From Bacillota bacterium (GTDB lineage Bacteria > Armatimonadota > HRBIN16): a stretch of DNA of 64,000 nucleotides. The notes below the pieces were generated by a model. That model ran no database searches, had not been told where the DNA came from, and saw only the letters and a list, made by a program, of their open reading frames with translations. Position 1 is the first letter of the stretch; the number at the start of each line of letters is the position of its first letter. Below, piece by piece: positions 1-64,000 of the stretch. Where the stretch lies: NCBI GenBank assembly GCA_023511455.1, contig JAIMBJ010000012.1, positions 1 to 64,000 on the forward strand, written 5' to 3'. The translations under genes were made by a program, and so were the position numbers.

Positions 1-24
1 CCCCCAAACGGGTATACCACCCCT

Positions 25-1617
25 GTGGAAACCCTACGGAGCCACATCCGTTGCGACTCACCCGAATTCCAGGCGAACACCCGGGCTTACACCACGCTGG
101 TTCAGGAACTCCTCGCCCGGCGGGCAGAAGTCCGAAAAGGAGCCCCCGAAAAATATATCCAGCTCCACCGCGAACGAGGCAAACTCACCGCCCGGGAAAG
201 AATAGAACGGCTCCTGGACCCCGATAGCCCCTTTCTGGAAATCGGGATGCTCGCCGCTTACGGAATGTACGAGAATGAGGTCCCCTCTGCCGGCATCATC
301 GTGGGATTAGGCTACGTCAGCGGGAGGCTTTGCGTCATCGTGGCAAACGATGCCACCGTGAAATGAGGAACCTATTACCCCATCACCATCCGAAAACACC
401 TCCGAGCTCAGGAAATCGCCCTCCAAAATCGCCTCCCCATCATTTACCTCGTAGATTCCGGCGGGGTCTTTCTCCCGATGCAAGCCGAAGTCTTCCCGGA
501 TAAAGAACACTTCGGAAGGATCTTTTACAATCAGGCGCAGATGTCCTCCCAAGGGATTCCCCAGATCTCCGTCGTGATGGGAATGTGTACCGCTGGGGGC
601 GCCTACGTGCCCGCAATGAGCGACGAAAACATCATCGTCAAAAACGTGGGAACCATATACCTCGGAGGTCCCCCTCTGGTGAAAGCCGCCACGGGAGAAG
701 AAGTCTCCCCCGAAGAACTGGGAGGCGGAGAAATGCACTCCCGCATCAGCGGAGTCACAGATCACCTCGCGGAAAATGACGAACACGCGCTGGAGATTTG
801 CCAGGGAATTGTTAGAAACCTCGGACGCCCTTATCGCCATCCCTTACCCTGTGCCGAACCTGAAGACCCCCTCTATCCCCCAGAAGAAATTTACGGCATC
901 GTTCCCCCCGACCCTTCCGAGCCCTATGAAGTCCGCGAGGTCCTTGCCCGGCTGGTAGATGGGAGCCGCTTCCACGAATTCAAGAGGGAATACGGGACCA
1001 CTCTGGTGTGCGGATTCGCCCGATGGATGGGCTATCCCGTTGGCATCCTCGCCAATAATGGAGTCCTTTTCAGTGAAAGCGCCCTCAAAGGCACGCACTT
1101 CATTCAACTCTGCTGTCAGCGAGGCATCCCCCTGCTCTTCCTCCAAAACATCACAGGCTTTATGGTCGGAAAAAGATATGAGCAGGGAGGAATCACCAAG
1201 GACGGCGCCAAAATGGTTCAGGCAGTCTCCTGTGCTAACGTGCCCAAAATCACGGTCATCATCGGCGCCTCCCACGGAGCGGGAAACTACGCCATGTGCG
1301 GACGTGCCTACAACCCCCGCTTCCTCTTCACCTGGCCCAACTCCCGCATCTCCGTGATGGGGGCAGAACAAGCCGCCCAGGTCCTCATTACCATCAAAGA
1401 AGCCAAAGGACCCCTATCCGAAGAAGAAAAACGCGCCATCGGAGACCCGGTACGCCAACAATACGAAGAGGAAGGCTCGCCCTATTACGCCACCGCCCGA
1501 ATGTGGGATGACGGCATCATCACCCCCACGGAAACCCGCGCCGTCGTCGCCCAATGCCTGGAAGCCGCCCTCCACGCCCCCATCCCGGAACCTCAATGGC
1601 CCGTCTTCCGAATGTAA
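25..1617 (+). pseudogene. Acyl-CoA carboxylase carboxyltransferase (MCC-beta/PCC-beta type) interrupted by in-frame TGA
   Basis: The reading frame encodes a biotin-dependent acyl-CoA carboxylase carboxyltransferase, closest by eye to methylcrotonoyl-CoA carboxylase beta. Residues 1-113 (GTG start at 25) contain the N-terminal RGKLTARERIERLLDP motif and end with VANDATVK. A TGA at 364-366 follows, and the same frame continues with [18 protein letters not shown] through [17 protein letters not shown] to the TAA at 1615-1617. Relatives carry Gly-Gly after VK, so the TGA sits where the first glycine codon (GGA) is expected, one substitution away. Full length would be about 530 residues, normal for the family. 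Many other genes here stop at TGA, so a genome-wide TGA=Gly code is unlikely; a nonsense mutation or a sequencing error is more likely. Codon choice (GGA, GAA, CGA, AAA frequent) differs from the GGC/GAG/CGC habit of the other genes, which hints at transfer or a chimeric contig end. No biotin carboxylase gene is nearby. Confidence 0.85.
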
Positions 1618-1895
1618 AAAACCCCACCCTCCCAACGTCTTCCGCCAGCCCAGGGGACACACAAAAACCCGCAAAACTCAGTGAACTTGCGTAAACAATC
1701 TCTCCTGCGTGAGATGGTCATAACCCCATTTTAGCCCTCCCTCACAAAGCCCCAATTAATGGTAGGGGCAAACCCCCGTGCCTGCCCTGGTATGGGGCAA
1801 CCGCAGGGTTTGGGCAACAGGCTCAAGACGGAGGGGCCCTACCCCAATTTTTTCTAAAATTCTTCGGTGGCTTTTGATAAAAGGAAACGACCCTT

Positions 1896-1925
1896 TGTAG
1901 GGGCGACCGGCCGGTCGCCCTTACA
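1896..1925. repeat. Perfect palindrome flanked by TGTA/TACA
   Basis: Positions 1901-1920 form a perfect 20-bp palindrome, GGGCGACCGG followed by its reverse complement, bordered by TGTAG on the left and TTACA on the right. It could extrude as a cruciform or be a REP/MITE-like unit. No coding function is apparent. Confidence 0.7.
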
Positions 1926-1971
1926 TTGGTTTCGTCGCATACGTGGGTTTCGTTCCCGCACGTGGGGGCAG

Positions 1972-1997
1972 CAGGGACACGGCATGCCGTGCCCCTG
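1972..1997. repeat. Near-perfect palindrome around GGCATGCC
   Basis: CAGGG at 1972-1976 pairs with CCCTG at 1993-1997, and the core CACGGCATGCCGTG at 1978-1991 is a perfect palindrome. One mismatched pair (A1977/C1992) separates them. It lies 50 bp from the 1896-1925 palindrome. Confidence 0.65.
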
Positions 1998-2021
1998 CCA
2001 GAAAACCCGCCAAACCCATTT

Positions 2022-4595
2022 CTACTTCCGAGCCTTCGGGCGCTCCCTTTCGGATGCCCGCTGGCGAGCGGAGGGGGTGGGAGGGGTTGTGGGGACCTTT
2101 CGCTCCTCCATTTTTGGAGGGCGAGGGGGCTCGCGGTGCGCGGGCGGAGCGCTTCGTTCCGGGGCAGAACGCTCCCTATCCGGGCGGTAGTGGATGCCGT
2201 ACTCTTTGGGCATTCCGTAGAGTTCCGGGTGCACGTACTTGCCCTTGATGGAGTCCTCCTTCTCCTGAACCGTCTGGAAGCCATACTTCTGCACGTAGCG
2301 GTCGTTGCGGATCGCTTCCACGCGCCAGGAGACCTTCACGTGAGGCTTATTGGTGCGGATGACGAACTGATTGTTCTGGATCTCTCGCACTACCTTCGCC
2401 AGGATGAAGTCATCGCTGTTGTCTATCACCGTGAGGTGATAGGTGGGGTCGCGGTTGATGCTCTCAAAGTAGTCGGGGAGCTGGATGGTGGCGTAGCCTT
2501 TCTCATCGGTCACCACGTTGCCCCGATACATGTTGTAGGGCTCCGGACCTTCCGAGCAGAAGTGGTTGAGGTAGTGGGTTTCTGGAAAGAGCGGATGGTC
2601 TATCTGGAACGACTTGCTGCCCGTAGCGGCAAAGGAGCCGAGAGCGTAGACCGCGTGCCCCGCGCCTCCAGAGGGCTCTTCGCCGAACACACCATGGGCG
2701 CTGGAGGCAGGACTATCGGTATCACCCCACACGCCCCATGCGCGGCCGCTGGAGGCGGAAGCATAGCCGACCACGCCAGTCCCGGACGTGCTGCCGCTCC
2801 AGAACCACCCACCGTAGGTGACACCGCTGGTGGCGGTAGCCAAGCCGAGCACGCCGATCCCAGAGGTGCTGTCGCTCCGACCCACCACGCCGTAGGTGAC
2901 ACCGCTGGTGGCGTGAGCCAAGCCGTACACGCCAGTTCCAGACGTGCTGTCGCTCCGGAACCACCCGCCGTAGTTGACACCGCTGCTGGCGGAAGCCCAG
3001 CCGAACACGCCACGACCATTCGTGCTGTCGCTCTGGAAGTACCCGCCGAAGGTGCTACCGCTGGTGGCGGTAGCCAAGCCGAACACGCCACGACCGTCTG
3101 TGCTAACGCTCTGACCATACACGCCGTAGGTGGCACCGCTGGTGGCGGTAGCCAAGCCGAACACACCACGCCCAGAGGTGCTGTTGCTCTGACCCAACAC
3201 GCCGATGGTGACACCGCTGGTGGCGGTAGCCCAGCCGAGCACGCCATGACCATTCGTGCTGTCGCTCTGGAAGTACCCGCCGAAGGTGCCACCGCTGGTG
3301 GCGGTAGCCAAGCCGAGCACGCCACGACCATTCGTGCTGTCGCTCTGGAAGTACCCGCCGTAGTTGAGACCGCTGGTGGCGGTAGCCCAGCCGAACACGC
3401 CACGACCATTCGTGCTGTCGCTCTGGAAGTACCCGCCGAAGGTGCCACCGCTGGTGGCGGTAGCCAAGCCGAACACACCAAACCCAGAGGTGCTGACGCT
3501 CTCACCCACCACGCCGGAGGTCGGGCCGCTGGTGGCAGAAGCCCTGCCATACACGCCAGTCCCACCCGTGCTGTCGCTCTCACCCCACACGCCGTAGGTG
3601 ACACCGCTGGAGGCGGTATTCGTGACGGAGAACGCCGCGCCGCCCACATTCGCGCTCCCGGAAAACGGAAGCGTCAAACCGCCCACATCATCCGCAGAAG
3701 GAGCCCACATCGTGCCCGTCCACTTGAGCACCTGACCGCTCGCAGGAGCCGTGGACGAAACAGGGCGAGTCTGCAAACGAGCAACCGTCGGGTTCGGATA
3801 CGTCCCAGACAGGTCGCCACCCGCAGAACCACCGGGAGTCACTCCTGAGATGGTCACGTTGCTCGCAGAAGTGAGCCGACCCTGGGCGTTCACCGTGAAC
3901 ACGCCCACCTGAGTCGCCGAGCCATACGTGCCCGCGGTAACACCCGTGCCCGATAACTTCGCATCCGTCACCGCACCGTTGGCGATGTGTGCCGTCGCTA
4001 TCGTGCCGTCCGCGATCTTCGCGCTTGTCACCGCGCTGTCTGCCAGCTTCACCGTCGTCACCGCAAGGTCCGCCAGCATGCTCGTTACCACCCCACCCGT
4101 AGCGATGGAGAACGTGTTACCCGTCAACGCCAGACCCCCACCCGCCGTGTAGGTGGTGTCGTTGTCCTCCCCGTCCGCAAAGCCCGCAGGCATCCCGCTG
4201 ATGCCCGACCAGGGCACGCTCAGCGCGCTGAACGCCAGTTGGCTGTAGGGAACACGGTGGACCCTGACACGGGGAGAAAGGGTCGTATAGGAACCGCTTC
4301 CCGAAGGACGCACGGCGATTTGCAGGAAGCGGTCATTGCCGTCCCACACGTTGCCGAAGTCCAATTCGGTGGTAAACACACCGTTGCTGACGCTGACACC
4401 GATGCGCGTGATGGTGGAACCAACCTGTAGGCCTCCAGTAGCCGCCGTCCAGAGGCTGAACTGGAGGTCATAGTTGCCGCTAGCAGGGATGCCCGTGCTC
4501 TTAAGCATTCCCTGATAGGTGAAAGATTGCGCGAAGATGCTCCCGCTGCAGCACAGAAGCAGAGAGAGCACCAGCGCAGTGCGCACACTACGCAT
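2022..4595 (-). CDS. Secreted repeat protein with tail-fibre-like architecture
   Basis: The 857-residue protein begins at ATG 4595, chosen because a signal peptide (MRSVRTALVLSLLLCC, cleavage near SIFAQ) follows directly and AGGAGGG lies just upstream (about 4603-4609); the open frame continues further but reads through non-coding sequence. The N-terminal third has a beta-rich domain, then repeats of the type LADSAVTSAKIADGTI seen in phage tail-fibre and collagen-like surface proteins. The centre consists of about ten 26-residue units of the form GVFGLATATSG...GGYFQSDSTNGR. A conserved C-terminal domain follows (FQIDHPLFPETHYLNHF, then LPDYFESINRD and VSWRVEAIRND), known from hypothetical secreted proteins of several phyla. 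The C-terminus is Arg/Pro-rich. It is probably an adhesive or structural surface protein; its ligand is unknown. Confidence 0.8.
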   Translation of the reverse strand: MRSVRTALVLSLLLCCSGSIFAQSFTYQGMLKSTGIPASGNYDLQFSLWTAATGGLQVGSTITRIGVSVSNGVFTTELDFGNVWDGNDRFLQIAVRPSGSGSYTTLSPRVRVHRVPYSQLAFSALSVPWSGISGMPAGFADGEDNDTTYTAGGGLALTGNTFSIATGGVVTSMLADLAVTTVKLADSAVTSAKIADGTIATAHIANGAVTDAKLSGTGVTAGTYGSATQVGVFTVNAQGRLTSASNVTISGVTPGGSAGGDLSGTYPNPTVARLQTRPVSSTAPASGQVLKWTGTMWAPSADDVGGLTLPFSGSANVGGAAFSVTNTASSGVTYGVWGESDSTGGTGVYGRASATSGPTSGVVGESVSTSGFGVFGLATATSGGTFGGYFQSDSTNGRGVFGWATATSGLNYGGYFQSDSTNGRGVLGLATATSGGTFGGYFQSDSTNGHGVLGWATATSGVTIGVLGQSNSTSGRGVFGLATATSGATYGVYGQSVSTDGRGVFGLATATSGSTFGGYFQSDSTNGRGVFGWASASSGVNYGGWFRSDSTSGTGVYGLAHATSGVTYGVVGRSDSTSGIGVLGLATATSGVTYGGWFWSGSTSGTGVVGYASASSGRAWGVWGDTDSPASSAHGVFGEEPSGGAGHAVYALGSFAATGSKSFQIDHPLFPETHYLNHFCSEGPEPYNMYRGNVVTDEKGYATIQLPDYFESINRDPTYHLTVIDNSDDFILAKVVREIQNNQFVIRTNKPHVKVSWRVEAIRNDRYVQKYGFQTVQEKEDSIKGKYVHPELYGMPKEYGIHYRPDRERSAPERSAPPAHREPPRPPKMEERKVPTTPPTPSARQRASERERPKARK
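2735..3620 (-). repeat. 78-bp coding tandem repeats (26-residue units)
   Basis: Around ten consecutive units of 78 bp inside the secreted repeat protein. Each unit contains a GV(F/L/Y)G(L/W)ATATSG core and a (G/S)DSTNG/S turn. Several units are almost identical at DNA level, for example the GCTGGTGGCGGTAGCC segments spaced 78 bp apart, so copy number could change by recombination or slippage. Confidence 0.85.
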
Positions 4596-4723
4596 GGATG
4601 AAACCCTCCTTTTGGAAAGAATATGGTCAACAAGAGGTGAGGGCTTGCAGGAAGGCAGATGGTGGGTAGCAGGGGGGTCTCTCCGCCCTTCTTGGTCGCC
4701 GTCACTTCGGGTTGACTGTGAGA

Positions 4724-4754
4724 ATGTTAGCATAGAAAAATATATCTTGTCAAC
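4724..4754 (-). promoter_or_regulatory. Candidate sigma-70 promoter of the repeat protein
   Basis: On the minus strand TTGACA (4754-4749) is followed after 19 bp by TAACAT (4729-4724). The spacing is longer than ideal and the -10 is imperfect, but the AT-rich spacer and the position about 130 bp before the start codon fit a promoter. Confidence 0.35.
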
Positions 4755-4805
4755 GGGTTTTTGGGTTTTGGAAAAAGATACCAAACAGTGCCTCGCGGTG
4801 AGCCG

Positions 4806-4842
4806 ACTCCTCCCGACCTCCTCGCGGGCGGGGAGTTTTTTT
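4806..4842 (+). terminator. Hairpin plus T7 tract, possible leader attenuator
   Basis: ACTCC(4806-4810) pairs with GGAGT(4832-4836), extended inward by several G-C pairs with one bulged C, and is followed by seven T (4836-4842). No plus-strand gene precedes it, so it may end a short untranslated transcript or act as an attenuator ahead of the dioxygenase gene at 4976. Confidence 0.4.
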
Positions 4843-4975
4843 ACGGTTCGGAAGGAGCCTTTCCCACCGTGCTGGACATCTGGCGGATTGACGGAATACC
4901 CACGAGCCGCATTGACGCAGCGAACCCAGCTGTGGTATTATTTTGATAGACTAAAGGCTGAAGAGAGGGTGCTGC

Positions 4976-5818
4976 ATGATTACCGCAAAGCACATCGAGC
5001 AGTTTCAACGTGAAGGTTACGTCATCGCTCGCGGATTGTTCAGCAAGCAGGAAGTTGACTTCTATATCGACCACTACATGCGCTTACGGGAGGCGGGATC
5101 CTATCCGGGTGACTTTGCGGGGGTAGACCCTACGAGCAACGACCCGCTCAAGCGCTACCCGCGCATGATCCACATGCACCGCTGGGACGAAGTGAGCCTG
5201 AAATGGATGATTGACCCTCGCCTCAATGCATGGCTGACCGCCTTACTGGGTAAGGAGCCATACGCGGCACAGACGATGCTCTACTTCAAGCCGCCGGGTG
5301 CGCGCGGACAAGCACTGCATCAGGACAACTTCTATCTGCGAGTGCATCCGGGCACGTGCATGGCGGCGTGGATGGCGCTGGATCCGTGCGATGAAGAGAA
5401 CGGTTGCCTGATGGTGGTTCCGGGTACGCACAACCTGCCTATCCTCTGCACGATTCCCGCCGACACTACCGAAAGTTTCACCAACATTGCCGTGCCTGTG
5501 CCCAAAGACCTGCCCATTGTGCCTGCGGTGATGGAGCCGGGCGACGTGCTGTTCTTCAACGGTTCGCTGATACACGGCAGCTATCCCAACCGCTCCACGA
5601 ACCGGTTCCGCCGCTCGCTCATTGGGCATTATGCGGTGGGAGACGCCCAGAAAATCGCACAGTTCTACCAGCCGTTACTGCGCATGGACGGTACCGAAGT
5701 CACCATCGAAGTGAGCGAGGGTGGTGGACCCTGCGGAGTGTGGGTGGAACGCGACGGCAGACCAGTAGTGGAAATGGTGGAGCCGCAGCAGAAGAGACCT
5801 GTTCCCGACCACGAATGA
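4976..5818 (+). CDS. Phytanoyl-CoA dioxygenase (PhyH) family protein
   Basis: A 280-residue Fe(II)/2-oxoglutarate-dependent oxygenase of the PhyH family, predicted cytosolic. The metal triad is visible: His115 and Asp117 in LHQDNFYL and the distal His200 in LIHGSYPN. Arg211 or Arg212 in NRFRRSL is well placed to bind 2-oxoglutarate. A double-stranded beta-helix core with the segments MVVPGTHNLPI and GDVLFFNGS supports the fold. Length matches short bacterial PhyH proteins that hydroxylate small molecules; the substrate cannot be read from sequence. The gene stands alone with a purine-rich AGAGAGGG upstream of ATG and a strong hairpin after it. Neighbours give no pathway clue. Confidence 0.85.
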   Translation: MITAKHIEQFQREGYVIARGLFSKQEVDFYIDHYMRLREAGSYPGDFAGVDPTSNDPLKRYPRMIHMHRWDEVSLKWMIDPRLNAWLTALLGKEPYAAQTMLYFKPPGARGQALHQDNFYLRVHPGTCMAAWMALDPCDEENGCLMVVPGTHNLPILCTIPADTTESFTNIAVPVPKDLPIVPAVMEPGDVLFFNGSLIHGSYPNRSTNRFRRSLIGHYAVGDAQKIAQFYQPLLRMDGTEVTIEVSEGGGPCGVWVERDGRPVVEMVEPQQKRPVPDHE

Positions 5819-5850
5819 GCCACTCTATTCGGTGCGCTCCATCAGATTGC

Positions 5851-5880
5851 GGCACGCTTCGAGAGCGAAGCGTGCCTGTT
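5851..5880 (+). terminator. Stem-loop between convergent genes
   Basis: GGCACGCTTCG (5851-5861) and CGAAGCGTGCC (5866-5876) form an 11-bp perfect stem with an AGAG loop, followed by TGTTG. It sits between the dioxygenase and the convergent nucleotidyltransferase and could terminate either transcript. Confidence 0.55.
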
Positions 5881-5906
5881 GTATTAACGCGCGGTGCGGT
5901 GATTGT

Positions 5907-6425
5907 TCATATCTCTATCACCTCTCCCGGGCGGAAGTCCGGCTTAAGGTCCCAGTAGCGCACGGTGCCCAGCTGCTTGCGTTGCGCGCCAAGCTCTCTC
6001 AGGCGTTCGCGCACCCTCTCCAGCACTTGCGCGAAGAATCGTCCACGGTCTACCAGCAGAATGGCGTCTTCTGTCATGTCCAGATAGGGCGGCACGACGT
6101 GTTGCGCCTCAGCTTCGGTTTTCAGAACCTCGCTGAAGTCGCCTCGATAGCCTCGCGCCCAGAGCCGACGCAAACGGGGTTCGACCTGCTCCCGCACGGG
6201 GTCCATTAGCCGGTTTCGCTCGAAGATGCCGTGTGGCAGCTGCTTGCAAATGATGAGCAGGTCAACGTCCGACTCCGCATGTGCCTCACCGCGCGCCACC
6301 GAGCCGTACAGCACGACCGAGGTCAGGTTGTCCCCGAGCACCTTACGCGCGACACGGGCGTAGCTTCGTGCCAGCCGCTGAAGCGCCGCACTCCAGTTTG
6401 GCGTGGATATTTCCGGCATCTCCAC
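5907..6425 (-). CDS. MNT-type nucleotidyltransferase domain protein
   Basis: A 172-residue protein of the minimal nucleotidyltransferase superfamily. The catalytic signature LYGSVARG (about residues 40-47) is followed by the two-aspartate strand ESDVDLLII, which binds the metal and nucleotide. The C-terminal half contains a second segment with DMTEDAILLVDRGRFF and a helical, Arg-rich tail. Relatives act as kanamycin-nucleotidyltransferase-like enzymes or as antitoxins that AMPylate HEPN toxins. No HEPN partner gene is adjacent, so a toxin-antitoxin role is not supported locally. The ATG start gives a plausible N-terminus before the NTase core. Confidence 0.75.
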   Translation of the reverse strand: MEMPEISTPNWSAALQRLARSYARVARKVLGDNLTSVVLYGSVARGEAHAESDVDLLIICKQLPHGIFERNRLMDPVREQVEPRLRRLWARGYRGDFSEVLKTEAEAQHVVPPYLDMTEDAILLVDRGRFFAQVLERVRERLRELGAQRKQLGTVRYWDLKPDFRPGEVIEI

Positions 6426-6514
6426 TGTTCACCAGATGTATTCTAATGCCAAAACCGAGAAAAGGCAAACAGCAAACGTTAAACATCTCTTAATCCAAAA
6501 TCTGCCTCCACTGC

Positions 6515-6543
6515 TTGACTCGCAGTTGTACTGCCTCTATACT
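6515..6543 (+). promoter_or_regulatory. Sigma-70 type promoter of the prepilin gene
   Basis: TTGACT (6515-6520) and TATACT (6538-6543) are separated by exactly 17 bp. The following gene has AGGAGGT at 6564-6570, six bases before its ATG at 6577. This is one of the strongest housekeeping promoter matches in the window. Confidence 0.75.
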
Positions 6544-6576
6544 AAGCAAGGCAAAATCCTTCGAGGAGGTTGACTC

Positions 6577-7344
6577 ATGAAGCGCCACGCTTTCACCCTG
6601 ATCGAATTGTTAGTCGTTATCGCGATTATCGCGATACTGGCGGCCATTTTGTTCCCCGTTTTCTCGCAGGCGCGTGAGAAAGCACGCTCGGCTTCCTGTC
6701 TGAGCAACATGCGCCAGTACGCGCTGGCAACCCTTGCCTACGTGCAGGATTACGATGAGATGTTCCCCCAGAGCGTGTACAGCATGGACAATCCAATCCT
6801 GGTGCCGGGCTCCGGAGACCGGGTGTTCACCGTGTACGATGCCACGATGCCTTATGTGAAAAACGTAGACATTATGGTATGCCCGTCGCAGCGGCCGGGC
6901 ATCGATTTCGTGACTATCCTGCAGCGATTAGGACTGCGCGGGAGTGGAACCTTCCGCTATGCCTCCTACGCCATGAACTTTGCCCTGTTCCAGGACCCGG
7001 CACTACCCCCGGGACTGTTCGACAGAGACCCCGTGGTGAGCCTGGGTGCCGTCGGGGAGCCTGCCAACACCACCATGTTTTACGATTCCACATATATTGC
7101 GCTCGGCACGCCGCAGGTAGACCCGGGTTGTCCCGCGCCGAATGGTCCCTTCGGTTGGGATAACTTCCCCGCACACCCCCGCCACTCCGATGGTTTTAAC
7201 GTGAACTTTGTGGATGGGCACGCGAAGTACTATCCGCGCCGAGGTAACATCCCCGGCACCTCGCCCACTTCATCAGGAACCGTTCCTACGTACACACTGC
7301 CCTGTGACCTGTCAGGCATTCCCGGGGGTACCCCCGATACGTAA
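6577..7344 (+). CDS. Prepilin-type protein with H-x9-DG-like C-terminal motif
   Basis: A 255-residue type IV pilin-like/pseudopilin protein. The N-terminus [20 protein letters not shown] carries the prepilin peptidase signature F-T-L-I-E with Glu5 and a hydrophobic assembly helix, followed by [16 protein letters not shown]. The globular part ends in [20 protein letters not shown], the DUF1559-like motif typical of Planctomycetes and Armatimonadota prepilin families. The product should be processed by a prepilin peptidase and inserted in a pilus or type II-like pseudopilus; the peptidase is not in the window. Such genes are highly multiplied in these phyla, so the exact role is unclear. Transcription appears monocistronic, with its own promoter and a downstream hairpin. 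Confidence 0.88.
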
Positions 7345-7353
7345 GTGTGCCAT

Positions 7354-7380
7354 GGGCACGCCAGCCTCGCTGGCGTGCCC
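7354..7380. terminator. Perfect 12-bp stem-loop between convergent genes
   Basis: GGGCACGCCAGC (7354-7365) and GCTGGCGTGCCC (7369-7380) form a perfect stem around a CTC loop. It lacks a T run, but its position ten bases after the prepilin stop and just before the convergent gene end at 7384 suits bidirectional termination. It resembles other GC-rich intergenic palindromes in this window. Confidence 0.55.
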
Positions 7381-7383
7381 CGC

Positions 7384-7899
7384 TTACTTGACTTTAGAGG
7401 CACGTGCCACCACCGCGCGTAGCACGGTCAGTCCTTCATCTGCTGCCTGACGGTTATCCCGTGTCACCATCACCGTCACAAAGAATCGCCCTCCCGCCCA
7501 GTAGAAGGTGGTCGCGCCGTCCACCTGTACCTGAAAGCCGACCCCGGTCAGCTTGAGAGACTGCGGCTTCTGCTTGCGATGTGCGTTGCGCCAGTACTCG
7601 ACGAACCGACGGGCGGCGGTAGCGTCCTTCATCGTGTGGGTGGTAACGGTTACATACCAATCGCCCTGCTGGTAGAGCTTTTGCGCGGCTTCCAGCACCC
7701 CTGCCTTCGTGTAGGTCTGGTAACCGCCGTTGTAGATGCTGGTTAACCCATTACCTTTGCCGTACAGGTACGACCCCTGCACCTCTTTCCAGCCCATCAG
7801 TTCGGCGGATGGCAACAGCTTTGCACAGGGACTGTTTTCGCCTTCCGCCCACGCCAGCGAAGCCACGAACAGAAGCAGCAACACCAGCAGTTTGTTCAT
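7384..7899 (-). CDS. Secreted protein of unknown function
   Basis: A 171-residue exported protein that I do not recognise. Start ATG 7899 was chosen because it is followed by a clear signal peptide (MNKLLVLLLLFVASLAWA, cleavage near AEG) and preceded by GGAGG at about 7910-7906; the longer open frame upstream has no coding character. The mature part contains WKEVQGSYLYGKGNGLTSIYNGG and a periodic alpha/beta pattern, with an Arg/Lys-rich region in the middle (YWRNAHRKQKPQSLKL). No catalytic motif is evident. It may be a periplasmic single-domain protein similar in layout to DUF-type lipocalin-like or heme-binding folds, but that is a guess. Confidence 0.65.
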   Translation of the reverse strand: MNKLLVLLLLFVASLAWAEGENSPCAKLLPSAELMGWKEVQGSYLYGKGNGLTSIYNGGYQTYTKAGVLEAAQKLYQQGDWYVTVTTHTMKDATAARRFVEYWRNAHRKQKPQSLKLTGVGFQVQVDGATTFYWAGGRFFVTVMVTRDNRQAADEGLTVLRAVVARASKVK

Positions 7900-8019
7900 C
7901 GGAAACCTCCTGTGTGGTGCTGAGGATATTCTACCAGCATTCCAGACGTTTTGCAGGAACGGCGGTTTCGCTGGCGTAGAGTTTATGAGAAACGTCACCA
8001 GCAAATCGGAGGGCGCAAG

Positions 8020-9942
8020 ATGGAAGTCCCTTCCCGCGATGAGCGCGTGAGCCACGTGAGGCACGGCGAGATGCATTTGCCGACGCCCGCTTATGCATCC
8101 CGCCAGCAATGGGAGGCACGGGCGAGGTGGTTGCGAGAACACATTTTGAACAGCGCAGGACTACTGCCCCTGCCGCCACGCACGCCTTTGAAAGCCCGAT
8201 TCTTCGGGCGAATCGAGCATGAAGACTACAGCGTGGAGAAAGTATACTTCGAAAGCTTTCCGGGTTTCCTGTGCACGGGGAACCTGTACCGACCGGTGGG
8301 TAAAAAGCCGCCCTTTCCAGCCATCTTGTGTCCGCATGGTCACGCCCACGGGGGCAGGTTGGAAGACAACCCCAATGACAACAGCGACACCTCCTATGTG
8401 GGACTTTGTGTGAATCTGGCGAAGCAGGGTTATATCGCGTTCAGCTATGACATGGTGGGCTACAACGATAGCCTTCAACTGCCTCATCAGCGCGTCTCGA
8501 AAGAGTGGGAGCTGTGGGGAATCCATCTGTTGCGCCTGCAGTTGTGGAACAGCCTGCGGGCGATGGACCTGCTACACACCCTGAAAGAGGTCGACACACG
8601 CCGTATTGGCTGCACGGGGTCATCTGGCGGAGGCACGCAGACCTTCCTGTTGACAGCGGTGGAACCGCGCGTGGCTGCTGCCGCGCCGGTGTGTATGGTG
8701 TCTGCGCATTATCAGGGCGGCTGCTTCTGCGAAAACGCGCCCGGCTTACGCCTGGATACCAACAACGTGGAAATCGCCGCGCTGGCGGCACCGCGCCCGC
8801 TGTTGCTGGTGGCGGCGACCGGCGACTGGACAAAGAACACCATGGAGGAGGAATACCCTGCCGCCAGGGCGATATACGCCCTGCTGGGGGCGGAGTCGCG
8901 CATCTCTGCAGTTTGCTACGAGGCAGACCACAACTACAACCGCGCCAGTCGCGAGGCGGTTTACGCCTTCTTCGGTAAATGGCTGGGTATCCCTGCACCC
9001 GACCGCGAACCACCCTTCACAGTAGACCCTCCGGAGAAGGTGCGGGTCTTCCCCGACGGGGTGCTGCCCGCAGGCTACCCGCGAGGAGATGCGGTACTGG
9101 AGGCTTTGCGCCAGATGGACGCTGAGCAGTTACGCAGACGCTTCCCACGCACCCCTCAGCAGGTTCCTGCGTTTCGGCGATGGGTGGGCAGTGCCTGGAT
9201 GCACACCCTAGCTGTAGAGACAGTGACGCCCGCACAGACAGAGGTGCTGGACGAGCAGGAACACACCACCACCCTGCCTCATCGCCGTATCGCCTTCCGC
9301 CGCCGAGGGACGGGTGAAGTCGTGCTGGGCGCGCTGTTCCAGCCAGCGAAACAGTCTCCGGGCAAGGCGGTACTGCTGCTACATCCGGAAGGTACGGAAG
9401 CATGGGTGCGCCGAGAAAGCCTGCTTCATCGCTTCCTGGACGCCGGTTATCTCGTCATGACGCTGGACGCCTTCGGCACAGGGGAACATTTACGTCGTTT
9501 CGGCGCGCGCAACCTGCAGGGCAACTTTCCGGAGACCTTTAATCGCACAGACGCACAGGGGCAGATACAGGATACTTTGACCGCGCTGGCGCTGCTGCGT
9601 TCGCGGCGTGGAGTGAGACAGACCTGCGCCGTCGGCATGAGCAACGCGGGGTGGTGGGCACTACTGGCGGCGTCGTGCGACCGCAAACTGCACTCGGTGG
9701 TGGCTGACCTGAACGGGTGCGATGGCAGCAACCGTTTCTTCCTGCAGAACGTGTGGGTACCCGGCATCCGCAGGCTGGGCGATTGGGCAACAGCAGCCGT
9801 GCTGGCTCTGCCTGCCCGTGTGCTGATTCACCACCTCAGTGTCGAGGAGGCGCGAAGGGTTTCTCTAACGGGCTTTGCACCAGTGATCAGCGTATCGCCT
9901 GCACCCATACGGGATGAGGAGATATTGCGGTGGACAGCGTAA
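8020..9942 (+). CDS. Tandem alpha/beta-hydrolase protein (esterase-like)
   Basis: A 640-residue protein with two alpha/beta-hydrolase units. Unit one (residues about 55-320) resembles acetyl-xylan esterase/prolyl-oligopeptidase-like hydrolases: oxyanion region PHGHAHGG, nucleophile Ser202 in GSSGG, Asp270 in ATGDW and His305 in EADHNYN. Unit two (about 430-640) repeats the layout with LLHPEGTEAW and a nucleophile-like Ser542 in VGMSNAG, but I see no clear matching His near its end, so it may be inactive. The start at ATG 8020 was preferred over an upstream ATG (7951) because GGAGGG lies just before it. No signal peptide is present. The substrate is unknown; such proteins often deacetylate carbohydrates. 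It overlaps the next gene by 13 bp. Confidence 0.75.
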   Translation: MEVPSRDERVSHVRHGEMHLPTPAYASRQQWEARARWLREHILNSAGLLPLPPRTPLKARFFGRIEHEDYSVEKVYFESFPGFLCTGNLYRPVGKKPPFPAILCPHGHAHGGRLEDNPNDNSDTSYVGLCVNLAKQGYIAFSYDMVGYNDSLQLPHQRVSKEWELWGIHLLRLQLWNSLRAMDLLHTLKEVDTRRIGCTGSSGGGTQTFLLTAVEPRVAAAAPVCMVSAHYQGGCFCENAPGLRLDTNNVEIAALAAPRPLLLVAATGDWTKNTMEEEYPAARAIYALLGAESRISAVCYEADHNYNRASREAVYAFFGKWLGIPAPDREPPFTVDPPEKVRVFPDGVLPAGYPRGDAVLEALRQMDAEQLRRRFPRTPQQVPAFRRWVGSAWMHTLAVETVTPAQTEVLDEQEHTTTLPHRRIAFRRRGTGEVVLGALFQPAKQSPGKAVLLLHPEGTEAWVRRESLLHRFLDAGYLVMTLDAFGTGEHLRRFGARNLQGNFPETFNRTDAQGQIQDTLTALALLRSRRGVRQTCAVGMSNAGWWALLAASCDRKLHSVVADLNGCDGSNRFFLQNVWVPGIRRLGDWATAAVLALPARVLIHHLSVEEARRVSLTGFAPVISVSPAPIRDEEILRWTA

Positions 9943-11813
9943 CGCTGTACGCGGTATGGGGATGGATGCCCGCGCTGCTGGCGGTTGCCCTGCTGGCGTG
10001 GACAGGCTGGCAGTGGTGTCGCCAGTGGAGGTTACCGTTTACAGATGCGGGGGAGCGCCTTGCTTTTGGGCTGGCACTCAGCACGGGCTTGTTGTCCTAT
10101 CTCGTGCTGGCGTTAGGACTGCTGGGTGGGCTGCGCCCGAACGTGCTGTGGGGCGCGTTCGGGTTCGTGTTGTTGCTGGGCATCATTGCGTGGGGACGGA
10201 TGCGGGGTGCCGCAGAACCCGCCCTATCCCTGCCGTGGCAGCACTGGGTCCTGCCCGCACTGATTGCCTGGTGGTCGTTGCCGATGGTGGCGTCTCCCCC
10301 TGCCGCCACCGACTGGGATGGGCTATCCTATCACCTTGCCGCCCCAGCCATCTGGCTACGGGAAGGGCGTATCGGTTACATCCCCTTCATGCACCACTCG
10401 AACTTCCCGTTCGTGATAGAGATGCAATACCTGTGGGCGATAGGAGTGGGCATGGGCGCAGGCGGGGCGAAGGTGTTTCACTGGGCAACCCTGCTGATCA
10501 CGCTGTGGGGAATACTGGCTTTTGCGCGACGCGCAGGCTTTGCAGGGACATGGGCAGCAGCCAGCTTCGTCGCGGTGCCCGTCGTGCTGTGGGAGTCCAC
10601 CGTCGCTTATGCCGACCTTGCCACCACTGCCTACACCCTGCTTTGCCTGCTTGCCGCATGGAACGCCGCCGCCGAGGAGGATGTCTCCATTCGCCGCAGA
10701 TGGCTGGTACTGGCGGGTTTGATGGGAGGCCTTGCGCTGGGAACCAAGATGACCGCGCTGGGCAGTGTAGGGTTGCTGGCGTTGTTGTTGCTGTGGGAGA
10801 TGATGCGCCGGCGGCAAGTGCGGTTCGCCGAGATTGCAGGTTGCGTCGTTCTCGCGGTGCTGGTGGGCGCGCCGTGGTATCTCAAGACCTACATTTACAC
10901 GGGCAATCCCGTGTATCCCTTTTTTTACGAGATATTCGGTGGGCGCAACTGGACAGCGGAAAACGCCCGCATCTACCGCGAGGCGCAGCTGGCGTTTGGG
11001 CTGGGACGCGAGCCCTACCAGCTGCTGATGGCGCCGTTCAACCTGACCTTCTACTGGAACCGCTTCTTCGACCCCCTGCCGTTTGTGGGGTCGGTCGGAT
11101 TCGCGTATCTGGCAGGGCTGATACCGCTGCTGTTGGTGCGCAGGCTGCCCGACGCGGCACGTTGGTGGATACTCTTCTCGCTGGTATCGCTGGCGTTGTG
11201 GTTTGTGCTGATGCAGCAGGTGCGCTACCTGATGACCATCTTCCCGCTGGTGTCGTTGTGGTGCGGCTGGCTGGCGGTGCAAAAAGACCATCGCCTCACA
11301 GCGCGAGCGATGCAGCTAGCGATTGCCCTGCAGGTGCTGTGGTGCGTGATGGGCATGTTCCCCCTGTGGGGCAGGACGCTGACGGTATGGCGCGAGGGTT
11401 CAACGGCATATCTGGAACGTGCTTTGCCCGGTGTGTGGCAAGCCTGCCAGTGGGTCAATCAGAACACCCCGCGCGAAGCAGGCGTGATACTCTATGACGA
11501 GACGCGCGGCTTCTACCTGCAACGACGCTACCTGTGGGGCAACCCTGGGCACCATACCCTGATTGACTACGACTCGCTGACCGACGGCGACATGCTGGCG
11601 CACACTTTGCACCGCATGGGATACCAGTATGTGCTGCAGAATCTGGCATTTGTGCCGCCCGGGGCGGAGCGCGAGCACTGGCGTCGGTTACTGCTGGATG
11701 CCGTCGCAAAGGGTGCTTTGGTCGAGCGGTTCCGCGAGCGTCAGGTCGTGGTGCTGGAGATACGCCCCCGTCCGATGGTTCTGACCCATCTGGGGTATAA
11801 TCAGGCTAAATAA
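9930..11813 (+). CDS. Polytopic membrane glycosyltransferase, GT39/ArnT-like
   Basis: A 627-residue integral membrane protein with ten or more hydrophobic segments. The first large extracytoplasmic loop carries D128-W-D130 in ATDWDGLSYHL, the acidic motif typical of GT-C enzymes that use lipid-phosphate sugar donors (dolichyl-phosphate-mannose mannosyltransferase and ArnT-like families). A C-terminal soluble part with VILYDETRGFYLQRRYLW follows. The start is GTG at 9930, with GGATGAGGAG eight bases upstream, overlapping the hydrolase gene by 13 bp, so the two are probably co-translated. It likely glycosylates envelope lipids, glycans or proteins; the acceptor is not deducible. Confidence 0.7.
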   Translation: MDSVTLYAVWGWMPALLAVALLAWTGWQWCRQWRLPFTDAGERLAFGLALSTGLLSYLVLALGLLGGLRPNVLWGAFGFVLLLGIIAWGRMRGAAEPALSLPWQHWVLPALIAWWSLPMVASPPAATDWDGLSYHLAAPAIWLREGRIGYIPFMHHSNFPFVIEMQYLWAIGVGMGAGGAKVFHWATLLITLWGILAFARRAGFAGTWAAASFVAVPVVLWESTVAYADLATTAYTLLCLLAAWNAAAEEDVSIRRRWLVLAGLMGGLALGTKMTALGSVGLLALLLLWEMMRRRQVRFAEIAGCVVLAVLVGAPWYLKTYIYTGNPVYPFFYEIFGGRNWTAENARIYREAQLAFGLGREPYQLLMAPFNLTFYWNRFFDPLPFVGSVGFAYLAGLIPLLLVRRLPDAARWWILFSLVSLALWFVLMQQVRYLMTIFPLVSLWCGWLAVQKDHRLTARAMQLAIALQVLWCVMGMFPLWGRTLTVWREGSTAYLERALPGVWQACQWVNQNTPREAGVILYDETRGFYLQRRYLWGNPGHHTLIDYDSLTDGDMLAHTLHRMGYQYVLQNLAFVPPGAEREHWRRLLLDAVAKGALVERFRERQVVVLEIRPRPMVLTHLGYNQAK

Positions 11814-11830
11814 TCTGCGGGGTAACTGCC

Positions 11831-12772
11831 ATGAGCCGATTCGCTAGGTTCTGTTGGGGCGTGCTGGGTTACAACGTGCTGGTCATTCTCTGGGGAGCGT
11901 TTGTGCGGGCCACGGGCAGCGGCGCAGGTTGTGGCAGCCACTGGCCCACCTGCAACGGCGAGATTATCCCGCGCCCCCAATCGGTAGAAACGCTGATTGA
12001 GTTCACACATCGAGCTACCAGCGGGTTAGCCCTGCTGGCGGTGCTGGCGATGTTCGTGTGGGCTTTTCGAACGCATCCGCGCAAGCACATCGTTCGTTTG
12101 GGAGCGTCGCTGTCGCTGTTTTTCATCATCACCGAGGCACTGTTGGGCGCGGGGCTGGTGCTCTTCGAGTGGGTGGCGCACAATACGTCGGTCGCGCGGG
12201 CGATATCGATGCCCCTGCACCTGCTGAATACCTTCCTGTTGCTGGCTGCGCTGACGTTGACCGCGTGGTGGGCGTCGGGCGGGGCGGTGTTCCGGTTGCG
12301 CGGGCAGGGCAGGCTCCTGCACGTGCTGGTTGGGGGATTGCTGGCGGTGCTGGTCGTCGGCATGACAGGAGCGGTCATCGCGCTGGGAGACACGCTCTTT
12401 CTGGGTCTGGGCGTTCAGCCCGAAGAATCGCCGCTGGTGCGCACGCTGATTGCCATCCGCCCGATTCATCCGGTGGTGGCGGTGCTGGCTGGAGTGTATC
12501 TCTCGGCGGCAGGCATCTGGGTGCTGAATCAGCGTCCGCATCCGGCGGTAGGGCGTCTGGTGATGACGTTGATGATGCTGTATGTGGTTCAGCTGGTGGC
12601 GGGGGCGGTAAATGTCGTGTTGAAGGCGCCGGTGTGGATGCAGCTGGTGCATCTGCTACTGTCGGACGTGTTGTGGGTGGTGCTGGTGTTGCTTTCGGCA
12701 GCTGCGCTGGCAGCAGAACAGGCTCCCGCGTCTACGCCACAACCCATCCCCTCTGCTTCTCCGATAAAGTGA
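11831..12772 (+). CDS. ctaA: Heme A synthase, COX15/CtaA family
   Basis: A 313-residue membrane protein that converts heme O to heme A for cytochrome oxidases. It has eight predicted transmembrane helices in two similar halves. Conserved histidines sit at His60 (EFTHR), His130 (PLHLLNTF), His213 (IHPVVAV) and His274 (VHLLLSD), the expected axial ligands. Cys34 and Cys41 in GCGSHWPTC form the extracytoplasmic cysteine pair characteristic of the CtaA type. It follows the glycosyltransferase by 17 bp and may share its transcript. The presence of heme A synthase implies an aa3- or ba3-type terminal oxidase, which is not in the window. Confidence 0.9.
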   Translation: MSRFARFCWGVLGYNVLVILWGAFVRATGSGAGCGSHWPTCNGEIIPRPQSVETLIEFTHRATSGLALLAVLAMFVWAFRTHPRKHIVRLGASLSLFFIITEALLGAGLVLFEWVAHNTSVARAISMPLHLLNTFLLLAALTLTAWWASGGAVFRLRGQGRLLHVLVGGLLAVLVVGMTGAVIALGDTLFLGLGVQPEESPLVRTLIAIRPIHPVVAVLAGVYLSAAGIWVLNQRPHPAVGRLVMTLMMLYVVQLVAGAVNVVLKAPVWMQLVHLLLSDVLWVVLVLLSAAALAAEQAPASTPQPIPSASPIK

Positions 12773-12793
12773 GCGACGTGGCGACCTGAACGC

Positions 12794-13864
12794 TTAATCG
12801 TATCGTCCCAGCTCCTTCGCCTTGCGCACGAACTCGCGGAACTGCTCGAGGCTGACGCTATCGGGCACGGAGTGGTCGGAGCTGATGATATAGCCGCCGC
12901 CCTGCTTCATCACGGGAATGACCCGCTCCATCTCCGCGAACATCGCCTCCATGTCGTAGAAAAGCACGGCGTTCAGCCCACCGTGAAAGCCCAGTCGGTC
13001 GCCGTACTGCTTTTTCAGCTCGGTCGGTTCCATTCCCGCCTTCACCTCGATCGGGTTGAGCATTTGCACGCCGATTTCGATGAACTCGGGGATGAACGGA
13101 CGCACATCACCACACGAGTGCAAACGGACATACACCCCATGCGCCTGCGCCCATTCACATGCCCGGCGATGCACCGGCTTCAGCAGCTCGCGATAGGTCC
13201 TGACGGAGAAGAACTGGTGCCCCTTATAGCCCATGTCGTCGGGCCATGTGATTTCGTCGAAGGTGTAGCCTGCCTCCCACAGCATGTCCAGCAGGGCAAG
13301 GTCGACATCCAGAAAGTGATTGAACATGTCCATCAGCCACTCTGGGTCTTCCACGATGGCAAGCAACACCCGCTCGGTACCCACCGCCCACGAATGCGTG
13401 ACGTCGAATCCGAACCACAATCCCGCGCTAATCCAGTAGCCCTCCTCGCGCCAGCGACGGTAGTTCTGCTTCAGGTGGTCCCATGGGATGCGGTCAGGCG
13501 TGGGCGTCATCCGCGCTTTTGCTTCCTGCCAGCTATCCCGGTCCACGATGGTGAAATCCAGAAACTCGGGCACTCCGCCGCGATGCTTCCAGTTCTTAAA
13601 GGTCGCTCCCCAAGGAGAAGTGGAAATCACATACTCTTCGGTTTCTTCTATCACCTTCACCGGGTAACGCGGACTGTTGTCCAGGTGGATAGCGGTAAAC
13701 TTGTCCAGTTCGAAGAACTCCGCAAAATCCGCATCGGACGGCATGCCCTCTCGGTGCCAGCGTTCGATGGTGGCAGCCCAAGGGCTATCGGTAATCGGCA
13801 CGCGGTCCGCCTCACGGTGTTCGTACATCCGTTTCACGCGCTCGTGCGTGGTCAGTTCAGCCAT
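12794..13864 (-). CDS. URO-D family protein (uroporphyrinogen decarboxylase-like methyltransferase)
   Basis: A 356-residue TIM-barrel protein of the URO-D superfamily, starting MAELTTHERVKRMYEHREADRVP, the usual N-terminal helix of the family. The start at ATG 13864 (preceded by GGGAGGG) was preferred over a longer frame because it matches the family N-terminus and falls one base after the fabF stop. Conserved segments include HSCGDVRPFIPEFIEIGV, NPIEVKAGM and LGFHGGLNA. HemE-type substrate-binding residues were not evident, so it more likely belongs to the large group of non-HemE members, many acting in methylcobamide or unknown methyl transfer. It is the last gene of the fatty-acid operon, an unusual neighbour. 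Confidence 0.8.
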   Translation of the reverse strand: MAELTTHERVKRMYEHREADRVPITDSPWAATIERWHREGMPSDADFAEFFELDKFTAIHLDNSPRYPVKVIEETEEYVISTSPWGATFKNWKHRGGVPEFLDFTIVDRDSWQEAKARMTPTPDRIPWDHLKQNYRRWREEGYWISAGLWFGFDVTHSWAVGTERVLLAIVEDPEWLMDMFNHFLDVDLALLDMLWEAGYTFDEITWPDDMGYKGHQFFSVRTYRELLKPVHRRACEWAQAHGVYVRLHSCGDVRPFIPEFIEIGVQMLNPIEVKAGMEPTELKKQYGDRLGFHGGLNAVLFYDMEAMFAEMERVIPVMKQGGGYIISSDHSVPDSVSLEQFREFVRKAKELGRYD

Positions 13865-13865
13865 C

Positions 13866-15116
13866 TCAACCCTCCCAGCGTTTAAACACCAGTGTCGCGT
13901 TGTGCCCACCGAAGCCGAAGGAGTTAGACAGCGCGATGTCTATCTTCATGGGACGCGCCTCATTGGGCACGTAGTCCAGGTCGCACTCCGGGTCTGGCGT
14001 TTGATAGTTGATGGTGGGCGGGGCAAGCTGATGCTGGATGGCAAGCACGGTCGCAATGGCTTCTACCGCTCCCGCCGCGCCAAGCAGGTGTCCCGTCATC
14101 GATTTGGTGGAGCTCACTGCCAGGCGATAGGCATGTTCACCGAAAGCGCGTTTGATAGCCAGTGTCTCCAGTCGGTCGTTGGCGGGGGTAGAGGTGCCGT
14201 GTGCGTTGATATAGTCTACCTGCTCGGGAGTGATGCCTGCTTTGCGCATCGCCAGCTCCATCACCCGTTTTGCGCCTTCCCCTTCTGGGTCGGGGGCGGT
14301 GATATGATAGGCATCCGCGTTCATGGCGTAGCCAATGAGTTCGGCAAGTATGGGCGCGTTGCGTTGCAAGGCGTGTTCCAGTTCCTCCAGCACCATCACG
14401 CCCGATCCTTCGCCCATCACGAAGCCATCCCGCTCGGCGTCGAAGGGACGGCTGGCGTGTTCGGGGTCGTCGTTACGGGTGGAAAGCGCACGCGCGTTGG
14501 CGAAGCTGGCTAATGCCAGGGCGGTGATTGCTGCCTCAGTGCCACCTGCTATCATCACGTCTGCGTCTCCCCGGCGAATGATCTCCCAGGCGTCCCCAAT
14601 CGCGTTTGTGCCAGCGGCACAGGCGGTTACCACAGTGGTGCAGGGACCTTGCAACCCGAACTGAATAGCAACCTGTCCCGACGCCATGTTTGCAATCATC
14701 ATCGGTATCAGGAAGGGGCTTACCCTATCGGGTCCGCGCTCCAAAAACACCCTGTGTTGCTCTTCCAGAGTCTGCAATCCGCCGATGCCGCTGGCAATCA
14801 ACGTGCCGATGCGTGTGCGGTTCTCGTCGGTGATTTCCAGTCCCGAACTCGCCAGCGCCTCTCGGGTCGCCGCGATAGCAAACTGCGTAAAGCGGTCCAT
14901 GCGACGCGCTTCCTTGCGCTCCATATAGTTCTCCGCGACGAACCCCTTGACTTCTGCCGCAAAACGCACCGGCTGTCCCGAAGGGTCAAAAGAAGTAATA
15001 GTCGCCACCCCGTTGCGTCCGCTCTTCAGTCCCTCCCAGAAGGAAGGAACATCCAGGCCCAACGGGGTGATGGCGCCCATGCCGGTCACCACTACCCGTC
15101 GCCACATTTCCGCCAT
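13866..15116 (-). CDS. fabF: 3-oxoacyl-[acyl-carrier-protein] synthase II
   Basis: A 416-residue condensing enzyme that elongates acyl-ACP with malonyl-ACP in type II fatty-acid synthesis. The Cys-His-His catalytic triad is complete: Cys166 in VTACAAGTN, His306 in NAHGTSTPAND and His343 in KSMTGHLLGAAG. The N-terminal VVVTGMGAITPLG is standard, and length is normal for FabF. An alternative ATG lies three codons downstream. acpP lies 6 bp upstream, the common acpP-fabF coupling. Confidence 0.96.
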   Translation of the reverse strand: MAEMWRRVVVTGMGAITPLGLDVPSFWEGLKSGRNGVATITSFDPSGQPVRFAAEVKGFVAENYMERKEARRMDRFTQFAIAATREALASSGLEITDENRTRIGTLIASGIGGLQTLEEQHRVFLERGPDRVSPFLIPMMIANMASGQVAIQFGLQGPCTTVVTACAAGTNAIGDAWEIIRRGDADVMIAGGTEAAITALALASFANARALSTRNDDPEHASRPFDAERDGFVMGEGSGVMVLEELEHALQRNAPILAELIGYAMNADAYHITAPDPEGEGAKRVMELAMRKAGITPEQVDYINAHGTSTPANDRLETLAIKRAFGEHAYRLAVSSTKSMTGHLLGAAGAVEAIATVLAIQHQLAPPTINYQTPDPECDLDYVPNEARPMKIDIALSNSFGFGGHNATLVFKRWEG

Positions 15117-15122
15117 TGTCGT

Positions 15123-15362
15123 TTAACCTGAAGCGAGCTTCTGGTCGATGTAATTCACCGCATCCTGTACTGTACGAATGCCCTCGGCATCCTCGTCGGG
15201 TATCTCGATGTTGAACTCTTCTTCCAGAGCCATAATCAGCTCCACGACATCGAGCGAGTCCGCACCGAGGTCCTCCGCAAAGGAAGCTTCCGGCGTTACC
15301 TCGTTCTCATCCACTTCCAGCTTGTCCACAATCACTTTCTTGATGCGGTCAAACGTGTTCAT
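15123..15362 (-). CDS. acpP: Acyl carrier protein
   Basis: A 79-residue acidic acyl carrier protein. Ser36 in the [11 protein letters not shown] motif receives the 4'-phosphopantetheine arm that carries growing acyl chains. Helix II continues with the acidic [14 protein letters not shown] surface that docks to Fab enzymes. GGAGGGT precedes the ATG. It lies between fabG and fabF, the classical order. Confidence 0.97.
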
Positions 15363-15417
15363 GCTACCCTCCGTTCTTGTGAAGTGTTGTCCGTTGACAG
15401 ATCACAGCAATGGCTTT

Positions 15418-16170
15418 CTATATCATAACGAGACCGCCGTCTACCGTCAAGACCTGCCCGGTGATATAGGATGCCTCCTCGCTGCAAAGGAAGACCACCG
15501 CGCCTGCCACGTCTTCGGCTTTGCCCAGCCGCCCCAGCGGGATTTGCTTCAGGATGGCTTCGCGCACCGATTCGGGCAGGCTGTCGGTCATGGCGGTGTC
15601 TATCCAGCCGGGAGCGACGGCGTTCACACGGATGTTGCGCGAGCCCAGCTCCCTTGCCAGCGATTTGGTGAAACCGATTAAACCCGCTTTGGCAGAGGCG
15701 TAGTTCGCCTGCCCGGCATTGCCCGTCAACCCCATGATGGAGGTGATGTTGACAATGCATCCGGAACGCTGTTTCATCATGACTTTCGCCACGGCACGGC
15801 TGCACAGAAACGCTCCTTTTAGATTCACGTCCAGCACCGCGTCCCAGTCTTCCTCACGCATCCGCACCAGCAGGGCGTCGCGCGTGATGCCTGCGTTGTT
15901 CACCAGAATATCTATCCTGCCGAACGCCTCGATAGCCTCGGCGATACCCGCCTCCACCGATTCCGCTTGCGACACATCCATCTCTATCGCCAGCGCACGC
16001 CTGCCTATCTCCTGCACCGCGTCGGCAACCCGGAGAGCATTTGCCAAAGTGTGTGACGCAACCGCCACGTCTGCACCCTCGCGCGCCAGCGCAACCGCGA
16101 TGCCGTGCCCGATACCCCGGATGTCTTTCCCCGCACCGGTCACCAGTGCGATTTTGCCTTCCAGTCGCAA
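15418..16170 (-). CDS. fabG: 3-oxoacyl-[acyl-carrier-protein] reductase
   Basis: A 250-residue short-chain dehydrogenase that reduces 3-oxoacyl-ACP with NADPH. The catalytic Ser144 (NITSIMG), Tyr157 and Lys161 (YASAK) are present, as is NNAG at 91-94. The dinucleotide loop reads TGAGKDIRGIGHGIA, a few residues longer than the usual TGxxxGIG; the loop therefore deviates slightly and may alter cofactor binding. The start is TTG at 16170, supported by GGGAGGGT immediately upstream and by alignment of the RLEGKIALVTG N-terminus. Confidence 0.94.
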   Translation of the reverse strand: MRLEGKIALVTGAGKDIRGIGHGIAVALAREGADVAVASHTLANALRVADAVQEIGRRALAIEMDVSQAESVEAGIAEAIEAFGRIDILVNNAGITRDALLVRMREEDWDAVLDVNLKGAFLCSRAVAKVMMKQRSGCIVNITSIMGLTGNAGQANYASAKAGLIGFTKSLARELGSRNIRVNAVAPGWIDTAMTDSLPESVREAILKQIPLGRLGKAEDVAGAVVFLCSEEASYITGQVLTVDGGLVMI

Positions 16171-16214
16171 TCCACCCTCCCGCTCTGTTTGTCGTGTTCA
16201 GTGTGTCAGACGAG

Positions 16215-17150
16215 TCATCCACCCCGCAACAACTCGGCTGCACGGTGTAATTCCTCAGCGTTGCGCACCGTGCATGTTTGCGCGTCTGCCATCGTTCGCT
16301 TGACCAGACCGCTGAGCACGTCGCCGGGCCCCAGCTCCACAAACAGCCTCGCTCCCATTTCCCACATCCGACGCACGCTTTCCTCCCAGCGCACCGAATG
16401 CAGCAGCTGTTCGGTCAGCAAAGCCACGAAGTCGGCCTCTGCGTTCAGCACGTCGGCGGTGCGGTTGGCAACCACCGGAACCCTCGGCGGGCGGAAGGTT
16501 ACCTGTTGCAGTGCTGCGCGAAACCGCTCGGCAGCAGGTTGCATCAGTGGCGAATGGAACGCCCCACTCACGCGCAGGGGGATGACCCGTTTCGCGCCTT
16601 TTGCTTTACACAGTTCCCCCGCTTTGGCTACCGCCTCCGCCTCGCCCGAGATAACCACCTGTCCGGGGCAGTTGCGGTTTGCCACGCAGACCACGCCCGC
16701 AGAGGACGCCTCTGCACAGGCAGATTCCACCGCGTCCGCATCCAGACCCAACACCGCCGCCATCGTGCCCGGCGACCTTTCCGCTGCCTCCTGCATCGCT
16801 TCCGCGCGCGCACGCACCAATCTCAATCCGTCCTGCCACTCCAGCACACCTGCCGCCACCAGCGCGGCATACTCGCCTACGCTGTGCCCTGCCACGCAAA
16901 CAGGGTTCACCTCCACCATCTCGTTCAGGGCGTACCATGTCGCCACGCCGGTCACGAACAGCGCAGGCTGGGCGTGAACCGTCTGACGCAGCTCCTCCTC
17001 ACTGCCCTCAAAACACAGCGCGCTCAGGCGGTAGCCCAGAATGTCATCTGCCTCCTCATAAATCTTCCGCGCCGGGGCAAACGCTTCGGCTATCTCCTTG
17101 CCCATGCCCGGCGATTGCGAACCCTGTCCCGGAAAAACCAGTGCGTACAC
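16215..17150 (-). CDS. fabD: Malonyl-CoA:ACP transacylase
   Basis: A 311-residue enzyme that loads malonyl onto acyl carrier protein. The start was set at GTG 17150 because GAGGAGG (about 17162-17156) sits just upstream and the protein then begins MYALVFPGQGSQ, the family N-terminus; the frame extends further upstream into fabH. The catalytic Ser90 lies in AGHSVGEYAAL and His199 in SGAFHSPLM. Spacing to fabH is 10 bp, so co-transcription is almost certain. Confidence 0.95.
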   Translation of the reverse strand: MYALVFPGQGSQSPGMGKEIAEAFAPARKIYEEADDILGYRLSALCFEGSEEELRQTVHAQPALFVTGVATWYALNEMVEVNPVCVAGHSVGEYAALVAAGVLEWQDGLRLVRARAEAMQEAAERSPGTMAAVLGLDADAVESACAEASSAGVVCVANRNCPGQVVISGEAEAVAKAGELCKAKGAKRVIPLRVSGAFHSPLMQPAAERFRAALQQVTFRPPRVPVVANRTADVLNAEADFVALLTEQLLHSVRWEESVRRMWEMGARLFVELGPGDVLSGLVKRTMADAQTCTVRNAEELHRAAELLRGG

Positions 17151-17160
17151 TGCCACCTCC

Positions 17161-18156
17161 TCAGTAAGCCCATCGGATGACGCATGCACCCCACGTCAGT
17201 CCTGCACCGAAACCCACCACGACCGCCACGTCGCCCTTCTTCAAGCATCCTTGCGCCCACGCCTCATACAGTGCGATAGGTATGGACGCTGCCGAGGTAT
17301 TTCCGTAGCGGTCGACGTTCACAAACACCCGTTCCATCGGCAGGTTCAGCCGCTCTGCCGCCGCCTGAATGATACGGATGTTCGCCTGATGCGGGATGAA
17401 AAGGTCCACCTCTTCGGGCCGAACGCCCGCCTTCTCCAGCGCCTGCACCGACGCCTCGCCCATGATAGTGACGGCGAACTTGAAAACCTCGCGCCCGCGC
17501 ATGTGGATGGTATGGCGTTTCTGCGCCATGACCTCTGGACTGATTGGCTCTCGGGTGCCACCTGCAGGCACCTGCAGCAACGGCGCGCCCGTACCATCCG
17601 CACCCAGCACACCCGATAGCACACCGTAAGGCTCCTCCACAGGGGTTAGCACCACTGCTCCTGCGCCGTCGCCGAACAGCACACAGGTCGAGCGGTCTTC
17701 CCAGTTCACCTGCCGCGACAGCACATCCGCACCAATCACCAGCACGCACCGATAAGCGCCTGTTTCCACCGCCTGCGCTGCCATCCACAATGCATACACA
17801 AAGCCCGAGCATACCGCGTTCAGGTCGAACGCCGCCGCCTTCATCGCTCCAATCTTCGCTTGCACCAGGCAAGCGGTGGAAGGCCAGGGCATATCGGGAG
17901 TGGCGGTCGCCACCACGATAAGGTCGACCTCTTCCGCGCTCTTGCCTGCATTCCGCAACGCCTGAACCGCTGCCTGCGCCGCCAGGTCAGAAGTGGCTAT
18001 CTCCGGGGGAGCGATGCGCCGTTCGCGGATGCCGGTACGGGTAACAATCCACTCGTCAGTGGTGTCGATGCGCCGTTCGAGCTCATGATTCGTAACAACC
18101 CTGTCGGGAATGCCCACACCCACGCCCACAATGCCAGCCCGTATGCTACCGCGCAT
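17161..18156 (-). CDS. fabH: 3-oxoacyl-ACP synthase III
   Basis: A 331-residue initiating condensing enzyme that joins acetyl-CoA (or a branched primer) to malonyl-ACP. The Cys-His-Asn triad is visible: Cys116 (DLNAVCSGFVYAL), His256 (FIPHQANIRII) and Asn286 (YGNTSAASIP). The N-terminus IVGVGVGIPDRVVTN is typical. It overlaps the end of plsX by 11 bp, indicating translational coupling. Confidence 0.96.
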   Translation of the reverse strand: MRGSIRAGIVGVGVGIPDRVVTNHELERRIDTTDEWIVTRTGIRERRIAPPEIATSDLAAQAAVQALRNAGKSAEEVDLIVVATATPDMPWPSTACLVQAKIGAMKAAAFDLNAVCSGFVYALWMAAQAVETGAYRCVLVIGADVLSRQVNWEDRSTCVLFGDGAGAVVLTPVEEPYGVLSGVLGADGTGAPLLQVPAGGTREPISPEVMAQKRHTIHMRGREVFKFAVTIMGEASVQALEKAGVRPEEVDLFIPHQANIRIIQAAAERLNLPMERVFVNVDRYGNTSAASIPIALYEAWAQGCLKKGDVAVVVGFGAGLTWGACVIRWAY

Positions 18157-19213
18157 CGGCTTCGTTCTCCTGTAGCAACAGAGGCAATGAGCTCAGCAGG
18201 GCAGTTTGCTGAAGCATCGCGCTTTCGATGCGCTCCGCCATCCGTTCCTGCACCGACCGCACGGTGAGCCTCACACCGTTGGCAATGGCGCTGGCGTGCG
18301 ACCGTCCATGCCCGATGACGCACACCTTCCTCACACCCAGCAGATGCGCGCCGCCGTACTCTGCATAGTCGGTGCGCTGTTTCAGGCGGCGGATAACCCC
18401 TTTCATCAGGCTGAGAGGTAGCATCAACAGCGGATTGCGTCGCACCTCTTCTTCGATGAGGCTGACCATGAAGCTGGCAGTGCCTTCGCCGATTTTGAGC
18501 GCAACGTTGCCCACGAACCCGTCGCACACCACCACGTCCGCCTTTCCTTCAAAGACGTCCTTGCCTTCGATGTTGCCGACGAAGGGAAGCCCACTCTGGC
18601 GCAATAGTTTGTGCGCCGTCTTCACCACCTGATTGCCTTTGCTCTCTTCCTCACCGTTGCTCAGTAGTCCGACGGTCGGGCTGGGGATACCCAGAATGAG
18701 CTGAGCATACACCGAGCCCATAATGGCGAACTCCAGCAGGTGCGACGGGTCACAGTCCACATTTGCCCCTGCGTCAATCAGCACGAAACGTCCCTTCTTA
18801 CTGGGTATCGCCGCGGCGATGGCAGGGCGGTCTATGCCGGGGATACGTCCGATTTGCAGGGCAGCAACCGCCATAGCTGCCCCACTGTTACCCGCAGAGA
18901 AGAAAGCATCCGCCTCCCCCTCCTGCACCATCCGTGCGCAAACCACGATAGAGGCGTCGCGCTTGCGCTTGACACCCTGTACAGGGCTTTCCCCCATCTC
19001 GATGACCTGCGGGGCATGTCGAAGATGCAGATTGGAGGGCAAAGACACTGCCCGCAGTTCTGCGGAAACACGCTGTTCGTCACCCACCAGAGTGATGTCC
19101 ACAAAGGGCATCTCGCGGGCGACGGTCAAACAGCCGCGGACTACCTCCTGCGGGGCATGGTCGCCCCCCATGGCATCGACCGCAATACGTATGGCTGAGT
19201 CGGGGAACGCCAT
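18146..19213 (-). CDS. plsX: Phosphate acyltransferase PlsX
   Basis: A 355-residue enzyme converting acyl-ACP to acyl-phosphate for phospholipid synthesis with PlsY. Family hallmarks are IRIAVDAMGGDHAP at the N-terminus, FFSAGNSGAAMA, DAGANVDCDPSHLLEFA and CDGFVGNVALK. The length is normal. It sits between rpmF and fabH, the widespread rpmF-plsX-fabH order. A Shine-Dalgarno sequence is not obvious, and translation may depend on the rpmF gene ending 11 bp upstream. Confidence 0.95.
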   Translation of the reverse strand: MAFPDSAIRIAVDAMGGDHAPQEVVRGCLTVAREMPFVDITLVGDEQRVSAELRAVSLPSNLHLRHAPQVIEMGESPVQGVKRKRDASIVVCARMVQEGEADAFFSAGNSGAAMAVAALQIGRIPGIDRPAIAAAIPSKKGRFVLIDAGANVDCDPSHLLEFAIMGSVYAQLILGIPSPTVGLLSNGEEESKGNQVVKTAHKLLRQSGLPFVGNIEGKDVFEGKADVVVCDGFVGNVALKIGEGTASFMVSLIEEEVRRNPLLMLPLSLMKGVIRRLKQRTDYAEYGGAHLLGVRKVCVIGHGRSHASAIANGVRLTVRSVQERMAERIESAMLQQTALLSSLPLLLQENEADAR

Positions 19214-19224
19214 ATAGCCAGAGA

Positions 19225-19443
19225 CTATCTTTCGCGGCGTCGCTTCTGCTTAATCAGCACTGCCTGCCGTCCCTTGTAGTAGCCACAGACAGGGCAGGCG
19301 GTGTGCGACAGGTGTGCGCCCGGACAATTCGGGTTATTCGTCGGGCACCGTCCGATTTTCACCACTGTTGCCGCGTTCAGGGTATAGTGAGTGCGCCGCT
19401 TTGCGGTTCGCGCATGAGAATGTCGTCGCTTTGGTAAAGCCAC
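19225..19443 (-). CDS. rpmF: 50S ribosomal protein L32
   Basis: A 72-residue ribosomal protein beginning ALPKRRHSHARTAKRR, the characteristic L32 N-terminus. The start is GTG at 19443, with AGAGGTGAG just upstream. Four cysteines (CPTNNPNC and CPVCGYYKGR) form a zinc ribbon, so this is the zinc-containing form. The C-terminus is Lys/Arg-rich. It lies in the conserved yceD-rpmF-plsX arrangement. Confidence 0.95.
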   Translation of the reverse strand: MALPKRRHSHARTAKRRTHYTLNAATVVKIGRCPTNNPNCPGAHLSHTACPVCGYYKGRQAVLIKQKRRRER

Positions 19444-19490
19444 AGTCTCACCTCTTTCCGATAAAAATCGCCGATATATTATATCACGAG

Positions 19491-20027
19491 TCACGCCTCT
19501 TCCATCTGCGCAAGCAGCCGTGCCAGCGCGGCGAAAGCAGGATGCCCGACCGGACGTTCGCAAGAACATTCTCCTTCGTTCAGGTCGGCGCCACACGTCG
19601 GGCACAGGCCTTTGCACTCCTCGTCATGCAGAGGCTTGATGGGTAGAGAAACCAGCAGCATCTGCCGTATCAGCTCCGTCAGGTCCAGGATATTACCGTC
19701 CAGAAAGAGGGTATCGCCCTCCTCCGGCACGATGGTCACCTGCGGATGCTCGAAGGGACGCGCGGCGATAGCCCGCAGTTCTACCTGTTCCTCGACCTCG
19801 CACCGAAGAGGCATTTCGAAAAGACGCAGGCATCGACTGCACTCCAGCTCCACAGTGGTATGCAGGATGCCGCGCACCAGCAACAGGTCTCCGGTGTTGG
19901 TGAAGCGCAAAGTGCCTCGAACGGGACTGAGCACCTGCAGGTCGGTAATCGAGCTCGCCGGTTCGTCTACATCGTAAGACATCTGCTTACCGACATGCTG
20001 GGCAATCTCGGTCAAATCCAGTCTCAC
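19491..20027 (-). CDS. yceD: DUF177/YceD family protein
   Basis: A 178-residue member of the DUF177 family, linked to 23S rRNA accumulation and regularly encoded before rpmF. Diagnostic features are ECSRCLRLFEMPL in the middle and the C-terminal cysteine-rich GLCPTCGADLNEGECSCE, likely a zinc site. The GTG start at 20027 follows a GGGAG element. It lies 30 bp after ackA, so the operon probably continues through it. Confidence 0.88.
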   Translation of the reverse strand: MRLDLTEIAQHVGKQMSYDVDEPASSITDLQVLSPVRGTLRFTNTGDLLLVRGILHTTVELECSRCLRLFEMPLRCEVEEQVELRAIAARPFEHPQVTIVPEEGDTLFLDGNILDLTELIRQMLLVSLPIKPLHDEECKGLCPTCGADLNEGECSCERPVGHPAFAALARLLAQMEEA

Positions 20028-20057
20028 GGGGAACTCCCCCTCTCTATGTGACAGAGT

Positions 20058-21203
20058 TTAGTGGCGTACTCTTTGCGCCAGCCTGCGGGTCTCCTCGGCA
20101 ATGACACGCTCCTCGTCGGTCGGTACGACATATACTTTGACACGCGAGCCGGGCGTACTGATACACCTTTCCCCTTTGCCGGCACGGTTCGCGTCTTCGT
20201 CGATCTCCACCCCGAGGTATCCCAGCGAAGCGCACACCTTGCTGCGCACCGCCGGACTGTTCTCGCCGATGCCCGCCGTGAACGCGATGGCATGAACCCC
20301 GTTCATCGCGGCGGCATACGCGCCGATGTACTTAATGATTCGATAACAGAATACCTCGAAAGCGGTCTGCGCTTGACTATCTCCGGCAGCGGCTCGCGCT
20401 TCCACATCGCGCATATCCGATACACCAGCCAGCGCCAGTAAACCGCCCTCCTTGTTAATCAGGCGGTCCACGCGGTCAGCATCCCAGCCGAGGGTGCGCT
20501 GTAAGTGCAGGAGTATCGCCGGGTCGAGGTCACCCGAGCGGGTTCCCATCACCAGTCCTTCGGCGGGGGTCATGCCCATGCTGGTGTCCACGCTCTTGCC
20601 ATCCAGCACCGCGGCGATGCTACAGCCGTTGCCCAGATGACAACAGATGATCTTGCTGGGTGTGTGCAGGGCGTTCTCCTGCCTCAGCAGTTGTATCACC
20701 CGCTCCGAAACGTAGCGGTGCGAGGTGCCGTGAAAGCCGTATCGGCGGATGCCGTATTTTTCACGCAGTTCATAGGGCAGGGCATACAGATAGGCATGTC
20801 CTGGCAGGGTATGGTGGAAGGCGGTATCGAACACCGCCACCTGTATCGCCTGCGGCGCCTGCTCCATGCACGCACGAATACCCAGCAGGTTGGGCGGATT
20901 ATGCAGAGGCGCAAGGCTGGCGCACTCTTCCACCGCTTCGATGACCTCCGGCGTGATAATTACCGCTCCTGTGAACTTTTCACCGCCATGCACAACGCGG
21001 TGTCCGATGGCGTGTATCTCCTCTATCGGCAGCCCCCCTTCCATCTCGCTGAGCTGCTTAAACATCTGCTGTACCGCTACCGTGTGATTGGGGGTTTCTG
21101 CGCTGCCCACGCGCTCGATCAATCCTCGCGCCCGCTCTTGCGAATCGCTGAACAGTCGGTATTTCACCGACGAACTACCACAGTTCACTACCAGTATGTT
21201 CAC
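20058..21203 (-). CDS. ackA: Acetate kinase
   Basis: A 381-residue ASKHA-fold kinase interconverting acetate plus ATP and acetyl-phosphate plus ADP. The N-terminal phosphate-binding strand VNCGSSSVKYRLF, the RVVHGGEKF motif, GFHGTSHRYVS and the C-terminal TAGIGENSPAVR motif match AckA closely. The start was set at GTG 21203 because GGAGGGG lies eight bases upstream and the family begins there. It is the first gene of a run of ten same-strand genes with short gaps. No phosphotransacetylase gene is visible. Confidence 0.95.
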   Translation of the reverse strand: MNILVVNCGSSSVKYRLFSDSQERARGLIERVGSAETPNHTVAVQQMFKQLSEMEGGLPIEEIHAIGHRVVHGGEKFTGAVIITPEVIEAVEECASLAPLHNPPNLLGIRACMEQAPQAIQVAVFDTAFHHTLPGHAYLYALPYELREKYGIRRYGFHGTSHRYVSERVIQLLRQENALHTPSKIICCHLGNGCSIAAVLDGKSVDTSMGMTPAEGLVMGTRSGDLDPAILLHLQRTLGWDADRVDRLINKEGGLLALAGVSDMRDVEARAAAGDSQAQTAFEVFCYRIIKYIGAYAAAMNGVHAIAFTAGIGENSPAVRSKVCASLGYLGVEIDEDANRAGKGERCISTPGSRVKVYVVPTDEERVIAEETRRLAQRVRH

Positions 21204-21517
21204 CGAAATGCCCCTCCGGTTACCAGCGCGCAACTACCGTTAACCGCTTGCGTACTTGTATATTTGTAGTGCGAGGAGGCGTTCTCCTGCAAGCAAGAAA
21301 AGCCTGTGCATGTGATGCAGGGCGCACCTGCCTGCGTAGTCCCGCAGTGATACCGATTGCGGCGCATTGTGCAGATAGCCCGACATCCCTTGACCTTTCG
21401 CCCTCAGGTTTGATACAATCAGTGTGTGTCCTGGGCAGGTATCATCACAAACGCTCTGCAGGGAGCGTCATGAGCGGTTGCGCCGTGGTCAGAAGCGAAT
21501 ATCAGAAACGAGGTTCT
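21204..21517. other. Divergent promoter region between ackA and the exported-protein gene
   Basis: A 314-bp region. Plus strand: a good promoter at 21390-21419. Minus strand: a weak candidate, TTGCAG (21292-21287) and TACAAA (21268-21263) with 18 bp between, that could drive the ackA-fab operon. A small hairpin CCGCA/TGCGG lies at 21342-21362. No gene is supported in between. Confidence 0.5.
21390..21419 (+). promoter_or_regulatory. Sigma-70 type promoter before the exported protein/pilT cluster
   Basis: TTGACC (21390-21395) and TACAAT (21414-21419) are 18 bp apart, about 100 bp before the ATG at 21518. It probably drives the exported-protein gene and the downstream pilT genes. Confidence 0.6.
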
Positions 21518-22252
21518 ATGCATACGCCAATGCGTCTTACGCTGTTAGCTCTGCTGCTCGGTTTGTTCACAGGGGCTGTCACGGCGCAACAGAGTGTTGC
21601 CCCGCAAGTTACCATCGTGGTTATCTCCACCGGCACAGGGGAAGACCATCTGAACTTCGCCTACAGCACCACCGTTCCCGAAAAAGAGGCGGCGGAGCGA
21701 TTCGAACGTCTTCTGCGCTACGGAGGCTGGCAGGGAAAACTGCTGAAAGTGCGCACCGAGGCTCCCCGCAGTATCGAGGGCAACACGTTGCCCCCCATGA
21801 CCGACGTCATTGGGCGCGCCCGAAACGTTGTAGACCGCAACAGTGGCGGTTTACCTGTAGAACCGTTCCTGCGAGCCTTTTCGGACTATGAGCTTTTCGA
21901 GATATACTTTCTGGTGCAGGGAGACATGCCCTTTCAGGGCTTGCGCGAATGGACAACACGCGACCTGCAGGTGAAGCTCATCTACACTCCGGGCGTCTAC
22001 CGGTATCAGGTGCGTATCTTGAGGCATGGGGCGGATGTCGATCTGCGAGTGCCATTTCATCAGCCGGTGCAAGAAGAACAGCCTGTTCAGCAAGAGCGAA
22101 AGGAAACTGCGCCGGGCTGGCGAATCGCTGGCTGGGCACTGGTCTCTCTGGCGCTGGGAGGGCTGGCATATCTGGTGATGCGTTGGGCAATTCGCCATTC
22201 TTCCCGCATACCGGTATCTGCACAACATCATGAATCCACGAGAGAGGGATAG
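21518..22252 (+). CDS. Exported protein with C-terminal membrane anchor, unknown function
   Basis: A 244-residue protein not assigned to a family. A signal peptide (MRLTLLALLLGLFTGAVTAQ) starts the frame; ATG 21518 was chosen, although an ATG at 21470 with GGGAG upstream is possible. The mature domain has VTIVVISTGTGEDHLNFAYST and EIYFLVQGDMPFQG. A single transmembrane helix near residue 215 (WALVSLALGGLAYLVMRW) would anchor it with a short His/Ser-rich cytoplasmic tail. It is the first gene before the pilT cluster, five bases from pilT, so it may be a pilus-associated envelope protein. That link rests on position only. Confidence 0.6.
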   Translation: MHTPMRLTLLALLLGLFTGAVTAQQSVAPQVTIVVISTGTGEDHLNFAYSTTVPEKEAAERFERLLRYGGWQGKLLKVRTEAPRSIEGNTLPPMTDVIGRARNVVDRNSGGLPVEPFLRAFSDYELFEIYFLVQGDMPFQGLREWTTRDLQVKLIYTPGVYRYQVRILRHGADVDLRVPFHQPVQEEQPVQQERKETAPGWRIAGWALVSLALGGLAYLVMRWAIRHSSRIPVSAQHHESTREG

Positions 22253-22257
22253 CGCCG

Positions 22258-23316
22258 ATGTTGGAACTGAGCGAGTTACTGCGCTATGGAGCGTCGGTCA
22301 AGGCGTCGGACCTGTTCATTAAAGAGAACACTCCGCCGACGTTGCGCGTGCACGGCAGGATTCAGCCGATGGACATGCCCCCGCTCACTGCGGATGACAC
22401 GCGCAATCTGGCATATAGCGTCATGACCCACGAGCAAATCGGGCGGTTCGAACACCGTCATGAGCTCGACCTCGCGTTTACGATTGAGGGCATTACCCGC
22501 GTGCGCGCCAACATCTATCAACAGCGCGGCAGTATCGCGATGGTGTGTCGCCTCATCCCGCTGAACATCTACACGCTGGAAGAGCTGAAAATGCCGCCAG
22601 CGGTTGCGGAGCTCGCCAAACAACGGCAGGGGTTGGTGCTGGTCACGGGTCCCACCGGATGTGGAAAATCGACCACGCTGGCAGCGATGATTGACCTCAT
22701 CAACGAAACCCGACGCTGCCACATCGTGACCATCGAAGACCCCATCGAGTTCGTGCATCCCGACAAACAGGCGATAGTCAGCCAGCGTGAGGTGGGCATC
22801 GATACCGACAGTTTCAGCGATGCGCTCAAATACGTGGTGCGCGAAAGCCCGGACGTCATCCTTATCGGCGAGATGCGCGATATCGAGACCATGCACGTCG
22901 CCCTGCAGGCTGCGGAAACCGGGCACCTGGTCTTCTCCACCGTGCACACGCCCAGCGCGGCGGAGACGATGGACCGAATCATCAACATGTTCCCCCCGCA
23001 TGACAAGCCCCAGATTTGTATGCGTCTGTCCAACTCGCTGCGAGGCATCGTCTCGCAGAAGCTGGTGCCTCTGAAGGACGGCAGCGGACGCATCGCCGCA
23101 GTGGAAGTGATGATTTCCACGCCCACCATCGCCAAACTGATCGAGGAAGGGCGCGTAGGACAAATCTACAGCGCGATTGAGGAAGGACAGTTCTGGGGCA
23201 TGCAGACGATGAACCAGTGCCTGTACAAATACTACAAGCAGGGGCTGATCACCGAGGAGGATGCACTGGCGTACGCAGGCAACCTGACCGAGTTGCGCCA
23301 GATGCTGCGGCGGTAA
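22258..23316 (+). CDS. pilT: PilT/PilU-like type IV pilus retraction ATPase, copy 1
   Basis: A 352-residue secretion ATPase of the PilT family. Walker A GPTGCGKST is at 131-139, the Asp box contains IEDPIEF, Walker B contains GEMRD (204-208) and the His box contains TGHLVFSTVHT. PilT powers pilus disassembly at the inner membrane. The C-terminal AIRNLIRE motif required for retraction in classical PilT is replaced by TIAKLIEE (290-297), so this copy may be an accessory PilU-like ATPase. It is the first of three paralogues. Confidence 0.88.
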   Translation: MLELSELLRYGASVKASDLFIKENTPPTLRVHGRIQPMDMPPLTADDTRNLAYSVMTHEQIGRFEHRHELDLAFTIEGITRVRANIYQQRGSIAMVCRLIPLNIYTLEELKMPPAVAELAKQRQGLVLVTGPTGCGKSTTLAAMIDLINETRRCHIVTIEDPIEFVHPDKQAIVSQREVGIDTDSFSDALKYVVRESPDVILIGEMRDIETMHVALQAAETGHLVFSTVHTPSAAETMDRIINMFPPHDKPQICMRLSNSLRGIVSQKLVPLKDGSGRIAAVEVMISTPTIAKLIEEGRVGQIYSAIEEGQFWGMQTMNQCLYKYYKQGLITEEDALAYAGNLTELRQMLRR

Positions 23317-23397
23317 AACCCGCAAAAACGGAAAGCCATAGACATCACGTAGCAGCAGTAAGAAGTACCTGTTGAATCTGGGAGGAAGACAGACCAT

Positions 23398-24474
23398 ATG
23401 CACATAGATGACCTGTTGCGGATGGTGGTGCAACGCGACGCTTCTGACCTGCACCTGCGCGCCGGAGAGCCTCCTATCCTGCGCATTCACGGTGACCTGA
23501 AGCGCACCGACCTGCCCCGCCTCACCGCCGAAGATGTCAAAAACCTGTTGTACGCTATCCTCAACGAGGAGCGCAAACAACGCTTTGAGCGCGACAAAGA
23601 GCTCGACCTCTCCTACGAGGTGCCAGGGTTGGCCCGGTTCCGCGTCAACATGTTCTGGCAGCAGCGGTGTGTGGGCGCGGCACTGCGGTTAATCCCCTTC
23701 CGCATCCGCACTATCGACGAGCTGCTCATGCCGCCAGCCGTCAAGGACCTCTGTATGCGCCCACGCGGACTGCTGTTGGTGACCGGTCCCACCGGCTCCG
23801 GCAAGTCCACGTCGCTGGCAGCGATGATCGACCACATCAACACCCACAAACGCTGCCATATCATGACCATCGAGGACCCCATCGAATACATGCATCACGA
23901 CAAGCTGTCCATTATCAACCAGCGCGAGCTGGGCGTGGACACACACTCCTTCGCCGATGCGCTGCGCCACGTGATGCGACAGAACCCCGACGTCATCCTG
24001 GTGGGCGAGATGCGGGATCTGGAGACCATCCACCTCGCCATCACCGCCGCCGAAACGGGGCACCTGGTGATGTCCACCGTGCACACGCAGGACGCTCCGC
24101 AGACCATCGACCGCATCGTGGACGTGTTCCCGCCGGAGCAGCAACAGCAGATACGGATGCAGCTGTCGGTGGTGCTGGTGGGCGTGCTCTCGCAGACCCT
24201 GCTGCCGAATGCACAGGGCACCGGGCGGGTGGCAGCCTTTGAGCTGATGGTGGCGACCCCTTCCGTGCGCAACCTGATTCGCGAAGGCAAGACGCACCAG
24301 CTCTACATGGACATCCAGACCGGTGCGGAGTTTGGTATGCAGACACTCGATAGCTGCCTGCTCAACCTCGTGCGCAAAGGGCTGGTGGACTTCGAAGACG
24401 CCATCGCGAAGTCATCCAATCCGCGCGACTTCGAGCAGCGCGCGCAGCGCATGATGGCAGGTGTTCAGGTATAA
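23398..24474 (+). CDS. pilT: PilT-type retraction ATPase, copy 2
   Basis: A 358-residue PilT paralogue. It has Walker A GPTGSGKST, Walker B GEMRDLET, Asp box IEDPIEY and His box TGHLVMSTVHT. The C-terminal motif SVRNLIREGKTHQ preserves AIRNLIRE almost perfectly, so this is the best candidate for the main retraction motor. A strong GGAGGA precedes the ATG. An 81-bp gap separates it from copy 1. The stop at 24472-24474 is followed one base later by the methyltransferase start. Confidence 0.9.
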   Translation: MHIDDLLRMVVQRDASDLHLRAGEPPILRIHGDLKRTDLPRLTAEDVKNLLYAILNEERKQRFERDKELDLSYEVPGLARFRVNMFWQQRCVGAALRLIPFRIRTIDELLMPPAVKDLCMRPRGLLLVTGPTGSGKSTSLAAMIDHINTHKRCHIMTIEDPIEYMHHDKLSIINQRELGVDTHSFADALRHVMRQNPDVILVGEMRDLETIHLAITAAETGHLVMSTVHTQDAPQTIDRIVDVFPPEQQQQIRMQLSVVLVGVLSQTLLPNAQGTGRVAAFELMVATPSVRNLIREGKTHQLYMDIQTGAEFGMQTLDSCLLNLVRKGLVDFEDAIAKSSNPRDFEQRAQRMMAGVQV

Positions 24475-24475
24475 G

Positions 24476-25114
24476 ATGAGCATCACCATACCCGAACACA
24501 TCCGGCGAGAGTGGGAAGCCAGCGGACGTCCGGAAACCGACCCCGGACTGCGGGAGCGGTTACCTCACCTGCCGCGGCTGCCGCTGGTGATTGTGTGCAG
24601 CTATCTGGACAAGGAAATCAACCATGGCAACATCCTGCGCATCGCCGAAGCGTTTCGCGTGCAGGAAGTGGTTTTCAGCCGATGCGACGGGCGTGAGAAA
24701 AGCTATGCGGGCGCGGTCGGAGCCGAAAAATGGCAGCCGCACCGCTGGGGCTATCCGCAGGAAGAAATCCGCTCTTTGCGGGCGAAAGGCTACAGCATCG
24801 TGGCGCTGCACCTGGACGAACAGTCCGTCCCGCTGGAGTGCATGGAATGGCGATTCCCGGTAGCACTGGTCATCGGTGAGGAGCTGCACGGCGTACCCCC
24901 CGATGTGCTGGCGGAATGCGAGCAGTGTGTGGCGATACCGCTTTACGGTGCTACCACTTCGCTGAACGTTGCGGTGGCTACCGGCATCTGTGTGAACGCC
25001 ATCGCCACCTACTACCGACAGCGAGTGAACCCGCACTTCACACCCGCGCGAGCGGTTTCACGAAAACTGCTGTCTATCCCAAACACCGAGCAAACACAGG
25101 GAGATGAACCATGA
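24476..25114 (+). CDS. SpoU/TrmH family RNA 2'-O-methyltransferase
   Basis: A 212-residue SPOUT methyltransferase predicted to methylate ribose 2'-O positions of tRNA or rRNA with S-adenosylmethionine. Motif 1 is NHGNILRIAEAFRV, motif 2 IGEELHGVP and motif 3 IPLYGATTSLNVAVATGI, which together build the trefoil knot. The start at ATG 24476, one base after the pilT stop, was preferred to a frame start inside pilT. Its stop overlaps the next pilT start by four bases (ATGA). Sandwiching between two pilT genes with coupling on both sides is unusual. No N-terminal substrate-binding domain is visible, so the RNA target is unknown. Confidence 0.82.
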   Translation: MSITIPEHIRREWEASGRPETDPGLRERLPHLPRLPLVIVCSYLDKEINHGNILRIAEAFRVQEVVFSRCDGREKSYAGAVGAEKWQPHRWGYPQEEIRSLRAKGYSIVALHLDEQSVPLECMEWRFPVALVIGEELHGVPPDVLAECEQCVAIPLYGATTSLNVAVATGICVNAIATYYRQRVNPHFTPARAVSRKLLSIPNTEQTQGDEP

Positions 25115-26241
25115 CGGTGACAGTAGATGAACTTTTGACCAAAGTGGTGCAACGAGACGGTTCCGACCTGCATCTGAAGGCAAATCAATATCCCATGGTG
25201 CGCATCTACGGCGACCTGTATCCGATGGAGGAGTACGGCAAACTCACCCCGGAACAGGTGCGCGACCTGTGCTTCAGCGTCATTTCACCTGCGCAGCGCG
25301 AGCGATTTGAAAAGGAGCTGGAGCTGGACTTCGCCTACGAGGTGCCCGGCTTGTCGCGCTTCCGCGGCAATATCTACCAGCAGCGCAGCAACGTGCAAGC
25401 AGCGTTCCGCGTTATCCCGTACCGCATCCAGACGATGGAGGAGCTGCACCTGCCGCCCGTGTGCCGTTACTTCGCCGAGCGACCGCGTGGGCTGGTGCTG
25501 GTGACCGGTCCCGCCGGTTCGGGCAAGTCCACCACGCAGGCGGCGATGCTCCATTACATCAACCAGAACTTCCCGGTACACATCGTCACCGTTGAAGACC
25601 CGATAGAGTTCGTGCATGAGCCGAAAGTCGCGCTGGTCAATCAGCGCGAGCTGGATACCGACACCCACTCCTTCGCCAACGCGCTGAAGTTCGTTCTGCG
25701 CCAGGACCCCGACGTGATTCTGGTGGGCGAGATGCGCGATTTGGAGACCATCCACCTCGCCATCACCGCTGCCGAAACGGGACACCTGGTGTTCGGCACC
25801 CTGCACACACCTGATGCGGTGCAGACGGTAGACCGCGTGATCGACGTGTTCCCACTTTACCAGCAGCAGCAAATCCGCATGCAGCTGTCGGTGAACCTGG
25901 TGGGCGTGATTTCGCAGACGCTGTGCAAGCGGGCGGACGGCAAGGGGCGCGTGGCGGCGTTTGAGGTGCTGGTGGGAACATCCGCTGTGTGTAACCTCAT
26001 CCGCGAGGCAAAAACCTACCAGCTCACCTCGATCATCCAGACCGGTACCAAGCAGGGCATGATGACGCTGGACCAGTCGCTGGCGTCGCTGGTGAAGCGC
26101 GGCATCGTGACCTACGAGGAGGCGTTGGCGAAAGCGAAAGACATCAAGGAGTTCAACGCCCTGCTGGGCATGGACCAGCCTCAGGCGCAACGTCCTGCAG
26201 GGGCACCGACGATGGCAGGAGCGCGCGCAATGGGAAGCTGA
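25111..26241 (+). CDS. pilT: PilT-type ATPase, copy 3
   Basis: A 376-residue third PilT paralogue. Walker A reads GPAGSGKST; Walker B reads GEMRDLET; the His box reads TGHLVFGTLHT, with FGTLH instead of the FSTVH/MSTVH of its neighbours. The C-terminal motif is AVCNLIREAKTYQ, close to but not identical with AIRNLIRE. A Gln/Ala/Pro-rich C-terminal extension ends the protein. It starts within the methyltransferase stop (ATGA overlap), so translation is coupled. Confidence 0.88.
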   Translation: MTVTVDELLTKVVQRDGSDLHLKANQYPMVRIYGDLYPMEEYGKLTPEQVRDLCFSVISPAQRERFEKELELDFAYEVPGLSRFRGNIYQQRSNVQAAFRVIPYRIQTMEELHLPPVCRYFAERPRGLVLVTGPAGSGKSTTQAAMLHYINQNFPVHIVTVEDPIEFVHEPKVALVNQRELDTDTHSFANALKFVLRQDPDVILVGEMRDLETIHLAITAAETGHLVFGTLHTPDAVQTVDRVIDVFPLYQQQQIRMQLSVNLVGVISQTLCKRADGKGRVAAFEVLVGTSAVCNLIREAKTYQLTSIIQTGTKQGMMTLDQSLASLVKRGIVTYEEALAKAKDIKEFNALLGMDQPQAQRPAGAPTMAGARAMGS

Positions 26242-26252
26242 GGAGATGTACG

Positions 26253-27254
26253 ATGCGATTCCAGCCTCTGGCAAACCCGCCCGGCCGAAAAGTCGCGGTC
26301 ATTGCCAACCGTGTCCAGCCTGAATCGGAAAAGCTGGCGCGGCAATACTGTCGCGACCGGGCGGTGCCGGAGGACCATCTCATCCTGTTGCAATGCACCG
26401 CTTCTGAGACCATCCCCGAGGGCGATTACCTCACCGACATTCAGGCACCGGTGCGCAAGGCATTGCGTGAACGCAAACTCGTCGAGAAGGTAGACTTCCT
26501 GCTCATCGTCAAAGGTGTGCCCATCAAGACCGCTCAGCGGGGCTACTCCGTCGACAGCCTGCTGATGTGCATGAACGTGGCGGTATCGCCTCGCAGCCGC
26601 AACCCCTACTTCGGCAAACGGGAAGCCTTTTCGTCCGAGCGTTATGGTGGGCTTTATCTGGTCTCACGGCTGGACGGCTACACCTTCGCCGATGCCAATG
26701 CCCTGCTCGAGCGCGCCCTCAGGGCACGGCGTGCGGATGGACTGTTTTTGCTGGACATCAGCCCGTCGCACCAGCGCAGCGCATACGGCGAGGTGAACGA
26801 ATCGATGCGGCGCGCGGCGCAGCTGCTGCAACGCAAAAAACTGCGCGTGTTGCTGGACGATACCAGAGAGTTCATTGGTAACCAGAAGGGGTTGATGGGT
26901 TACTACTCATGGGGTAGCAACGACCCGCAGTTCAAAAGAGAACTTTACCTCAGCAACACCTTCCTCCCGGGCGCGATTGCGGAGACCGCCGTCTCCACCA
27001 GCGCACGCACCTTCCTGCCCACCGATAAGGGGCAATCGCTCATCGCCGACCTGATTAAGGTCGGCGTGACAGGCGTGAAAGGCTACGTCTCCGAACCGTA
27101 TGCCGACGCCCTCTGCCGCGCCGACATCCTGTTCGACCGTTACACCGACGGCTATACCCTTGCTGAGAGCTTCTGGATGTCCACACCATACCTGTTCTGG
27201 AAGGACATGGTGGTGGGCGACCCCGTTTGCGCCCCGTATGCGGGAGGGAGCTAA
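26253..27254 (+). CDS. TIGR03790-like protein
   Basis: A 333-residue soluble protein resembling the uncharacterised TIGR03790 family. It begins KVAVIANRVQPESEKLARQYC, continues with VPEDHLILLQC and the VDFLLIVKGVPIK strand, then a conserved segment GYYSWGSNDPQF and GVTGVKGYVSEPYADALCRAD. No signal peptide is apparent, whereas some relatives are exported. The gene follows pilT copy 3 by 11 bp, with GAGGAG before ATG, so it is probably part of the same transcript. Its biochemical role is not known. Confidence 0.7.
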   Translation: MRFQPLANPPGRKVAVIANRVQPESEKLARQYCRDRAVPEDHLILLQCTASETIPEGDYLTDIQAPVRKALRERKLVEKVDFLLIVKGVPIKTAQRGYSVDSLLMCMNVAVSPRSRNPYFGKREAFSSERYGGLYLVSRLDGYTFADANALLERALRARRADGLFLLDISPSHQRSAYGEVNESMRRAAQLLQRKKLRVLLDDTREFIGNQKGLMGYYSWGSNDPQFKRELYLSNTFLPGAIAETAVSTSARTFLPTDKGQSLIADLIKVGVTGVKGYVSEPYADALCRADILFDRYTDGYTLAESFWMSTPYLFWKDMVVGDPVCAPYAGGS

Positions 27255-27259
27255 GTGGT

Positions 27260-27625
27260 GTGATTCGCATCTTTCGGGTGGACGGTGAAGGCGTGCGTGT
27301 GCGCCTGCGCCAGTGGGCGCAGGCGCTGGGCGAGGCGGATAGCAACGTGCTGGCGGTGGTGCTGTTCGGCTCCTTCGCGCGTGGCGATTACACCGCTGCC
27401 AGTGATGCGGATGTGCTCATCCTCCTGCGCGAATCGAACCTGCGGTTCGATGAGCGAATCCCCCTCTACCGACCCCGGCGTATCGGCGTCAGCGTCGACG
27501 TGTTTCCCTACACCCTGCAGGAGGCGAGACAGAGCGTGAGAGAGGGCTGGGGAGTGATGCCGGCGGCACTCGTGGAGGGAGAGGTTCTCTATTGCGTACG
27601 CAACTCCCTCCACGACCTGCTGTGA
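27260..27625 (+). CDS. Small MNT-type nucleotidyltransferase
   Basis: A 121-residue minimal nucleotidyltransferase with the VVLFGSFARGDYTAASDADV signature that positions the metal-binding aspartates. The remaining part is DVFPYTLQEARQSVREGW and a short tail. The start was set at GTG 27260, six bases after the previous stop with GGGAGGGAG upstream; a frame start inside the preceding gene is possible. Family members are often antitoxins paired with HEPN proteins, but no HEPN gene is adjacent. Confidence 0.7.
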   Translation: MIRIFRVDGEGVRVRLRQWAQALGEADSNVLAVVLFGSFARGDYTAASDADVLILLRESNLRFDERIPLYRPRRIGVSVDVFPYTLQEARQSVREGWGVMPAALVEGEVLYCVRNSLHDLL

Positions 27626-27642
27626 CAGCAACCCGGCGGCTT

Positions 27643-29514
27643 TCACCTCTGCCTTAACAGGTAACTGACGCTCGGCGATGCTTGCTCTGCACCGAAGTTG
27701 CCACGCACCTCAATGCGTATCTCCTCGGCATTCTCATCGGGCGTGATGCGGAAAGACAACACCTGCCTGCCCATCGCCCGCACCTGCACTGCCTGCTGCG
27801 GAGGTTGCGCGGAAGCACCGGAGAGCGACAGGCTCACGGTGCCGCTCACTGCTCTCCCCCCGAAGTGATATACCTCCACGGTGTATTCGAAGCTCTCGCC
27901 CGGGCGGAAGAGATAGCAGTCGCGTCCCTTATCGACAGGCAGATTGGTGTAGCCAACTACCACCACCCGCGACGGCTTGTTCGTGGGCAGGCGTCCGACA
28001 CGAGGCGGCGCGGGCTGGACACTTTTCTCTATCGCTTTCCCCACGTTCACCAGATACACGACCTCCGGTGTCAGCTGAACCTGCACCCTGCCATCCTCCA
28101 CCTTCAGCGTGCTCTCCGCACCGAAAATGTTGGCAACACGCACTGTACGCCTGTCGGTAGGCACGCGGATGGTGACCGGCTTCTCCGACCATGCGACCAG
28201 CACATTGCCACGCGGGGTGGAGAAAAGATGCGCCGAAGCCCCCTCCACACCGGTGGGGTACTCCCCCATATACCGGCTTATTCCAAGCAGTTGGGCGCAC
28301 GCGGAGAGAGCTACCAGCGAAGGATAGGGGCTCATATCGGGGCGCAACGCACCGAACTGCATGCCGCTCTCCAGATAGTCAGGTAGCACGAAGAAGAAGT
28401 GTTTGTCGTTGCCCGCTGCGAGCGACATGACCACAGATACGGGCACAAACTGGCACTGTCTGCGCTGGTTCTCCTCGCTGAGAATGCGTTTGTTCGCGCC
28501 CTCGGTGCCCGGCAAACGGATGCCCGCCTCCGTTAACCAGGCGAGACGGTCATCCAGACCGTGTTCGGCAAGCAGTTGCCGGTATGCCTGCAGCGTACGG
28601 GGATAGTTGGAGGGCAGGTCGTAGATATGCCAGTTAAAGATGTCGAAGTACTCCCCGATGCCGTTTTCGAACAGATGGCGTGCAAACGCCTGTACCCCGA
28701 CACAGAGAGAACCCTGCAGCACAGGCGCATTCGGATTGCCGTCTTTCAACCCCAGATAAGCCGCCTTGAGCAACCCTGCGTAGCGGTCACTGAGATGCCG
28801 CCAGAAATCGATATCCGGCTCGTTCCAGACTTCCCATGCCTGAATCTGTGCCGCAAAGTGGCTGGCTGCCTCCCGCCCGAAACGGTATACCGTGCGCAGA
28901 TCATCCGGGCAGTGCGCGGAAGGGTTATCGGGATGCGACCACGCCGGGGAATCATGCCATATCTGGTAAACATGCACCCCCTGCTGCGCCAGCACATCCG
29001 CCACATACTGGTAATGCTTCCAGTCCAGCTGTCGCTTATCAGGTGCGACGTGTCCCCATGAGATACGCTCCCGCACCCAGGGGATGCCCGCCGTACGCAC
29101 GATATGCGCAAACGTACGCCAGCGTTCTTCGCCATGAACCAGCCAGGCACTGGCAGCATCGGCGCAGACCCGCCCCTCACGCGGTAATGGGGCACCTTTT
29201 CTATCCATGACTACCCCCAGCGCAACCTCTGCTGCATTACCTTCCCCATCGTCACAGCGAAGGATATAGTAGCCCGGAGGTTGTGCTTTGATTCGGATGT
29301 TCGCGTTGCCGTGGCGAACCGGTACCTTCCCCTCAGCAACAGGTCGCCCCCAGTAGTCCATCAGACGATAATGGACAGTAGCCTTCGCTTGTGTCACGGT
29401 AAAGTGCAGCTGTTTGCCGGTAACAAACAGGTTGCCCGGAGCCGTAGATTTGACTTCCATCGCCCAAACCGCTCCAGTCATCCAGATAAGAACAAAAATA
29501 CCTGCGACGTGCAT
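27643..29514 (-). CDS. Secreted clan GH-A-like glycoside hydrolase
   Basis: A 623-residue exported protein with a signal peptide (MHVAGIFVLIWMTGAVWAME) preceded by GGAGG. An N-terminal beta-sandwich (to about 110) is followed by a TIM barrel with VWNEPDIDF, whose Glu232 fits the acid/base, and LTEAG, whose Glu329 fits the nucleophile. Both lie at strand ends expected for clan GH-A, as in GH39 and GH5 relatives. A third domain (about 390-623) is beta-rich and may be carbohydrate-binding. It probably degrades an extracellular beta-glycan; the exact family cannot be decided by eye. Confidence 0.75.
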   Translation of the reverse strand: MHVAGIFVLIWMTGAVWAMEVKSTAPGNLFVTGKQLHFTVTQAKATVHYRLMDYWGRPVAEGKVPVRHGNANIRIKAQPPGYYILRCDDGEGNAAEVALGVVMDRKGAPLPREGRVCADAASAWLVHGEERWRTFAHIVRTAGIPWVRERISWGHVAPDKRQLDWKHYQYVADVLAQQGVHVYQIWHDSPAWSHPDNPSAHCPDDLRTVYRFGREAASHFAAQIQAWEVWNEPDIDFWRHLSDRYAGLLKAAYLGLKDGNPNAPVLQGSLCVGVQAFARHLFENGIGEYFDIFNWHIYDLPSNYPRTLQAYRQLLAEHGLDDRLAWLTEAGIRLPGTEGANKRILSEENQRRQCQFVPVSVVMSLAAGNDKHFFFVLPDYLESGMQFGALRPDMSPYPSLVALSACAQLLGISRYMGEYPTGVEGASAHLFSTPRGNVLVAWSEKPVTIRVPTDRRTVRVANIFGAESTLKVEDGRVQVQLTPEVVYLVNVGKAIEKSVQPAPPRVGRLPTNKPSRVVVVGYTNLPVDKGRDCYLFRPGESFEYTVEVYHFGGRAVSGTVSLSLSGASAQPPQQAVQVRAMGRQVLSFRITPDENAEEIRIEVRGNFGAEQASPSVSYLLRQR

Positions 29515-29610
29515 ATCCTCGCCTCCTTCAAAGAATATTATCAGGAGTTACGCAGCTGAGGTGGGAGCAGGGAAGGCTTCGCCTGTCCGACGATTGCAGT
29601 GGCTTTTTCC

Positions 29611-29665
29611 TGTCACCCTCAGCGTTAGCGAAGGGTCTCAGATTCTTCGTCCGCTCAGAATGACG
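29611..29665. repeat. Palindromic intergenic repeat with CGAAGAATCTGA core
   Basis: Reading the minus strand, the element starts GTCATTCTGAGCG, contains CGAAGAATCTGAGACCCTTCG, and ends in the imperfect inverted arm CGCTGAGGGTGAC. Related GTCATTCTGAGCG repeats occur in many bacterial genomes, often as short mobile intergenic units. A second, degenerate copy lies at 37665-37732. Confidence 0.65.
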
Positions 29666-29733
29666 TTTTTTGTCGCTTGACTCGCCGGACTTCCGGGAAG
29701 CCTTCCACCGCGTAACCCCTGTCAATGCGCCTG

Positions 29734-31605
29734 CTACTCCTGAGCAGGCTGTTCCGTTGCTGGCGTGCTCTCCTTCTGCGCGGAGGCAACTACCTGCTGC
29801 ACCAGGTCGTTCACCTGTTGCGCCACCTCGGGCGAGACCGCCTTCCCCGTCAGGCTCTGTACCAGGCTCAGCACCTGATTCGCCAGCTGGGGCACTACAC
29901 TGCCGTCTCCGCTGAGCGGAGAACCTTTCATCAGCCCGTCCACGAACGCGCCGACGCCCATGCCCTTGAAGTACTGTTGCACCATGTTCGCCATCATGCC
30001 CGGATCGCCGAAGATGACGAACTGTCCGTTGCTCATGAACCGTCCGATGGACTCGGCAATCGCCTTCTGGATGTCGCGGCTGGCTTCGATCTGCAGCTTG
30101 GTCAGTTCGAAGCGCAGGGCGGCGTCGCTGAAGGTCTGCTTGTTCTCCAGCGCCTGTCGCTCTACTTCGACCTGCGCCTTCTGCACCTCCACCTGCTCGC
30201 GGGCGATGTTGACATCTACCATCTTCAACGCCTGCTCGCCCTGAGCCACCAGCTCTTTCGCACGGGCTTCGGCGTCCGCCTTGCGCAGGATGGCTTGCGC
30301 CTCCAGCTCGGCGGCTTTCTGCTGCGCCTCGGCACGCTTCACCTCGGCATACGCCTGCACCTCCGCCTCCACCTGCCGCTTCAGGCGCTCCTGCTCGATC
30401 TGCTGCTTGGCGGCGATAAGCTTGGTCTGTGCCTCGCGCTCTGCCTGTGCGGTCACCTGCACGGTAATGATGTCCTGGTTCGCCCGCTCGCGCTCGGCTT
30501 GCGCCTGAAGGGCTTCCTCCTCCGCCTGCGCCCGCTCTTTCTCTTTGTTGGCAACCGCGATTTGCTTCTCCCGCTCGGCGACCTCTATCGCCTTCAGCCG
30601 CTCGATGTCGGTCTGGCGCAGCTCCTGCTCCTTGAGCACCAGCGCCTTGTCGCGCTCGATGGCGGTGGTTTGAACGGCAAGGTCGCGCTGGATTTCTGCC
30701 TCTTTCACCTGGCGTTCCTGCTCGATCTGGTAGGTTTGTGCCTCCCGCTGTTTCTCCGCGCGGATTTTGGCGACCTGCGTGGCTTGCTCCGCTTCTGCCT
30801 CCGCCTGCTGGCGCTCCAGCTCCAGCACCTCCTTGCGGGTCTGCACGTTCTTGAGGGTCATCTCGCGCTGCGCATCGCGCTCGATACGGTTGCGCTCTAC
30901 CAGTGCGGACTGGGTGATTTCAGTAATCTTCTTCTTGCCCTGCGCGTCGAAGATGTTGTTATCCGACAGCAGCTCCTGCGAGGTCTGGTCTAAACGCGAG
31001 ATGGTAACCGACTCCAGCGTCAAGCCGTTTTGCTGCAGGTCCGCCACCACCAGATTGTGCACCGCGCTCGCAAAGGCATCCCGCTGCGCGTGAATCTCCA
31101 CCAGGTCCTTGGTGGCGGCGACGCTGCGCAGAGCGGAGACCAGCTTCTCGAACACCAGCGACGACACCGAATGCGCATCCACCGACTTCTCGCCCAGCGA
31201 CCGCGCGGCGTTCAGCACGTCCTCTTTGATGGCACGCACCTTGATGTAGAACTCCGCCTTCACGTCCACGCGCAGGTTGTCCTTGGTGATGAGCGCATCG
31301 GGTCCCTTGCGCTCCACCTCCAGCTTCATGGTCTCCAGAGAGACGGGCACGATTTTGTGCACCACGGGAAACACCAGCGAGCCGCCGTCAATCAGCACAT
31401 GTGTGCCTCCCCAACCTGTGCGCACATAGGCGAGGTTCGCCGATGGCTTGAGGTAAAAACGCTTTATCGCCAGCGCGAGCGCGGAGAAAAACATCACCAC
31501 CACGCCCACGATGGACGAAACCAGCGTTTGCGTCCACTCCCAGCCCAGGTAGAAGGGCGCGAAAACGAGTAACGCTCCAATCAGCACAAACAGCAGCGCA
31601 GTCAT
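29734..31605 (-). CDS. Flotillin/SPFH-domain protein (YqiK-like)
   Basis: A 623-residue membrane-scaffold protein. An N-terminal membrane hairpin (MTALLFVLIGALLVFAPFYL and a second hydrophobic stretch to about 48) precedes an SPFH/band-7 domain (about 60-210). A long Glu/Ala/Lys-rich coiled coil (about 240-500) follows, and the C-terminus is Gln- and Gly-rich. This layout is that of bacterial flotillins that organise functional membrane microdomains. It overlaps the upstream OB-fold membrane gene by four bases (ATGA), the YqiJ-YqiK gene pair known from Escherichia coli. Confidence 0.85.
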   Translation of the reverse strand: MTALLFVLIGALLVFAPFYLGWEWTQTLVSSIVGVVVMFFSALALAIKRFYLKPSANLAYVRTGWGGTHVLIDGGSLVFPVVHKIVPVSLETMKLEVERKGPDALITKDNLRVDVKAEFYIKVRAIKEDVLNAARSLGEKSVDAHSVSSLVFEKLVSALRSVAATKDLVEIHAQRDAFASAVHNLVVADLQQNGLTLESVTISRLDQTSQELLSDNNIFDAQGKKKITEITQSALVERNRIERDAQREMTLKNVQTRKEVLELERQQAEAEAEQATQVAKIRAEKQREAQTYQIEQERQVKEAEIQRDLAVQTTAIERDKALVLKEQELRQTDIERLKAIEVAEREKQIAVANKEKERAQAEEEALQAQAERERANQDIITVQVTAQAEREAQTKLIAAKQQIEQERLKRQVEAEVQAYAEVKRAEAQQKAAELEAQAILRKADAEARAKELVAQGEQALKMVDVNIAREQVEVQKAQVEVERQALENKQTFSDAALRFELTKLQIEASRDIQKAIAESIGRFMSNGQFVIFGDPGMMANMVQQYFKGMGVGAFVDGLMKGSPLSGDGSVVPQLANQVLSLVQSLTGKAVSPEVAQQVNDLVQQVVASAQKESTPATEQPAQE

Positions 31606-32438
31606 GTTCGTACCTCCTGATGCGTGATACTATCGGCAAACGGGTTCTCCTCCACCAGGTAGGTTCCCGTTTCGCTCTCATAGTCCGCCACGACCACAGG
31701 CGTCCCCGCAGGCAGCGGGGTTCCGCGCTCGCGCACCCGGCACGGGATGCGGTGTATCGTGCCCACCCGGTCATGCACATCCGCCACCCCACCTCGTTCG
31801 TCAATGGTGAACACCGCGATACCCGTCGCCCCGATGAGCCGTTCGCGCGACATGTTGGCAACCTGCCCCATCTGCAGGTAACGCGCCACCACCCCCGACA
31901 GCCCGCGTGCCAGCAGCGAGGTGCCCAGCAGGCTTACCAGCACGCTAATCCATACGTAAACCGCCGGAAAGCGCAGCAGCGGATGCAGCGCCTGATTGCT
32001 CACCAGTCCCAGCACCCCCCATAACATCATGCAGAAAGGCAGCATCACCGAGATGGGCACACCCCGCCCGATGCCGAACGCCTCCAGAATCTGTGTCAAT
32101 ACCGACTCGTGGTGGTCGTGTGTGGTTTCATCAGCGTGTTCGGCGGCAGCGTCATGCCCTGCCTCGCCAACAGCCACCTCCGCGGATGTTGAATCAATGG
32201 CGTGGTCGTGTTCGGCGTGGAGGTCTGTATCCTGCCCGATATCCCCGTGCTCTGAGTCGCCGTCCCCTGTATCCATTTCGTGCGCGGTATCCCCCTGGTC
32301 GATGTCACCGCGTTCCGCTGCTGCGTGACCTGTGGAGGCGAAACCAAGCGCGGTTATCAGGGAGAAGAGCATCCCCACCACCAGCGGCAGCGCGAAAAGG
32401 AGGTTCCACCATTGCAGTAAGTTGTGCAGGTTACTCAT
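31602..32438 (-). CDS. YqiJ-like OB-fold membrane protein
   Basis: A 278-residue partner of flotillin. A membrane helix (LLFALPLVVGMLFSLITALGF) starts the protein. Between about residues 35 and 115 lies a region rich in His, Asp and Glu (for example EHDHAID, ETTHDHHES). Two or more further helices (VPISVMLPFCMMLWGVLGLV; VWISVLVSLLGTSLLARG) lead to a C-terminal beta-rich OB-like domain with LIGATGIAVFTIDERGG. NfeD/YqiJ proteins assemble with flotillins. ATG 32438 was chosen because AGGTGA precedes it and the upstream frame is non-coding. The acidic-histidine loop may bind divalent metal, an inference from composition. Confidence 0.75.
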   Translation of the reverse strand: MSNLHNLLQWWNLLFALPLVVGMLFSLITALGFASTGHAAAERGDIDQGDTAHEMDTGDGDSEHGDIGQDTDLHAEHDHAIDSTSAEVAVGEAGHDAAAEHADETTHDHHESVLTQILEAFGIGRGVPISVMLPFCMMLWGVLGLVSNQALHPLLRFPAVYVWISVLVSLLGTSLLARGLSGVVARYLQMGQVANMSRERLIGATGIAVFTIDERGGVADVHDRVGTIHRIPCRVRERGTPLPAGTPVVVADYESETGTYLVEENPFADSITHQEVRT

Positions 32439-32499
32439 TGCTGTCACCTGCCCTCCAGTGACATTGACACACCAGCACGACGAAAGTTGCGGTGCTCCT

Positions 32500-32528
32500 A
32501 TCTTAGCACGCCCTTCTGCGTGTGTCAA
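32500..32528 (-). promoter_or_regulatory. Promoter of the yqiJ/yqiK-like pair with inverted repeat in spacer
   Basis: On the minus strand TTGACA (32528-32523) and TAAGAT (32505-32500) are 17 bp apart. An inverted repeat GCACGC (32506-32511)/GCGTGT (32518-32523) lies mostly in the spacer, a position where a regulator could control access of RNA polymerase. Confidence 0.6.
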
Positions 32529-32546
32529 TTTTTGGGGAGGACCCCC

Positions 32547-32574
32547 TTGACTCTTGCAAATTTCGTGGTATAAT
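32547..32574 (+). promoter_or_regulatory. Promoter of the Hsp20 gene
   Basis: TTGACT (32547-32552) and consensus TATAAT (32569-32574) are 16 bp apart, about 70 bp before the Hsp20 start. It is divergent to the yqiJ promoter 20 bp away. Confidence 0.8.
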
Positions 32575-32584
32575 ATAAGTGGAA

Positions 32585-32603
32585 TTGAGTGAGTAATACT
32601 CAA
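32585..32603 (+). promoter_or_regulatory. Inverted repeat just downstream of the Hsp20 -10, possible operator
   Basis: TTGAGT (32585-32590) and ACTCAA (32598-32603) are perfect inverted repeats separated by seven bases. The site overlaps the likely transcription start of the Hsp20 gene, a position suited to repression. It is not the CIRCE sequence bound by HrcA. Confidence 0.45.
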
Positions 32604-32646
32604 GTTAATTGCCTGAGAAACACACAGGTCAAAGGAGGTGAGAGCT

Positions 32647-33147
32647 ATGGCACGCCGTGAAGTGACGCTGGCTCGTCGTGAGACCAACGGTGGCATCCGC
32701 CGCTGGGATCCGTTTGCGGAGATGGAGCGCCTGCATCGCGAGATGGACCGCTGGTTCGACCGGCTGTTCCCGTTCAGCCCGCTCACCCGCTGGAGTTCGG
32801 ACATAGAAGTGGGCTTTGAACCTGCCGTGGATATCTACGAGACCAATGAGGAGCTGGTGGTGTTCGCCACCTTGCCCGGCGTGGAGATGAAAGACATCCA
32901 CGTGGAGGCGACACCGGACACGCTGATACTCCGCGGTGAGCGCAAGCCACTCATCAGCGATGAGAACGTGACGGTACACTACCGCAGCGCGTGGGGCGGG
33001 CATGGCACCTTCGAGGCGCGCTATGACCTGCCGGTCGAGATTAACCCGAACAAGGTGAAGGCGACGCTCCGCAACGGTATCCTGGAGGTGCGGTTGCCCA
33101 AAGTGGAGTCCGCGAAAGCGAAAGCGGTGAAGGTTCAGGTCGAATAG
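32647..33147 (+). CDS. Small heat-shock protein Hsp20
   Basis: A 166-residue ATP-independent chaperone that holds unfolded proteins in large oligomers. The alpha-crystallin domain spans about residues 55-160, with the hallmark VEINPNKVKATLRNGILEVRLPK containing the A-x-x-x-N-G-I-L motif. The N-terminal arm holds RRWDPFAEMERLHREMDRWF. ATG 32647 was chosen over an in-frame GTG at 32638 because AAGGAGGTGA (32632-32641) then lies at ideal distance. A consensus promoter and inverted repeat precede it. Confidence 0.92.
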   Translation: MARREVTLARRETNGGIRRWDPFAEMERLHREMDRWFDRLFPFSPLTRWSSDIEVGFEPAVDIYETNEELVVFATLPGVEMKDIHVEATPDTLILRGERKPLISDENVTVHYRSAWGGHGTFEARYDLPVEINPNKVKATLRNGILEVRLPKVESAKAKAVKVQVE

Positions 33148-33175
33148 CCTGCCCCTCTCAACCTCCAGCAGTGCG

Positions 33176-33207
33176 CATCCCCGCCAGACGGCGGGGATGT
33201 GCTGTTT
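33176..33207 (+). terminator. Stem-loop after the Hsp20 gene
   Basis: CATCCCCGCC (33176-33185) and GGCGGGGATG (33190-33199) form a 10-bp stem with an AGAC loop, followed by TGCTGTTT. It lies 28 bp after the Hsp20 stop, between it and the convergent rpmB. Confidence 0.6.
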
Positions 33208-33235
33208 CCACACCTTCCATTGCTCTATATGCGAC

Positions 33236-33451
33236 CTACAAGGCGCGTTTGACCTTACCTGCTTTCAGGCATCGGGTGCATACCTTGATGCGGCGGACGC
33301 TGCCGTTCACCATCGCGCGCACGGGCTGCAGGTTGGGGTACCATACCCGCTTGGTGCGCGGCGCGCGCAGTGCCCACGCTCCCGAGTGCACATGCCGAAT
33401 ATTTTGACCGTGCATAACGCCTTTGCCGCAAATGTCACAGACGTGAGCCAT
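33236..33451 (-). CDS. rpmB: 50S ribosomal protein L28
   Basis: A 71-residue L28 protein. It starts MAHVCDICGKGVMHGQNIRH and contains the downstream VCTRCLKAGKV, so both CxxC pairs are present: this is the zinc-binding form. Other landmarks are RVWYPNLQPVRA and GSVRRIKV. ATG 33451 was chosen because AGGAGGT precedes it, although the frame extends eight codons further upstream. It is monocistronic, with its own promoter. Confidence 0.94.
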   Translation of the reverse strand: MAHVCDICGKGVMHGQNIRHVHSGAWALRAPRTKRVWYPNLQPVRAMVNGSVRRIKVCTRCLKAGKVKRAL

Positions 33452-33483
33452 TGGGATAACCTCCTGCATCATCACCGCGGGCT

Positions 33484-33513
33484 ATTATACCAGATAAGGC
33501 TCGGTCTCCGCAA
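33484..33513 (-). promoter_or_regulatory. Promoter of rpmB
   Basis: On the minus strand TTGCGG (33513-33508) and TATAAT (33489-33484) with a TGG immediately before it are separated by 18 bp, about 35 bp ahead of the start codon. Confidence 0.6.
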
Positions 33514-33535
33514 ACACGCCGCTGACCACCCCCCA

Positions 33536-33566
33536 TAAGCAAAAAGGGCGGGGCGTTGCCCCGCCC
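33536..33566 (-). terminator. Intrinsic terminator of the subtilase gene
   Basis: GGGCGGGGC (33546-33554) and GCCCCGCCC (33558-33566) form a 9-bp G-C stem. On the minus strand the stem is followed by a T5 run, complementary to AAAAA at 33541-33545. It lies 12 bp past the stop of the subtilase gene. Confidence 0.75.
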
Positions 33567-33578
33567 AGTGTTAAGGAA

Positions 33579-36500
33579 CTACTGCTCCCCGACAAAGCCG
33601 AAATGCCTGACGAGGATGCCAAAGTCGAACAATGTGACCTCCAAGTCGCCGTCCAGGTCGGCGTCCCAGTTCCAGTTTTCGTCACCCGCTACGCTGCCAA
33701 ACGCCAGGAGCAACATACCAAAATCCTGTAGGGTCACCGTATTGTCCCCGTCGACATCGCCATTGATCTGGGAGAAATTGAGGACAACATCACCGGTGAC
33801 GCGAACCCGTTGATGCTTATCGCGCAGCCAGTGGGAGCCTTTGACAGCGACATCGTAGACGCCGTCCAAATTCGTACCGATAATGTATTCGGATTGGCTG
33901 TTGAGGAAGAGGTTATGCGTCTCTCTGGCGGACCTGCTGTCCGGGTCGCGCAGTTCCAAAGTAACCTGTGCCATCTCAGGATTGCCGACGAAGTCGCCCA
34001 GCAGCACCTTGCCGCGCAGGACGGTTCGTGCTACCCGAAGGGTAGCGTTTCCTGTGGAGGGTTGTCGTGATTCTGCGCCTTCGAAGACCACATCGATCCA
34101 ACGGATGCCGAGTGGCATGTGGGGAGGGATACTATATGCAACTTGTGCGTTCCCCTGCGCATCCGTTTCCACTGTTCCCACGACTGTACCGTCAACCTTG
34201 AAGTGTAGCGTGAGTCCCTGCGGTGCTGAAACCCAACCGCCAACGTCCAGCTCTTTCAGCGAAGCGGTCAGAATCACCGTCGTGCCCCGCCGAGCTATGA
34301 CGTCTTCCACGATGACCTCCGTCTTGGCTGTCAAATTCAAGTGGGCAGTTGCTTCGGAGGCTTGATACTCAGAGTCTCCCTCAAACACGACCCGGTACTC
34401 GCGCTCACCGAGTAGTGTCACCGTCCACGGCAGGGTCGCTACGCCCGCCGCATTGGTAACCGCGGAACCGACCGGGTTGCCATCCACAAGGAACCGCACC
34501 GTTTTGTTGGCAAGCGGTGATGAGTCGGAGGCTCGAACGAGCGTCGCCCGCAACAGGGCGGTGCTGCCGCGCTCAGCAGAGAGGTTGTCGCCTGAGAGGC
34601 GGGTTCTAATTCGTAGGGACACGGGATAGATGGGACTGTATCCCCAATTGCCTGCGACGTCCTGCACCCTGAACTGGATTCGGTTCCTGTCGCCAGCACG
34701 GTGAAACGGCACGTTTTGGGCTACTACCACCTCCCATTCGAGGCTCCCCTCCTCTCCGGAGAGGCTCGTCGGTTTCCATTGACTCCATGTTGTCCCACCA
34801 TCGGTAGAGAAGCGGTACCATGCGTTTGCCGAGGGCGACAAGCCAGAAAGAAGGTCTCTTACCGCAACTTGACAGGTTGGTGCGAGCTCTTGGTTGCCTT
34901 CGTTCACTGTAAAGGCCTGCCAATCGTTAGGTGGGGTGCCGTCGATGATGACGGTGCGACGTACTTCTGCCTCGCCGCCGTTCGTGGACTTAACCTTCAA
35001 CAGGATAGTGCCGAGCCCCTCCCTATCCCCACGCAACCTTCTTGCCAACTTCCGGGTGAAACCCGCTGGAATACTACCGAGCGGGACGTTTAATGCGGAG
35101 CTAAGATTAAAACGCTCTTGGTCACCGTTCGGAGCATACCGTATCACCTCGAGGTCACTGACGTAACTCAGAAGAGAACCACGCGGTGGGTCTTCCAACA
35201 TCGTAGCCGACACTCCAGAGACGACGTAGGAGTCCGGTCGCACTGAACCCATCACCTCAAACTCAGTGTTGGGCTGCACAGCCACGGGCGCAGTCAGGGT
35301 CAATCTCAGGTTGGGCTCGGTAGGTCCAAAAACGGCACGCACCGTCACCGCCCATGCCTGACTACCAGAAAACCACGAATGGCTGTAGGAGTGTACCTTG
35401 ATGCGATATTTGCCTGCTCGCGCGTTGCGGATGGTGATGAACTCCACGTTGTCTACACGGGAGGCTGACCACCAGCCGCCGTTCGGCCCTTCAGTAAACG
35501 GTTCAGCATCGAGGTATAAGTCGAGGTCGTTCACCAGAGCCTGGCTGGCCCATGCAGAAGCTGGTTCATCGGGGTATACCAGCGCAATGCGCAGCAGACT
35601 CGCAGGCTGGGAGAGGTCAAAATCCATGGTCTTTAGCGAGCCGGTGCGTCTGTTTGTCCCCCACCATACTTTCAAGAAGCCGTCTCCCTCGAAATGGCAC
35701 AAAAAGCCGTCGACTTTACCTCTTCCTGCCGCGTGGAGGTCGTAGCCGAGGTCGAGGGCGTTTGCGATAATCATGCTTTTAATGACCCAGGCTGGCGGGT
35801 TCGAGGCACCGCCGTCCGGCCGACGATACGCTGCCATCAACCCCACTGCGAGCCCAGCCACATGGGGGGCGGCAAAGGATGTTCCCTTGACAGGGAAGTA
35901 TTCTCGACGGTTCCAACGGGCAGGTGCCATAATCCAGTGGCTTGGCGCGACCACATCGGGTTTCACCCGACCATCCCCCGTAGGGCCTCGTGATGATGAC
36001 TCAACTACTTTGTCTACGTTGTATCCCTCATCATACACGCCACCCACTGTCAGCGCCCCTTTGGCATCGCCTGGGATACCGATTGTTCCTTCTCCTTGTT
36101 TGCCCTCGTTACCTGCGGCAGCCACGACCAAGATGTCTTCGCGAAACAATCTGTCGACCTGTCGCGATAGCGCATCCGTTCCTCGTGCGTACCGAGTTGG
36201 CGCGCCCCCGCTCAAGTTCACCACATCCCGTTTGGCAACGCTCCTCCACCTTTGCCGATCGAACCATCCCCGCATGTCACTGAGCGCGTCCGAAACGCTC
36301 GACCCGACACTGGTCCCTCCCTCAAACGTGTTCACGAAGACCTTCGCCAGCACGATGTCATCCGCTGCCAAGGCGCTTACACCTGAGGCAGTGCCCCGAT
36401 ATCGACGGTCTGCAGCACCTGCGCCGAGCAGAATACCCAACACAGCAGTGCCGTGACCGTTACCGTCTATCAGTGCATTGCCCCTGCTATCCGTATAGTC

Positions 36501-37568
36501 GCGACCGATAACGCCGTCCCTGATATGGGCAAAGTCGTCGTGTCGTATGAAGAAACCTGAGTCAAGCACCCCGATCTTCACCGACTGACCGTGCAATGGG
36601 CGGCCATCTTTGCCAAAGTACCACAGCAGGTCAGCATCGATAGCGGGTTGCGACTCGAAGTCCGCTGGCTTGCAGGCGTGTACTGGCTCGATAAACAGCA
36701 CGGCGTCCCAGTCGAGCAGCCGGTTTATCGTGGCGGCATCAGCCAGCATCGGAAGGATGGCTAAGTCGGGGTCATACCTGCCTGTCTGGTCGGCGATAGC
36801 CATCAGGGCGTCGCGCGCTGCCTCATCGTGTCCGAAGAGGGATACGAAAACCCATCTGCGCTCCGCCGAGCCGCTGCCAACGAACGTCCATAGTTCGGGG
36901 TGCAGTTTCTGAAGCGGATAAGGCTGACCAACCCAGCGAACCTGCGGATGGGCAGCTACCGTGCTTAACTGCGACACGGGAACACGCGCCTGATACGCTG
37001 TGTACGGATAAAAGCCGAGCAGCTGCACGCCGTGCTGCTCGAGCCATTCACGCAAAGCATCGTCCAGCCTGCCATCCAGCAGGATGAAGCAGTAAACCGT
37101 TGGCTGCGCGTCTGTGCTTTGAGTGCGTAGTTGGGCTGCTCGGTGTTGCGCCAGCCGCAGCAGCAACGGTTGCAGCTTCTCGCCTTCTGACGGTACATAA
37201 TCGCCCATCCCGAAGGCAATCGCCACCTTCTCGCCCTTGCTACCAAACGGCAAAACATACGTTCCAGCGTCGGTTACTCCCTCCTCACCTAGCATCTGTG
37301 CCTCCTGAAGGTTCGGCTCAGCTATGGAGGTCGCCTGATTGGCTAACTCAGGGCGGGTATGGGCAATCGAGGTTTCGTAGCGCAGAGATGGCTTCTGTTC
37401 TGGAGGCACTGGTGGTTGCGTTGGCGTGCTGACCGATACCCGACTGGGCGCTCTCACCGACTTACCCTTGTTCGGGCTGGATGGCACGGTCTGCGCCACG
37501 ACGGAACCCCACAGCAAAAGTGTGGTAATCCCTGTCAGCAGAGCAAAGCGTTTCAGAGTGGATAGCAT
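33579..37568 (-). CDS. Secreted subtilisin-like serine protease with Ig-like repeats and dockerin-like tail
   Basis: A 1329-residue exported S8 peptidase. A signal peptide (to about residue 25) and a proline-rich linker precede a propeptide-like region (about 60-320). The catalytic triad is Asp336 (IGVLDSGFF), His372 (GNGHGTAVLG) and Ser564 (GTSFAAPHVAG), with oxyanion Asn487 (AAAGNEG). A P-domain-like beta region and several Ig-like domains with VDGxxVGxxxTxxxG follow. The C-terminus carries a carboxypeptidase-regulatory-like unit with SHWLR and two dockerin-like calcium loops, DVDGDNTVTLQD and DLDGDLEVTLFD. It is probably an extracellular or surface-attached protease. The start ATG has AGGAG upstream, a promoter at 37775-37803 and an intrinsic terminator. 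Confidence 0.9.
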   Translation of the reverse strand: MLSTLKRFALLTGITTLLLWGSVVAQTVPSSPNKGKSVRAPSRVSVSTPTQPPVPPEQKPSLRYETSIAHTRPELANQATSIAEPNLQEAQMLGEEGVTDAGTYVLPFGSKGEKVAIAFGMGDYVPSEGEKLQPLLLRLAQHRAAQLRTQSTDAQPTVYCFILLDGRLDDALREWLEQHGVQLLGFYPYTAYQARVPVSQLSTVAAHPQVRWVGQPYPLQKLHPELWTFVGSGSAERRWVFVSLFGHDEAARDALMAIADQTGRYDPDLAILPMLADAATINRLLDWDAVLFIEPVHACKPADFESQPAIDADLLWYFGKDGRPLHGQSVKIGVLDSGFFIRHDDFAHIRDGVIGRDYTDSRGNALIDGNGHGTAVLGILLGAGAADRRYRGTASGVSALAADDIVLAKVFVNTFEGGTSVGSSVSDALSDMRGWFDRQRWRSVAKRDVVNLSGGAPTRYARGTDALSRQVDRLFREDILVVAAAGNEGKQGEGTIGIPGDAKGALTVGGVYDEGYNVDKVVESSSRGPTGDGRVKPDVVAPSHWIMAPARWNRREYFPVKGTSFAAPHVAGLAVGLMAAYRRPDGGASNPPAWVIKSMIIANALDLGYDLHAAGRGKVDGFLCHFEGDGFLKVWWGTNRRTGSLKTMDFDLSQPASLLRIALVYPDEPASAWASQALVNDLDLYLDAEPFTEGPNGGWWSASRVDNVEFITIRNARAGKYRIKVHSYSHSWFSGSQAWAVTVRAVFGPTEPNLRLTLTAPVAVQPNTEFEVMGSVRPDSYVVSGVSATMLEDPPRGSLLSYVSDLEVIRYAPNGDQERFNLSSALNVPLGSIPAGFTRKLARRLRGDREGLGTILLKVKSTNGGEAEVRRTVIIDGTPPNDWQAFTVNEGNQELAPTCQVAVRDLLSGLSPSANAWYRFSTDGGTTWSQWKPTSLSGEEGSLEWEVVVAQNVPFHRAGDRNRIQFRVQDVAGNWGYSPIYPVSLRIRTRLSGDNLSAERGSTALLRATLVRASDSSPLANKTVRFLVDGNPVGSAVTNAAGVATLPWTVTLLGEREYRVVFEGDSEYQASEATAHLNLTAKTEVIVEDVIARRGTTVILTASLKELDVGGWVSAPQGLTLHFKVDGTVVGTVETDAQGNAQVAYSIPPHMPLGIRWIDVVFEGAESRQPSTGNATLRVARTVLRGKVLLGDFVGNPEMAQVTLELRDPDSRSARETHNLFLNSQSEYIIGTNLDGVYDVAVKGSHWLRDKHQRVRVTGDVVLNFSQINGDVDGDNTVTLQDFGMLLLAFGSVAGDENWNWDADLDGDLEVTLFDFGILVRHFGFVGEQ

Positions 37569-37664
37569 CTCGTACCTCTCCTTTCCGAGCAGGTTTATGT
37601 TTTGGGAAGCTACGCAGTTGTAAGACTCTTTGCGAGCTTGGGGGATAAAGCAACATCCGCTAAC

Positions 37665-37732
37665 ATGCTGGGCGAAGCGAAGAATCTGATTTACGGCTCA
37701 GGATGCTTTGCTTGCGCTCAGCATATCCCATG
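37665..37732. repeat. Degenerate palindromic repeat, GCGAAGCGAAGAATCTGA core
   Basis: The left arm TGCTGGGCGAAGCGAAG and the right arm, whose complement reads TGCTGAGCGCAAGCAAAG, form an imperfect inverted repeat. The core CGAAGAATCTGA is shared with the element at 29611-29665. Confidence 0.55.
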
Positions 37733-37774
37733 ACTCGCCAGATGTCCCTCGCCACTAAGTAACTACTGTTGTAT

Positions 37775-37803
37775 AGTTTATCACGACGAAACATTTTTGT
37801 CAA
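37775..37803 (-). promoter_or_regulatory. Promoter of the subtilase gene
   Basis: On the minus strand consensus TTGACA (37803-37798) and TAAACT (37780-37775) are exactly 17 bp apart. The untranslated leader would be about 200 nt and contains the degenerate palindrome. Confidence 0.6.
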
Positions 37804-37956
37804 GTGTTCCTGGGGTGAAAAGCCCGCTCAACGGTGCCCCAGCGACTGAAAGTCACGGGCAGAGCAGGTTTCGTTTTAGGTCGCCCCCAACGTTTAGTTG
37901 GTATAAAACCCCTTTCTGGGAAGCCCCCCAGTGTTCCGCATGACGTTATTCCTGCG

Positions 37957-38035
37957 AACCCACCTTGTGGGGCGGTGGAGCGTAAGGCTCCGTGTCCTTC
38001 GGCACGCGAGGAGACGGTCCGCCCCAAAGTGGGTT
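37957..38035. ncRNA. Possible structured RNA element (multibranch fold)
   Basis: AACCCAC (37957-37963) pairs with GTGGGTT (38029-38035) and GGGGCGG (37969-37975) with CCGCCCC (38019-38025). Inside, GGAGC/GCTCC (37977-37991) is a perfect hairpin and a second hairpin GTG-CC/GG-CAC follows. The fold is compact at about 79 nt. It could be a conserved RNA, or a remnant of a repeat family. No known family matched by eye. Confidence 0.35.
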
Positions 38036-38049
38036 GAGGAAGCTACGAA

Positions 38050-38078
38050 CACTGGGCGGGGCAACGCCCCGCCCGGTG
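38050..38078 (-). terminator. Stem-loop at the end of the BNR-propeller gene
   Basis: GGGCGGGGC (38054-38062) and GCCCCGCCC (38066-38074) with an AAC loop, extendable to CAC/GTG pairs at the base. It lies 10 bp past the stop and has nearly the same stem as the terminator at 33536-33566, but there is no clear T run. Confidence 0.55.
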
Positions 38079-38087
38079 CCAGCGAAA

Positions 38088-41000
38088 CTACTCATCGCCG
38101 ATTTTTCCGAAGTTCTTGACGAGGATGCCGAAGTCGAACAGGGTGACCTCCTCATCGCCGTCGAGGTCGGCATTGGGGTTCCAGTTCTTGTCGTTGGGCC
38201 CAGAGCCGAAAGCGGCAACGAGCATACCGAAATCGAACAGCGTGACCTCGTTATCCTCGTCGACGTCTCCGTTGACGAGGCTGAAAGCCACCTGTGCCGT
38301 GCCGGGCAGTTTAACGTGAACCCGCTGCCGCAGCCAGTGCGTTACCTTCACCAGAAGGTCTGCGCTGCCGGTCAGCCTCAGCCGGAACGCCCCCTTGCCG
38401 TCCAGCACTTCCTTGAGCCGCTCCAGCTTGCCGTCGCGGTCAATCGCCACATCCGCGGGCAAGTTCATCACGGGACCGACGTAGTCGCGCAGGTTGACGA
38501 GCGCTTCCACTTCGACGTATCCACTCAGGGTCGCATATGCTGCGGAACTGACGTAAGTAGAGTCTCCGTCGAACGCCGCCGACATCGGCAGGTCTCCGAG
38601 ATGTCGCCCACTATACGAGACAGACGCTTCGCCTTCGGCATCGGTGGTCGCCGTGCCCACCTCGGTGCCACCTACCGAGAAGCGCAGCAGTTTGCCCGAA
38701 ATCGGTCGTCCATCATCCTGTCGGGTCAGGCGCGCTTTCAGCAACGCGGTCGAGCCGTAGGGCACCGACTGGTCTCGGATGATGACAACCGTATACGCAC
38801 GCGAGACCGAAAGGATGCCCGTGCCCGAGGAGGGGTTGAAGGCGGAGTCGCCATCGAAGGTCGCGGTGATGGTGCGATTTCCCAGCGCAGCGTCCAGCGG
38901 AATCGTGTAGGCGAGCGTCGCGGAGCCATCCGAGCCGGTCACCGCACTGCCTACGGTCCTATCGTCTACCTCAAACTGCAGTCGCTTGCCTGCGACGCCT
39001 GCCCCCGAGTCGGTGCGTTGTAAGGTTGCCCTGAGGTTGGCGATGCCCCCCAGTTGCCCCGGACGCCATGGTACTTCGATTCGTGTGGTTACGAAAGCGG
39101 CGGTAGGCAGAGGCATCCGCCCGATACCGCGTCCGTAGGTGCCCACGTAAAGATGGCTGGTGGTTGCGTTGGCGCGCAGGTGCAGACACGGCGTGCTGGG
39201 CAACCCCAGCCCCAGCCTTGCCCAGTTGCGACCGAGGTCGGTGGTGACGAACACCCCCGTGTCGGTAGCGGCAATCAGCATGTTGGGCGCAATCGGGTTG
39301 ACTATCAGGAAGTTCACGGGCGTGTCGGGCAGGTTGCCCGAGATGTCCGTCCACGTTCTGCCAAGATCGGTGCTTCGAACGACACGTTGTGCGCCAAAGC
39401 CCATGAACCCCACATACACCGTGCCTGCATTATTGGGGTCTACTGTCAGACCACCGACTGCTCGCCGAGGCAGCCCATCCGTGCGCCTCGTCCATGTGGC
39501 TCCGCCGTCTGTGCTGACAAACACCACGCCGTCGGTAGACCCCGTGTAGATGACGTTCGAATCGGACGGGGCGACAGCAATCACGTTCAGCACACCGCCG
39601 TCGGTCAAATCGCCGCTAATGCGCGACCACGTCCGTCCGTCGTCGGTGGAACGGTACAGGAAGTTGGTGCCCAGATAGAACCTGCCGGGTGTGCGGGTGT
39701 CGTTGACCAGCGGGGCGCACCACAACCCTTGATGGTCGCCGCTGGCGTTCAGCACAGGATTCGGACTCCAGGTTCGCCCTCCATCGGTGGAACGCCAGAC
39801 GACGGCTTGTTGGGTCTGCCCCAGCGCGATACTGGGGTCGGTGCGCTTATACGAAGCCCACATACCATCCCCGCCCAGCGTGACATCGAAGGTGGGCGAG
39901 TCGGTGCGCAGCTGCGTGCCGTTGTCCTGCGACCCCGCCAGCAGTTGGTTCGCATCGGTGGGATGCACATCGAACGCGTAGAACTCCATCGTGCCTCTGC
40001 CGTTGTTTAAAGGGGTCAGCGTCGTCCCACGATTGGCAGAGTAGAACAGTCCCCCGTCGCTGCCGATGTAGATTCGCGTCGAGTCGAACGGGTCGAACGC
40101 CAGCGCGTGCTGGTCGACGTGCCCCACGGTGTCTTGCGGGTTGATTGTCGTCCACGTTTGGCCTCCGTCGGTGGTGCGCCACAGGTCGACCGCGCCCGCG
40201 TAGGCGATGTTGGGGTTGTTCGGGTCGACGCGCATCACAAGGTTATACCATGTTTGCCCGGTGCGGCCGGTTGGGGTGGTCACCTGCGTCCAGCTGGTGC
40301 CGCCGTTGGTCGTTCTCCACACGCTATGGATGCCGTCGCTGACGCCAGGAACGAACTGTCTGGAAAAAATGACCCAGACCACGTTGGGGTTGCTGCGGCA
40401 GATGTCCAGTTCAATGCGCCCAATGCTCGTGCCGTTGGGCAACGCGCTGATACGTGTCCACGTCGTGCCGCCGTCGGTGGAACGATAGACGCCGTTGCCA
40501 CCAGCGCCCACAAAATTGCCTAACGCCGCCCACAGGATATTGGAATTGGTGGGGTGCATCCGTAGCGCTGACGCCAAGCCGCTCAGCCTGAGGGTGAAGT
40601 CGCTGCCCCCATTGGTGGTGATGTAGATTCCCCGATTCGCGCTGACAATCCACTTGTTGCGGTTGGTCGGGTCGATGACAATCTCATTGATGCGCTGCCC
40701 GTCGAAGACGCTGCTGCCGAAAAGCCTCCATGTATTGCCGCCGTCGGTCGAGCGGTAGATGCCCACTCCGCCCAGCGTCCGAACCGCGAAGTACTCCTCA
40801 CCTGTCCCCAGATAGATGATGTTGGGGTCTACTGGGTCGAGGGTCAAGCAGCCCACATATTGCGCCGCGAGGAAGTCGGTGAGGTTGCGCCAGGTGCTGC
40901 CGCCGTCGTGACTGCGCCACACCCCTCCTTTGGCAATACCGATGTAGATGATGTTGCGGTTGGTCGGGTGTACGGCAATGGCGTTGACGCGGGCGAGCCA

Positions 41001-41270
41001 GTTCTGCCTTGTGCTGACGGGTCCGTGATACTCCCAGTTCAGCGCCTGCGCCTGCAGCCCGTTCGCTTGATAGATGGGCATCTGTTGTGCCTGTTCGTAC
41101 GCCCGCAGCCAAGCCCCCGCAGGCACATCCTTGAACGGAAAGGCGCGCAGACTGTAGAACCACTCCAGTCGTTTCCATGGTTTGGACAAGCCCCATGCGT
41201 CCTGCTCCTGTGCAAGGGCAACACACGAGAGGCTCATCCACAGGGCGACTAGCAAGAAGAGCCGCTTCAT
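38088..41270 (-). CDS. Secreted BNR/sortilin-type beta-propeller protein with dockerin-like tail
   Basis: A 1060-residue exported protein. ATG 41270 was chosen because a signal peptide (MKRLFLLVALWMSLSCVALAQ) follows and GGAGGG precedes it; the open frame continues without coding character. From about 60 to 750 it holds many Asp-box repeats such as VWRSHDGGSTWRNL, IYRSTDGGNTWRLF and VWRTTNGGTSWTQV, forming one or two seven-bladed propellers like VPS10/sortilin and xyloglucanase-type proteins. Two Ig-like domains follow. The C-terminus has NLRDYVG, THWLRQ and two calcium loops, DVDEDNEVTLFD and DLDGDEEVTLFD. No catalytic residues were recognised. It is probably a binding or adhesive surface protein. 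Confidence 0.85.
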   Translation of the reverse strand: MKRLFLLVALWMSLSCVALAQEQDAWGLSKPWKRLEWFYSLRAFPFKDVPAGAWLRAYEQAQQMPIYQANGLQAQALNWEYHGPVSTRQNWLARVNAIAVHPTNRNIIYIGIAKGGVWRSHDGGSTWRNLTDFLAAQYVGCLTLDPVDPNIIYLGTGEEYFAVRTLGGVGIYRSTDGGNTWRLFGSSVFDGQRINEIVIDPTNRNKWIVSANRGIYITTNGGSDFTLRLSGLASALRMHPTNSNILWAALGNFVGAGGNGVYRSTDGGTTWTRISALPNGTSIGRIELDICRSNPNVVWVIFSRQFVPGVSDGIHSVWRTTNGGTSWTQVTTPTGRTGQTWYNLVMRVDPNNPNIAYAGAVDLWRTTDGGQTWTTINPQDTVGHVDQHALAFDPFDSTRIYIGSDGGLFYSANRGTTLTPLNNGRGTMEFYAFDVHPTDANQLLAGSQDNGTQLRTDSPTFDVTLGGDGMWASYKRTDPSIALGQTQQAVVWRSTDGGRTWSPNPVLNASGDHQGLWCAPLVNDTRTPGRFYLGTNFLYRSTDDGRTWSRISGDLTDGGVLNVIAVAPSDSNVIYTGSTDGVVFVSTDGGATWTRRTDGLPRRAVGGLTVDPNNAGTVYVGFMGFGAQRVVRSTDLGRTWTDISGNLPDTPVNFLIVNPIAPNMLIAATDTGVFVTTDLGRNWARLGLGLPSTPCLHLRANATTSHLYVGTYGRGIGRMPLPTAAFVTTRIEVPWRPGQLGGIANLRATLQRTDSGAGVAGKRLQFEVDDRTVGSAVTGSDGSATLAYTIPLDAALGNRTITATFDGDSAFNPSSGTGILSVSRAYTVVIIRDQSVPYGSTALLKARLTRQDDGRPISGKLLRFSVGGTEVGTATTDAEGEASVSYSGRHLGDLPMSAAFDGDSTYVSSAAYATLSGYVEVEALVNLRDYVGPVMNLPADVAIDRDGKLERLKEVLDGKGAFRLRLTGSADLLVKVTHWLRQRVHVKLPGTAQVAFSLVNGDVDEDNEVTLFDFGMLVAAFGSGPNDKNWNPNADLDGDEEVTLFDFGILVKNFGKIGDE

Positions 41271-41623
41271 ATGAAATCCCTCCCATGTTTGAATTGAGCT
41301 TGGGTTGGCGGAGCAGGTTGGTGGCATCCGAGGGGCAAATGTGGTATGATTTCGGCTCAACTCATTCCACGACATGGTGCCATGCGCCACTGGACGTGCC
41401 TGCTTCGTCACCATATTTAGTATAGCAAAACACATCACAGCGGTCAAACTGTTCTGTGTAAAGAGATTGTTTTTCCCACTCGTTACCGCGGGGACGATTC
41501 CGCAAAGCCACAGGCGCACGCTGACCTTTGTTCTTCTACGAAAACCTCCCTCCCACTGTTGACCGATCTCAGGACAATACGGTACAATGCCGTGTACATT
41601 CACCAAGAAAGGAGAGGAAGAAG
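41271..41623. other. Divergent intergenic region
   Basis: About 350 bp between two secreted-protein genes on opposite strands. It contains the plus-strand promoter at 41559-41588. A convincing minus-strand promoter for the BNR-propeller gene was not found. No gene is supported. Confidence 0.5.
41559..41588 (+). promoter_or_regulatory. Sigma-70 type promoter of the single-dockerin protein
   Basis: TTGACC (41559-41564) and TACAAT (41583-41588) are 18 bp apart, followed 36 bp later by ATG 41624 with AAAGGAGAGG before it. The sequence is nearly the same as the promoter at 21390-21419. Confidence 0.65.
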
Positions 41624-42814
41624 ATGAAAGCGTTTGTCTGTACGGTGCTGCTAGGCACCGCCATGGCAGGCGCGTGGGCACAGGCGCTGCTCACTCCGTC
41701 GCGCCCTCAACCGAAGCATCCGGCATTGCTGGGTGCGGTAAAGCGGATAACCCTGTCTCCGGTGGGGTTGCGCCCCCAGAACTCCGCGCAGTCGGTTTCG
41801 CTGCCACTGTACGATGCCACCTCGCCTGAACAGATTGCCTTCGACGGAACCAGTGCCTATCTAGATACCTGGGCAGTGGGCACTATCCTGCAGGAGCAGA
41901 TTCCTCTGCTGGGACCGGCGCGGCTCGACACACTGGAAATCCTGTACGTTGGGGGAGGGGCAGCAGGCAGCACAGCGAACATGACAGTGCGGGTCTACGG
42001 CTGCCGTTCTGGCTTTGTTGGCGATGACCCCGTCTCACAAGGTTTCCCACTACTCTATTCGCTCGTGAACCAGCCCATCCCCAACGATGGCAGCACCTAC
42101 CTGCTGAGCCTCGATTTGGGTGGAACGGTTTATAACGCTGGCGTGGACGCTCAGGGCAAACCGTTTGCGCACGACCTGCTGGTGCAAATCAGCTTCACAG
42201 GCACGACGACACCGCCGTTGCTCTTCATTGCCAACGGGGCGAACTCGCTGGGATTGCGCAACGACGGGGGACTGGGACAGACCCTGCCCTCGCTCTACCC
42301 GCTAGGGGCAGGCAAGTTCTGGGACGACGTGGGCAACCGCTTCCATATGGAGCGCTACTTCACTGGTACCAGCGATAACGTGTGGCGCGAGGGAGCGAAC
42401 GCCTTCTGGTGGGGAGGAAGCCCGCTGGGCAACTGGTCTATCAGCGTGTTCGGCTCGTACAACTTCGTGGGTGTCGTGTCTAACAACGCCAATGTGGACA
42501 TGACCGAAGCGAAAGTGCAGATAAACGGGCATCCCGTGACCGTGCCGCTGCTTTCGCTGCCTGCAGAAACGCTTGCGCCCCAACAGAACGCCCGAGTGTT
42601 CACCCTGCCGTTGACACCAAATGTGGAGCACGACGTGCGTATCGTGATGGGGCCGCCCTATCTGGTGCGCGCCAAAACGGTAACCGCCTCTTCTCCGGCG
42701 ACGCCGGTGGTGGAGGATTTCTTCCTCATCTCCGGCGACCTGGACGGGGATAACGAAGTGACCCTGTTCGATTTTGGTATCCTCGTGCAGAGCTTTGGGG
42801 AAGTTGGAGACTGA
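41624..42814 (+). CDS. Secreted protein with one dockerin-like loop
   Basis: A 396-residue exported protein of unknown function. A signal peptide (MKAFVCTVLLGTAMAGAWAQ) follows ATG 41624, which has a purine-rich GGAGAGG upstream. The body is beta-rich with no recognised catalytic motif; segments include DGTSAYLDTWAVGT and FWDDVGNRFHMERYF. It ends GDLDGDNEVTLFDFGILVQSF, a single copy of the dockerin-like loop that occurs twice in its neighbours. Its shared tail and location suggest it belongs to the same surface set. Confidence 0.75.
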   Translation: MKAFVCTVLLGTAMAGAWAQALLTPSRPQPKHPALLGAVKRITLSPVGLRPQNSAQSVSLPLYDATSPEQIAFDGTSAYLDTWAVGTILQEQIPLLGPARLDTLEILYVGGGAAGSTANMTVRVYGCRSGFVGDDPVSQGFPLLYSLVNQPIPNDGSTYLLSLDLGGTVYNAGVDAQGKPFAHDLLVQISFTGTTTPPLLFIANGANSLGLRNDGGLGQTLPSLYPLGAGKFWDDVGNRFHMERYFTGTSDNVWREGANAFWWGGSPLGNWSISVFGSYNFVGVVSNNANVDMTEAKVQINGHPVTVPLLSLPAETLAPQQNARVFTLPLTPNVEHDVRIVMGPPYLVRAKTVTASSPATPVVEDFFLISGDLDGDNEVTLFDFGILVQSFGEVGD

Positions 42815-42822
42815 GCACAAGA

Positions 42823-42847
42823 ACGGGCGGGCGTGACGCCCGCCCGT
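42823..42847. terminator. Bidirectional stem-loop between convergent dockerin-tailed genes
   Basis: ACGGGCGGGCG (42823-42833) and CGCCCGCCCGT (42837-42847) form an 11-bp perfect stem with a TGA loop, right between the convergent gene ends at 42814 and 42860. Confidence 0.6.
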
Positions 42848-42859
42848 CTCATTCAGGGA

Positions 42860-44419
42860 TTACTCATCCCCCAGCAAGCCGAAGTTTCGCACCAGCACGC
42901 CGAAGTCCAACAGAGTGACCTCATCGTCTCCGTCTAGGTCGGCGTTGGGGTTCCAGTTGCTATCGCCCGGCATGGAACCAAACGCCGCCACCAGCGCGCC
43001 GAAGTCGAGCAACGTGACCTCATTATCGCCGTCGATGTCGCCGTTGATGAGGCTGAAGTTCAGCGTGACCGGCGCGGTCAGGTTCACGTTCGGGATGACC
43101 TGGCGCAGCCAGTGCGACGCCTTCGCCGCGACGTCAAACGTGCCATACAGCGAGGTGACCAGACGATAGGCACCGGTGCTGTCCAAATCCACATTGTAGG
43201 TCTCCAGCGGGGTGGTCTCGCCCGGGTTGCGGATTTCTATCGTCACCGGCACAGTACTGACGTCGCCGCCGAAGTCTCTCAATACCACGCTGCCCCCTAC
43301 TTCAATCGCTGGCAAGACCTCGAGTACATCGAGGCGGTCAATCGTGCCCGCGGGCGAAGCCGGCACATGCCCACTGACCACCAGCAGCAACAGTCTGCCA
43401 TCGGGGGTGATAAAGTGGGTGGCGTTAATCAGGTTGTGCCGGAAGGCGCTGACGCTCACACCGTCCAGCGTCTCTCCACTGCCATCCCATTCGCCCAGCG
43501 GGTTGCCGTTGGGGTCGGCAAGATACAGCTTGTGGGTGGTGGGGTCTATCGTCGGCGTACGCAGGTTGTAGGCGATGAAATCGGTGAGCGTGGGGTACAC
43601 TGCGGACACGGGCACATAATTCACCGTGCATTGCTGGAAGTTGCCCGCGTCAAACGGGACGATGCGCACGAGGGTGCCATAGCTGTCCACGCCGGTTCGC
43701 ACTGCCTTGAAGATGCCGTCGTTGACGTCGCCGGAGGCACGGTGAATGTATACATCACCGTTGGGCGCGAAGGCGATGTCGCGCAGGAAGTCTGGCGCGA
43801 AGTTGTTGCTGTTGCCAAGTAGCGTTCCCGCTGTGAACGACACACGGCGAATCGTGCGCGTGCCCAGCGACCCTACCGCCAGCGCGCTGCCCGTGCCAGC
43901 GTATCCTGGATCTACCGCGATAGCTTCGTAGCGCGTAACGCCGATTTCAGCCGGCGACAAAATCCCGTCGACTGCCCACAACGCATCGACGTTCCCAAAG
44001 GTGTCTAAGCGGACAATTGCCGTCTCGGGGCTGGTACCGTGTCCAAGACCGAAGCCTGCATACAGCACTCCGTTGTGGTACACCAGCCGCGAATCGCGTG
44101 AGACACCCGCCGCCGTCCACGACAGGATGCGACTGACGCCTGCACCATACGTCAGGTTGCCGCTGGGAAGGTTCAGCACATCATCGATGCGCACGATACC
44201 GACAGTTCCATTGCCGCTTGATGCCCGGAACCCAATCACGTAGGCGTTTACTCCGTCGAAAGCGACGTCGATAGCACCCTCGCCACAACTGCTTGGGGTG
44301 CCATCAAAGATACCAGAAATGTTGAAGCTGCGCAGGAGCTTGAGCTGCACCTGTGCCTGTGCGGACAGCGCAAGGCAGACGATACCTAGCAGCGCCGCGA
44401 GAAGCGCCAACCGTCTCAT
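42860..44419 (-). CDS. Secreted beta-propeller-like protein with dockerin-like tail
   Basis: A 519-residue exported protein. Signal peptide MRRLALLAALLGIVCLALSAQA; AGGAGG lies before the ATG. The central part (about 30-390) reads like a repeated SMP-30/NHL-type propeller, with IDVAFDGVNAYVIGF, RDIAFAPNGDVYIHR and LYLADPNGNPLGEW. The C-terminal module has VVLRDFGGD, SHWLRQ and two calcium loops, DIDGDNEVTLLD and DLDGDDEVTLLD. No catalytic site was recognised. It is transcribed from a good promoter. Confidence 0.8.
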   Translation of the reverse strand: MRRLALLAALLGIVCLALSAQAQVQLKLLRSFNISGIFDGTPSSCGEGAIDVAFDGVNAYVIGFRASSGNGTVGIVRIDDVLNLPSGNLTYGAGVSRILSWTAAGVSRDSRLVYHNGVLYAGFGLGHGTSPETAIVRLDTFGNVDALWAVDGILSPAEIGVTRYEAIAVDPGYAGTGSALAVGSLGTRTIRRVSFTAGTLLGNSNNFAPDFLRDIAFAPNGDVYIHRASGDVNDGIFKAVRTGVDSYGTLVRIVPFDAGNFQQCTVNYVPVSAVYPTLTDFIAYNLRTPTIDPTTHKLYLADPNGNPLGEWDGSGETLDGVSVSAFRHNLINATHFITPDGRLLLLVVSGHVPASPAGTIDRLDVLEVLPAIEVGGSVVLRDFGGDVSTVPVTIEIRNPGETTPLETYNVDLDSTGAYRLVTSLYGTFDVAAKASHWLRQVIPNVNLTAPVTLNFSLINGDIDGDNEVTLLDFGALVAAFGSMPGDSNWNPNADLDGDDEVTLLDFGVLVRNFGLLGDE

Positions 44420-44463
44420 CGAAAAAAACCTCCTTTCAGCGTTATATAATGATTAGCATCTTT

Positions 44464-44492
44464 ATTATAGCGCAACCTGCAAAAGATGTCCA
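44464..44492 (-). promoter_or_regulatory. Promoter of the propeller/dockerin gene
   Basis: On the minus strand TGGACA (44492-44487) and TATAAT (44469-44464) are exactly 17 bp apart, about 45 bp before the ATG at 44419. Confidence 0.7.
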
Positions 44493-44614
44493 GTATTTTG
44501 CGGGGGAGGCAACTTTTCTCAAAGAACCGTTCTGACACCGCCCACTGTTCCCGTGTGCCCACCCGATAGGGTATTATAGCCTGTGTAAAGCTTTTCAGGA
44601 GGGTTTGAAACGGC

Positions 44615-46357
44615 ATGTTCTGGCGTCTGCTGAGCCTGATGCGTCCCTACACCCTGCCCATTGTGATTGGCTTTATCTGTCTGTTGCTGGCGACGCCCGC
44701 GCAGATGTTTCCCCCGCTGGTGTGGAAGTATGTGGTAGACGAGGTTATCATGAACCGCAAGGTAGACCACCTGCTGCCCGCGATGCTAGTGATGCTGGCG
44801 GTGCATCTGGTGGGAATGGGGCTGTCGGCGGCACGCACCTACTTGCTGGGGGTGGCAGGTCAACGCTTCGTCGCCGACCTGCGCAACCGCCTGCACGACA
44901 AGTTGATGCGCCAGTCGGTGCGTTACCACCACGACCGCAAAAGCGGAGACCTGATGGCGCGTGTGATCGGTGATGTGGACACCCTGCAGGAAGTGGTCAT
45001 CAACGGGGTAGACAACATCCTGGGCAACGCGCTGAGCCTTGTGTGGGTAGCAGGCATCATCGTGTGGTTGAACTGGAAGGTGGGTACACTCACGCTGTTG
45101 CCGCTGGTGGTGGTGGCGGTGATGGTGTGGTTTTTCAACCTGCGCGTGAAGGGGCTGTATCGCGCCATCCGCGACCGTCTCGGCGACCTCTCCGCCAAGC
45201 TGCAGGAGAACCTGCTGGGGATGCTCATCATCAAAGCCTTCGCACGAGAGGCGTACGAGCAGGAGCGTTTCCAGCAGGTCAACGCGGATTATACCACGAC
45301 CAGCCTCAAGGGCGTGAAGGTGCGCTCGGTGTACTTCCCCGGCGTGATGACAGTGGGCTTTTTGAGTAATATCGCCATGATCGGCGCAGGAGCCTATTTC
45401 GTGTTAAGGGGAGAGTTCACCATCGGCGGGCTGGTGGCGTATCGGGGCTACTGGTGGCAGCTGTTTGCGCCTGTGTTCTCGCTGGCGCAGGTGAACGAGA
45501 TGATTCAGCGTGCGATCGCGGCTGCCTCGCGCGTGTTCGAGGTGCTGGACGCGCCCGAAGAGGTCACCGACGCCCCCGACGCCATCGCTCCCGATACGGT
45601 GCAGGGGCACATCCGCTTCGACAGGGTGAGCTTTGCCTACACCTCCGAGCGACCTGTCCTGCAGGAGGTCTCGTTCGAGGTTTTGCCGGGGCAGCGCATC
45701 GGCATCGTGGGTCCCAGCGGCACCGGAAAGACCACCATCCTCAACCTGATACTGCGCCTGTACGACCCGCAGGAAGGCGTCATCTATCTGGATGGCATAC
45801 CCCTGCGCCAGTTGCAACAGCAGGCTTTCCGCCGTCATATCGCGCTGGTCACACAGGAGCCGTTCCTGTTCAACGACACCGTGCGCCAGAACATTCTGTT
45901 CGGTCGGCTGGACGCCACCGATGAGGAAATCGAAACCGCTGCTCGCCTCGCGAACGCTCACGAGTTCATCATGGACCTGCCGCAGGGATACGACACACTG
46001 GTTGGCGAGCGAGGCGTTAAACTGTCTGGCGGGCAGAAACAGCGCATCTGCATCGCCCGTGCCTTCCTCGCAAACCCTAAAGTGCTGCTGCTGGACGAAG
46101 CCACTGCGTCGGTAGAACCCGAGTCAGAGGCAGTGATACAGGCTGCGCTGGAAAGGCTGATGCAGGAACGCACCACCATTATCGTCACGCACCGCCTCTC
46201 GCTGGTGCGCGACTGCGACCGTATTCTGGTGATAGACGAAGGGCGCGTGATCGAATCGGGCAGGCACGAGCAGCTCATGGAGAAAAACGGCTGGTACGCG
46301 CGTATGTACCGCCTGCAGATGGAGGGCGGCGCGCTGGTGGAGGAGCTGATGGATTGA
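44615..46357 (+). CDS. ABC transporter, fused permease-ATPase (exporter type)
   Basis: A 580-residue half-transporter. Six transmembrane helices (about 1-310) of the type I exporter fold are followed by a nucleotide-binding domain with Walker A GPSGTGKT (366-373), signature LSGGQ (470-474) and Walker B VLLLDEA. The D-loop reads SVEPE instead of the usual SALD, a slight deviation. AGGAGGG lies upstream of ATG. It probably works as a homodimer exporting lipid or small molecules. The substrate is unknown; the downstream sugar-type genes are separated and do not point to one. Confidence 0.9.
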
Positions 46358-46434
46358 GGGATGACACGCGCAGGAGCTGCCTTTTCCCTGTGCGAATCGT
46401 GACTCACCAACACGCATCGAAAGGAGAAACGTTC

Positions 46435-47538
46435 ATGCGCCGCATGAAAGTGGGCGTGATCGGCTGTGGCAACATCAGCCCCATCTACCTGCAGGCGGGT
46501 AGAGTGTTTGAATCTATAGACATCGTGGGATGCGCCGATATCGACATGGAAAGGGCGCGTGCTCGTGCTGCCGAATTCGGTGTTCCCAAGGTTTTGACGC
46601 CCGAGGAATTGCTTGCCGACCCCGAAGTGGAGATTGTGCTGAACCTCACCGTGCCGAAAGCACACGCCGAAATCAACCTGAAGGCGATTGACGCAGGCAA
46701 GCATATTTACACCGAGAAACCCCTGGCGACCAACCGCGAGGACGGGCGCAAAACCGTGCAAGCCGCTCGTGCAAAGGGGGTACGTGTCGGTTCCGCTCCA
46801 GATACCTTTCTGGGAGGTGGTATCCAGACCTGTCGCAAACTCATCGATGACGGCTGGATCGGCGAACCTGTGGGTGCTACCGCCTTCATGACCTGTCACG
46901 GTCACGAGAGCTGGCACCCCTCACCCGAGTTCTACTACGAGGTGGGCGGGGGACCGATGTTCGACATGGGTCCCTACTATCTCACCGCGCTGGTGAACCT
47001 CATCGGTCCCGTACGGCAGGTCAGTGGGATGGCGCGCATCACCTTCCCCGAGCGGCTTATCACCAGCCAGCCAAAATACGGTAAGGTCGTGAAAGTGGAG
47101 ACGCCAACACACATCGCGGGCACGATGGAGTTTGCGAACGGCACGATTGGCACGGTGGTGATGAGCTTTGATGTGTGGGCGGCGCAGCTGCCACGCATCG
47201 AGATATACGGCACGGAGGGAACCCTCAGCGTGCCCGACCCCAATACCTTCGGCGGTCCCGTGCGCCTGTACCGGCCGGGCAACCGCGACTGGATGGAGAT
47301 ACCGCTGACCCACGGCTACACAGAGAACAGTCGTGGGCTGGGAGTGGCGGACATGGCGGCAGCCATCCAGACGGGCAGACCGCACCGCGCCAGTGGCGAC
47401 CTTGCCTATCATGTGCTGGATGTGATGCAGGCGTTCTTGGACGCTGCGGAGGCTGGCAGAACCATCGCCATCGAAAGCACCTGTGAACGCCCGAAGCCTT
47501 TGCCACTGGGATTACGACACGGACAGATCGACGCTTAA
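46435..47538 (+). CDS. Gfo/Idh/MocA family oxidoreductase
   Basis: A 367-residue NAD(P)-dependent dehydrogenase. ATG 46435 was chosen because AAAGGAG precedes it and the protein then begins [18 protein letters not shown], the Rossmann-fold glycine-rich loop. EKPLATN is the substrate/NAD-contacting EKP motif. The C-terminal alpha/beta domain follows. Members oxidise or isomerise sugars and cyclitols. It lies 15 bp before a ThuA-like gene, a combination known for carbohydrate catabolism. Confidence 0.9.
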
Positions 47539-47553
47539 CAGGAGGAACAGAGT

Positions 47554-48198
47554 ATGAAACGCGCGTTAATCGTCTGGGGCGGCTGGGAGGGACATGAACC
47601 CAAGCAGTGCGCCGAGATTTTCGCGCCCTGGCTGCAATCGCAGGGCTACGAGGTCATCGTTTCCCATACGCTGGACACCTACACCGACAAAGACCTGATG
47701 CAGTCGCTGAACCTGATTGTGCCGATATGGACAATGGGTACCATCACCCCCGAGCAGGAAGCGGGGCTTCTGGACGCCGTGCGCAGTGGCGTGGGCATCG
47801 CCGGATGGCACGGGGGCATGGGCGACTCATTCCGCAACAACACCGAATATCAGTTCATGGTTGGTGGGCAGTGGGTTGCTCACCCGGGCAACATCATCGA
47901 ATACGAAGTGAACATCATCAAGCCCGACGACCCCATCGTGGCGGGCTTGAGCGACTTCAAGATGCATTCGGAACAGTACTACATGCATGTGGACCCCTCC
48001 AACGAGGTACTCGCGACCACTACCTTCAGCGGCGAATACTGTGAGTGGATTGCGGGCACGGTGATGCCCGTGGTGTGGAAACGTCGCTACGGGAAGGGGC
48101 GCGTGTTCTACAGCTCGCTGGGGCATGTGGCGAAGGACTTCGAGGTGCCCGAAGCGCTGGAGATTATGAAGCGCGGCATGTTGTGGGCATCCACATAG
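47554..48198 (+). CDS. ThuA-like domain protein
   Basis: A 214-residue protein of the ThuA/glutamine-amidotransferase-like fold first seen in trehalose utilisation. It begins [20 protein letters not shown] and includes [29 protein letters not shown] and a C-terminal [12 protein letters not shown]. Its exact enzymatic role remains unclear, but the family often acts on 3-keto sugar derivatives. The AGGAGG before ATG and close spacing suggest co-expression with the oxidoreductase. Confidence 0.85.
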
Positions 48199-48223
48199 CC
48201 AGCAGCCTGTTGGCACATTGTAC

Positions 48224-48256
48224 GGGGCAGACGCGCGGTCTGCCCCTGTTTTCTCC
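48224..48256 (+). terminator. Intrinsic terminator of the oxidoreductase-ThuA operon
   Basis: GGGGCAGAC (48224-48232) and GTCTGCCCC (48238-48246) form a 9-bp stem with a GCGCG loop, followed by TGTTTTC. The left end TGTAC-GGGGC resembles the palindrome at 1896-1925. Confidence 0.65.
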
Positions 48257-48277
48257 CCCCCATGCAACCTCAACTAT

Positions 48278-48312
48278 CGCTCTAGGATTCACCCTCACAT
48301 AAGCCGACAATA
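48278..48312 (+). promoter_or_regulatory. Candidate sigma-28 promoter of the flagellar operon
   Basis: CGCTCTAGGATTC (48278-48290), 12 bp, then GCCGACAATA (48303-48312). The -10 resembles the FliA consensus GCCGATAA. The same two blocks at identical spacing occur before fliL (53641-53675). It lies about 45 bp before the fliK start; the -10 is also inside an AAGCCG...CGGCTT inverted repeat. Confidence 0.6.
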
Positions 48313-48358
48313 TTACCGGCTTCGCGCATGAACACGGCGCGAGAAAGGAGGTGAGAGA

Positions 48359-49711
48359 GTGACGCAAGCGGTACAGGCAGAGATTTTCACAGGTTCCCCG
48401 CAAGTGGGCAGTGTGCCCACGTCAGCGCAGGCAGCTGTGCCTGTCGCTGAGGGAGAGGTGTCGTGGTTCGCGCAGCTGCTGGCGATGCTGCAGGCTCCTG
48501 CTGGGGTGGACATGCCGGTGCCGGCAGAGGTACACCCGGATGCCCCTCCCGAAAGCGAAAAAGCCCCCAAACCTCTGGAAATGACACAGGTCGCCGTGTT
48601 GCTGGCGCCGCCAGTCTTCTGGGGGAACGTGCCCGCGCCGGCGCAGCCGCCGGATGAGAGTGTGGCGGCTGATTCGGCAGTACACGTTATCCAGCGGGAG
48701 ACGGCAAACGGCATGCCCATCTCCGTACCACCACCCGCAACCGGAGAAGCGGCGCCAGCCCGTGAGCGAACGGCTGCGGCTATGCCGTCTCCCACAAACG
48801 TGGAAAGTAAGCCCGAACAGCCTTCGGCTTTCGAGGGCATGGCCTTCCAGCCACCCGCCGACCGAGCTGGGGACACACCGTCTGCGGAGGTCTCGCTACC
48901 GGTGGACAAGGCGATGCCACGTGTCAGGGATGCGATCTCGCCGCCTGCGCTGGAGACATCCCCTGCGCCGCACCCGACATCTCGTGCTGCGGAAACCCGT
49001 GCCGGTGACGCCACCAGCGTGCGTCCACCAACCGATGACCTGCTAAACGTATCGGGTGTCCAGAACCCGGCTGCGCCTGCCACACCGTCGGGTAACGCGG
49101 GCGCATCGCAGGGTGACGGCAGGGAGGAACACAGGGAGCCTGCATTGACAGTGCGTGTGGGTACACGCTCCCGGATCAAGCCAGCCGAGAGACCGTTCTC
49201 CATGCACGTGAACGAGATGCACCCACATGGTCATCAGACGGGGGAGGCGACTGCAGCGGTATCCCGAGTAGCAGAGAATGCTCCACCGCAGCCGGAGGTG
49301 TCGCCGGTAGAGGTGGTTCGGCAGGTTGCACGGCAGATAGAAACCTTAACGAGCCAGCGTGGTACCAGCAGTGTGACCCTGCAGCTGGAGCCAGAGCATC
49401 TGGGCAGGCTACGTGTGACCATCTCACTGAACGATGGCGCTATCCATACCCACATCGTGGCGGACAACCACGTGGTAAGACAGATGCTGGAAAGCAACTC
49501 CAGCCTGCTGCAGCAGGCGTTGCAGCAACGCGGTCTGCAACTGGGCGCACTGCAGGTCTCCGTGCAGGGTGACGGACGTCAGTTCCTGTTGCACCAGCCC
49601 TATACCCCACCGCCGAGGGGCGGCTGGCTGGAATCAGATGCAGCGATACGCGCGGCAAACGAAGCAAGTTTCGTGCGCGCAACGCCGGGAGGGATCAACC
49701 TGCTGGCGTAG
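48359..49711 (+). CDS. fliK: Flagellar hook-length control protein FliK
   Basis: A 450-residue protein measuring hook length and switching export specificity. The N-terminal and central regions are Pro/Ala/Glu-rich and low complexity, as usual. The C-terminal Flg_hook domain (about 335-425) includes VTLQLEPEHLGRLRVTISL and SSLLQQALQQRGLQLGALQ. The start is GTG 48359, with AAAGGAGGTGA just upstream. First gene of the flagellar operon. Confidence 0.85.
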   Translation: MTQAVQAEIFTGSPQVGSVPTSAQAAVPVAEGEVSWFAQLLAMLQAPAGVDMPVPAEVHPDAPPESEKAPKPLEMTQVAVLLAPPVFWGNVPAPAQPPDESVAADSAVHVIQRETANGMPISVPPPATGEAAPARERTAAAMPSPTNVESKPEQPSAFEGMAFQPPADRAGDTPSAEVSLPVDKAMPRVRDAISPPALETSPAPHPTSRAAETRAGDATSVRPPTDDLLNVSGVQNPAAPATPSGNAGASQGDGREEHREPALTVRVGTRSRIKPAERPFSMHVNEMHPHGHQTGEATAAVSRVAENAPPQPEVSPVEVVRQVARQIETLTSQRGTSSVTLQLEPEHLGRLRVTISLNDGAIHTHIVADNHVVRQMLESNSSLLQQALQQRGLQLGALQVSVQGDGRQFLLHQPYTPPPRGGWLESDAAIRAANEASFVRATPGGINLLA

Positions 49712-49732
49712 CCACGAAGGAGGTGTGCATCG

Positions 49733-50137
49733 ATGACCGTAACGCCAGGTGGTGGCGCGGGTAACACGTTCACAGCAGCCGTGAGCGCCACCCCAAAGAC
49801 AACCAGAGACCAGTTCCTGAAGCTGTTCCTGACGCAGCTGCAGAACCAGAACCCGTTAGAGCCGATGCAGGATCGGGACTTCCTGATGCAGCTGGCACAG
49901 TTCACGCAGGTGGAAAACGCCGAAGAGATGACGCATACCCTGCAAAAGCTGCAGATGCTGGTCACCTCTACGCAAGCCACAGCCCTGCTGGGTAAGCAGG
50001 TTATCGCTCTGCCAGAGGGCGAGGCGACGCCGACGGAGGGCAAAGTGAGCGCGGTGCGCTTCACCGCCGAGGGCGTGTGGCTGATGGTCAATGGCAAACA
50101 GGTCAGCGTGCAGAACGTGCTGCAGGTAAACGGTTAG
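49733..50137 (+). CDS. flgD: Flagellar hook-capping protein FlgD (short form)
   Basis: A 134-residue protein with the FlgD N-terminal scaffold signature FLKLFLTQLQNQNPLEPMQD, then DFLMQLAQFTQVENAEEM. Typical FlgD is longer than 200 residues and carries FlgD_ig/TUDOR domains; these are absent here, and the protein ends soon after LLGKQVIALPEGE and a small beta segment. It caps the growing hook so FlgE can polymerise. Its short form is also found in some deep-branching bacteria. AAGGAGGTG precedes ATG. Confidence 0.88.
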   Translation: MTVTPGGGAGNTFTAAVSATPKTTRDQFLKLFLTQLQNQNPLEPMQDRDFLMQLAQFTQVENAEEMTHTLQKLQMLVTSTQATALLGKQVIALPEGEATPTEGKVSAVRFTAEGVWLMVNGKQVSVQNVLQVNG

Positions 50138-50153
50138 TTTTGGGAGGTGCAAC

Positions 50154-50519
50154 ATGCCAGAGGTTCGCCAGATAACGAACGTTCCTTCCCCCTCAGGCGT
50201 CAAACCGCCACAACGGACAGCACAGGACGGGGAAGCCTTCCGCGCCGCGCTTCAACAGGCGCAGGGAGGTGTGCGTTTCTCCGCGCATGCGCAGGCGAGA
50301 CTGCAATCACGTCACATCGAACTGGATGCGGAGGCTCTGCGCCGGGTGGAGAACGCGGTGAACAAAGCGGCAGAGAAAGGCTCGCGCGAGTCTCTGCTGC
50401 TGATGGACGACATCGCGCTGATTGTGAGCGTGCGTAACCGCACGGTCATCACCGCCATCGACAAGGAGAACCTGAAGGAGAACGTTTTCACCAACATCGA
50501 CAGCGCAGTGGTGCTGTAA
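50154..50519 (+). CDS. TIGR02530 family flagellar operon protein
   Basis: A 121-residue protein resembling the TIGR02530 family found between flgD and flgE in many Firmicutes-like flagellar operons. Conserved elements are FSAHAQARLQSRHIELD and LIVSVRNRTVITAID, with ENVFTNIDSAVVL at the C-terminus. The exact role is not known; position suggests hook assembly. GGGAGGTG lies upstream of ATG. Confidence 0.82.
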   Translation: MPEVRQITNVPSPSGVKPPQRTAQDGEAFRAALQQAQGGVRFSAHAQARLQSRHIELDAEALRRVENAVNKAAEKGSRESLLLMDDIALIVSVRNRTVITAIDKENLKENVFTNIDSAVVL

Positions 50520-50601
50520 CGGGCACCCGCCGGGGCGGGACCCCCTCCGCGTGACGGGGACGCCCCCAGGCTCCTGAGCGACCGACGGAGCCAACCGTTA
50601 C
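50516..50601 (+). promoter_or_regulatory. GC-rich folded leader before flgE
   Basis: GTAACGG (50516-50522) pairs with CCGTTAC (50595-50601), closing an 86-nt region. Inside are CCCGC/GCGGG (50526-50539), GCGT/ACGC (about 50549-50562) and GGCTCC/GGAGCC (about 50569-50592). The element ends 35 bp before flgE and has no recognised riboswitch signature. The outer stem includes the preceding stop codon. Confidence 0.4.
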
Positions 50602-50636
50602 CATGACATCAAAAACGCGAGGAGGAGGTCACAGAT

Positions 50637-51878
50637 ATGTTTCAGGCGATGTTCTCAAGCATCTCCAGCATCAAGGCACATCAGGTGCGTATGGGTGTGG
50701 TTGGCAACAATATCGCCAACATCAATACCACTGGTTTCAAGTCGGGAAGAGTCACTTTTCAGGAGATGCTGTCTCAAACGCTGCGAGGAGCCAGCCGCCC
50801 TACCGAAGGCGGTCTGGGTGGTACCAACCCTATGCAGGTCGGGCTGGGCACTCAGGTGGGTAGCATCGACACCATCCTGGAGCAGGGAAGCCTGCAGGCT
50901 ACCAACCGCGTCACCGACCTGGCGATTCAGGGCAACGGCTTCTTTGTGGTGAGCAACGGCAAGCGAGTCGCCTTCACACGAGACGGTAATTTCGACATCG
51001 ATGCCAATGGCACGCTGGTGCACAAAGCTACCGGTGAGAAACTGGTTGGCTGGATGCCCAACGCCGACGGCAATATCGACATCACGGAGCCGCTGGATGC
51101 CAGCTCGGTGATAGTCATTCCCGTAGGGAAGACCATTGCCGGTCAAGCCTCCACCAGCGCCAGCTTCAAAGGCAACCTCGCACTGGATGGTACCAGCTGG
51201 ACAACCAGCGTGATGCTCTACGACGCGGTAGGCGCACCGGTAGACCTCAGACTGAGGTTCTCGCGGAACACCAGCGAACCACCATCTACCCCGTGGACGC
51301 TGAGCTACTCGGTAGATGGGGGCAGGACCTGGGTGCCAACGGCTGATGCCGTAGAGTTCGACCAGTACGGGCGTATTGTCCGAGGCGCGAGCCAGACCAT
51401 CATCTTTACACCGCCGGACTCCGGTGCACCTGACATGACGGTATCCATTGACCTGTCGCGCATCACCCAGCTGGCAACCAGTTCCACTGTGGAGCCTATC
51501 GCGCAGAACGGCTATCCGCCGGGCACGCTGGAGCAGCTGACCGTCTCGCCCGATGGAACCATCAATGGCGTCTTCAGTAACGGCTTGAACCTGCCCGTCG
51601 CCCGCGTGGCCATGGCGGTATTCAACAACCCCGGCGGTCTGGAGCGTGCGGGCAACAACCTGTTCCGCGAGTCGGTGAACTCGGGAGTTGCCAACATCGG
51701 CACCGCACAGACGGGTGGACGTGGTTCCATCAGCTCGGGCTATCTGGAGATGTCTAATGCGGACATCGGTAACGAGTTCACCAACCTGATAGTGACCCAG
51801 CGTGGTTTCCAGGCGAACACGCGCATCGTCAGCACGGTGGACGAGATGCTGCAGGACGTGCTGCAGATGAAACGGTAA
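50637..51878 (+). CDS. flgE: Flagellar hook protein FlgE
   Basis: A 413-residue structural protein of the flagellar hook. The N-terminal GNNIANINTTGFKSGRVTF and C-terminal EMSNADIGNEFTNLIVTQRG regions are the coiled-coil D0 elements of rod/hook proteins. AIQGNGFFVV is the FlgE/FlgG core signature. The length fits FlgE. GAGGAGGT precedes the ATG. Confidence 0.93.
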   Translation: MFQAMFSSISSIKAHQVRMGVVGNNIANINTTGFKSGRVTFQEMLSQTLRGASRPTEGGLGGTNPMQVGLGTQVGSIDTILEQGSLQATNRVTDLAIQGNGFFVVSNGKRVAFTRDGNFDIDANGTLVHKATGEKLVGWMPNADGNIDITEPLDASSVIVIPVGKTIAGQASTSASFKGNLALDGTSWTTSVMLYDAVGAPVDLRLRFSRNTSEPPSTPWTLSYSVDGGRTWVPTADAVEFDQYGRIVRGASQTIIFTPPDSGAPDMTVSIDLSRITQLATSSTVEPIAQNGYPPGTLEQLTVSPDGTINGVFSNGLNLPVARVAMAVFNNPGGLERAGNNLFRESVNSGVANIGTAQTGGRGSISSGYLEMSNADIGNEFTNLIVTQRGFQANTRIVSTVDEMLQDVLQMKR

Positions 51879-51896
51879 GTCCCAACCTACCTCTAC

Positions 51897-51923
51897 CCCC
51901 TCTCCCACTTTGTGGGAGAGGGG
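51897..51923. repeat. Hairpin repeat inside the flagellar operon
   Basis: CCCCTCTCCCAC (51897-51908) and GTGGGAGAGGGG (51912-51923) form a perfect 12-bp stem with a TTT loop, followed by CCGGGGGTGAGGG. Similar CCCTCTCCC...GGGAGAGGG units are REP-like intergenic repeats in many genomes. It lies between flgE and flbD and could modulate mRNA stability. Confidence 0.6.
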
Positions 51924-51962
51924 CCGGGGGTGAGGGACATACAAAAAGGACGCTGAAAAGCC

Positions 51963-52157
51963 ATGATTAAAGTGACCAGGTTTGACCATTCGGAGCTTGT
52001 GGTCAACGCGGAGTTGATAGAGACCGTGGAGGCAACGCCAGACACCGTCATCACGCTGACCAGCGGTAAGAAGCTGGTAGTCAGCGAGGACGTGGACGAA
52101 ATCATCCGCCGGGTCATGGAGTATCGTCGTCATGCTTATAGGGCGCAGCAGGAATAG
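51963..52157 (+). CDS. flbD: FlbD family protein
   Basis: A 64-residue small flagellar protein that starts MIKVTRFDHSELVVNAELIE, then TVITLTSGKKLVVSED, and ends in a helix VDEIIRRVMEYRR. This is the FlbD family found between flgE and motA; it is short and of unknown mechanism. AAAAGCC-type spacing before ATG gives only a weak ribosome site. Confidence 0.85.
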   Translation: MIKVTRFDHSELVVNAELIETVEATPDTVITLTSGKKLVVSEDVDEIIRRVMEYRRHAYRAQQE

Positions 52158-52173
52158 TGCCGCCGGTTCCAGG

Positions 52174-52992
52174 ATGGACAGCACCACTGTCGGCGGGCTG
52201 GTCATTGGCGTTGGCTGTTTGGTCGCTGCCCTCTGGCTGGAAGGAGGGCATCTACAGCAGCTGGTGAACCTGCCTGCCGCGTTAATCGTGCTGGGCGGCA
52301 CATTTGGAGCCACCCTCATCGGCTTGAGCGTTCAGCAGTTGCGCGACCTGCCCCATATTTTGCGTCAGGCTCTGGTTAGACCATCTATAGACATCCCGCA
52401 GACCATCCGCTGGCTGGTAACGCTATCGGAAAAAGCGCGCCGCGACGGACTGCTTGCGCTGGAAGCCGACGCGAACGCCGCTTCCGACGAGTTCCTCAAA
52501 CGCGCCCTGCAACTGGCGATAGACGGCACAGACCCGGAACTGGTACGCGACATCCTGCAACTGGAGATTACCTTTCTGGAAGAACGACACCGCCAGGGCG
52601 AACAGGTCTTCACCAGCATGGGCGGTTATGCTCCCACCATGGGCGTGCTGGGCACGGTGATGGGGCTGATACACATGATGTCTCGCATTGAAAACCCCAG
52701 CCAGATGGGCCCCGCTATCGCCACGGCGTTCGTCGCCACACTCTACGGAGTGAGCTCCGCCAACCTGCTGTTCCTGCCCATCGCGAACAAGCTGCGCACA
52801 CGCCACGCCGAAGAGGTGCTTTTGCGTGAGGTCATCGTGGAAGGCGTTCTGGCGATTCAATCGGGAGAAAACCCGCGTATTGTGGAACAACGCTTACGGG
52901 CGTTTCTCTCACAACGTCAGAAGCGTGCCCTACCCGCGTTGAGGTGGCATATACACGATGACCAGAGCACGCAGGAGCACAAGGCGGCATGA
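52174..52992 (+). CDS. motA: Flagellar motor stator protein MotA
   Basis: A 272-residue proton- or sodium-channel subunit with four transmembrane helices. ATG 52174 was preferred because the protein then starts MDSTTVGGLVIGVG, as MotA usually does; an upstream ATG at 52132 overlapping flbD is possible. Conserved regions are the helix with NLPAALIVLGGTFGATLIG, GGYAPTMGVLGTVMGLIHMM and ATAFVATLYGV. Its end overlaps motB by 35 bp. Confidence 0.9.
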   Translation: MDSTTVGGLVIGVGCLVAALWLEGGHLQQLVNLPAALIVLGGTFGATLIGLSVQQLRDLPHILRQALVRPSIDIPQTIRWLVTLSEKARRDGLLALEADANAASDEFLKRALQLAIDGTDPELVRDILQLEITFLEERHRQGEQVFTSMGGYAPTMGVLGTVMGLIHMMSRIENPSQMGPAIATAFVATLYGVSSANLLFLPIANKLRTRHAEEVLLREVIVEGVLAIQSGENPRIVEQRLRAFLSQRQKRALPALRWHIHDDQSTQEHKAA

Positions 52993-53665
52993 AAACGTCG
53001 ACCGCTGGCTCATTACCTACGCCGATATGATTACCCTGCTCGTGGCGCTATTCATTATGCTGTACGCGATGTCGGCGGTGAATCAGGAAAAGTTCGGCGC
53101 GCTGGCTCAGTCCATGCGGCGCGAGTTTCAGGCGCTGCCCGAACACAACGGGGGCAAGATTATCGGCACAGGGCAGATTGTGGGCCCTCTGGAGCAGCAG
53201 GCATCGCAACTGCAACGATTTCTGGAGGATACCGGTCTGCAAACGCAGGTGCGCGTCCGGCATGAGGAGCGCGGGCTGGTCATCTCGTTGCTCAGCGACG
53301 GCACTCTGTTTGACCTCGGCAGTGCAGAGCTGAAGCCATCTGCCCGTCAGGTGCTGGATCGGGTGGCTCAGGTGCTTCGCGCGGTGCCGAACCCTGTGCT
53401 GATTGAAGGGCACAGCGACAACCTGCCCATCCGCACCGCGCAATATCCGTCCAACTGGGAGCTTTCGGCGGCACGCGCCGCACGGGTGCTGCGCTATCTG
53501 GTGCAGAAAGGGGGCATCCCCTCACAGCGTCTGATTGCCGCAGGCTATGCCGACACACGTCCTCTGGTGCCGAACAACTCGCCGGCGAACCGTGCGCAGA
53601 ACCGTCGCGTGGATATCGCCATCCTCAAAACCTCGCAGAACGCTCTAAGATTCGGTTCGCGCTGA
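52958..53665 (+). CDS. motB: Flagellar motor stator protein MotB
   Basis: A 235-residue stator subunit. A single transmembrane helix (about 18-40) carries the ion-binding Asp23 in ITYADMITLLVALFIML. The periplasmic part contains a plug-like region and an OmpA-like peptidoglycan-binding domain with LIEGHSDNLPIRTAQYPSNW and LSAARAARVLRYL. It overlaps motA, so translation is coupled. Its 3' end carries the -35-like part of the fliL promoter. Confidence 0.93.
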   Translation: MTRARRSTRRHENVDRWLITYADMITLLVALFIMLYAMSAVNQEKFGALAQSMRREFQALPEHNGGKIIGTGQIVGPLEQQASQLQRFLEDTGLQTQVRVRHEERGLVISLLSDGTLFDLGSAELKPSARQVLDRVAQVLRAVPNPVLIEGHSDNLPIRTAQYPSNWELSAARAARVLRYLVQKGGIPSQRLIAAGYADTRPLVPNNSPANRAQNRRVDIAILKTSQNALRFGSR

Positions 53666-53675
53666 GCCGACAATA
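53641..53675 (+). promoter_or_regulatory. Candidate sigma-28 promoter before fliL
   Basis: CGCTCTAAGATTC (53641-53653), 12 bp, then GCCGACAATA (53666-53675). It matches the element before fliK at all but one of 23 fixed positions, with the same spacing. The first block lies inside motB. Confidence 0.6.
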
Positions 53676-53729
53676 GGATACGGGGAGACGCTCATTATTC
53701 TCGTGATAACTTCTGACATGGAGGTCGTT

Positions 53730-54206
53730 ATGGCAGCAAAGAAAGCAGGCGCGGAAGGTGCTTCTGGTGGCGGAAAGAGCAAGACGATTATCTTCCTGGT
53801 CATCGGCGTTGTGCTCGGAGCAGTAGTAGCGTTCGGGGCGAGCACGATGATTCTGGGCAAAAACAAAGGGGAAAAGAAAGAGGAGAAAACCCTGCCCGAA
53901 CACACCATTGAGCTGGACGAGTTTGTGGTGAACCTCGCCGACGGCTCGCATTACGCAAAGGTGTCCATCGCGCTGGGTCTGGAGAAGCCGATGGAAGGCG
54001 GCGGTGAACACGGCAAACTGGACGCAAAGATACTTGCGCCTATCCGGGATACGGTCATCACGGTGCTGTCCAGCAAGAGCATGGAACAGCTGGTCAGCAG
54101 TGAGGGCAAGGCGAAGCTCAAAGAGGAGCTCAAGGAGAAGTTGAACGAGTTGCTGGGTAAAGAGGTGGTAAAGGAGGTCTACTTTACCGCACTCACGTTG
54201 CAGTAG
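53730..54206 (+). CDS. fliL: Flagellar basal body-associated protein FliL
   Basis: A 158-residue single-pass membrane protein that supports stator function. ATG 53730 was chosen because GGAGGT sits five bases before it. A Lys/Gly-rich N-terminus precedes one helix (IIFLVIGVVLGAVVAFG), and the periplasmic domain includes DEFVVNLADGSHYAKVSIAL and a charged helix near the end. It follows motB with its own candidate promoter. Confidence 0.88.
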   Translation: MAAKKAGAEGASGGGKSKTIIFLVIGVVLGAVVAFGASTMILGKNKGEKKEEKTLPEHTIELDEFVVNLADGSHYAKVSIALGLEKPMEGGGEHGKLDAKILAPIRDTVITVLSSKSMEQLVSSEGKAKLKEELKEKLNELLGKEVVKEVYFTALTLQ

Positions 54207-54230
54207 CGCAGGTAGCAGGTGTAAGCGGAA

Positions 54231-55292
54231 ATGGTGGAGATACTGTCGCAAGAGGAGATAGAGGCTCTTCTGGCATTGCTGACCAGCTCCGAAGAGACTG
54301 CAGCGGCTGCCCCTGCCAGCACGCCGGGGGCTGCTGTCTCGCCTGTCGGCGCAGGGAAGGCGGACCGTCGTACTCCGATTGCCTACGAGGTGTACGATTT
54401 CCGCCGCCCGGACAAGTTCTCCAAGGACCAGCTGCGCACCATGCAGATGCTACACGAGACCTTCGCGCGGCTGTTCTCCTCCACGCTTGCCGCTCACCTG
54501 CGCGCACCGGTGCATATCGACCTCATCTCGGTAGAGCAAATCCCTTACGACGAGTACATCCGGGCGATTACCAGCAGCCTCATCAATATTTTCAGTATGC
54601 AACCCCTGTCCGGACAGGCGTTGCTGGAAATCGAGTTCGATGTGGTTATCAGTATGATTGACCGCTTGCTGGGAGGGCCCGGCACGGTGGTCAAGCGTCC
54701 TCAGCCCGCTCTCACCGATATTGAGCGACCGCTGGTGGAAAGTGTGGTGGACCGTGCGCTGGGTTCCCTGCGCACCGCCTGGGAAGGGATTGTCAGCTTC
54801 ACACCCGTGCGCGAGGGCATGGAAACCAGTGCGCAGTTTGTGCAGATTGTGCCTCCGAACGATATTGTGGTCTCCATCCTGTTTGAAATCCGCGTCGGGG
54901 AAACACACGGCGCCATGAGCCTGTGCATTCCCTACCTGCTGCTCAAACCCATCCTGTCCAAGCTCAGCGCACAGCGATGGTTCTCGGGCAGTAAACGTTC
55001 CTCTTCGCAACATACGGCTCTGATCGCTCAGCAGATTCAACACACGCGCGTGCCGCTGGTGGCGGTACTCGGAAGCACTCGTCTGATGCTGAGACAGGTG
55101 CTAGACCTGAAGGAAGGCGACGTGATACTGCTCACCCGGCGCACCAACGAGCCGATTGACGTGATGGTGGGCAACAGGGTGAAGTTTCGGGCACGTCCGG
55201 GCTTGCGCGGCAAACAAGTCGTTGTGCAGATAGAAAGCATCGTGGCGAACCACACCGCTGAAAAAACGAAGACAGCAGCTTCATCCGCCTGA
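54231..55292 (+). CDS. fliM: Flagellar switch protein FliM
   Basis: A 353-residue C-ring protein that binds CheY-P. The N-terminal LSQEEIEALLALL is the CheY-P binding segment. The middle domain contains GGPGTVVKRP and the C-terminal SpoA domain contains LRQVLDLKEGDVILL. ATG follows fliL by 24 bp. The order fliL-fliM-fliN-fliO is conserved. Confidence 0.93.
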   Translation: MVEILSQEEIEALLALLTSSEETAAAAPASTPGAAVSPVGAGKADRRTPIAYEVYDFRRPDKFSKDQLRTMQMLHETFARLFSSTLAAHLRAPVHIDLISVEQIPYDEYIRAITSSLINIFSMQPLSGQALLEIEFDVVISMIDRLLGGPGTVVKRPQPALTDIERPLVESVVDRALGSLRTAWEGIVSFTPVREGMETSAQFVQIVPPNDIVVSILFEIRVGETHGAMSLCIPYLLLKPILSKLSAQRWFSGSKRSSSQHTALIAQQIQHTRVPLVAVLGSTRLMLRQVLDLKEGDVILLTRRTNEPIDVMVGNRVKFRARPGLRGKQVVVQIESIVANHTAEKTKTAASSA

Positions 55293-55308
55293 GGAGGAAG
55301 GGTAGCAG

Positions 55309-56277
55309 ATGGCATCTTTGAACCTGGAACATATCAACACAATCACCGGCAAGCAGGATAGCCTGTGGGGGACGGTGTCGATAGCACTGTCGGAAGCGAT
55401 TAACCGACAGGCGACCCTTTCGTCCCCTCTCACCACCCTGCTTCCGGTTTCAGAGTTAGAAAACGCTTTTGCAGGCAAGCGCGTCTACGGCGTAGCCACT
55501 TTGCAGACCACCAGTGCCTACACTCTGCTCATCGTTTTGGAGACTTCTTCTGCTGAGTTGCTGGCGGACATCGCTGCCGGAGGGGACGGTTCCAGCCCGC
55601 CGCAGGAGATCGATGAAGGCGGTCTGCAGATCCTGCAACAGGTGCTGTTTGTGATTGCGAACGGTTTGGCACAGTCATTCGCTAATCTGACAAACAATGA
55701 ATGTAACATATTGCAGGTAGAGTGTCGCTATGAGCCTGTTGAGCCGCCTGTGGAGTGGCTCACTCAGGACAATCTGGTGCGTCTGGACGCGGTGTTACAC
55801 ATCGACGGCAGCCCTATCGGCGCGATGGCTGTGCTTGGCGATGAGCGGTTCGCCCTGTGGCTGGCAGGCGAAGAGACCGACTCGCCGTCGGCACAGGCAG
55901 ATGCCGTTGCCGGAGCCAGCCCCTTCCAGACATTGGATGAGGCAACAACCGCATCCTCTCAGCCTTTTGTGCCGCTGGCTCAAGCGGCTTCCCAGACGCT
56001 GCCCGCAGGCATTGAACTGATACTGGACGTTCCCCTCGAGCTCACCGTCGAGCTGGGGCGCAAACGGATGTTTATCAAGGAAGTGCTGGAGCTGACCATC
56101 GGCTCCATTGTGGAACTCGACAGGATAGCGGGCGAGCCGGTGGATGTTCTGGTGAACGGACGCATCATGGCACGCGGGGAGGTGGTGGTTATCGAGGACA
56201 ACTTCGGCATCCGCATCACCGAGATTATCAACCCGCAGGAGCAGTTAGTCGAGATTAGCCGGAGAGCGGTGGCATGA
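55309..56277 (+). CDS. fliN: FliN/FliY-like flagellar switch protein
   Basis: A 322-residue fusion. The C-terminal SpoA domain (about 235-315) is FliN: LILDVPLELTVELGRKRM, VLELTIGSIVELDRIAGEPV and VNGRIMARGEVVVIEDNFGI. The N-terminal part (about 1-185) resembles the CheC-like domain of FliY, with EGGLQILQQVLFVIANGLAQ, but the Glu and Asn residues that make CheC/FliY phosphatases active are not seen at the expected places. It may be an inactive FliY. GAGGAGGAAGG precedes ATG. Confidence 0.85.
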   Translation: MASLNLEHINTITGKQDSLWGTVSIALSEAINRQATLSSPLTTLLPVSELENAFAGKRVYGVATLQTTSAYTLLIVLETSSAELLADIAAGGDGSSPPQEIDEGGLQILQQVLFVIANGLAQSFANLTNNECNILQVECRYEPVEPPVEWLTQDNLVRLDAVLHIDGSPIGAMAVLGDERFALWLAGEETDSPSAQADAVAGASPFQTLDEATTASSQPFVPLAQAASQTLPAGIELILDVPLELTVELGRKRMFIKEVLELTIGSIVELDRIAGEPVDVLVNGRIMARGEVVVIEDNFGIRITEIINPQEQLVEISRRAVA

Positions 56278-56963
56278 GGAGAGTATATCTCATCTTCGTC
56301 CTGACGGTCGTGGTGAGGCAGGGGGTGGCTTCGCCCCCTGAGGCGCTTTTCTCTCCGCCCCCCGCCTCCGGCGTTCCCAGCCTGCACCTCACATCGTCGC
56401 CGCTGGCAACAGCGCACCCGGAGACGCGACCCAACGATGCCGCGCTCGCTTCGCCTCGCCCACAGGGTGCGCAAAACTCCCGCGACGGCTGGGATGCCCT
56501 GCGACGCGAAACCCTGCCTGAACCGGTAGGGTCTCCGACCAGCCAGGCGTGGCGCTGGCTGGTTGGGCTGGCGGTTGCGCTGGCTCTCATCAAATGGGGG
56601 CTACCACGCGCCCTCAACGGCGGTAACAAAGGGCAGATTGTGCAGTGGTTTACCCGCCTTGCCCCTCCGAAAAGCGAAGGCACTATTACCGTGCTGGATA
56701 CCCGCTTCTTAGGAGCGGGAGCGGTGCATCTCATCACTGTGCGGGGAAGAACGCTGCTTATCGGCTCCACAGCGCAGCAGGTGAACCTGTTGATGGACCT
56801 CACCGAACAGCCGGACTCCGCGTCCGCGTTTGACAAGGTGCTTGCCCAGTCCAGACCTTTCACGCCGGAGCCAACGCTTGCCGACGAAACCGATGAGACC
56901 CGACAGGTGCTCCGCGACGTTCAACAGCGATTGCAGCAGGCACGTCAGCGACTGGAGGGGTAA
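56274..56963 (+). CDS. fliO: Flagellar biosynthesis protein FliO
   Basis: A 229-residue protein of the export apparatus. A signal-like N-terminus and Pro-rich segment precede a transmembrane helix (WRWLVGLAVALALIKWGL, about 95-112) and a cytoplasmic FliO domain with GTITVLDTRFLGAGAVHLITVRGR. The C-terminal helix is Gln/Arg-rich. It overlaps fliN by four bases (ATGA). fliP, fliQ and fliR do not follow; the next gene is convergent. Confidence 0.82.
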   Translation: MRRVYLIFVLTVVVRQGVASPPEALFSPPPASGVPSLHLTSSPLATAHPETRPNDAALASPRPQGAQNSRDGWDALRRETLPEPVGSPTSQAWRWLVGLAVALALIKWGLPRALNGGNKGQIVQWFTRLAPPKSEGTITVLDTRFLGAGAVHLITVRGRTLLIGSTAQQVNLLMDLTEQPDSASAFDKVLAQSRPFTPEPTLADETDETRQVLRDVQQRLQQARQRLEG

Positions 56964-56968
56964 CCGCG

Positions 56969-58147
56969 CTATTTCGGGGAGGGCAGGCAGAGTTTGCCCA
57001 TGATGACGGCACGTTGCGCCCCCGTTGCTGCAGGCAGATTATTCGTCCGTCCCCGCATCCGCTGGTAGCCTAACACCGCAAAAGCCACCGCCTCCTTCGC
57101 ATCGGGATGGATGCCGTAGCGGTCGCTGGTCTCGACCTGCAGTTCAGGCAACAGTTCGCGCAATCGCTTCATGAGTGTGCGGTTGTGCACGCCACCCCCG
57201 GAGACTATCAGCCGACTGGCTGGCATCTTCACGAAAACGAATCGGCGGACGGCGTCGGCGATGCTGCGGGCGGTGAGTTCGGTAAGAACGGGCACCAGCA
57301 GTTCGGCGTTAGCAGTCTTGTAGCGGCGCAGCAGTTTGCGCACCATTGCCTCGCCGAAGGTCTCGCGTCCGGTAGACTTCGGTGGTGGTTGCGCAAAGTA
57401 AGGATGCCGCAACAGTTCGTTCAGCCACTCCTCGCGCACCGGGTGCCTCTGCGCGAAGGAGCCTTCGGGGTCGTATCGGTATTTGCCCCCACTGGCAATC
57501 TCCATCGCCACGTTAATCAATGCGTTGCCGGGTCCTGTGTCGAAGGCAACCACCTGCTCCGGCGAGGCGTTCGCAGCGATGGCGGTGAGGTTGGCAATGC
57601 CGCCGATATTCAGCAGAATGCGCCCCTCTTCAGGGTGACGAAAGAGCAGATAATCCACATACGGAACCAGAGGCGCGCCCTGACCGCCTGCCGCTACGTC
57701 CGCCGTACGAAAGTCACCGACGGTGGGCACGCCGGTGCGTTCCGCAATCACCGCCAGCTCGCCGATTTGCAGGGTGGAGCGAATCGCCCTTCCCTGCCAC
57801 TCTATCGGCTCAGGCTGGTGCCACACCGTCTGCCCGTGCGAGGCGATGCACAGCAGCTGCTCGGGGGATACCTTCGCGTGCCGCATCAGCTGCAACGCCG
57901 CATCGGCGAACAGTTCGCCCAACAGGAAGTTCAGGTGGCAGATTTCGGCGACGCCTGTTTCCCCGCGGATGGTGCGCAGCAAATCCGCCTGCACATCGGG
58001 GGGATAGGGTGTGGCTTGGAACGCCAGCGTGTTCACCTGAAGGGTATCGCCCGCCTCGCAGATGTCCACCAGCGCGGCGTCGATACCGTCCATGCTGGTG
58101 CCAGACATCAAACCGATGACCATACCGGCGGGTTTGGGGTGTGCCAT
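56969..58147 (-). CDS. anmK: Anhydro-N-acetylmuramic acid kinase
   Basis: A 392-residue ASKHA kinase that phosphorylates 1,6-anhydroMurNAc released in cell-wall recycling. MVIGLMSGTSMDGIDAALVD is the family N-terminus; TVWHQPEP, VPTVGDFRTADVAAGGQGAPL and VSGGGVHNRTLM are further hallmarks. ATG 58147 was chosen because the family begins near it; a GTG at 58171 in frame is possible. It follows fliA by four bases, so it is probably in that operon. Confidence 0.92.
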   Translation of the reverse strand: MAHPKPAGMVIGLMSGTSMDGIDAALVDICEAGDTLQVNTLAFQATPYPPDVQADLLRTIRGETGVAEICHLNFLLGELFADAALQLMRHAKVSPEQLLCIASHGQTVWHQPEPIEWQGRAIRSTLQIGELAVIAERTGVPTVGDFRTADVAAGGQGAPLVPYVDYLLFRHPEEGRILLNIGGIANLTAIAANASPEQVVAFDTGPGNALINVAMEIASGGKYRYDPEGSFAQRHPVREEWLNELLRHPYFAQPPPKSTGRETFGEAMVRKLLRRYKTANAELLVPVLTELTARSIADAVRRFVFVKMPASRLIVSGGGVHNRTLMKRLRELLPELQVETSDRYGIHPDAKEAVAFAVLGYQRMRGRTNNLPAATGAQRAVIMGKLCLPSPK

Positions 58148-58151
58148 CTGC

Positions 58152-58925
58152 TCAAAACATGCCCGCGTCACGTTGCAGGTAGTTGCGGAGGCGCAGCACC
58201 GCCTGCGTGTGCAGCTGATACACGCGGGATTCGGAGACGCCCAGCACCCTGCCGATTTCGCGGAAGGTCAAACCCTCGTAGTAGTATAGCGCGATAACGA
58301 GTCTTTCGCGTTCGGGCAGGCGGTCGATGGCTTCCACCAGCAGCCGTCGCATCTCCCGCTGCTCTACCTCGGCGATGGGGTCGGCAGACGTATCCGAGAG
58401 AACGTCAGCGATGTGCAGCTTTTCGCCCGAGTCCTGCGAGCCCAAAATCAGGTCGTCCAGCGAGAGCAGGTTGGTGCGTCCGGCATCGCAGAGCAGCTGA
58501 TGGTAATCTTCTATCGCCATGCCCAGTTCCTGACTGATTTCCTCTTCGGTAGGCGGTCGTCCAAGGCGAGATTCTAAGGCGGAGTACGTGCGCTCCAGCT
58601 GCTTCACGCGGTCGCGCACGGAGCGGGGAACCCAGTCTTCCGAGCGCAACAGTTCCAGAATAGCCCCCCGGATAAGCGCGATGGCGTAGGTTTCGAACTT
58701 GACCTGGCGGGATGGGTCAAACTGGTCTACTGCCTTAATCAGCCCCATGATGCCTGCGCTTACCAGGTCCTCGCGGTCCAGCGTGGGCGGAAGTGAGCTG
58801 ACCACACGTCCGGCGGTAATTTTAACCAGATAGGCATAGCGTTCGATAATCTGGTGACGCGCCTGTGGGTCGCCATACCGCTTATAGCGCTCCCACGCTT
58901 TATCCATTTCCGCAGCCGATGGCAT
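58152..58925 (-). CDS. fliA: RNA polymerase sigma factor FliA (sigma-28 type)
   Basis: A 257-residue sigma-70 family factor for flagellar genes. Region 2 has DREDLVSAGIMGLIKAVDQF and FETYAIALIRGAILELLR, region 3 RPPTEEEISQELGM, and region 4 LPERERLVIALYYYEGLTF followed by EIGRVLGVSESRVYQLH. The length and WVPRSVRDRV segment match FliA/WhiG rather than other group 3 factors. It probably recognises the motifs before fliK and fliL. Confidence 0.93.
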   Translation of the reverse strand: MPSAAEMDKAWERYKRYGDPQARHQIIERYAYLVKITAGRVVSSLPPTLDREDLVSAGIMGLIKAVDQFDPSRQVKFETYAIALIRGAILELLRSEDWVPRSVRDRVKQLERTYSALESRLGRPPTEEEISQELGMAIEDYHQLLCDAGRTNLLSLDDLILGSQDSGEKLHIADVLSDTSADPIAEVEQREMRRLLVEAIDRLPERERLVIALYYYEGLTFREIGRVLGVSESRVYQLHTQAVLRLRNYLQRDAGMF

Positions 58926-58966
58926 GACCAGCCTTTTCTCCTCTGAAGTATCTTGTCAGAAGGTGG

Positions 58967-59227
58967 TTACGCTGCTTCTCGCTCTTCCTGAGGTTCTTCC
59001 TTGGCGGGTGGATCTTCGGCGGCAGGTCGGTTTTCAGCGGGCTTCTGTGCGCCTTTGGAGGCGTCCAGTATCACCTCAAACACTACCATCACTGCCGCTA
59101 GCATCACGAACACAGTTGTGGCACGCAGAAAGCTCGTTGCCAGCGAGATGCCGCTCCAGCTCGCCAGCAACCACGTCCACAACGCCCCCCAGAGAGCAAT
59201 GAACCACTTTAGCCGACTTGCGCTCAT
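58967..59227 (-). CDS. Small membrane protein of unknown function
   Basis: An 86-residue protein with two hydrophobic segments (FIALWGALWTWLLASWSG and FVMLAAVMVVFEVILDA) and a Pro/Glu-rich C-terminal tail. ATG 59227 was chosen because GGAG lies a few bases upstream; a GTG at 59242 is also in frame. It is encoded 41 bp before fliA on the same strand, so it may be part of the same operon. No family was recognised. Confidence 0.55.
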   Translation of the reverse strand: MSASRLKWFIALWGALWTWLLASWSGISLATSFLRATTVFVMLAAVMVVFEVILDASKGAQKPAENRPAAEDPPAKEEPQEEREAA

Positions 59228-59387
59228 GCCCCACTCCGCCACGATAGTTAGTATAACACAGCAATTCCACGATTACCAGTTGATCGCTTTCGCCTGCGGA
59301 GGACGAGCCGCCCGCTGCGCCGCCCCCCACACGCGGGGAGGAGAGTTTACAGCTCGGCAGGAGCCTCGCCCTCCAGCAAGACCGTGT

Positions 59388-60875
59388 TCAGGCAGCTTCC
59401 AGACTGGCTTTGCGTTGTTCCAGCGCGCGCAGGTACAGGTCGGCATACTCCCCTGCGGCACGGTTCCACGAGTAATCCGAGCGCAGAGCGGTATCCACCA
59501 GCTTGCGCCACACCTCGGGCTGCCGATATGCCTTCAGCGCACGCTTGATAGCCTTCAGCAGCTCCGCCGGGTCGTACAGCTCGAAGACGAAACCGTTGCC
59601 TTTGCCCGTACGCGGCGAGAAGTCGGCGATGGTATCCGCCAGACCGCCCGTCTTGCGCACGATGGGGATAGTTCCGTAGCGCAACGCCATCAGCTGCCCC
59701 AATCCGCACGGCTCGAAGCGCGACGGCATCAGGAACATATCGCTGCCTGCGTAGATGCGTTGAGCCAGGTCGGGGTCAAAGCCGATGAAAGCACGCATCT
59801 GCTCGGGATGCTCTTTTGCCAGCTGCTTGAACAGCTCCTCGTAGCGCGGATCGCCCGTACCCAGCACTACAAACTGGAAGCCCAGATTCAGTATCTGCTT
59901 CGCAACAGGGGCGATGAGATCCAGCCCTTTCTGGTCTGCCAGGCGGGTAATCATGCCGATGATGGGAGCATTCGGGTTGACGGTAAACCCGCACTCTTTC
60001 TGCAAAGCCTCTTTGCACTTCGCTTTGCCGGATGGGTCATCCGCGCTGTAGTGGGCGGGGATGCGCGGGTCGGTGGCGGGGTTGTACTCCTCGTAGTCGA
60101 TGCCGTTGACGATGCCCTCCAGCCTCCCCTGTGAGGCGATGTACTGCAGTAGCCCTTCCATCCGGCAGCCGTACTCAGGCGTCTGTATCTCTTTGGCGTA
60201 GGTCTTGCTGACCGTATTCACCATGTCGGAGTAGACGATGCCGCCCTTGAGGAAGTTCACCTTCCCGTAGAACTCCAGCCGTTCGTAATGGAACAGCCAT
60301 TCGGGCAGGCCTGCTTTCCACAACAGCTCGTACCCGAACTCGCCCTGATACGCCAGATTGTGGATGGTAAAAACCAGCCCGACCTGCTGCCATTCCGGCT
60401 GGTGTGCATGGAGTATGCGAATGTACACCGGCACGAACCCCGTATGCCAGTCGTTGGCATGGATAACATCAGGCATCCAGTCCAGCTCCTGCAGCATCAG
60501 CGGAATGGCGCGGTCAAAGAAGATGTAGGGTTCTGGTTCGAGGGCATAAATCTTTTTCGACTCGGTGGCTTCGGTGAAGTAGTGTTTGTGCCCGATGAGG
60601 TAGACGGGGGTGCCATCTTTCAATCGGGTGCGCCGGATAATCGCCTCTTCGGTGGTCATGGGGTTGATGGGCACAGGCAGGCTTTTGACCACCGTGCGCA
60701 CCGGATAGTCGGGGTTCTTCTCGATCATCCGGTAGCATGGCATGGCGGCACGCACATCGTGCCCGAGCGCACGCAGTGCTTTGGGCAACGCACCTGCCAC
60801 ATCTGCCAGCCCGCCGACCTTCGCCAGCGGGGCAACCTCTGCGGAAACAATCAACACTTTCAAGCTACGACCCAT
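59388..60875 (-). CDS. glgA: Glycogen synthase (ADP-glucose type)
   Basis: A 495-residue GT5 glucosyltransferase that extends glycogen with ADP-glucose. The N-terminal KVGGLADVAGALPKAL is the ADP-glucose binding loop with Lys19. VIHANDWHTGFVPVY, LADQKGLDLIAPV and the C-terminal SRFEPCGLGQLMALRYGTIP match GlgA. ATG 60875 was chosen because GAGGAGGAAC precedes it; the frame extends upstream into flhG. It overlaps the end of flhG by 16 bp. Confidence 0.95.
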   Translation of the reverse strand: MGRSLKVLIVSAEVAPLAKVGGLADVAGALPKALRALGHDVRAAMPCYRMIEKNPDYPVRTVVKSLPVPINPMTTEEAIIRRTRLKDGTPVYLIGHKHYFTEATESKKIYALEPEPYIFFDRAIPLMLQELDWMPDVIHANDWHTGFVPVYIRILHAHQPEWQQVGLVFTIHNLAYQGEFGYELLWKAGLPEWLFHYERLEFYGKVNFLKGGIVYSDMVNTVSKTYAKEIQTPEYGCRMEGLLQYIASQGRLEGIVNGIDYEEYNPATDPRIPAHYSADDPSGKAKCKEALQKECGFTVNPNAPIIGMITRLADQKGLDLIAPVAKQILNLGFQFVVLGTGDPRYEELFKQLAKEHPEQMRAFIGFDPDLAQRIYAGSDMFLMPSRFEPCGLGQLMALRYGTIPIVRKTGGLADTIADFSPRTGKGNGFVFELYDPAELLKAIKRALKAYRQPEVWRKLVDTALRSDYSWNRAAGEYADLYLRALEQRKASLEAA

Positions 60876-61816
60876 GTGTGTTCCTCCTCTTTCGGTATGG
60901 GCAGCAGAGCAGGTGGACGCAGGTGGTCCGACAGGCGCGCCAGAAAGGCATGGAGACCTTTGCCCACCCCGGGATGCGGCATGATTCGGGACCGCACTTC
61001 TACCGCCAGAGCAGATAGTCCTTTCGCCGCCGGGCTGTCGGGCGAGGAAAGCCAGAAACAGGCGTTTTGCTCTGCTGCTGCGCTGACACTGGTATCTTCC
61101 ACAATGCTCCCCAGCAGCCGCACCCTGCTGCCAAACTGCGCGGAGAGCAGCTGCTCGACCTGCCCTCCTATCCTCCGCGCCTGAACGGGTGAGACACACC
61201 GGTTCATGACCCAGCCGACCTGCAGGTCTGCGCGCTGCAGAAGCAACCTTTTCACCAGACTATACGTGCGCAGCAGACTGTCGCGTTGCGGGAGGGCTAT
61301 CGCCAGCACCATATCCGAAGACAGGGCGTAGGCGAGGGTGTCGGTGGATTCGGGGTTGCCCGTGTCGATGATGACCACATCCGCCAGGACTTCGAGACTG
61401 CGCAGGCGTTCGATGATGTCGCGCTGCCCCTGTGCGGAGAGGCGTTTGAGGGCAAGGATGCGCGTTGCGCCGGGCAATACGCGGATACCTGCCGCGCCGG
61501 CAGTCAGTATCTCCGGCAGGTCGCGTCGGTCGACGAACAGGTCTTCCAGGGAGTAGCGTGGCTCCGTGCCCAGCAAACGGCTACAGGTCAGCACGCCCAC
61601 GTTGCCATCCAGCAGGACGACGTGTCGCCCGGTCTGTCCCAGCAGAGCGGAAAGGTTGGTGGCGATGGTGGTTTTGCCGGACTCCGGCGTGCCGCTGACC
61701 ACGCTGATCACCCACGTGCCCATGCGCAAGCCGGGCGTGATACCCAGCACGCCCTCCGCCGGTTGTTGTGAAATCAGCCTTCGTAGCCCTAAAGCCTGGT
61801 CATGGACAACAGCCAC
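60860..61816 (-). CDS. flhG: FlhG/YlxH-like MinD-family ATPase
   Basis: A 318-residue SIMIBI ATPase. The GTG start at 61816, with GGGAGGT upstream, gives MAVVHDQALGLRRLI, which carries the DQAxxLR helix that in FlhG/YlxH activates FlhF. The Walker A region SGTPESGKTT (41-50) lacks the two glycine-rich KGG residues of ordinary MinD but keeps GKTT. VVLLDGNVGVLT and VVIIDTGN are the next motifs. FlhG limits flagellar number and position. FlhF is not in the window. It sits before glgA, an odd neighbour. Confidence 0.75.
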   Translation of the reverse strand: MAVVHDQALGLRRLISQQPAEGVLGITPGLRMGTWVISVVSGTPESGKTTIATNLSALLGQTGRHVVLLDGNVGVLTCSRLLGTEPRYSLEDLFVDRRDLPEILTAGAAGIRVLPGATRILALKRLSAQGQRDIIERLRSLEVLADVVIIDTGNPESTDTLAYALSSDMVLAIALPQRDSLLRTYSLVKRLLLQRADLQVGWVMNRCVSPVQARRIGGQVEQLLSAQFGSRVRLLGSIVEDTSVSAAAEQNACFWLSSPDSPAAKGLSALAVEVRSRIMPHPGVGKGLHAFLARLSDHLRPPALLPIPKEEEHTWVVA

Positions 61817-61883
61817 CGGACACCTCCCGCTACACAGTCTCACCTGTGAAAATTATCGGGAGGAGCCAGCAATTTGTGCAGGG

Positions 61884-62883
61884 CTATGTGTAGCCCGCCG
61901 CCTCATGCGCCACCTGATAGGCGAACTCCACCTCTTCGAGCGGCGTGCCCGGCTGCACCATGTGCGACGTGCAGAAGATGTAACCGCCGCCGGGTTTCAG
62001 GGCGTTCATCACGCGCCGAATCTCGTCCGCCAGCTGATCGCGCGGCAGACCCCGCCCCAGCATGGTACGCACGTCCAGCCCGCCGTAGATGCCCAGTCTG
62101 CCGTAAAACTCACGCTTCACCTGCACGGGGTCCATGCCCGCCGATTCCTGCACCGGATGCACCACCCCAAAACCCAGCTCCGCCACGCCGTCCAGCACCG
62201 GGGTGATGTAGCCGTCACTGTGCAGCGAAAGCAACCCGCCTTTTCGCCTGACCGCGTCGCAGATGACCTTCTCCGCGGGATAGACCACCTCCCACCATGT
62301 TTGCGGGCGGAACATCATCGCGTGGTTCATGCCCCAGTCGTCGGAGATGTGTATCACGTCCGCGCCCAGATCCAAACAGTTCTCGGCGTAGCGGGCAGCC
62401 CAGCGTGCGATACGTTCATACAGTTGCCTGCACAGGTCTGGACGCATCGCCATCTCCATCAGGTTCTGCGCCTGCCCGATGACGCCGTTCGCCGCCTCGA
62501 ACACGCCTGGCGTCTGCACGAACACGGCGCGCCCACGTCGCTCCTTGTGATGCTCGATCTCGGCGCGGATGGTGGTGTAGATGTCGGGGTCGTCGGGGTC
62601 GGTGAACTCCGCCTCCAGCGCGGCGTCCAGCGTGTACACCCAGCCGTAGGCGGGTTCATATTCGGAATCGGGGCTGTTCGGCGGTGCGCCCTGCTTCAGG
62701 AACCCTTTGGCGGGGAACGCCTGTGTCATGTCCACCTCCAGCGCATCGCAGAAAGCCTCGAACGTGCCGTACTTCGCCACGATATCGTCTATCACGCCCG
62801 GCTGCCCGAAAATCCAGATATAGATGGACGCGGTCGGGTTGCTGAAAGTTCAACGCGGTCAGCACGCGCTCACGAGGAAGCAT
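61884..62883 (-). pseudogene. URO-D family methyltransferase-like gene with N-terminal frameshift
   Basis: The main frame (from about 62830 down to 61884, over 300 residues) is a URO-D family TIM barrel with LGADVIHISDDWGMNHAMMF, LSLHSDGYITPVLDGVAELG, VVHPVQESAGM and RLGIYGGLDVRTML. The family N-terminus MLPRERVLTALNFQQPDRV starts at ATG 62883 but in another frame; it joins the main frame (SIYIWIFGQPGVIDDIV) across a run GTCC near 62826-62830 after one extra base or two missing bases. Translation from internal GTG 62795 would lack the first helix. It is either a real pseudogene or an assembly error. The family resembles methylcobamide methyltransferases. Confidence 0.8.
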
Positions 62884-62892
62884 CTCTTCACC

Positions 62893-64000
62893 TCAGTCCA
62901 GAGTTTCGATAAAGCCCAGGTGCTCCATATACTCTTCTTCGTACCGCGGATTGCCGGTCATCACAATATGCTTCATCTGCCGCGCCAGCCACTCTGCGCG
63001 CTTGCGCTCGCGCACGGAACGGAGGGCGATTTTCGCACCTGCCCCAGCGGCGTTACCTACCGGCTCAATGCGCTCTAACGGCAGCGGCGGCAACAGACCG
63101 ATGCGTTGCGCGGAACGCAGGTTGACATACATGCCGAACGCCCCGGCCACCAGCAAGCGGCGCACGTCCAGCCAGGCAATGCCCGCCTCCCGCAACAGCA
63201 CCTCCATCACCGCGCGGATGGAACCCTTCGCCAGCTGCAGCTCGCGAATGTCCTTCTGGGTCAAGACAATGCCTTCCGCATTGCCTGCTGCCTCCGGTGC
63301 AACCAGCTGGAACGCTCTCTGCTCGCAGAGGGTCGTCAGGTGCGTTTCCCACCATTGCCCATTGCCATCGCTGTTCATGCGTCCTGCTTCGTTGACTGCC
63401 CCGATGTCCAGCAGGCAAGCCGCCGCGTCAATCAATCCCGACCCGCAGATACCTTTGGGGGGCGCGCCTGCCACGGTGGTTACATGCAGCCAGCGGTTTT
63501 CGCCGTTGCTCTCCATGCTTATCTGCGAAACCGCTCCCGTCTCGGCGCGGATGCCCTGATAGATGCGTCCGCCCTCGAAGGCGGGACCTGCCGCTGCCGA
63601 GGTGCAATAATATCTGCCCTGATGCCGCAGCACGACCTCGCCGTTCGTTCCGATGTCGAGCGCGAGAGCAGTCTCGCCGTCGGGGTCAAACAGGTGCGTG
63701 AGCGCGACCGCCACCGTATCTGCCCCCACATACCCCGCCACACACGGCAGGGTGGTCAGCATCGCCGCAGGGTTCACCCGCAAGCCAATCTGCCGCGCCT
63801 CCACGCTCAGCAGGTCGGTGAACACCGGCACGTAAGGCGCGACGGCGATGGAGTTGGTGTTGACGCCCAGCAGGAAGTGCAGCATGGTGGTATTCCCCAC
63901 GGTCACCACCTCAAACACATCATGCGGGTCTACCCCTGCCGTCTGGCACGCCTCGGCGATAATCTCGTTCATCCCGCGCACGACCGCGTGCTGCAGCTGC
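62893..64000 (-). CDS. RACo/ASKHA-type corrinoid activation protein, partial
   Basis: The C-terminal part (at least 368 residues) of a protein resembling reductive activators of corrinoid proteins with a C-terminal ASKHA domain (DUF4445). Landmarks are VGNTTMLHFLLGV, ALALDIGTNGEVVL, CTSAAAGPAFEGGRI, GICGSGLIDA and VAGAFGMYVNLRSAQRIGL. An N-terminal 2Fe-2S domain would lie outside the window, which cuts the gene at 64000. It ends 9 bp before the URO-D family gene, a frequent pairing in corrinoid-dependent methyl-transfer operons. ATP-driven reduction of the cobalt from Co(II) to Co(I) is the known role. Confidence 0.85.
   Translation of the reverse strand, partial: QLQHAVVRGMNEIIAEACQTAGVDPHDVFEVVTVGNTTMLHFLLGVNTNSIAVAPYVPVFTDLLSVEARQIGLRVNPAAMLTTLPCVAGYVGADTVAVALTHLFDPDGETALALDIGTNGEVVLRHQGRYYCTSAAAGPAFEGGRIYQGIRAETGAVSQISMESNGENRWLHVTTVAGAPPKGICGSGLIDAAACLLDIGAVNEAGRMNSDGNGQWWETHLTTLCEQRAFQLVAPEAAGNAEGIVLTQKDIRELQLAKGSIRAVMEVLLREAGIAWLDVRRLLVAGAFGMYVNLRSAQRIGLLPPLPLERIEPVGNAAGAGAKIALRSVRERKRAEWLARQMKHIVMTGNPRYEEEYMEHLGFIETLD

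Follow-up and report, generated by a model that had tools for sequence, protein, structure and literature searches.

The locus considered here raises the question of why unrelated exported proteins encoded side by side should end in the same sequence, and of what that shared end might hold on to. The window (the whole stretch of 64,000 nucleotides that was analysed) belongs to the metagenome-assembled genome of an uncultured member of the Armatimonadota from a hot spring, which is 3.85 Mb in size and 99% complete. The four neighbouring ORFs for which a preliminary description had claimed a common tail are all present in the window, and their features are as follows.

33579..37568, minus strand: exported S8 subtilase with two Big_3_5 Ig-like domains and a C-terminal X-dockerin (Pfam Peptidase_S8 2e-34, Big_3_5 2e-16; signal-peptide-like start)
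33582..33761, minus strand: type II dockerin of the subtilase, two F-hand repeats (PF00404 and tail profile)
33762..34031, minus strand: X-module of the subtilase, KGSHWLR (X profile and alignment A2)
38088..41270, minus strand: exported BNR/Sortilin-type propeller with two Big_3_5 domains and a C-terminal X-dockerin (Sortilin-Vps10 5e-42, Dockerin_1 1e-5; signal peptide)
38091..38270, minus strand: type II dockerin of the BNR protein (PF00404 and tail profile)
38271..38525, minus strand: X-module of the BNR protein, VTHWLR (X profile and alignment A2)
41624..42814, plus strand: exported protein with no Pfam domain and a half dockerin at its end, second repeat only (signal-peptide-like start; half tail)
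42728..42811, plus strand: half dockerin, single F-hand repeat (tail profile positions 32-59, E 1.8e-11)
42860..44419, minus strand: exported protein with a C-terminal X-dockerin, body unclassified and propeller-like by eye only (Dockerin_1 5.5e-5; signal-peptide-like start)
42863..43042, minus strand: type II dockerin of the 42860-44419 protein (PF00404 and tail profile; AlphaFold dyad model with pLDDT 98)
43043..43315, minus strand: X-module of the 42860-44419 protein, KASHWLR (X profile alignment; AlphaFold model; Foldseek)

Doubled F-hand loops, the FGSxxxDxNWNxxADLDGD linker that joins them and a preceding unit with an (S/T)HWLR motif occur together in the three ORFs on the minus strand (33579-37568, 38088-41270 and 42860-44419), and the ORF on the plus strand (41624-42814) has the second loop only. 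The loop motif that had been proposed, D-x-D-G-D-x-E-V-T-L-x-D, describes the loops in general without being exact in every copy, since loop 1 of 33579-37568 reads DVDGDNTVTLQD and loop 1 of 38088-41270 reads DVDEDNEVTLFD; the Asp residues at loop positions 1, 3, 5 and 12 are, as had been stated, invariant in the tail alignment (A1). The real start of the second gene lies near 41270, where it was placed from the signal peptide. The tail had also been said to be common to a protease, a BNR propeller and an NHL-like propeller, which holds for the S8 protease and the BNR protein, but the NHL-like propeller of 42860-44419 has no Pfam support.

The tail had been called both dockerin-like and novel-looking. 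It is indeed recognised by Pfam Dockerin_1 (PF00404), which lies above its curated cut-off in two of the four window proteins in a whole-protein Pfam scan, and it is for that reason not a new domain. The (S/T)HWLR unit, previously taken to be regulatory-like, is an X-module, and tail and unit together are a type II X-module-dockerin dyad. When a 151-residue profile built from 110 dyads of the phylum Armatimonadota was compared with all PDB sequences, the best matches were type II X-dockerin chains from Clostridium thermocellum and Acetivibrio cellulolyticus (4wi0, 4u3s, 2b59, 3kcp, 5k39 and 5g5d; E 1e-16 to 2e-12), with alignments that cover both modules. The AlphaFold model of the window dyad at 42863-43315 has a pLDDT of 98 and a pTM of 0.89, and the ten best Foldseek matches of this model in the PDB are all type II X-dockerins, with TM scores of about 0.75-0.78. 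X precedes dockerin in 158 of the 181 ORFs with an X or dockerin match. The dyads share their module order and fold with the type II X-dockerins of scaffoldins (C. thermocellum CipA/ScaA and CipB, A. cellulolyticus ScaA; 2b59, 5k39, 5m0y, 5g5d, 4u3s, 4wi0), and also a dockerin that shows no gap in the profile alignment to that of CipA, a short helix in the linker, and hydrophobic recognition positions.

A genome-wide search established that the tail is not confined to the cluster in the window. Dockerin_1 gives 41 matches in the source genome, 40 of which lie above the cut-off alone and the remaining one only together with its neighbours in frame, and a tail profile built from 35 tails gives 50 matches. 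The latter count is a lower bound, because three of the matches lie at the very start of contigs (C65:6-113, C38:6-113 and C39:2-76) and a fourth is truncated where its contig ends (C53:16150-16293); assembly is probably interrupted at the repeated tail, which leads to too low a copy number. Of the 35 full C-terminal tails, 34 have exactly 60 residues without gaps, and in alignment A1 the tails end in FGxxGDE. Their mean pairwise amino-acid identity is 78%, and yet the same codon is used at identical residues with a frequency of only 0.52, close to the 0.43 expected from codon use. Since the amino acids are alike while the synonymous codons are near random, it is selection on the protein that keeps the tails alike, and recent gene copying was rejected as the cause of their identity. 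A second half-dockerin protein (L024:338-1309) was found besides 41624-42814 in the window; it has the second half of the dockerin only, preceded by an X-like or unclear unit, contains DUF7901 and has as its neighbour a subtilase whose tail is complete.

The tail is likewise abundant in all ten genomes of the genus (tail-profile search, best 22 matches per genome), whose named records are metagenome-assembled genomes or bins (HRbin16, Ch118, RSWS16 and others). In the phylum as a whole Dockerin_1 is present in 116 of 291 Armatimonadota genomes, and X-dockerin dyads with the same module order also occur in other families.

The sharing of the tail among unrelated exported proteins, first noted in the window, holds genome-wide for the roughly 50 tails. 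Pfam identifies the cargo in the source genome as S8 subtilases, BNR/Sortilin, LVIVD, NHL, WD40 and PQQ propellers, beta-helix, PA14 and legume-like lectin proteins, one GHL10 protein, which is the only glycoside-hydrolase-like cargo among about 40 scanned, and many proteins without a known domain. In most tagged proteins the N-terminus resembles a signal peptide that ends in an AxAQ-like site. The source genome also encodes five or six proteins whose dockerin lies at the mature N-terminus, right behind the signal peptide, and is followed by an X-like unit; this class is also present in further genomes of the genus. The corresponding loci (L037, L011 on the minus strand, L009, L021 and the N-terminal part of L035) encode proteins of 690-740 aa. 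The lead-in strand LxITLLNGD is kept in these forms, and the X profile matches C-terminal to the dockerin with an E of 5e-8 in L035 and weakly in the others, which suggests, at the level of sequence, a circularly permuted X-dockerin dyad. The AlphaFold model of the N-terminal form is of low confidence (pLDDT 74), with the dockerin half alone recognised.

If the tail were a signal for secretion or sorting at the C-terminus, recognised by a transport machine in the manner of PEP-CTERM or of a type IX tail, then the fixed distance of 26 residues between the last loop and the end of most copies would be readily understood, and the genome does have a PEP-CTERM/exosortase system, with 25 PEP-CTERM matches and two exosortases (C7:111475-112242 and C6:68051-68803); eight other genomes of the genus also have two, and exosortase is found in nine of the ten. 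The N-terminal dockerins in the source genome and its relatives mostly refute such a signal by their position. The preliminary description had itself named PEP-CTERM as a sorting domain that might explain the tail; the tail has no PEP motif, no transmembrane segment and no basic end, and its fold is that of a known binding module. PEP-CTERM is a separate C-terminal signal, distinct from the dockerin tail. The position independence of the tag thus argues for a binding module, and a sorting function is very improbable.

The residues that are conserved in the tail point in the same direction. Binding of the ScaC2 cohesin by CipB is dominated by Asn146-Leu147-Phe148 of the second repeat, the Gly that follows the helix Phe is also among the dominant contacts, and Gly/Asn positions set which cohesin CipB and ScaA bind (PMC5141474). 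The counterparts in the tail are Thr-Leu-Phe and Phe-Gly, in both repeats, and over the 110 dyads the Leu is conserved in 99 of 110 in each repeat, the Phe in 85-86 and the Gly in 105-107. The putative recognition face is hydrophobic and symmetric over both repeats, as expected for dual-mode docking. The dyad might alternatively bind no receptor at all and serve only to cap exported proteins or make them dimerise in hot water, with calcium stabilising it, and this would suit the very rigid model of the dyad, the strict retention of the calcium loops, and the existence of half dockerins (41624-42814 in the window and L024:338-1309). The Leu-Phe and Phe-Gly pairs, the NW of the linker and the GDE end all lie off the calcium loops, however, and their conservation among about 50 unrelated proteins seems to go beyond what stability would need; moreover, the closest relatives of the dyad all act in docking. 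A cap without a receptor is therefore judged quite unlikely. The earlier suggestion that the tail is an attachment or assembly module fits the identity of the dyad and the diversity of its cargo, docking being the function that homology and conservation would predict.

The expected partner of a dockerin is not apparent in these genomes. The preliminary description reported no cohesin in the window, and profile searches extend this result to the whole genus: PF00963 has no match at E<=1 in the source genome and none at E<=0.01 in any of the ten genus genomes, and a profile built from 20 Armatimonadota cohesins gives weak matches only, which span at most 36 columns, are chance-like and fall in seemingly unrelated proteins. 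Among the candidates that were rejected as cohesins, L202-L206 show only a weak 36-column match, in a protein whose C-terminus looks like FlgD by eye, and L207 is similar to NusA. Across the phylum, cohesins are present in 36 of 291 genomes and are lacking in 39 of the 42 dockerin-rich ones, which makes loss through assembly unlikely, and the presence of dockerin is not associated with that of cohesin (Fisher p 0.37). Judged from these profiles, a classical cellulosome is ruled out, the genus being without cohesin like most dockerin-rich Armatimonadota. It could still be that the partner is a true cohesin that is very divergent or unassembled, or one supplied by neighbouring mat bacteria, and that the system is an ordinary non-cellulosomal cohesin-dockerin complex, given that both repeats keep the residues that face the cohesin and that cohesins do exist in part of the phylum. 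The absence of PF00963 matches, the chance-like results of the Armatimonadota profile and the scarcity of cohesins among dockerin-rich genomes speak against such a partner, which is considered unlikely.

If the partner is not a recognisable cohesin, then it may be sought among the genes that accompany X-dockerin genes. Several PEP-CTERM genes adjoin them; a general rule to this effect was rejected, because the neighbours belong to several unrelated families, and one family alone, here called A5, recurs across families of the phylum. A5 is a previously unnamed PEP-CTERM protein family of about 175 residues, with predicted export and a PEP-CTERM end in most members. It occurs in 22 of the 291 genomes, in one copy each, and every one of these genomes has dockerins as well (naive Fisher p 8e-10; like the other genome association counts, it makes no correction for phylogeny). 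The copy in the source genome is at G000:C40:10899-11417. In nine genomes (G086, G088, G090, G092, G097, G140, G148, G149 and G150) A5 adjoins or overlaps an X-dockerin gene on the same strand, the interval being -4 to 64 bp and either gene coming first; in G240, G241 and G220 A5 and X-dockerin are in one ORF, with A5 directly after the dockerin in the chain. Within the source genus A5 is never directly beside X-dockerin genes and was not detected in five of the ten genomes (G181, G182, G185, G186 and G187), nor was it detected in most other dockerin-rich genomes of the 291-genome set. The genus of G240-G244, two genomes of which have the fusion, also has small cohesin ORFs of about 160-190 aa (L161, L163, L167, L169 and L171).

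A5 has no Pfam cohesin match. Its profile aligns with that of cohesin in hhalign with a score of 30.3 over 37 columns, clear of the maximum of 16 for shuffled profiles but not better than the 26-30 reached by Ig-like cargo domain controls, so that homology to cohesin is not established. The X-dockerin neighbours of A5 are mostly, not always, subtilases, and A5 could accordingly be an inhibitor, chaperone or substrate of the S8 protease rather than a partner of the X-dockerin. This is doubtful, since some of the X-dockerin proteins coupled to A5 have no detected S8 domain (L246 and L247) and A5 follows the dockerin directly in the three single-chain proteins. By genome context A5 is the best receptor candidate; that it actually is the receptor of the X-dockerin is a tentative proposal, with the odds somewhat against it.

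The reading preferred here, with a probability of roughly 0.7, is that the type II X-dockerin dyad serves as a general calcium-dependent docking tag for a surface receptor other than a recognisable cohesin, with A5 as the best candidate for that receptor. The tagged proteins would be exported through Sec, their two F-hand loops would fold around calcium once the proteins have left the cytoplasm, and the rigid X-dockerin unit would then bind the receptor, presumably at the surface, so that about 50 different proteins could share one attachment chemistry. The candidate receptor A5 would be anchored by exosortase, the PEP-CTERM/exosortase system present in the same genomes being its presumed anchor. 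A wider proposal, a shade more speculative than the assignment of A5 as receptor, is that Armatimonadota may have replaced cohesin altogether: an exosortase-anchored, non-cohesin A5 would display the X-dockerin proteins, half of the cellulosome would have been joined to a new partner, relatives would encode the two as a coupled gene pair, and the present genus would have extended the arrangement to about 50 cargo proteins.

The module is known and its setting new: the type II X-dockerin serves as a general tag where no cohesin was found. In cellulosomes the X-dockerin is found on the primary scaffoldin, which it fastens to the cell surface, whereas here it is found on about 50 diverse exported proteins; no cohesin was found here, the loops are more canonical, and the binding face appears symmetric across the repeats. 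The presence of dockerins on many secreted proteins recalls the cellulosome, but neither cohesin nor scaffoldin was found, and the cargo consists mostly of proteases and propellers, not of enzymes for plant polysaccharides. Non-cellulosomal dockerins in general are already known, and a dockerin-dependent surface complex with peptidases, the planctosome, has been proposed for a bacterium without evidence of cellulose use (PMC6461901); that system has cohesins, and none were found here. In the library of papers that was covered, nothing on dockerin together with Armatimonadetes/Armatimonadota or with PEP-CTERM seems to describe such tags. Dockerin counts have been taken as a sign of cellulosomes, in hot-spring metagenomes among others (PMC6624737), and the genus described here combines about 50 dockerins in a genome with no cohesin found. 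If A5 is the receptor, then one of the best-studied docking modules would have a new partner, from thermophiles, with an evident use in protein display; even if it is not, the partner of cohesin-free dockerins can now be tested with a named candidate pair.

Some further ORFs were noted in the window. Two adjoining ORFs on the minus strand, at 27643-29514 and 29734-31605, are of equal length (623 aa), the second being flotillin-like by eye, and the ORF at 32638-33147 on the plus strand is Hsp20-like by eye.
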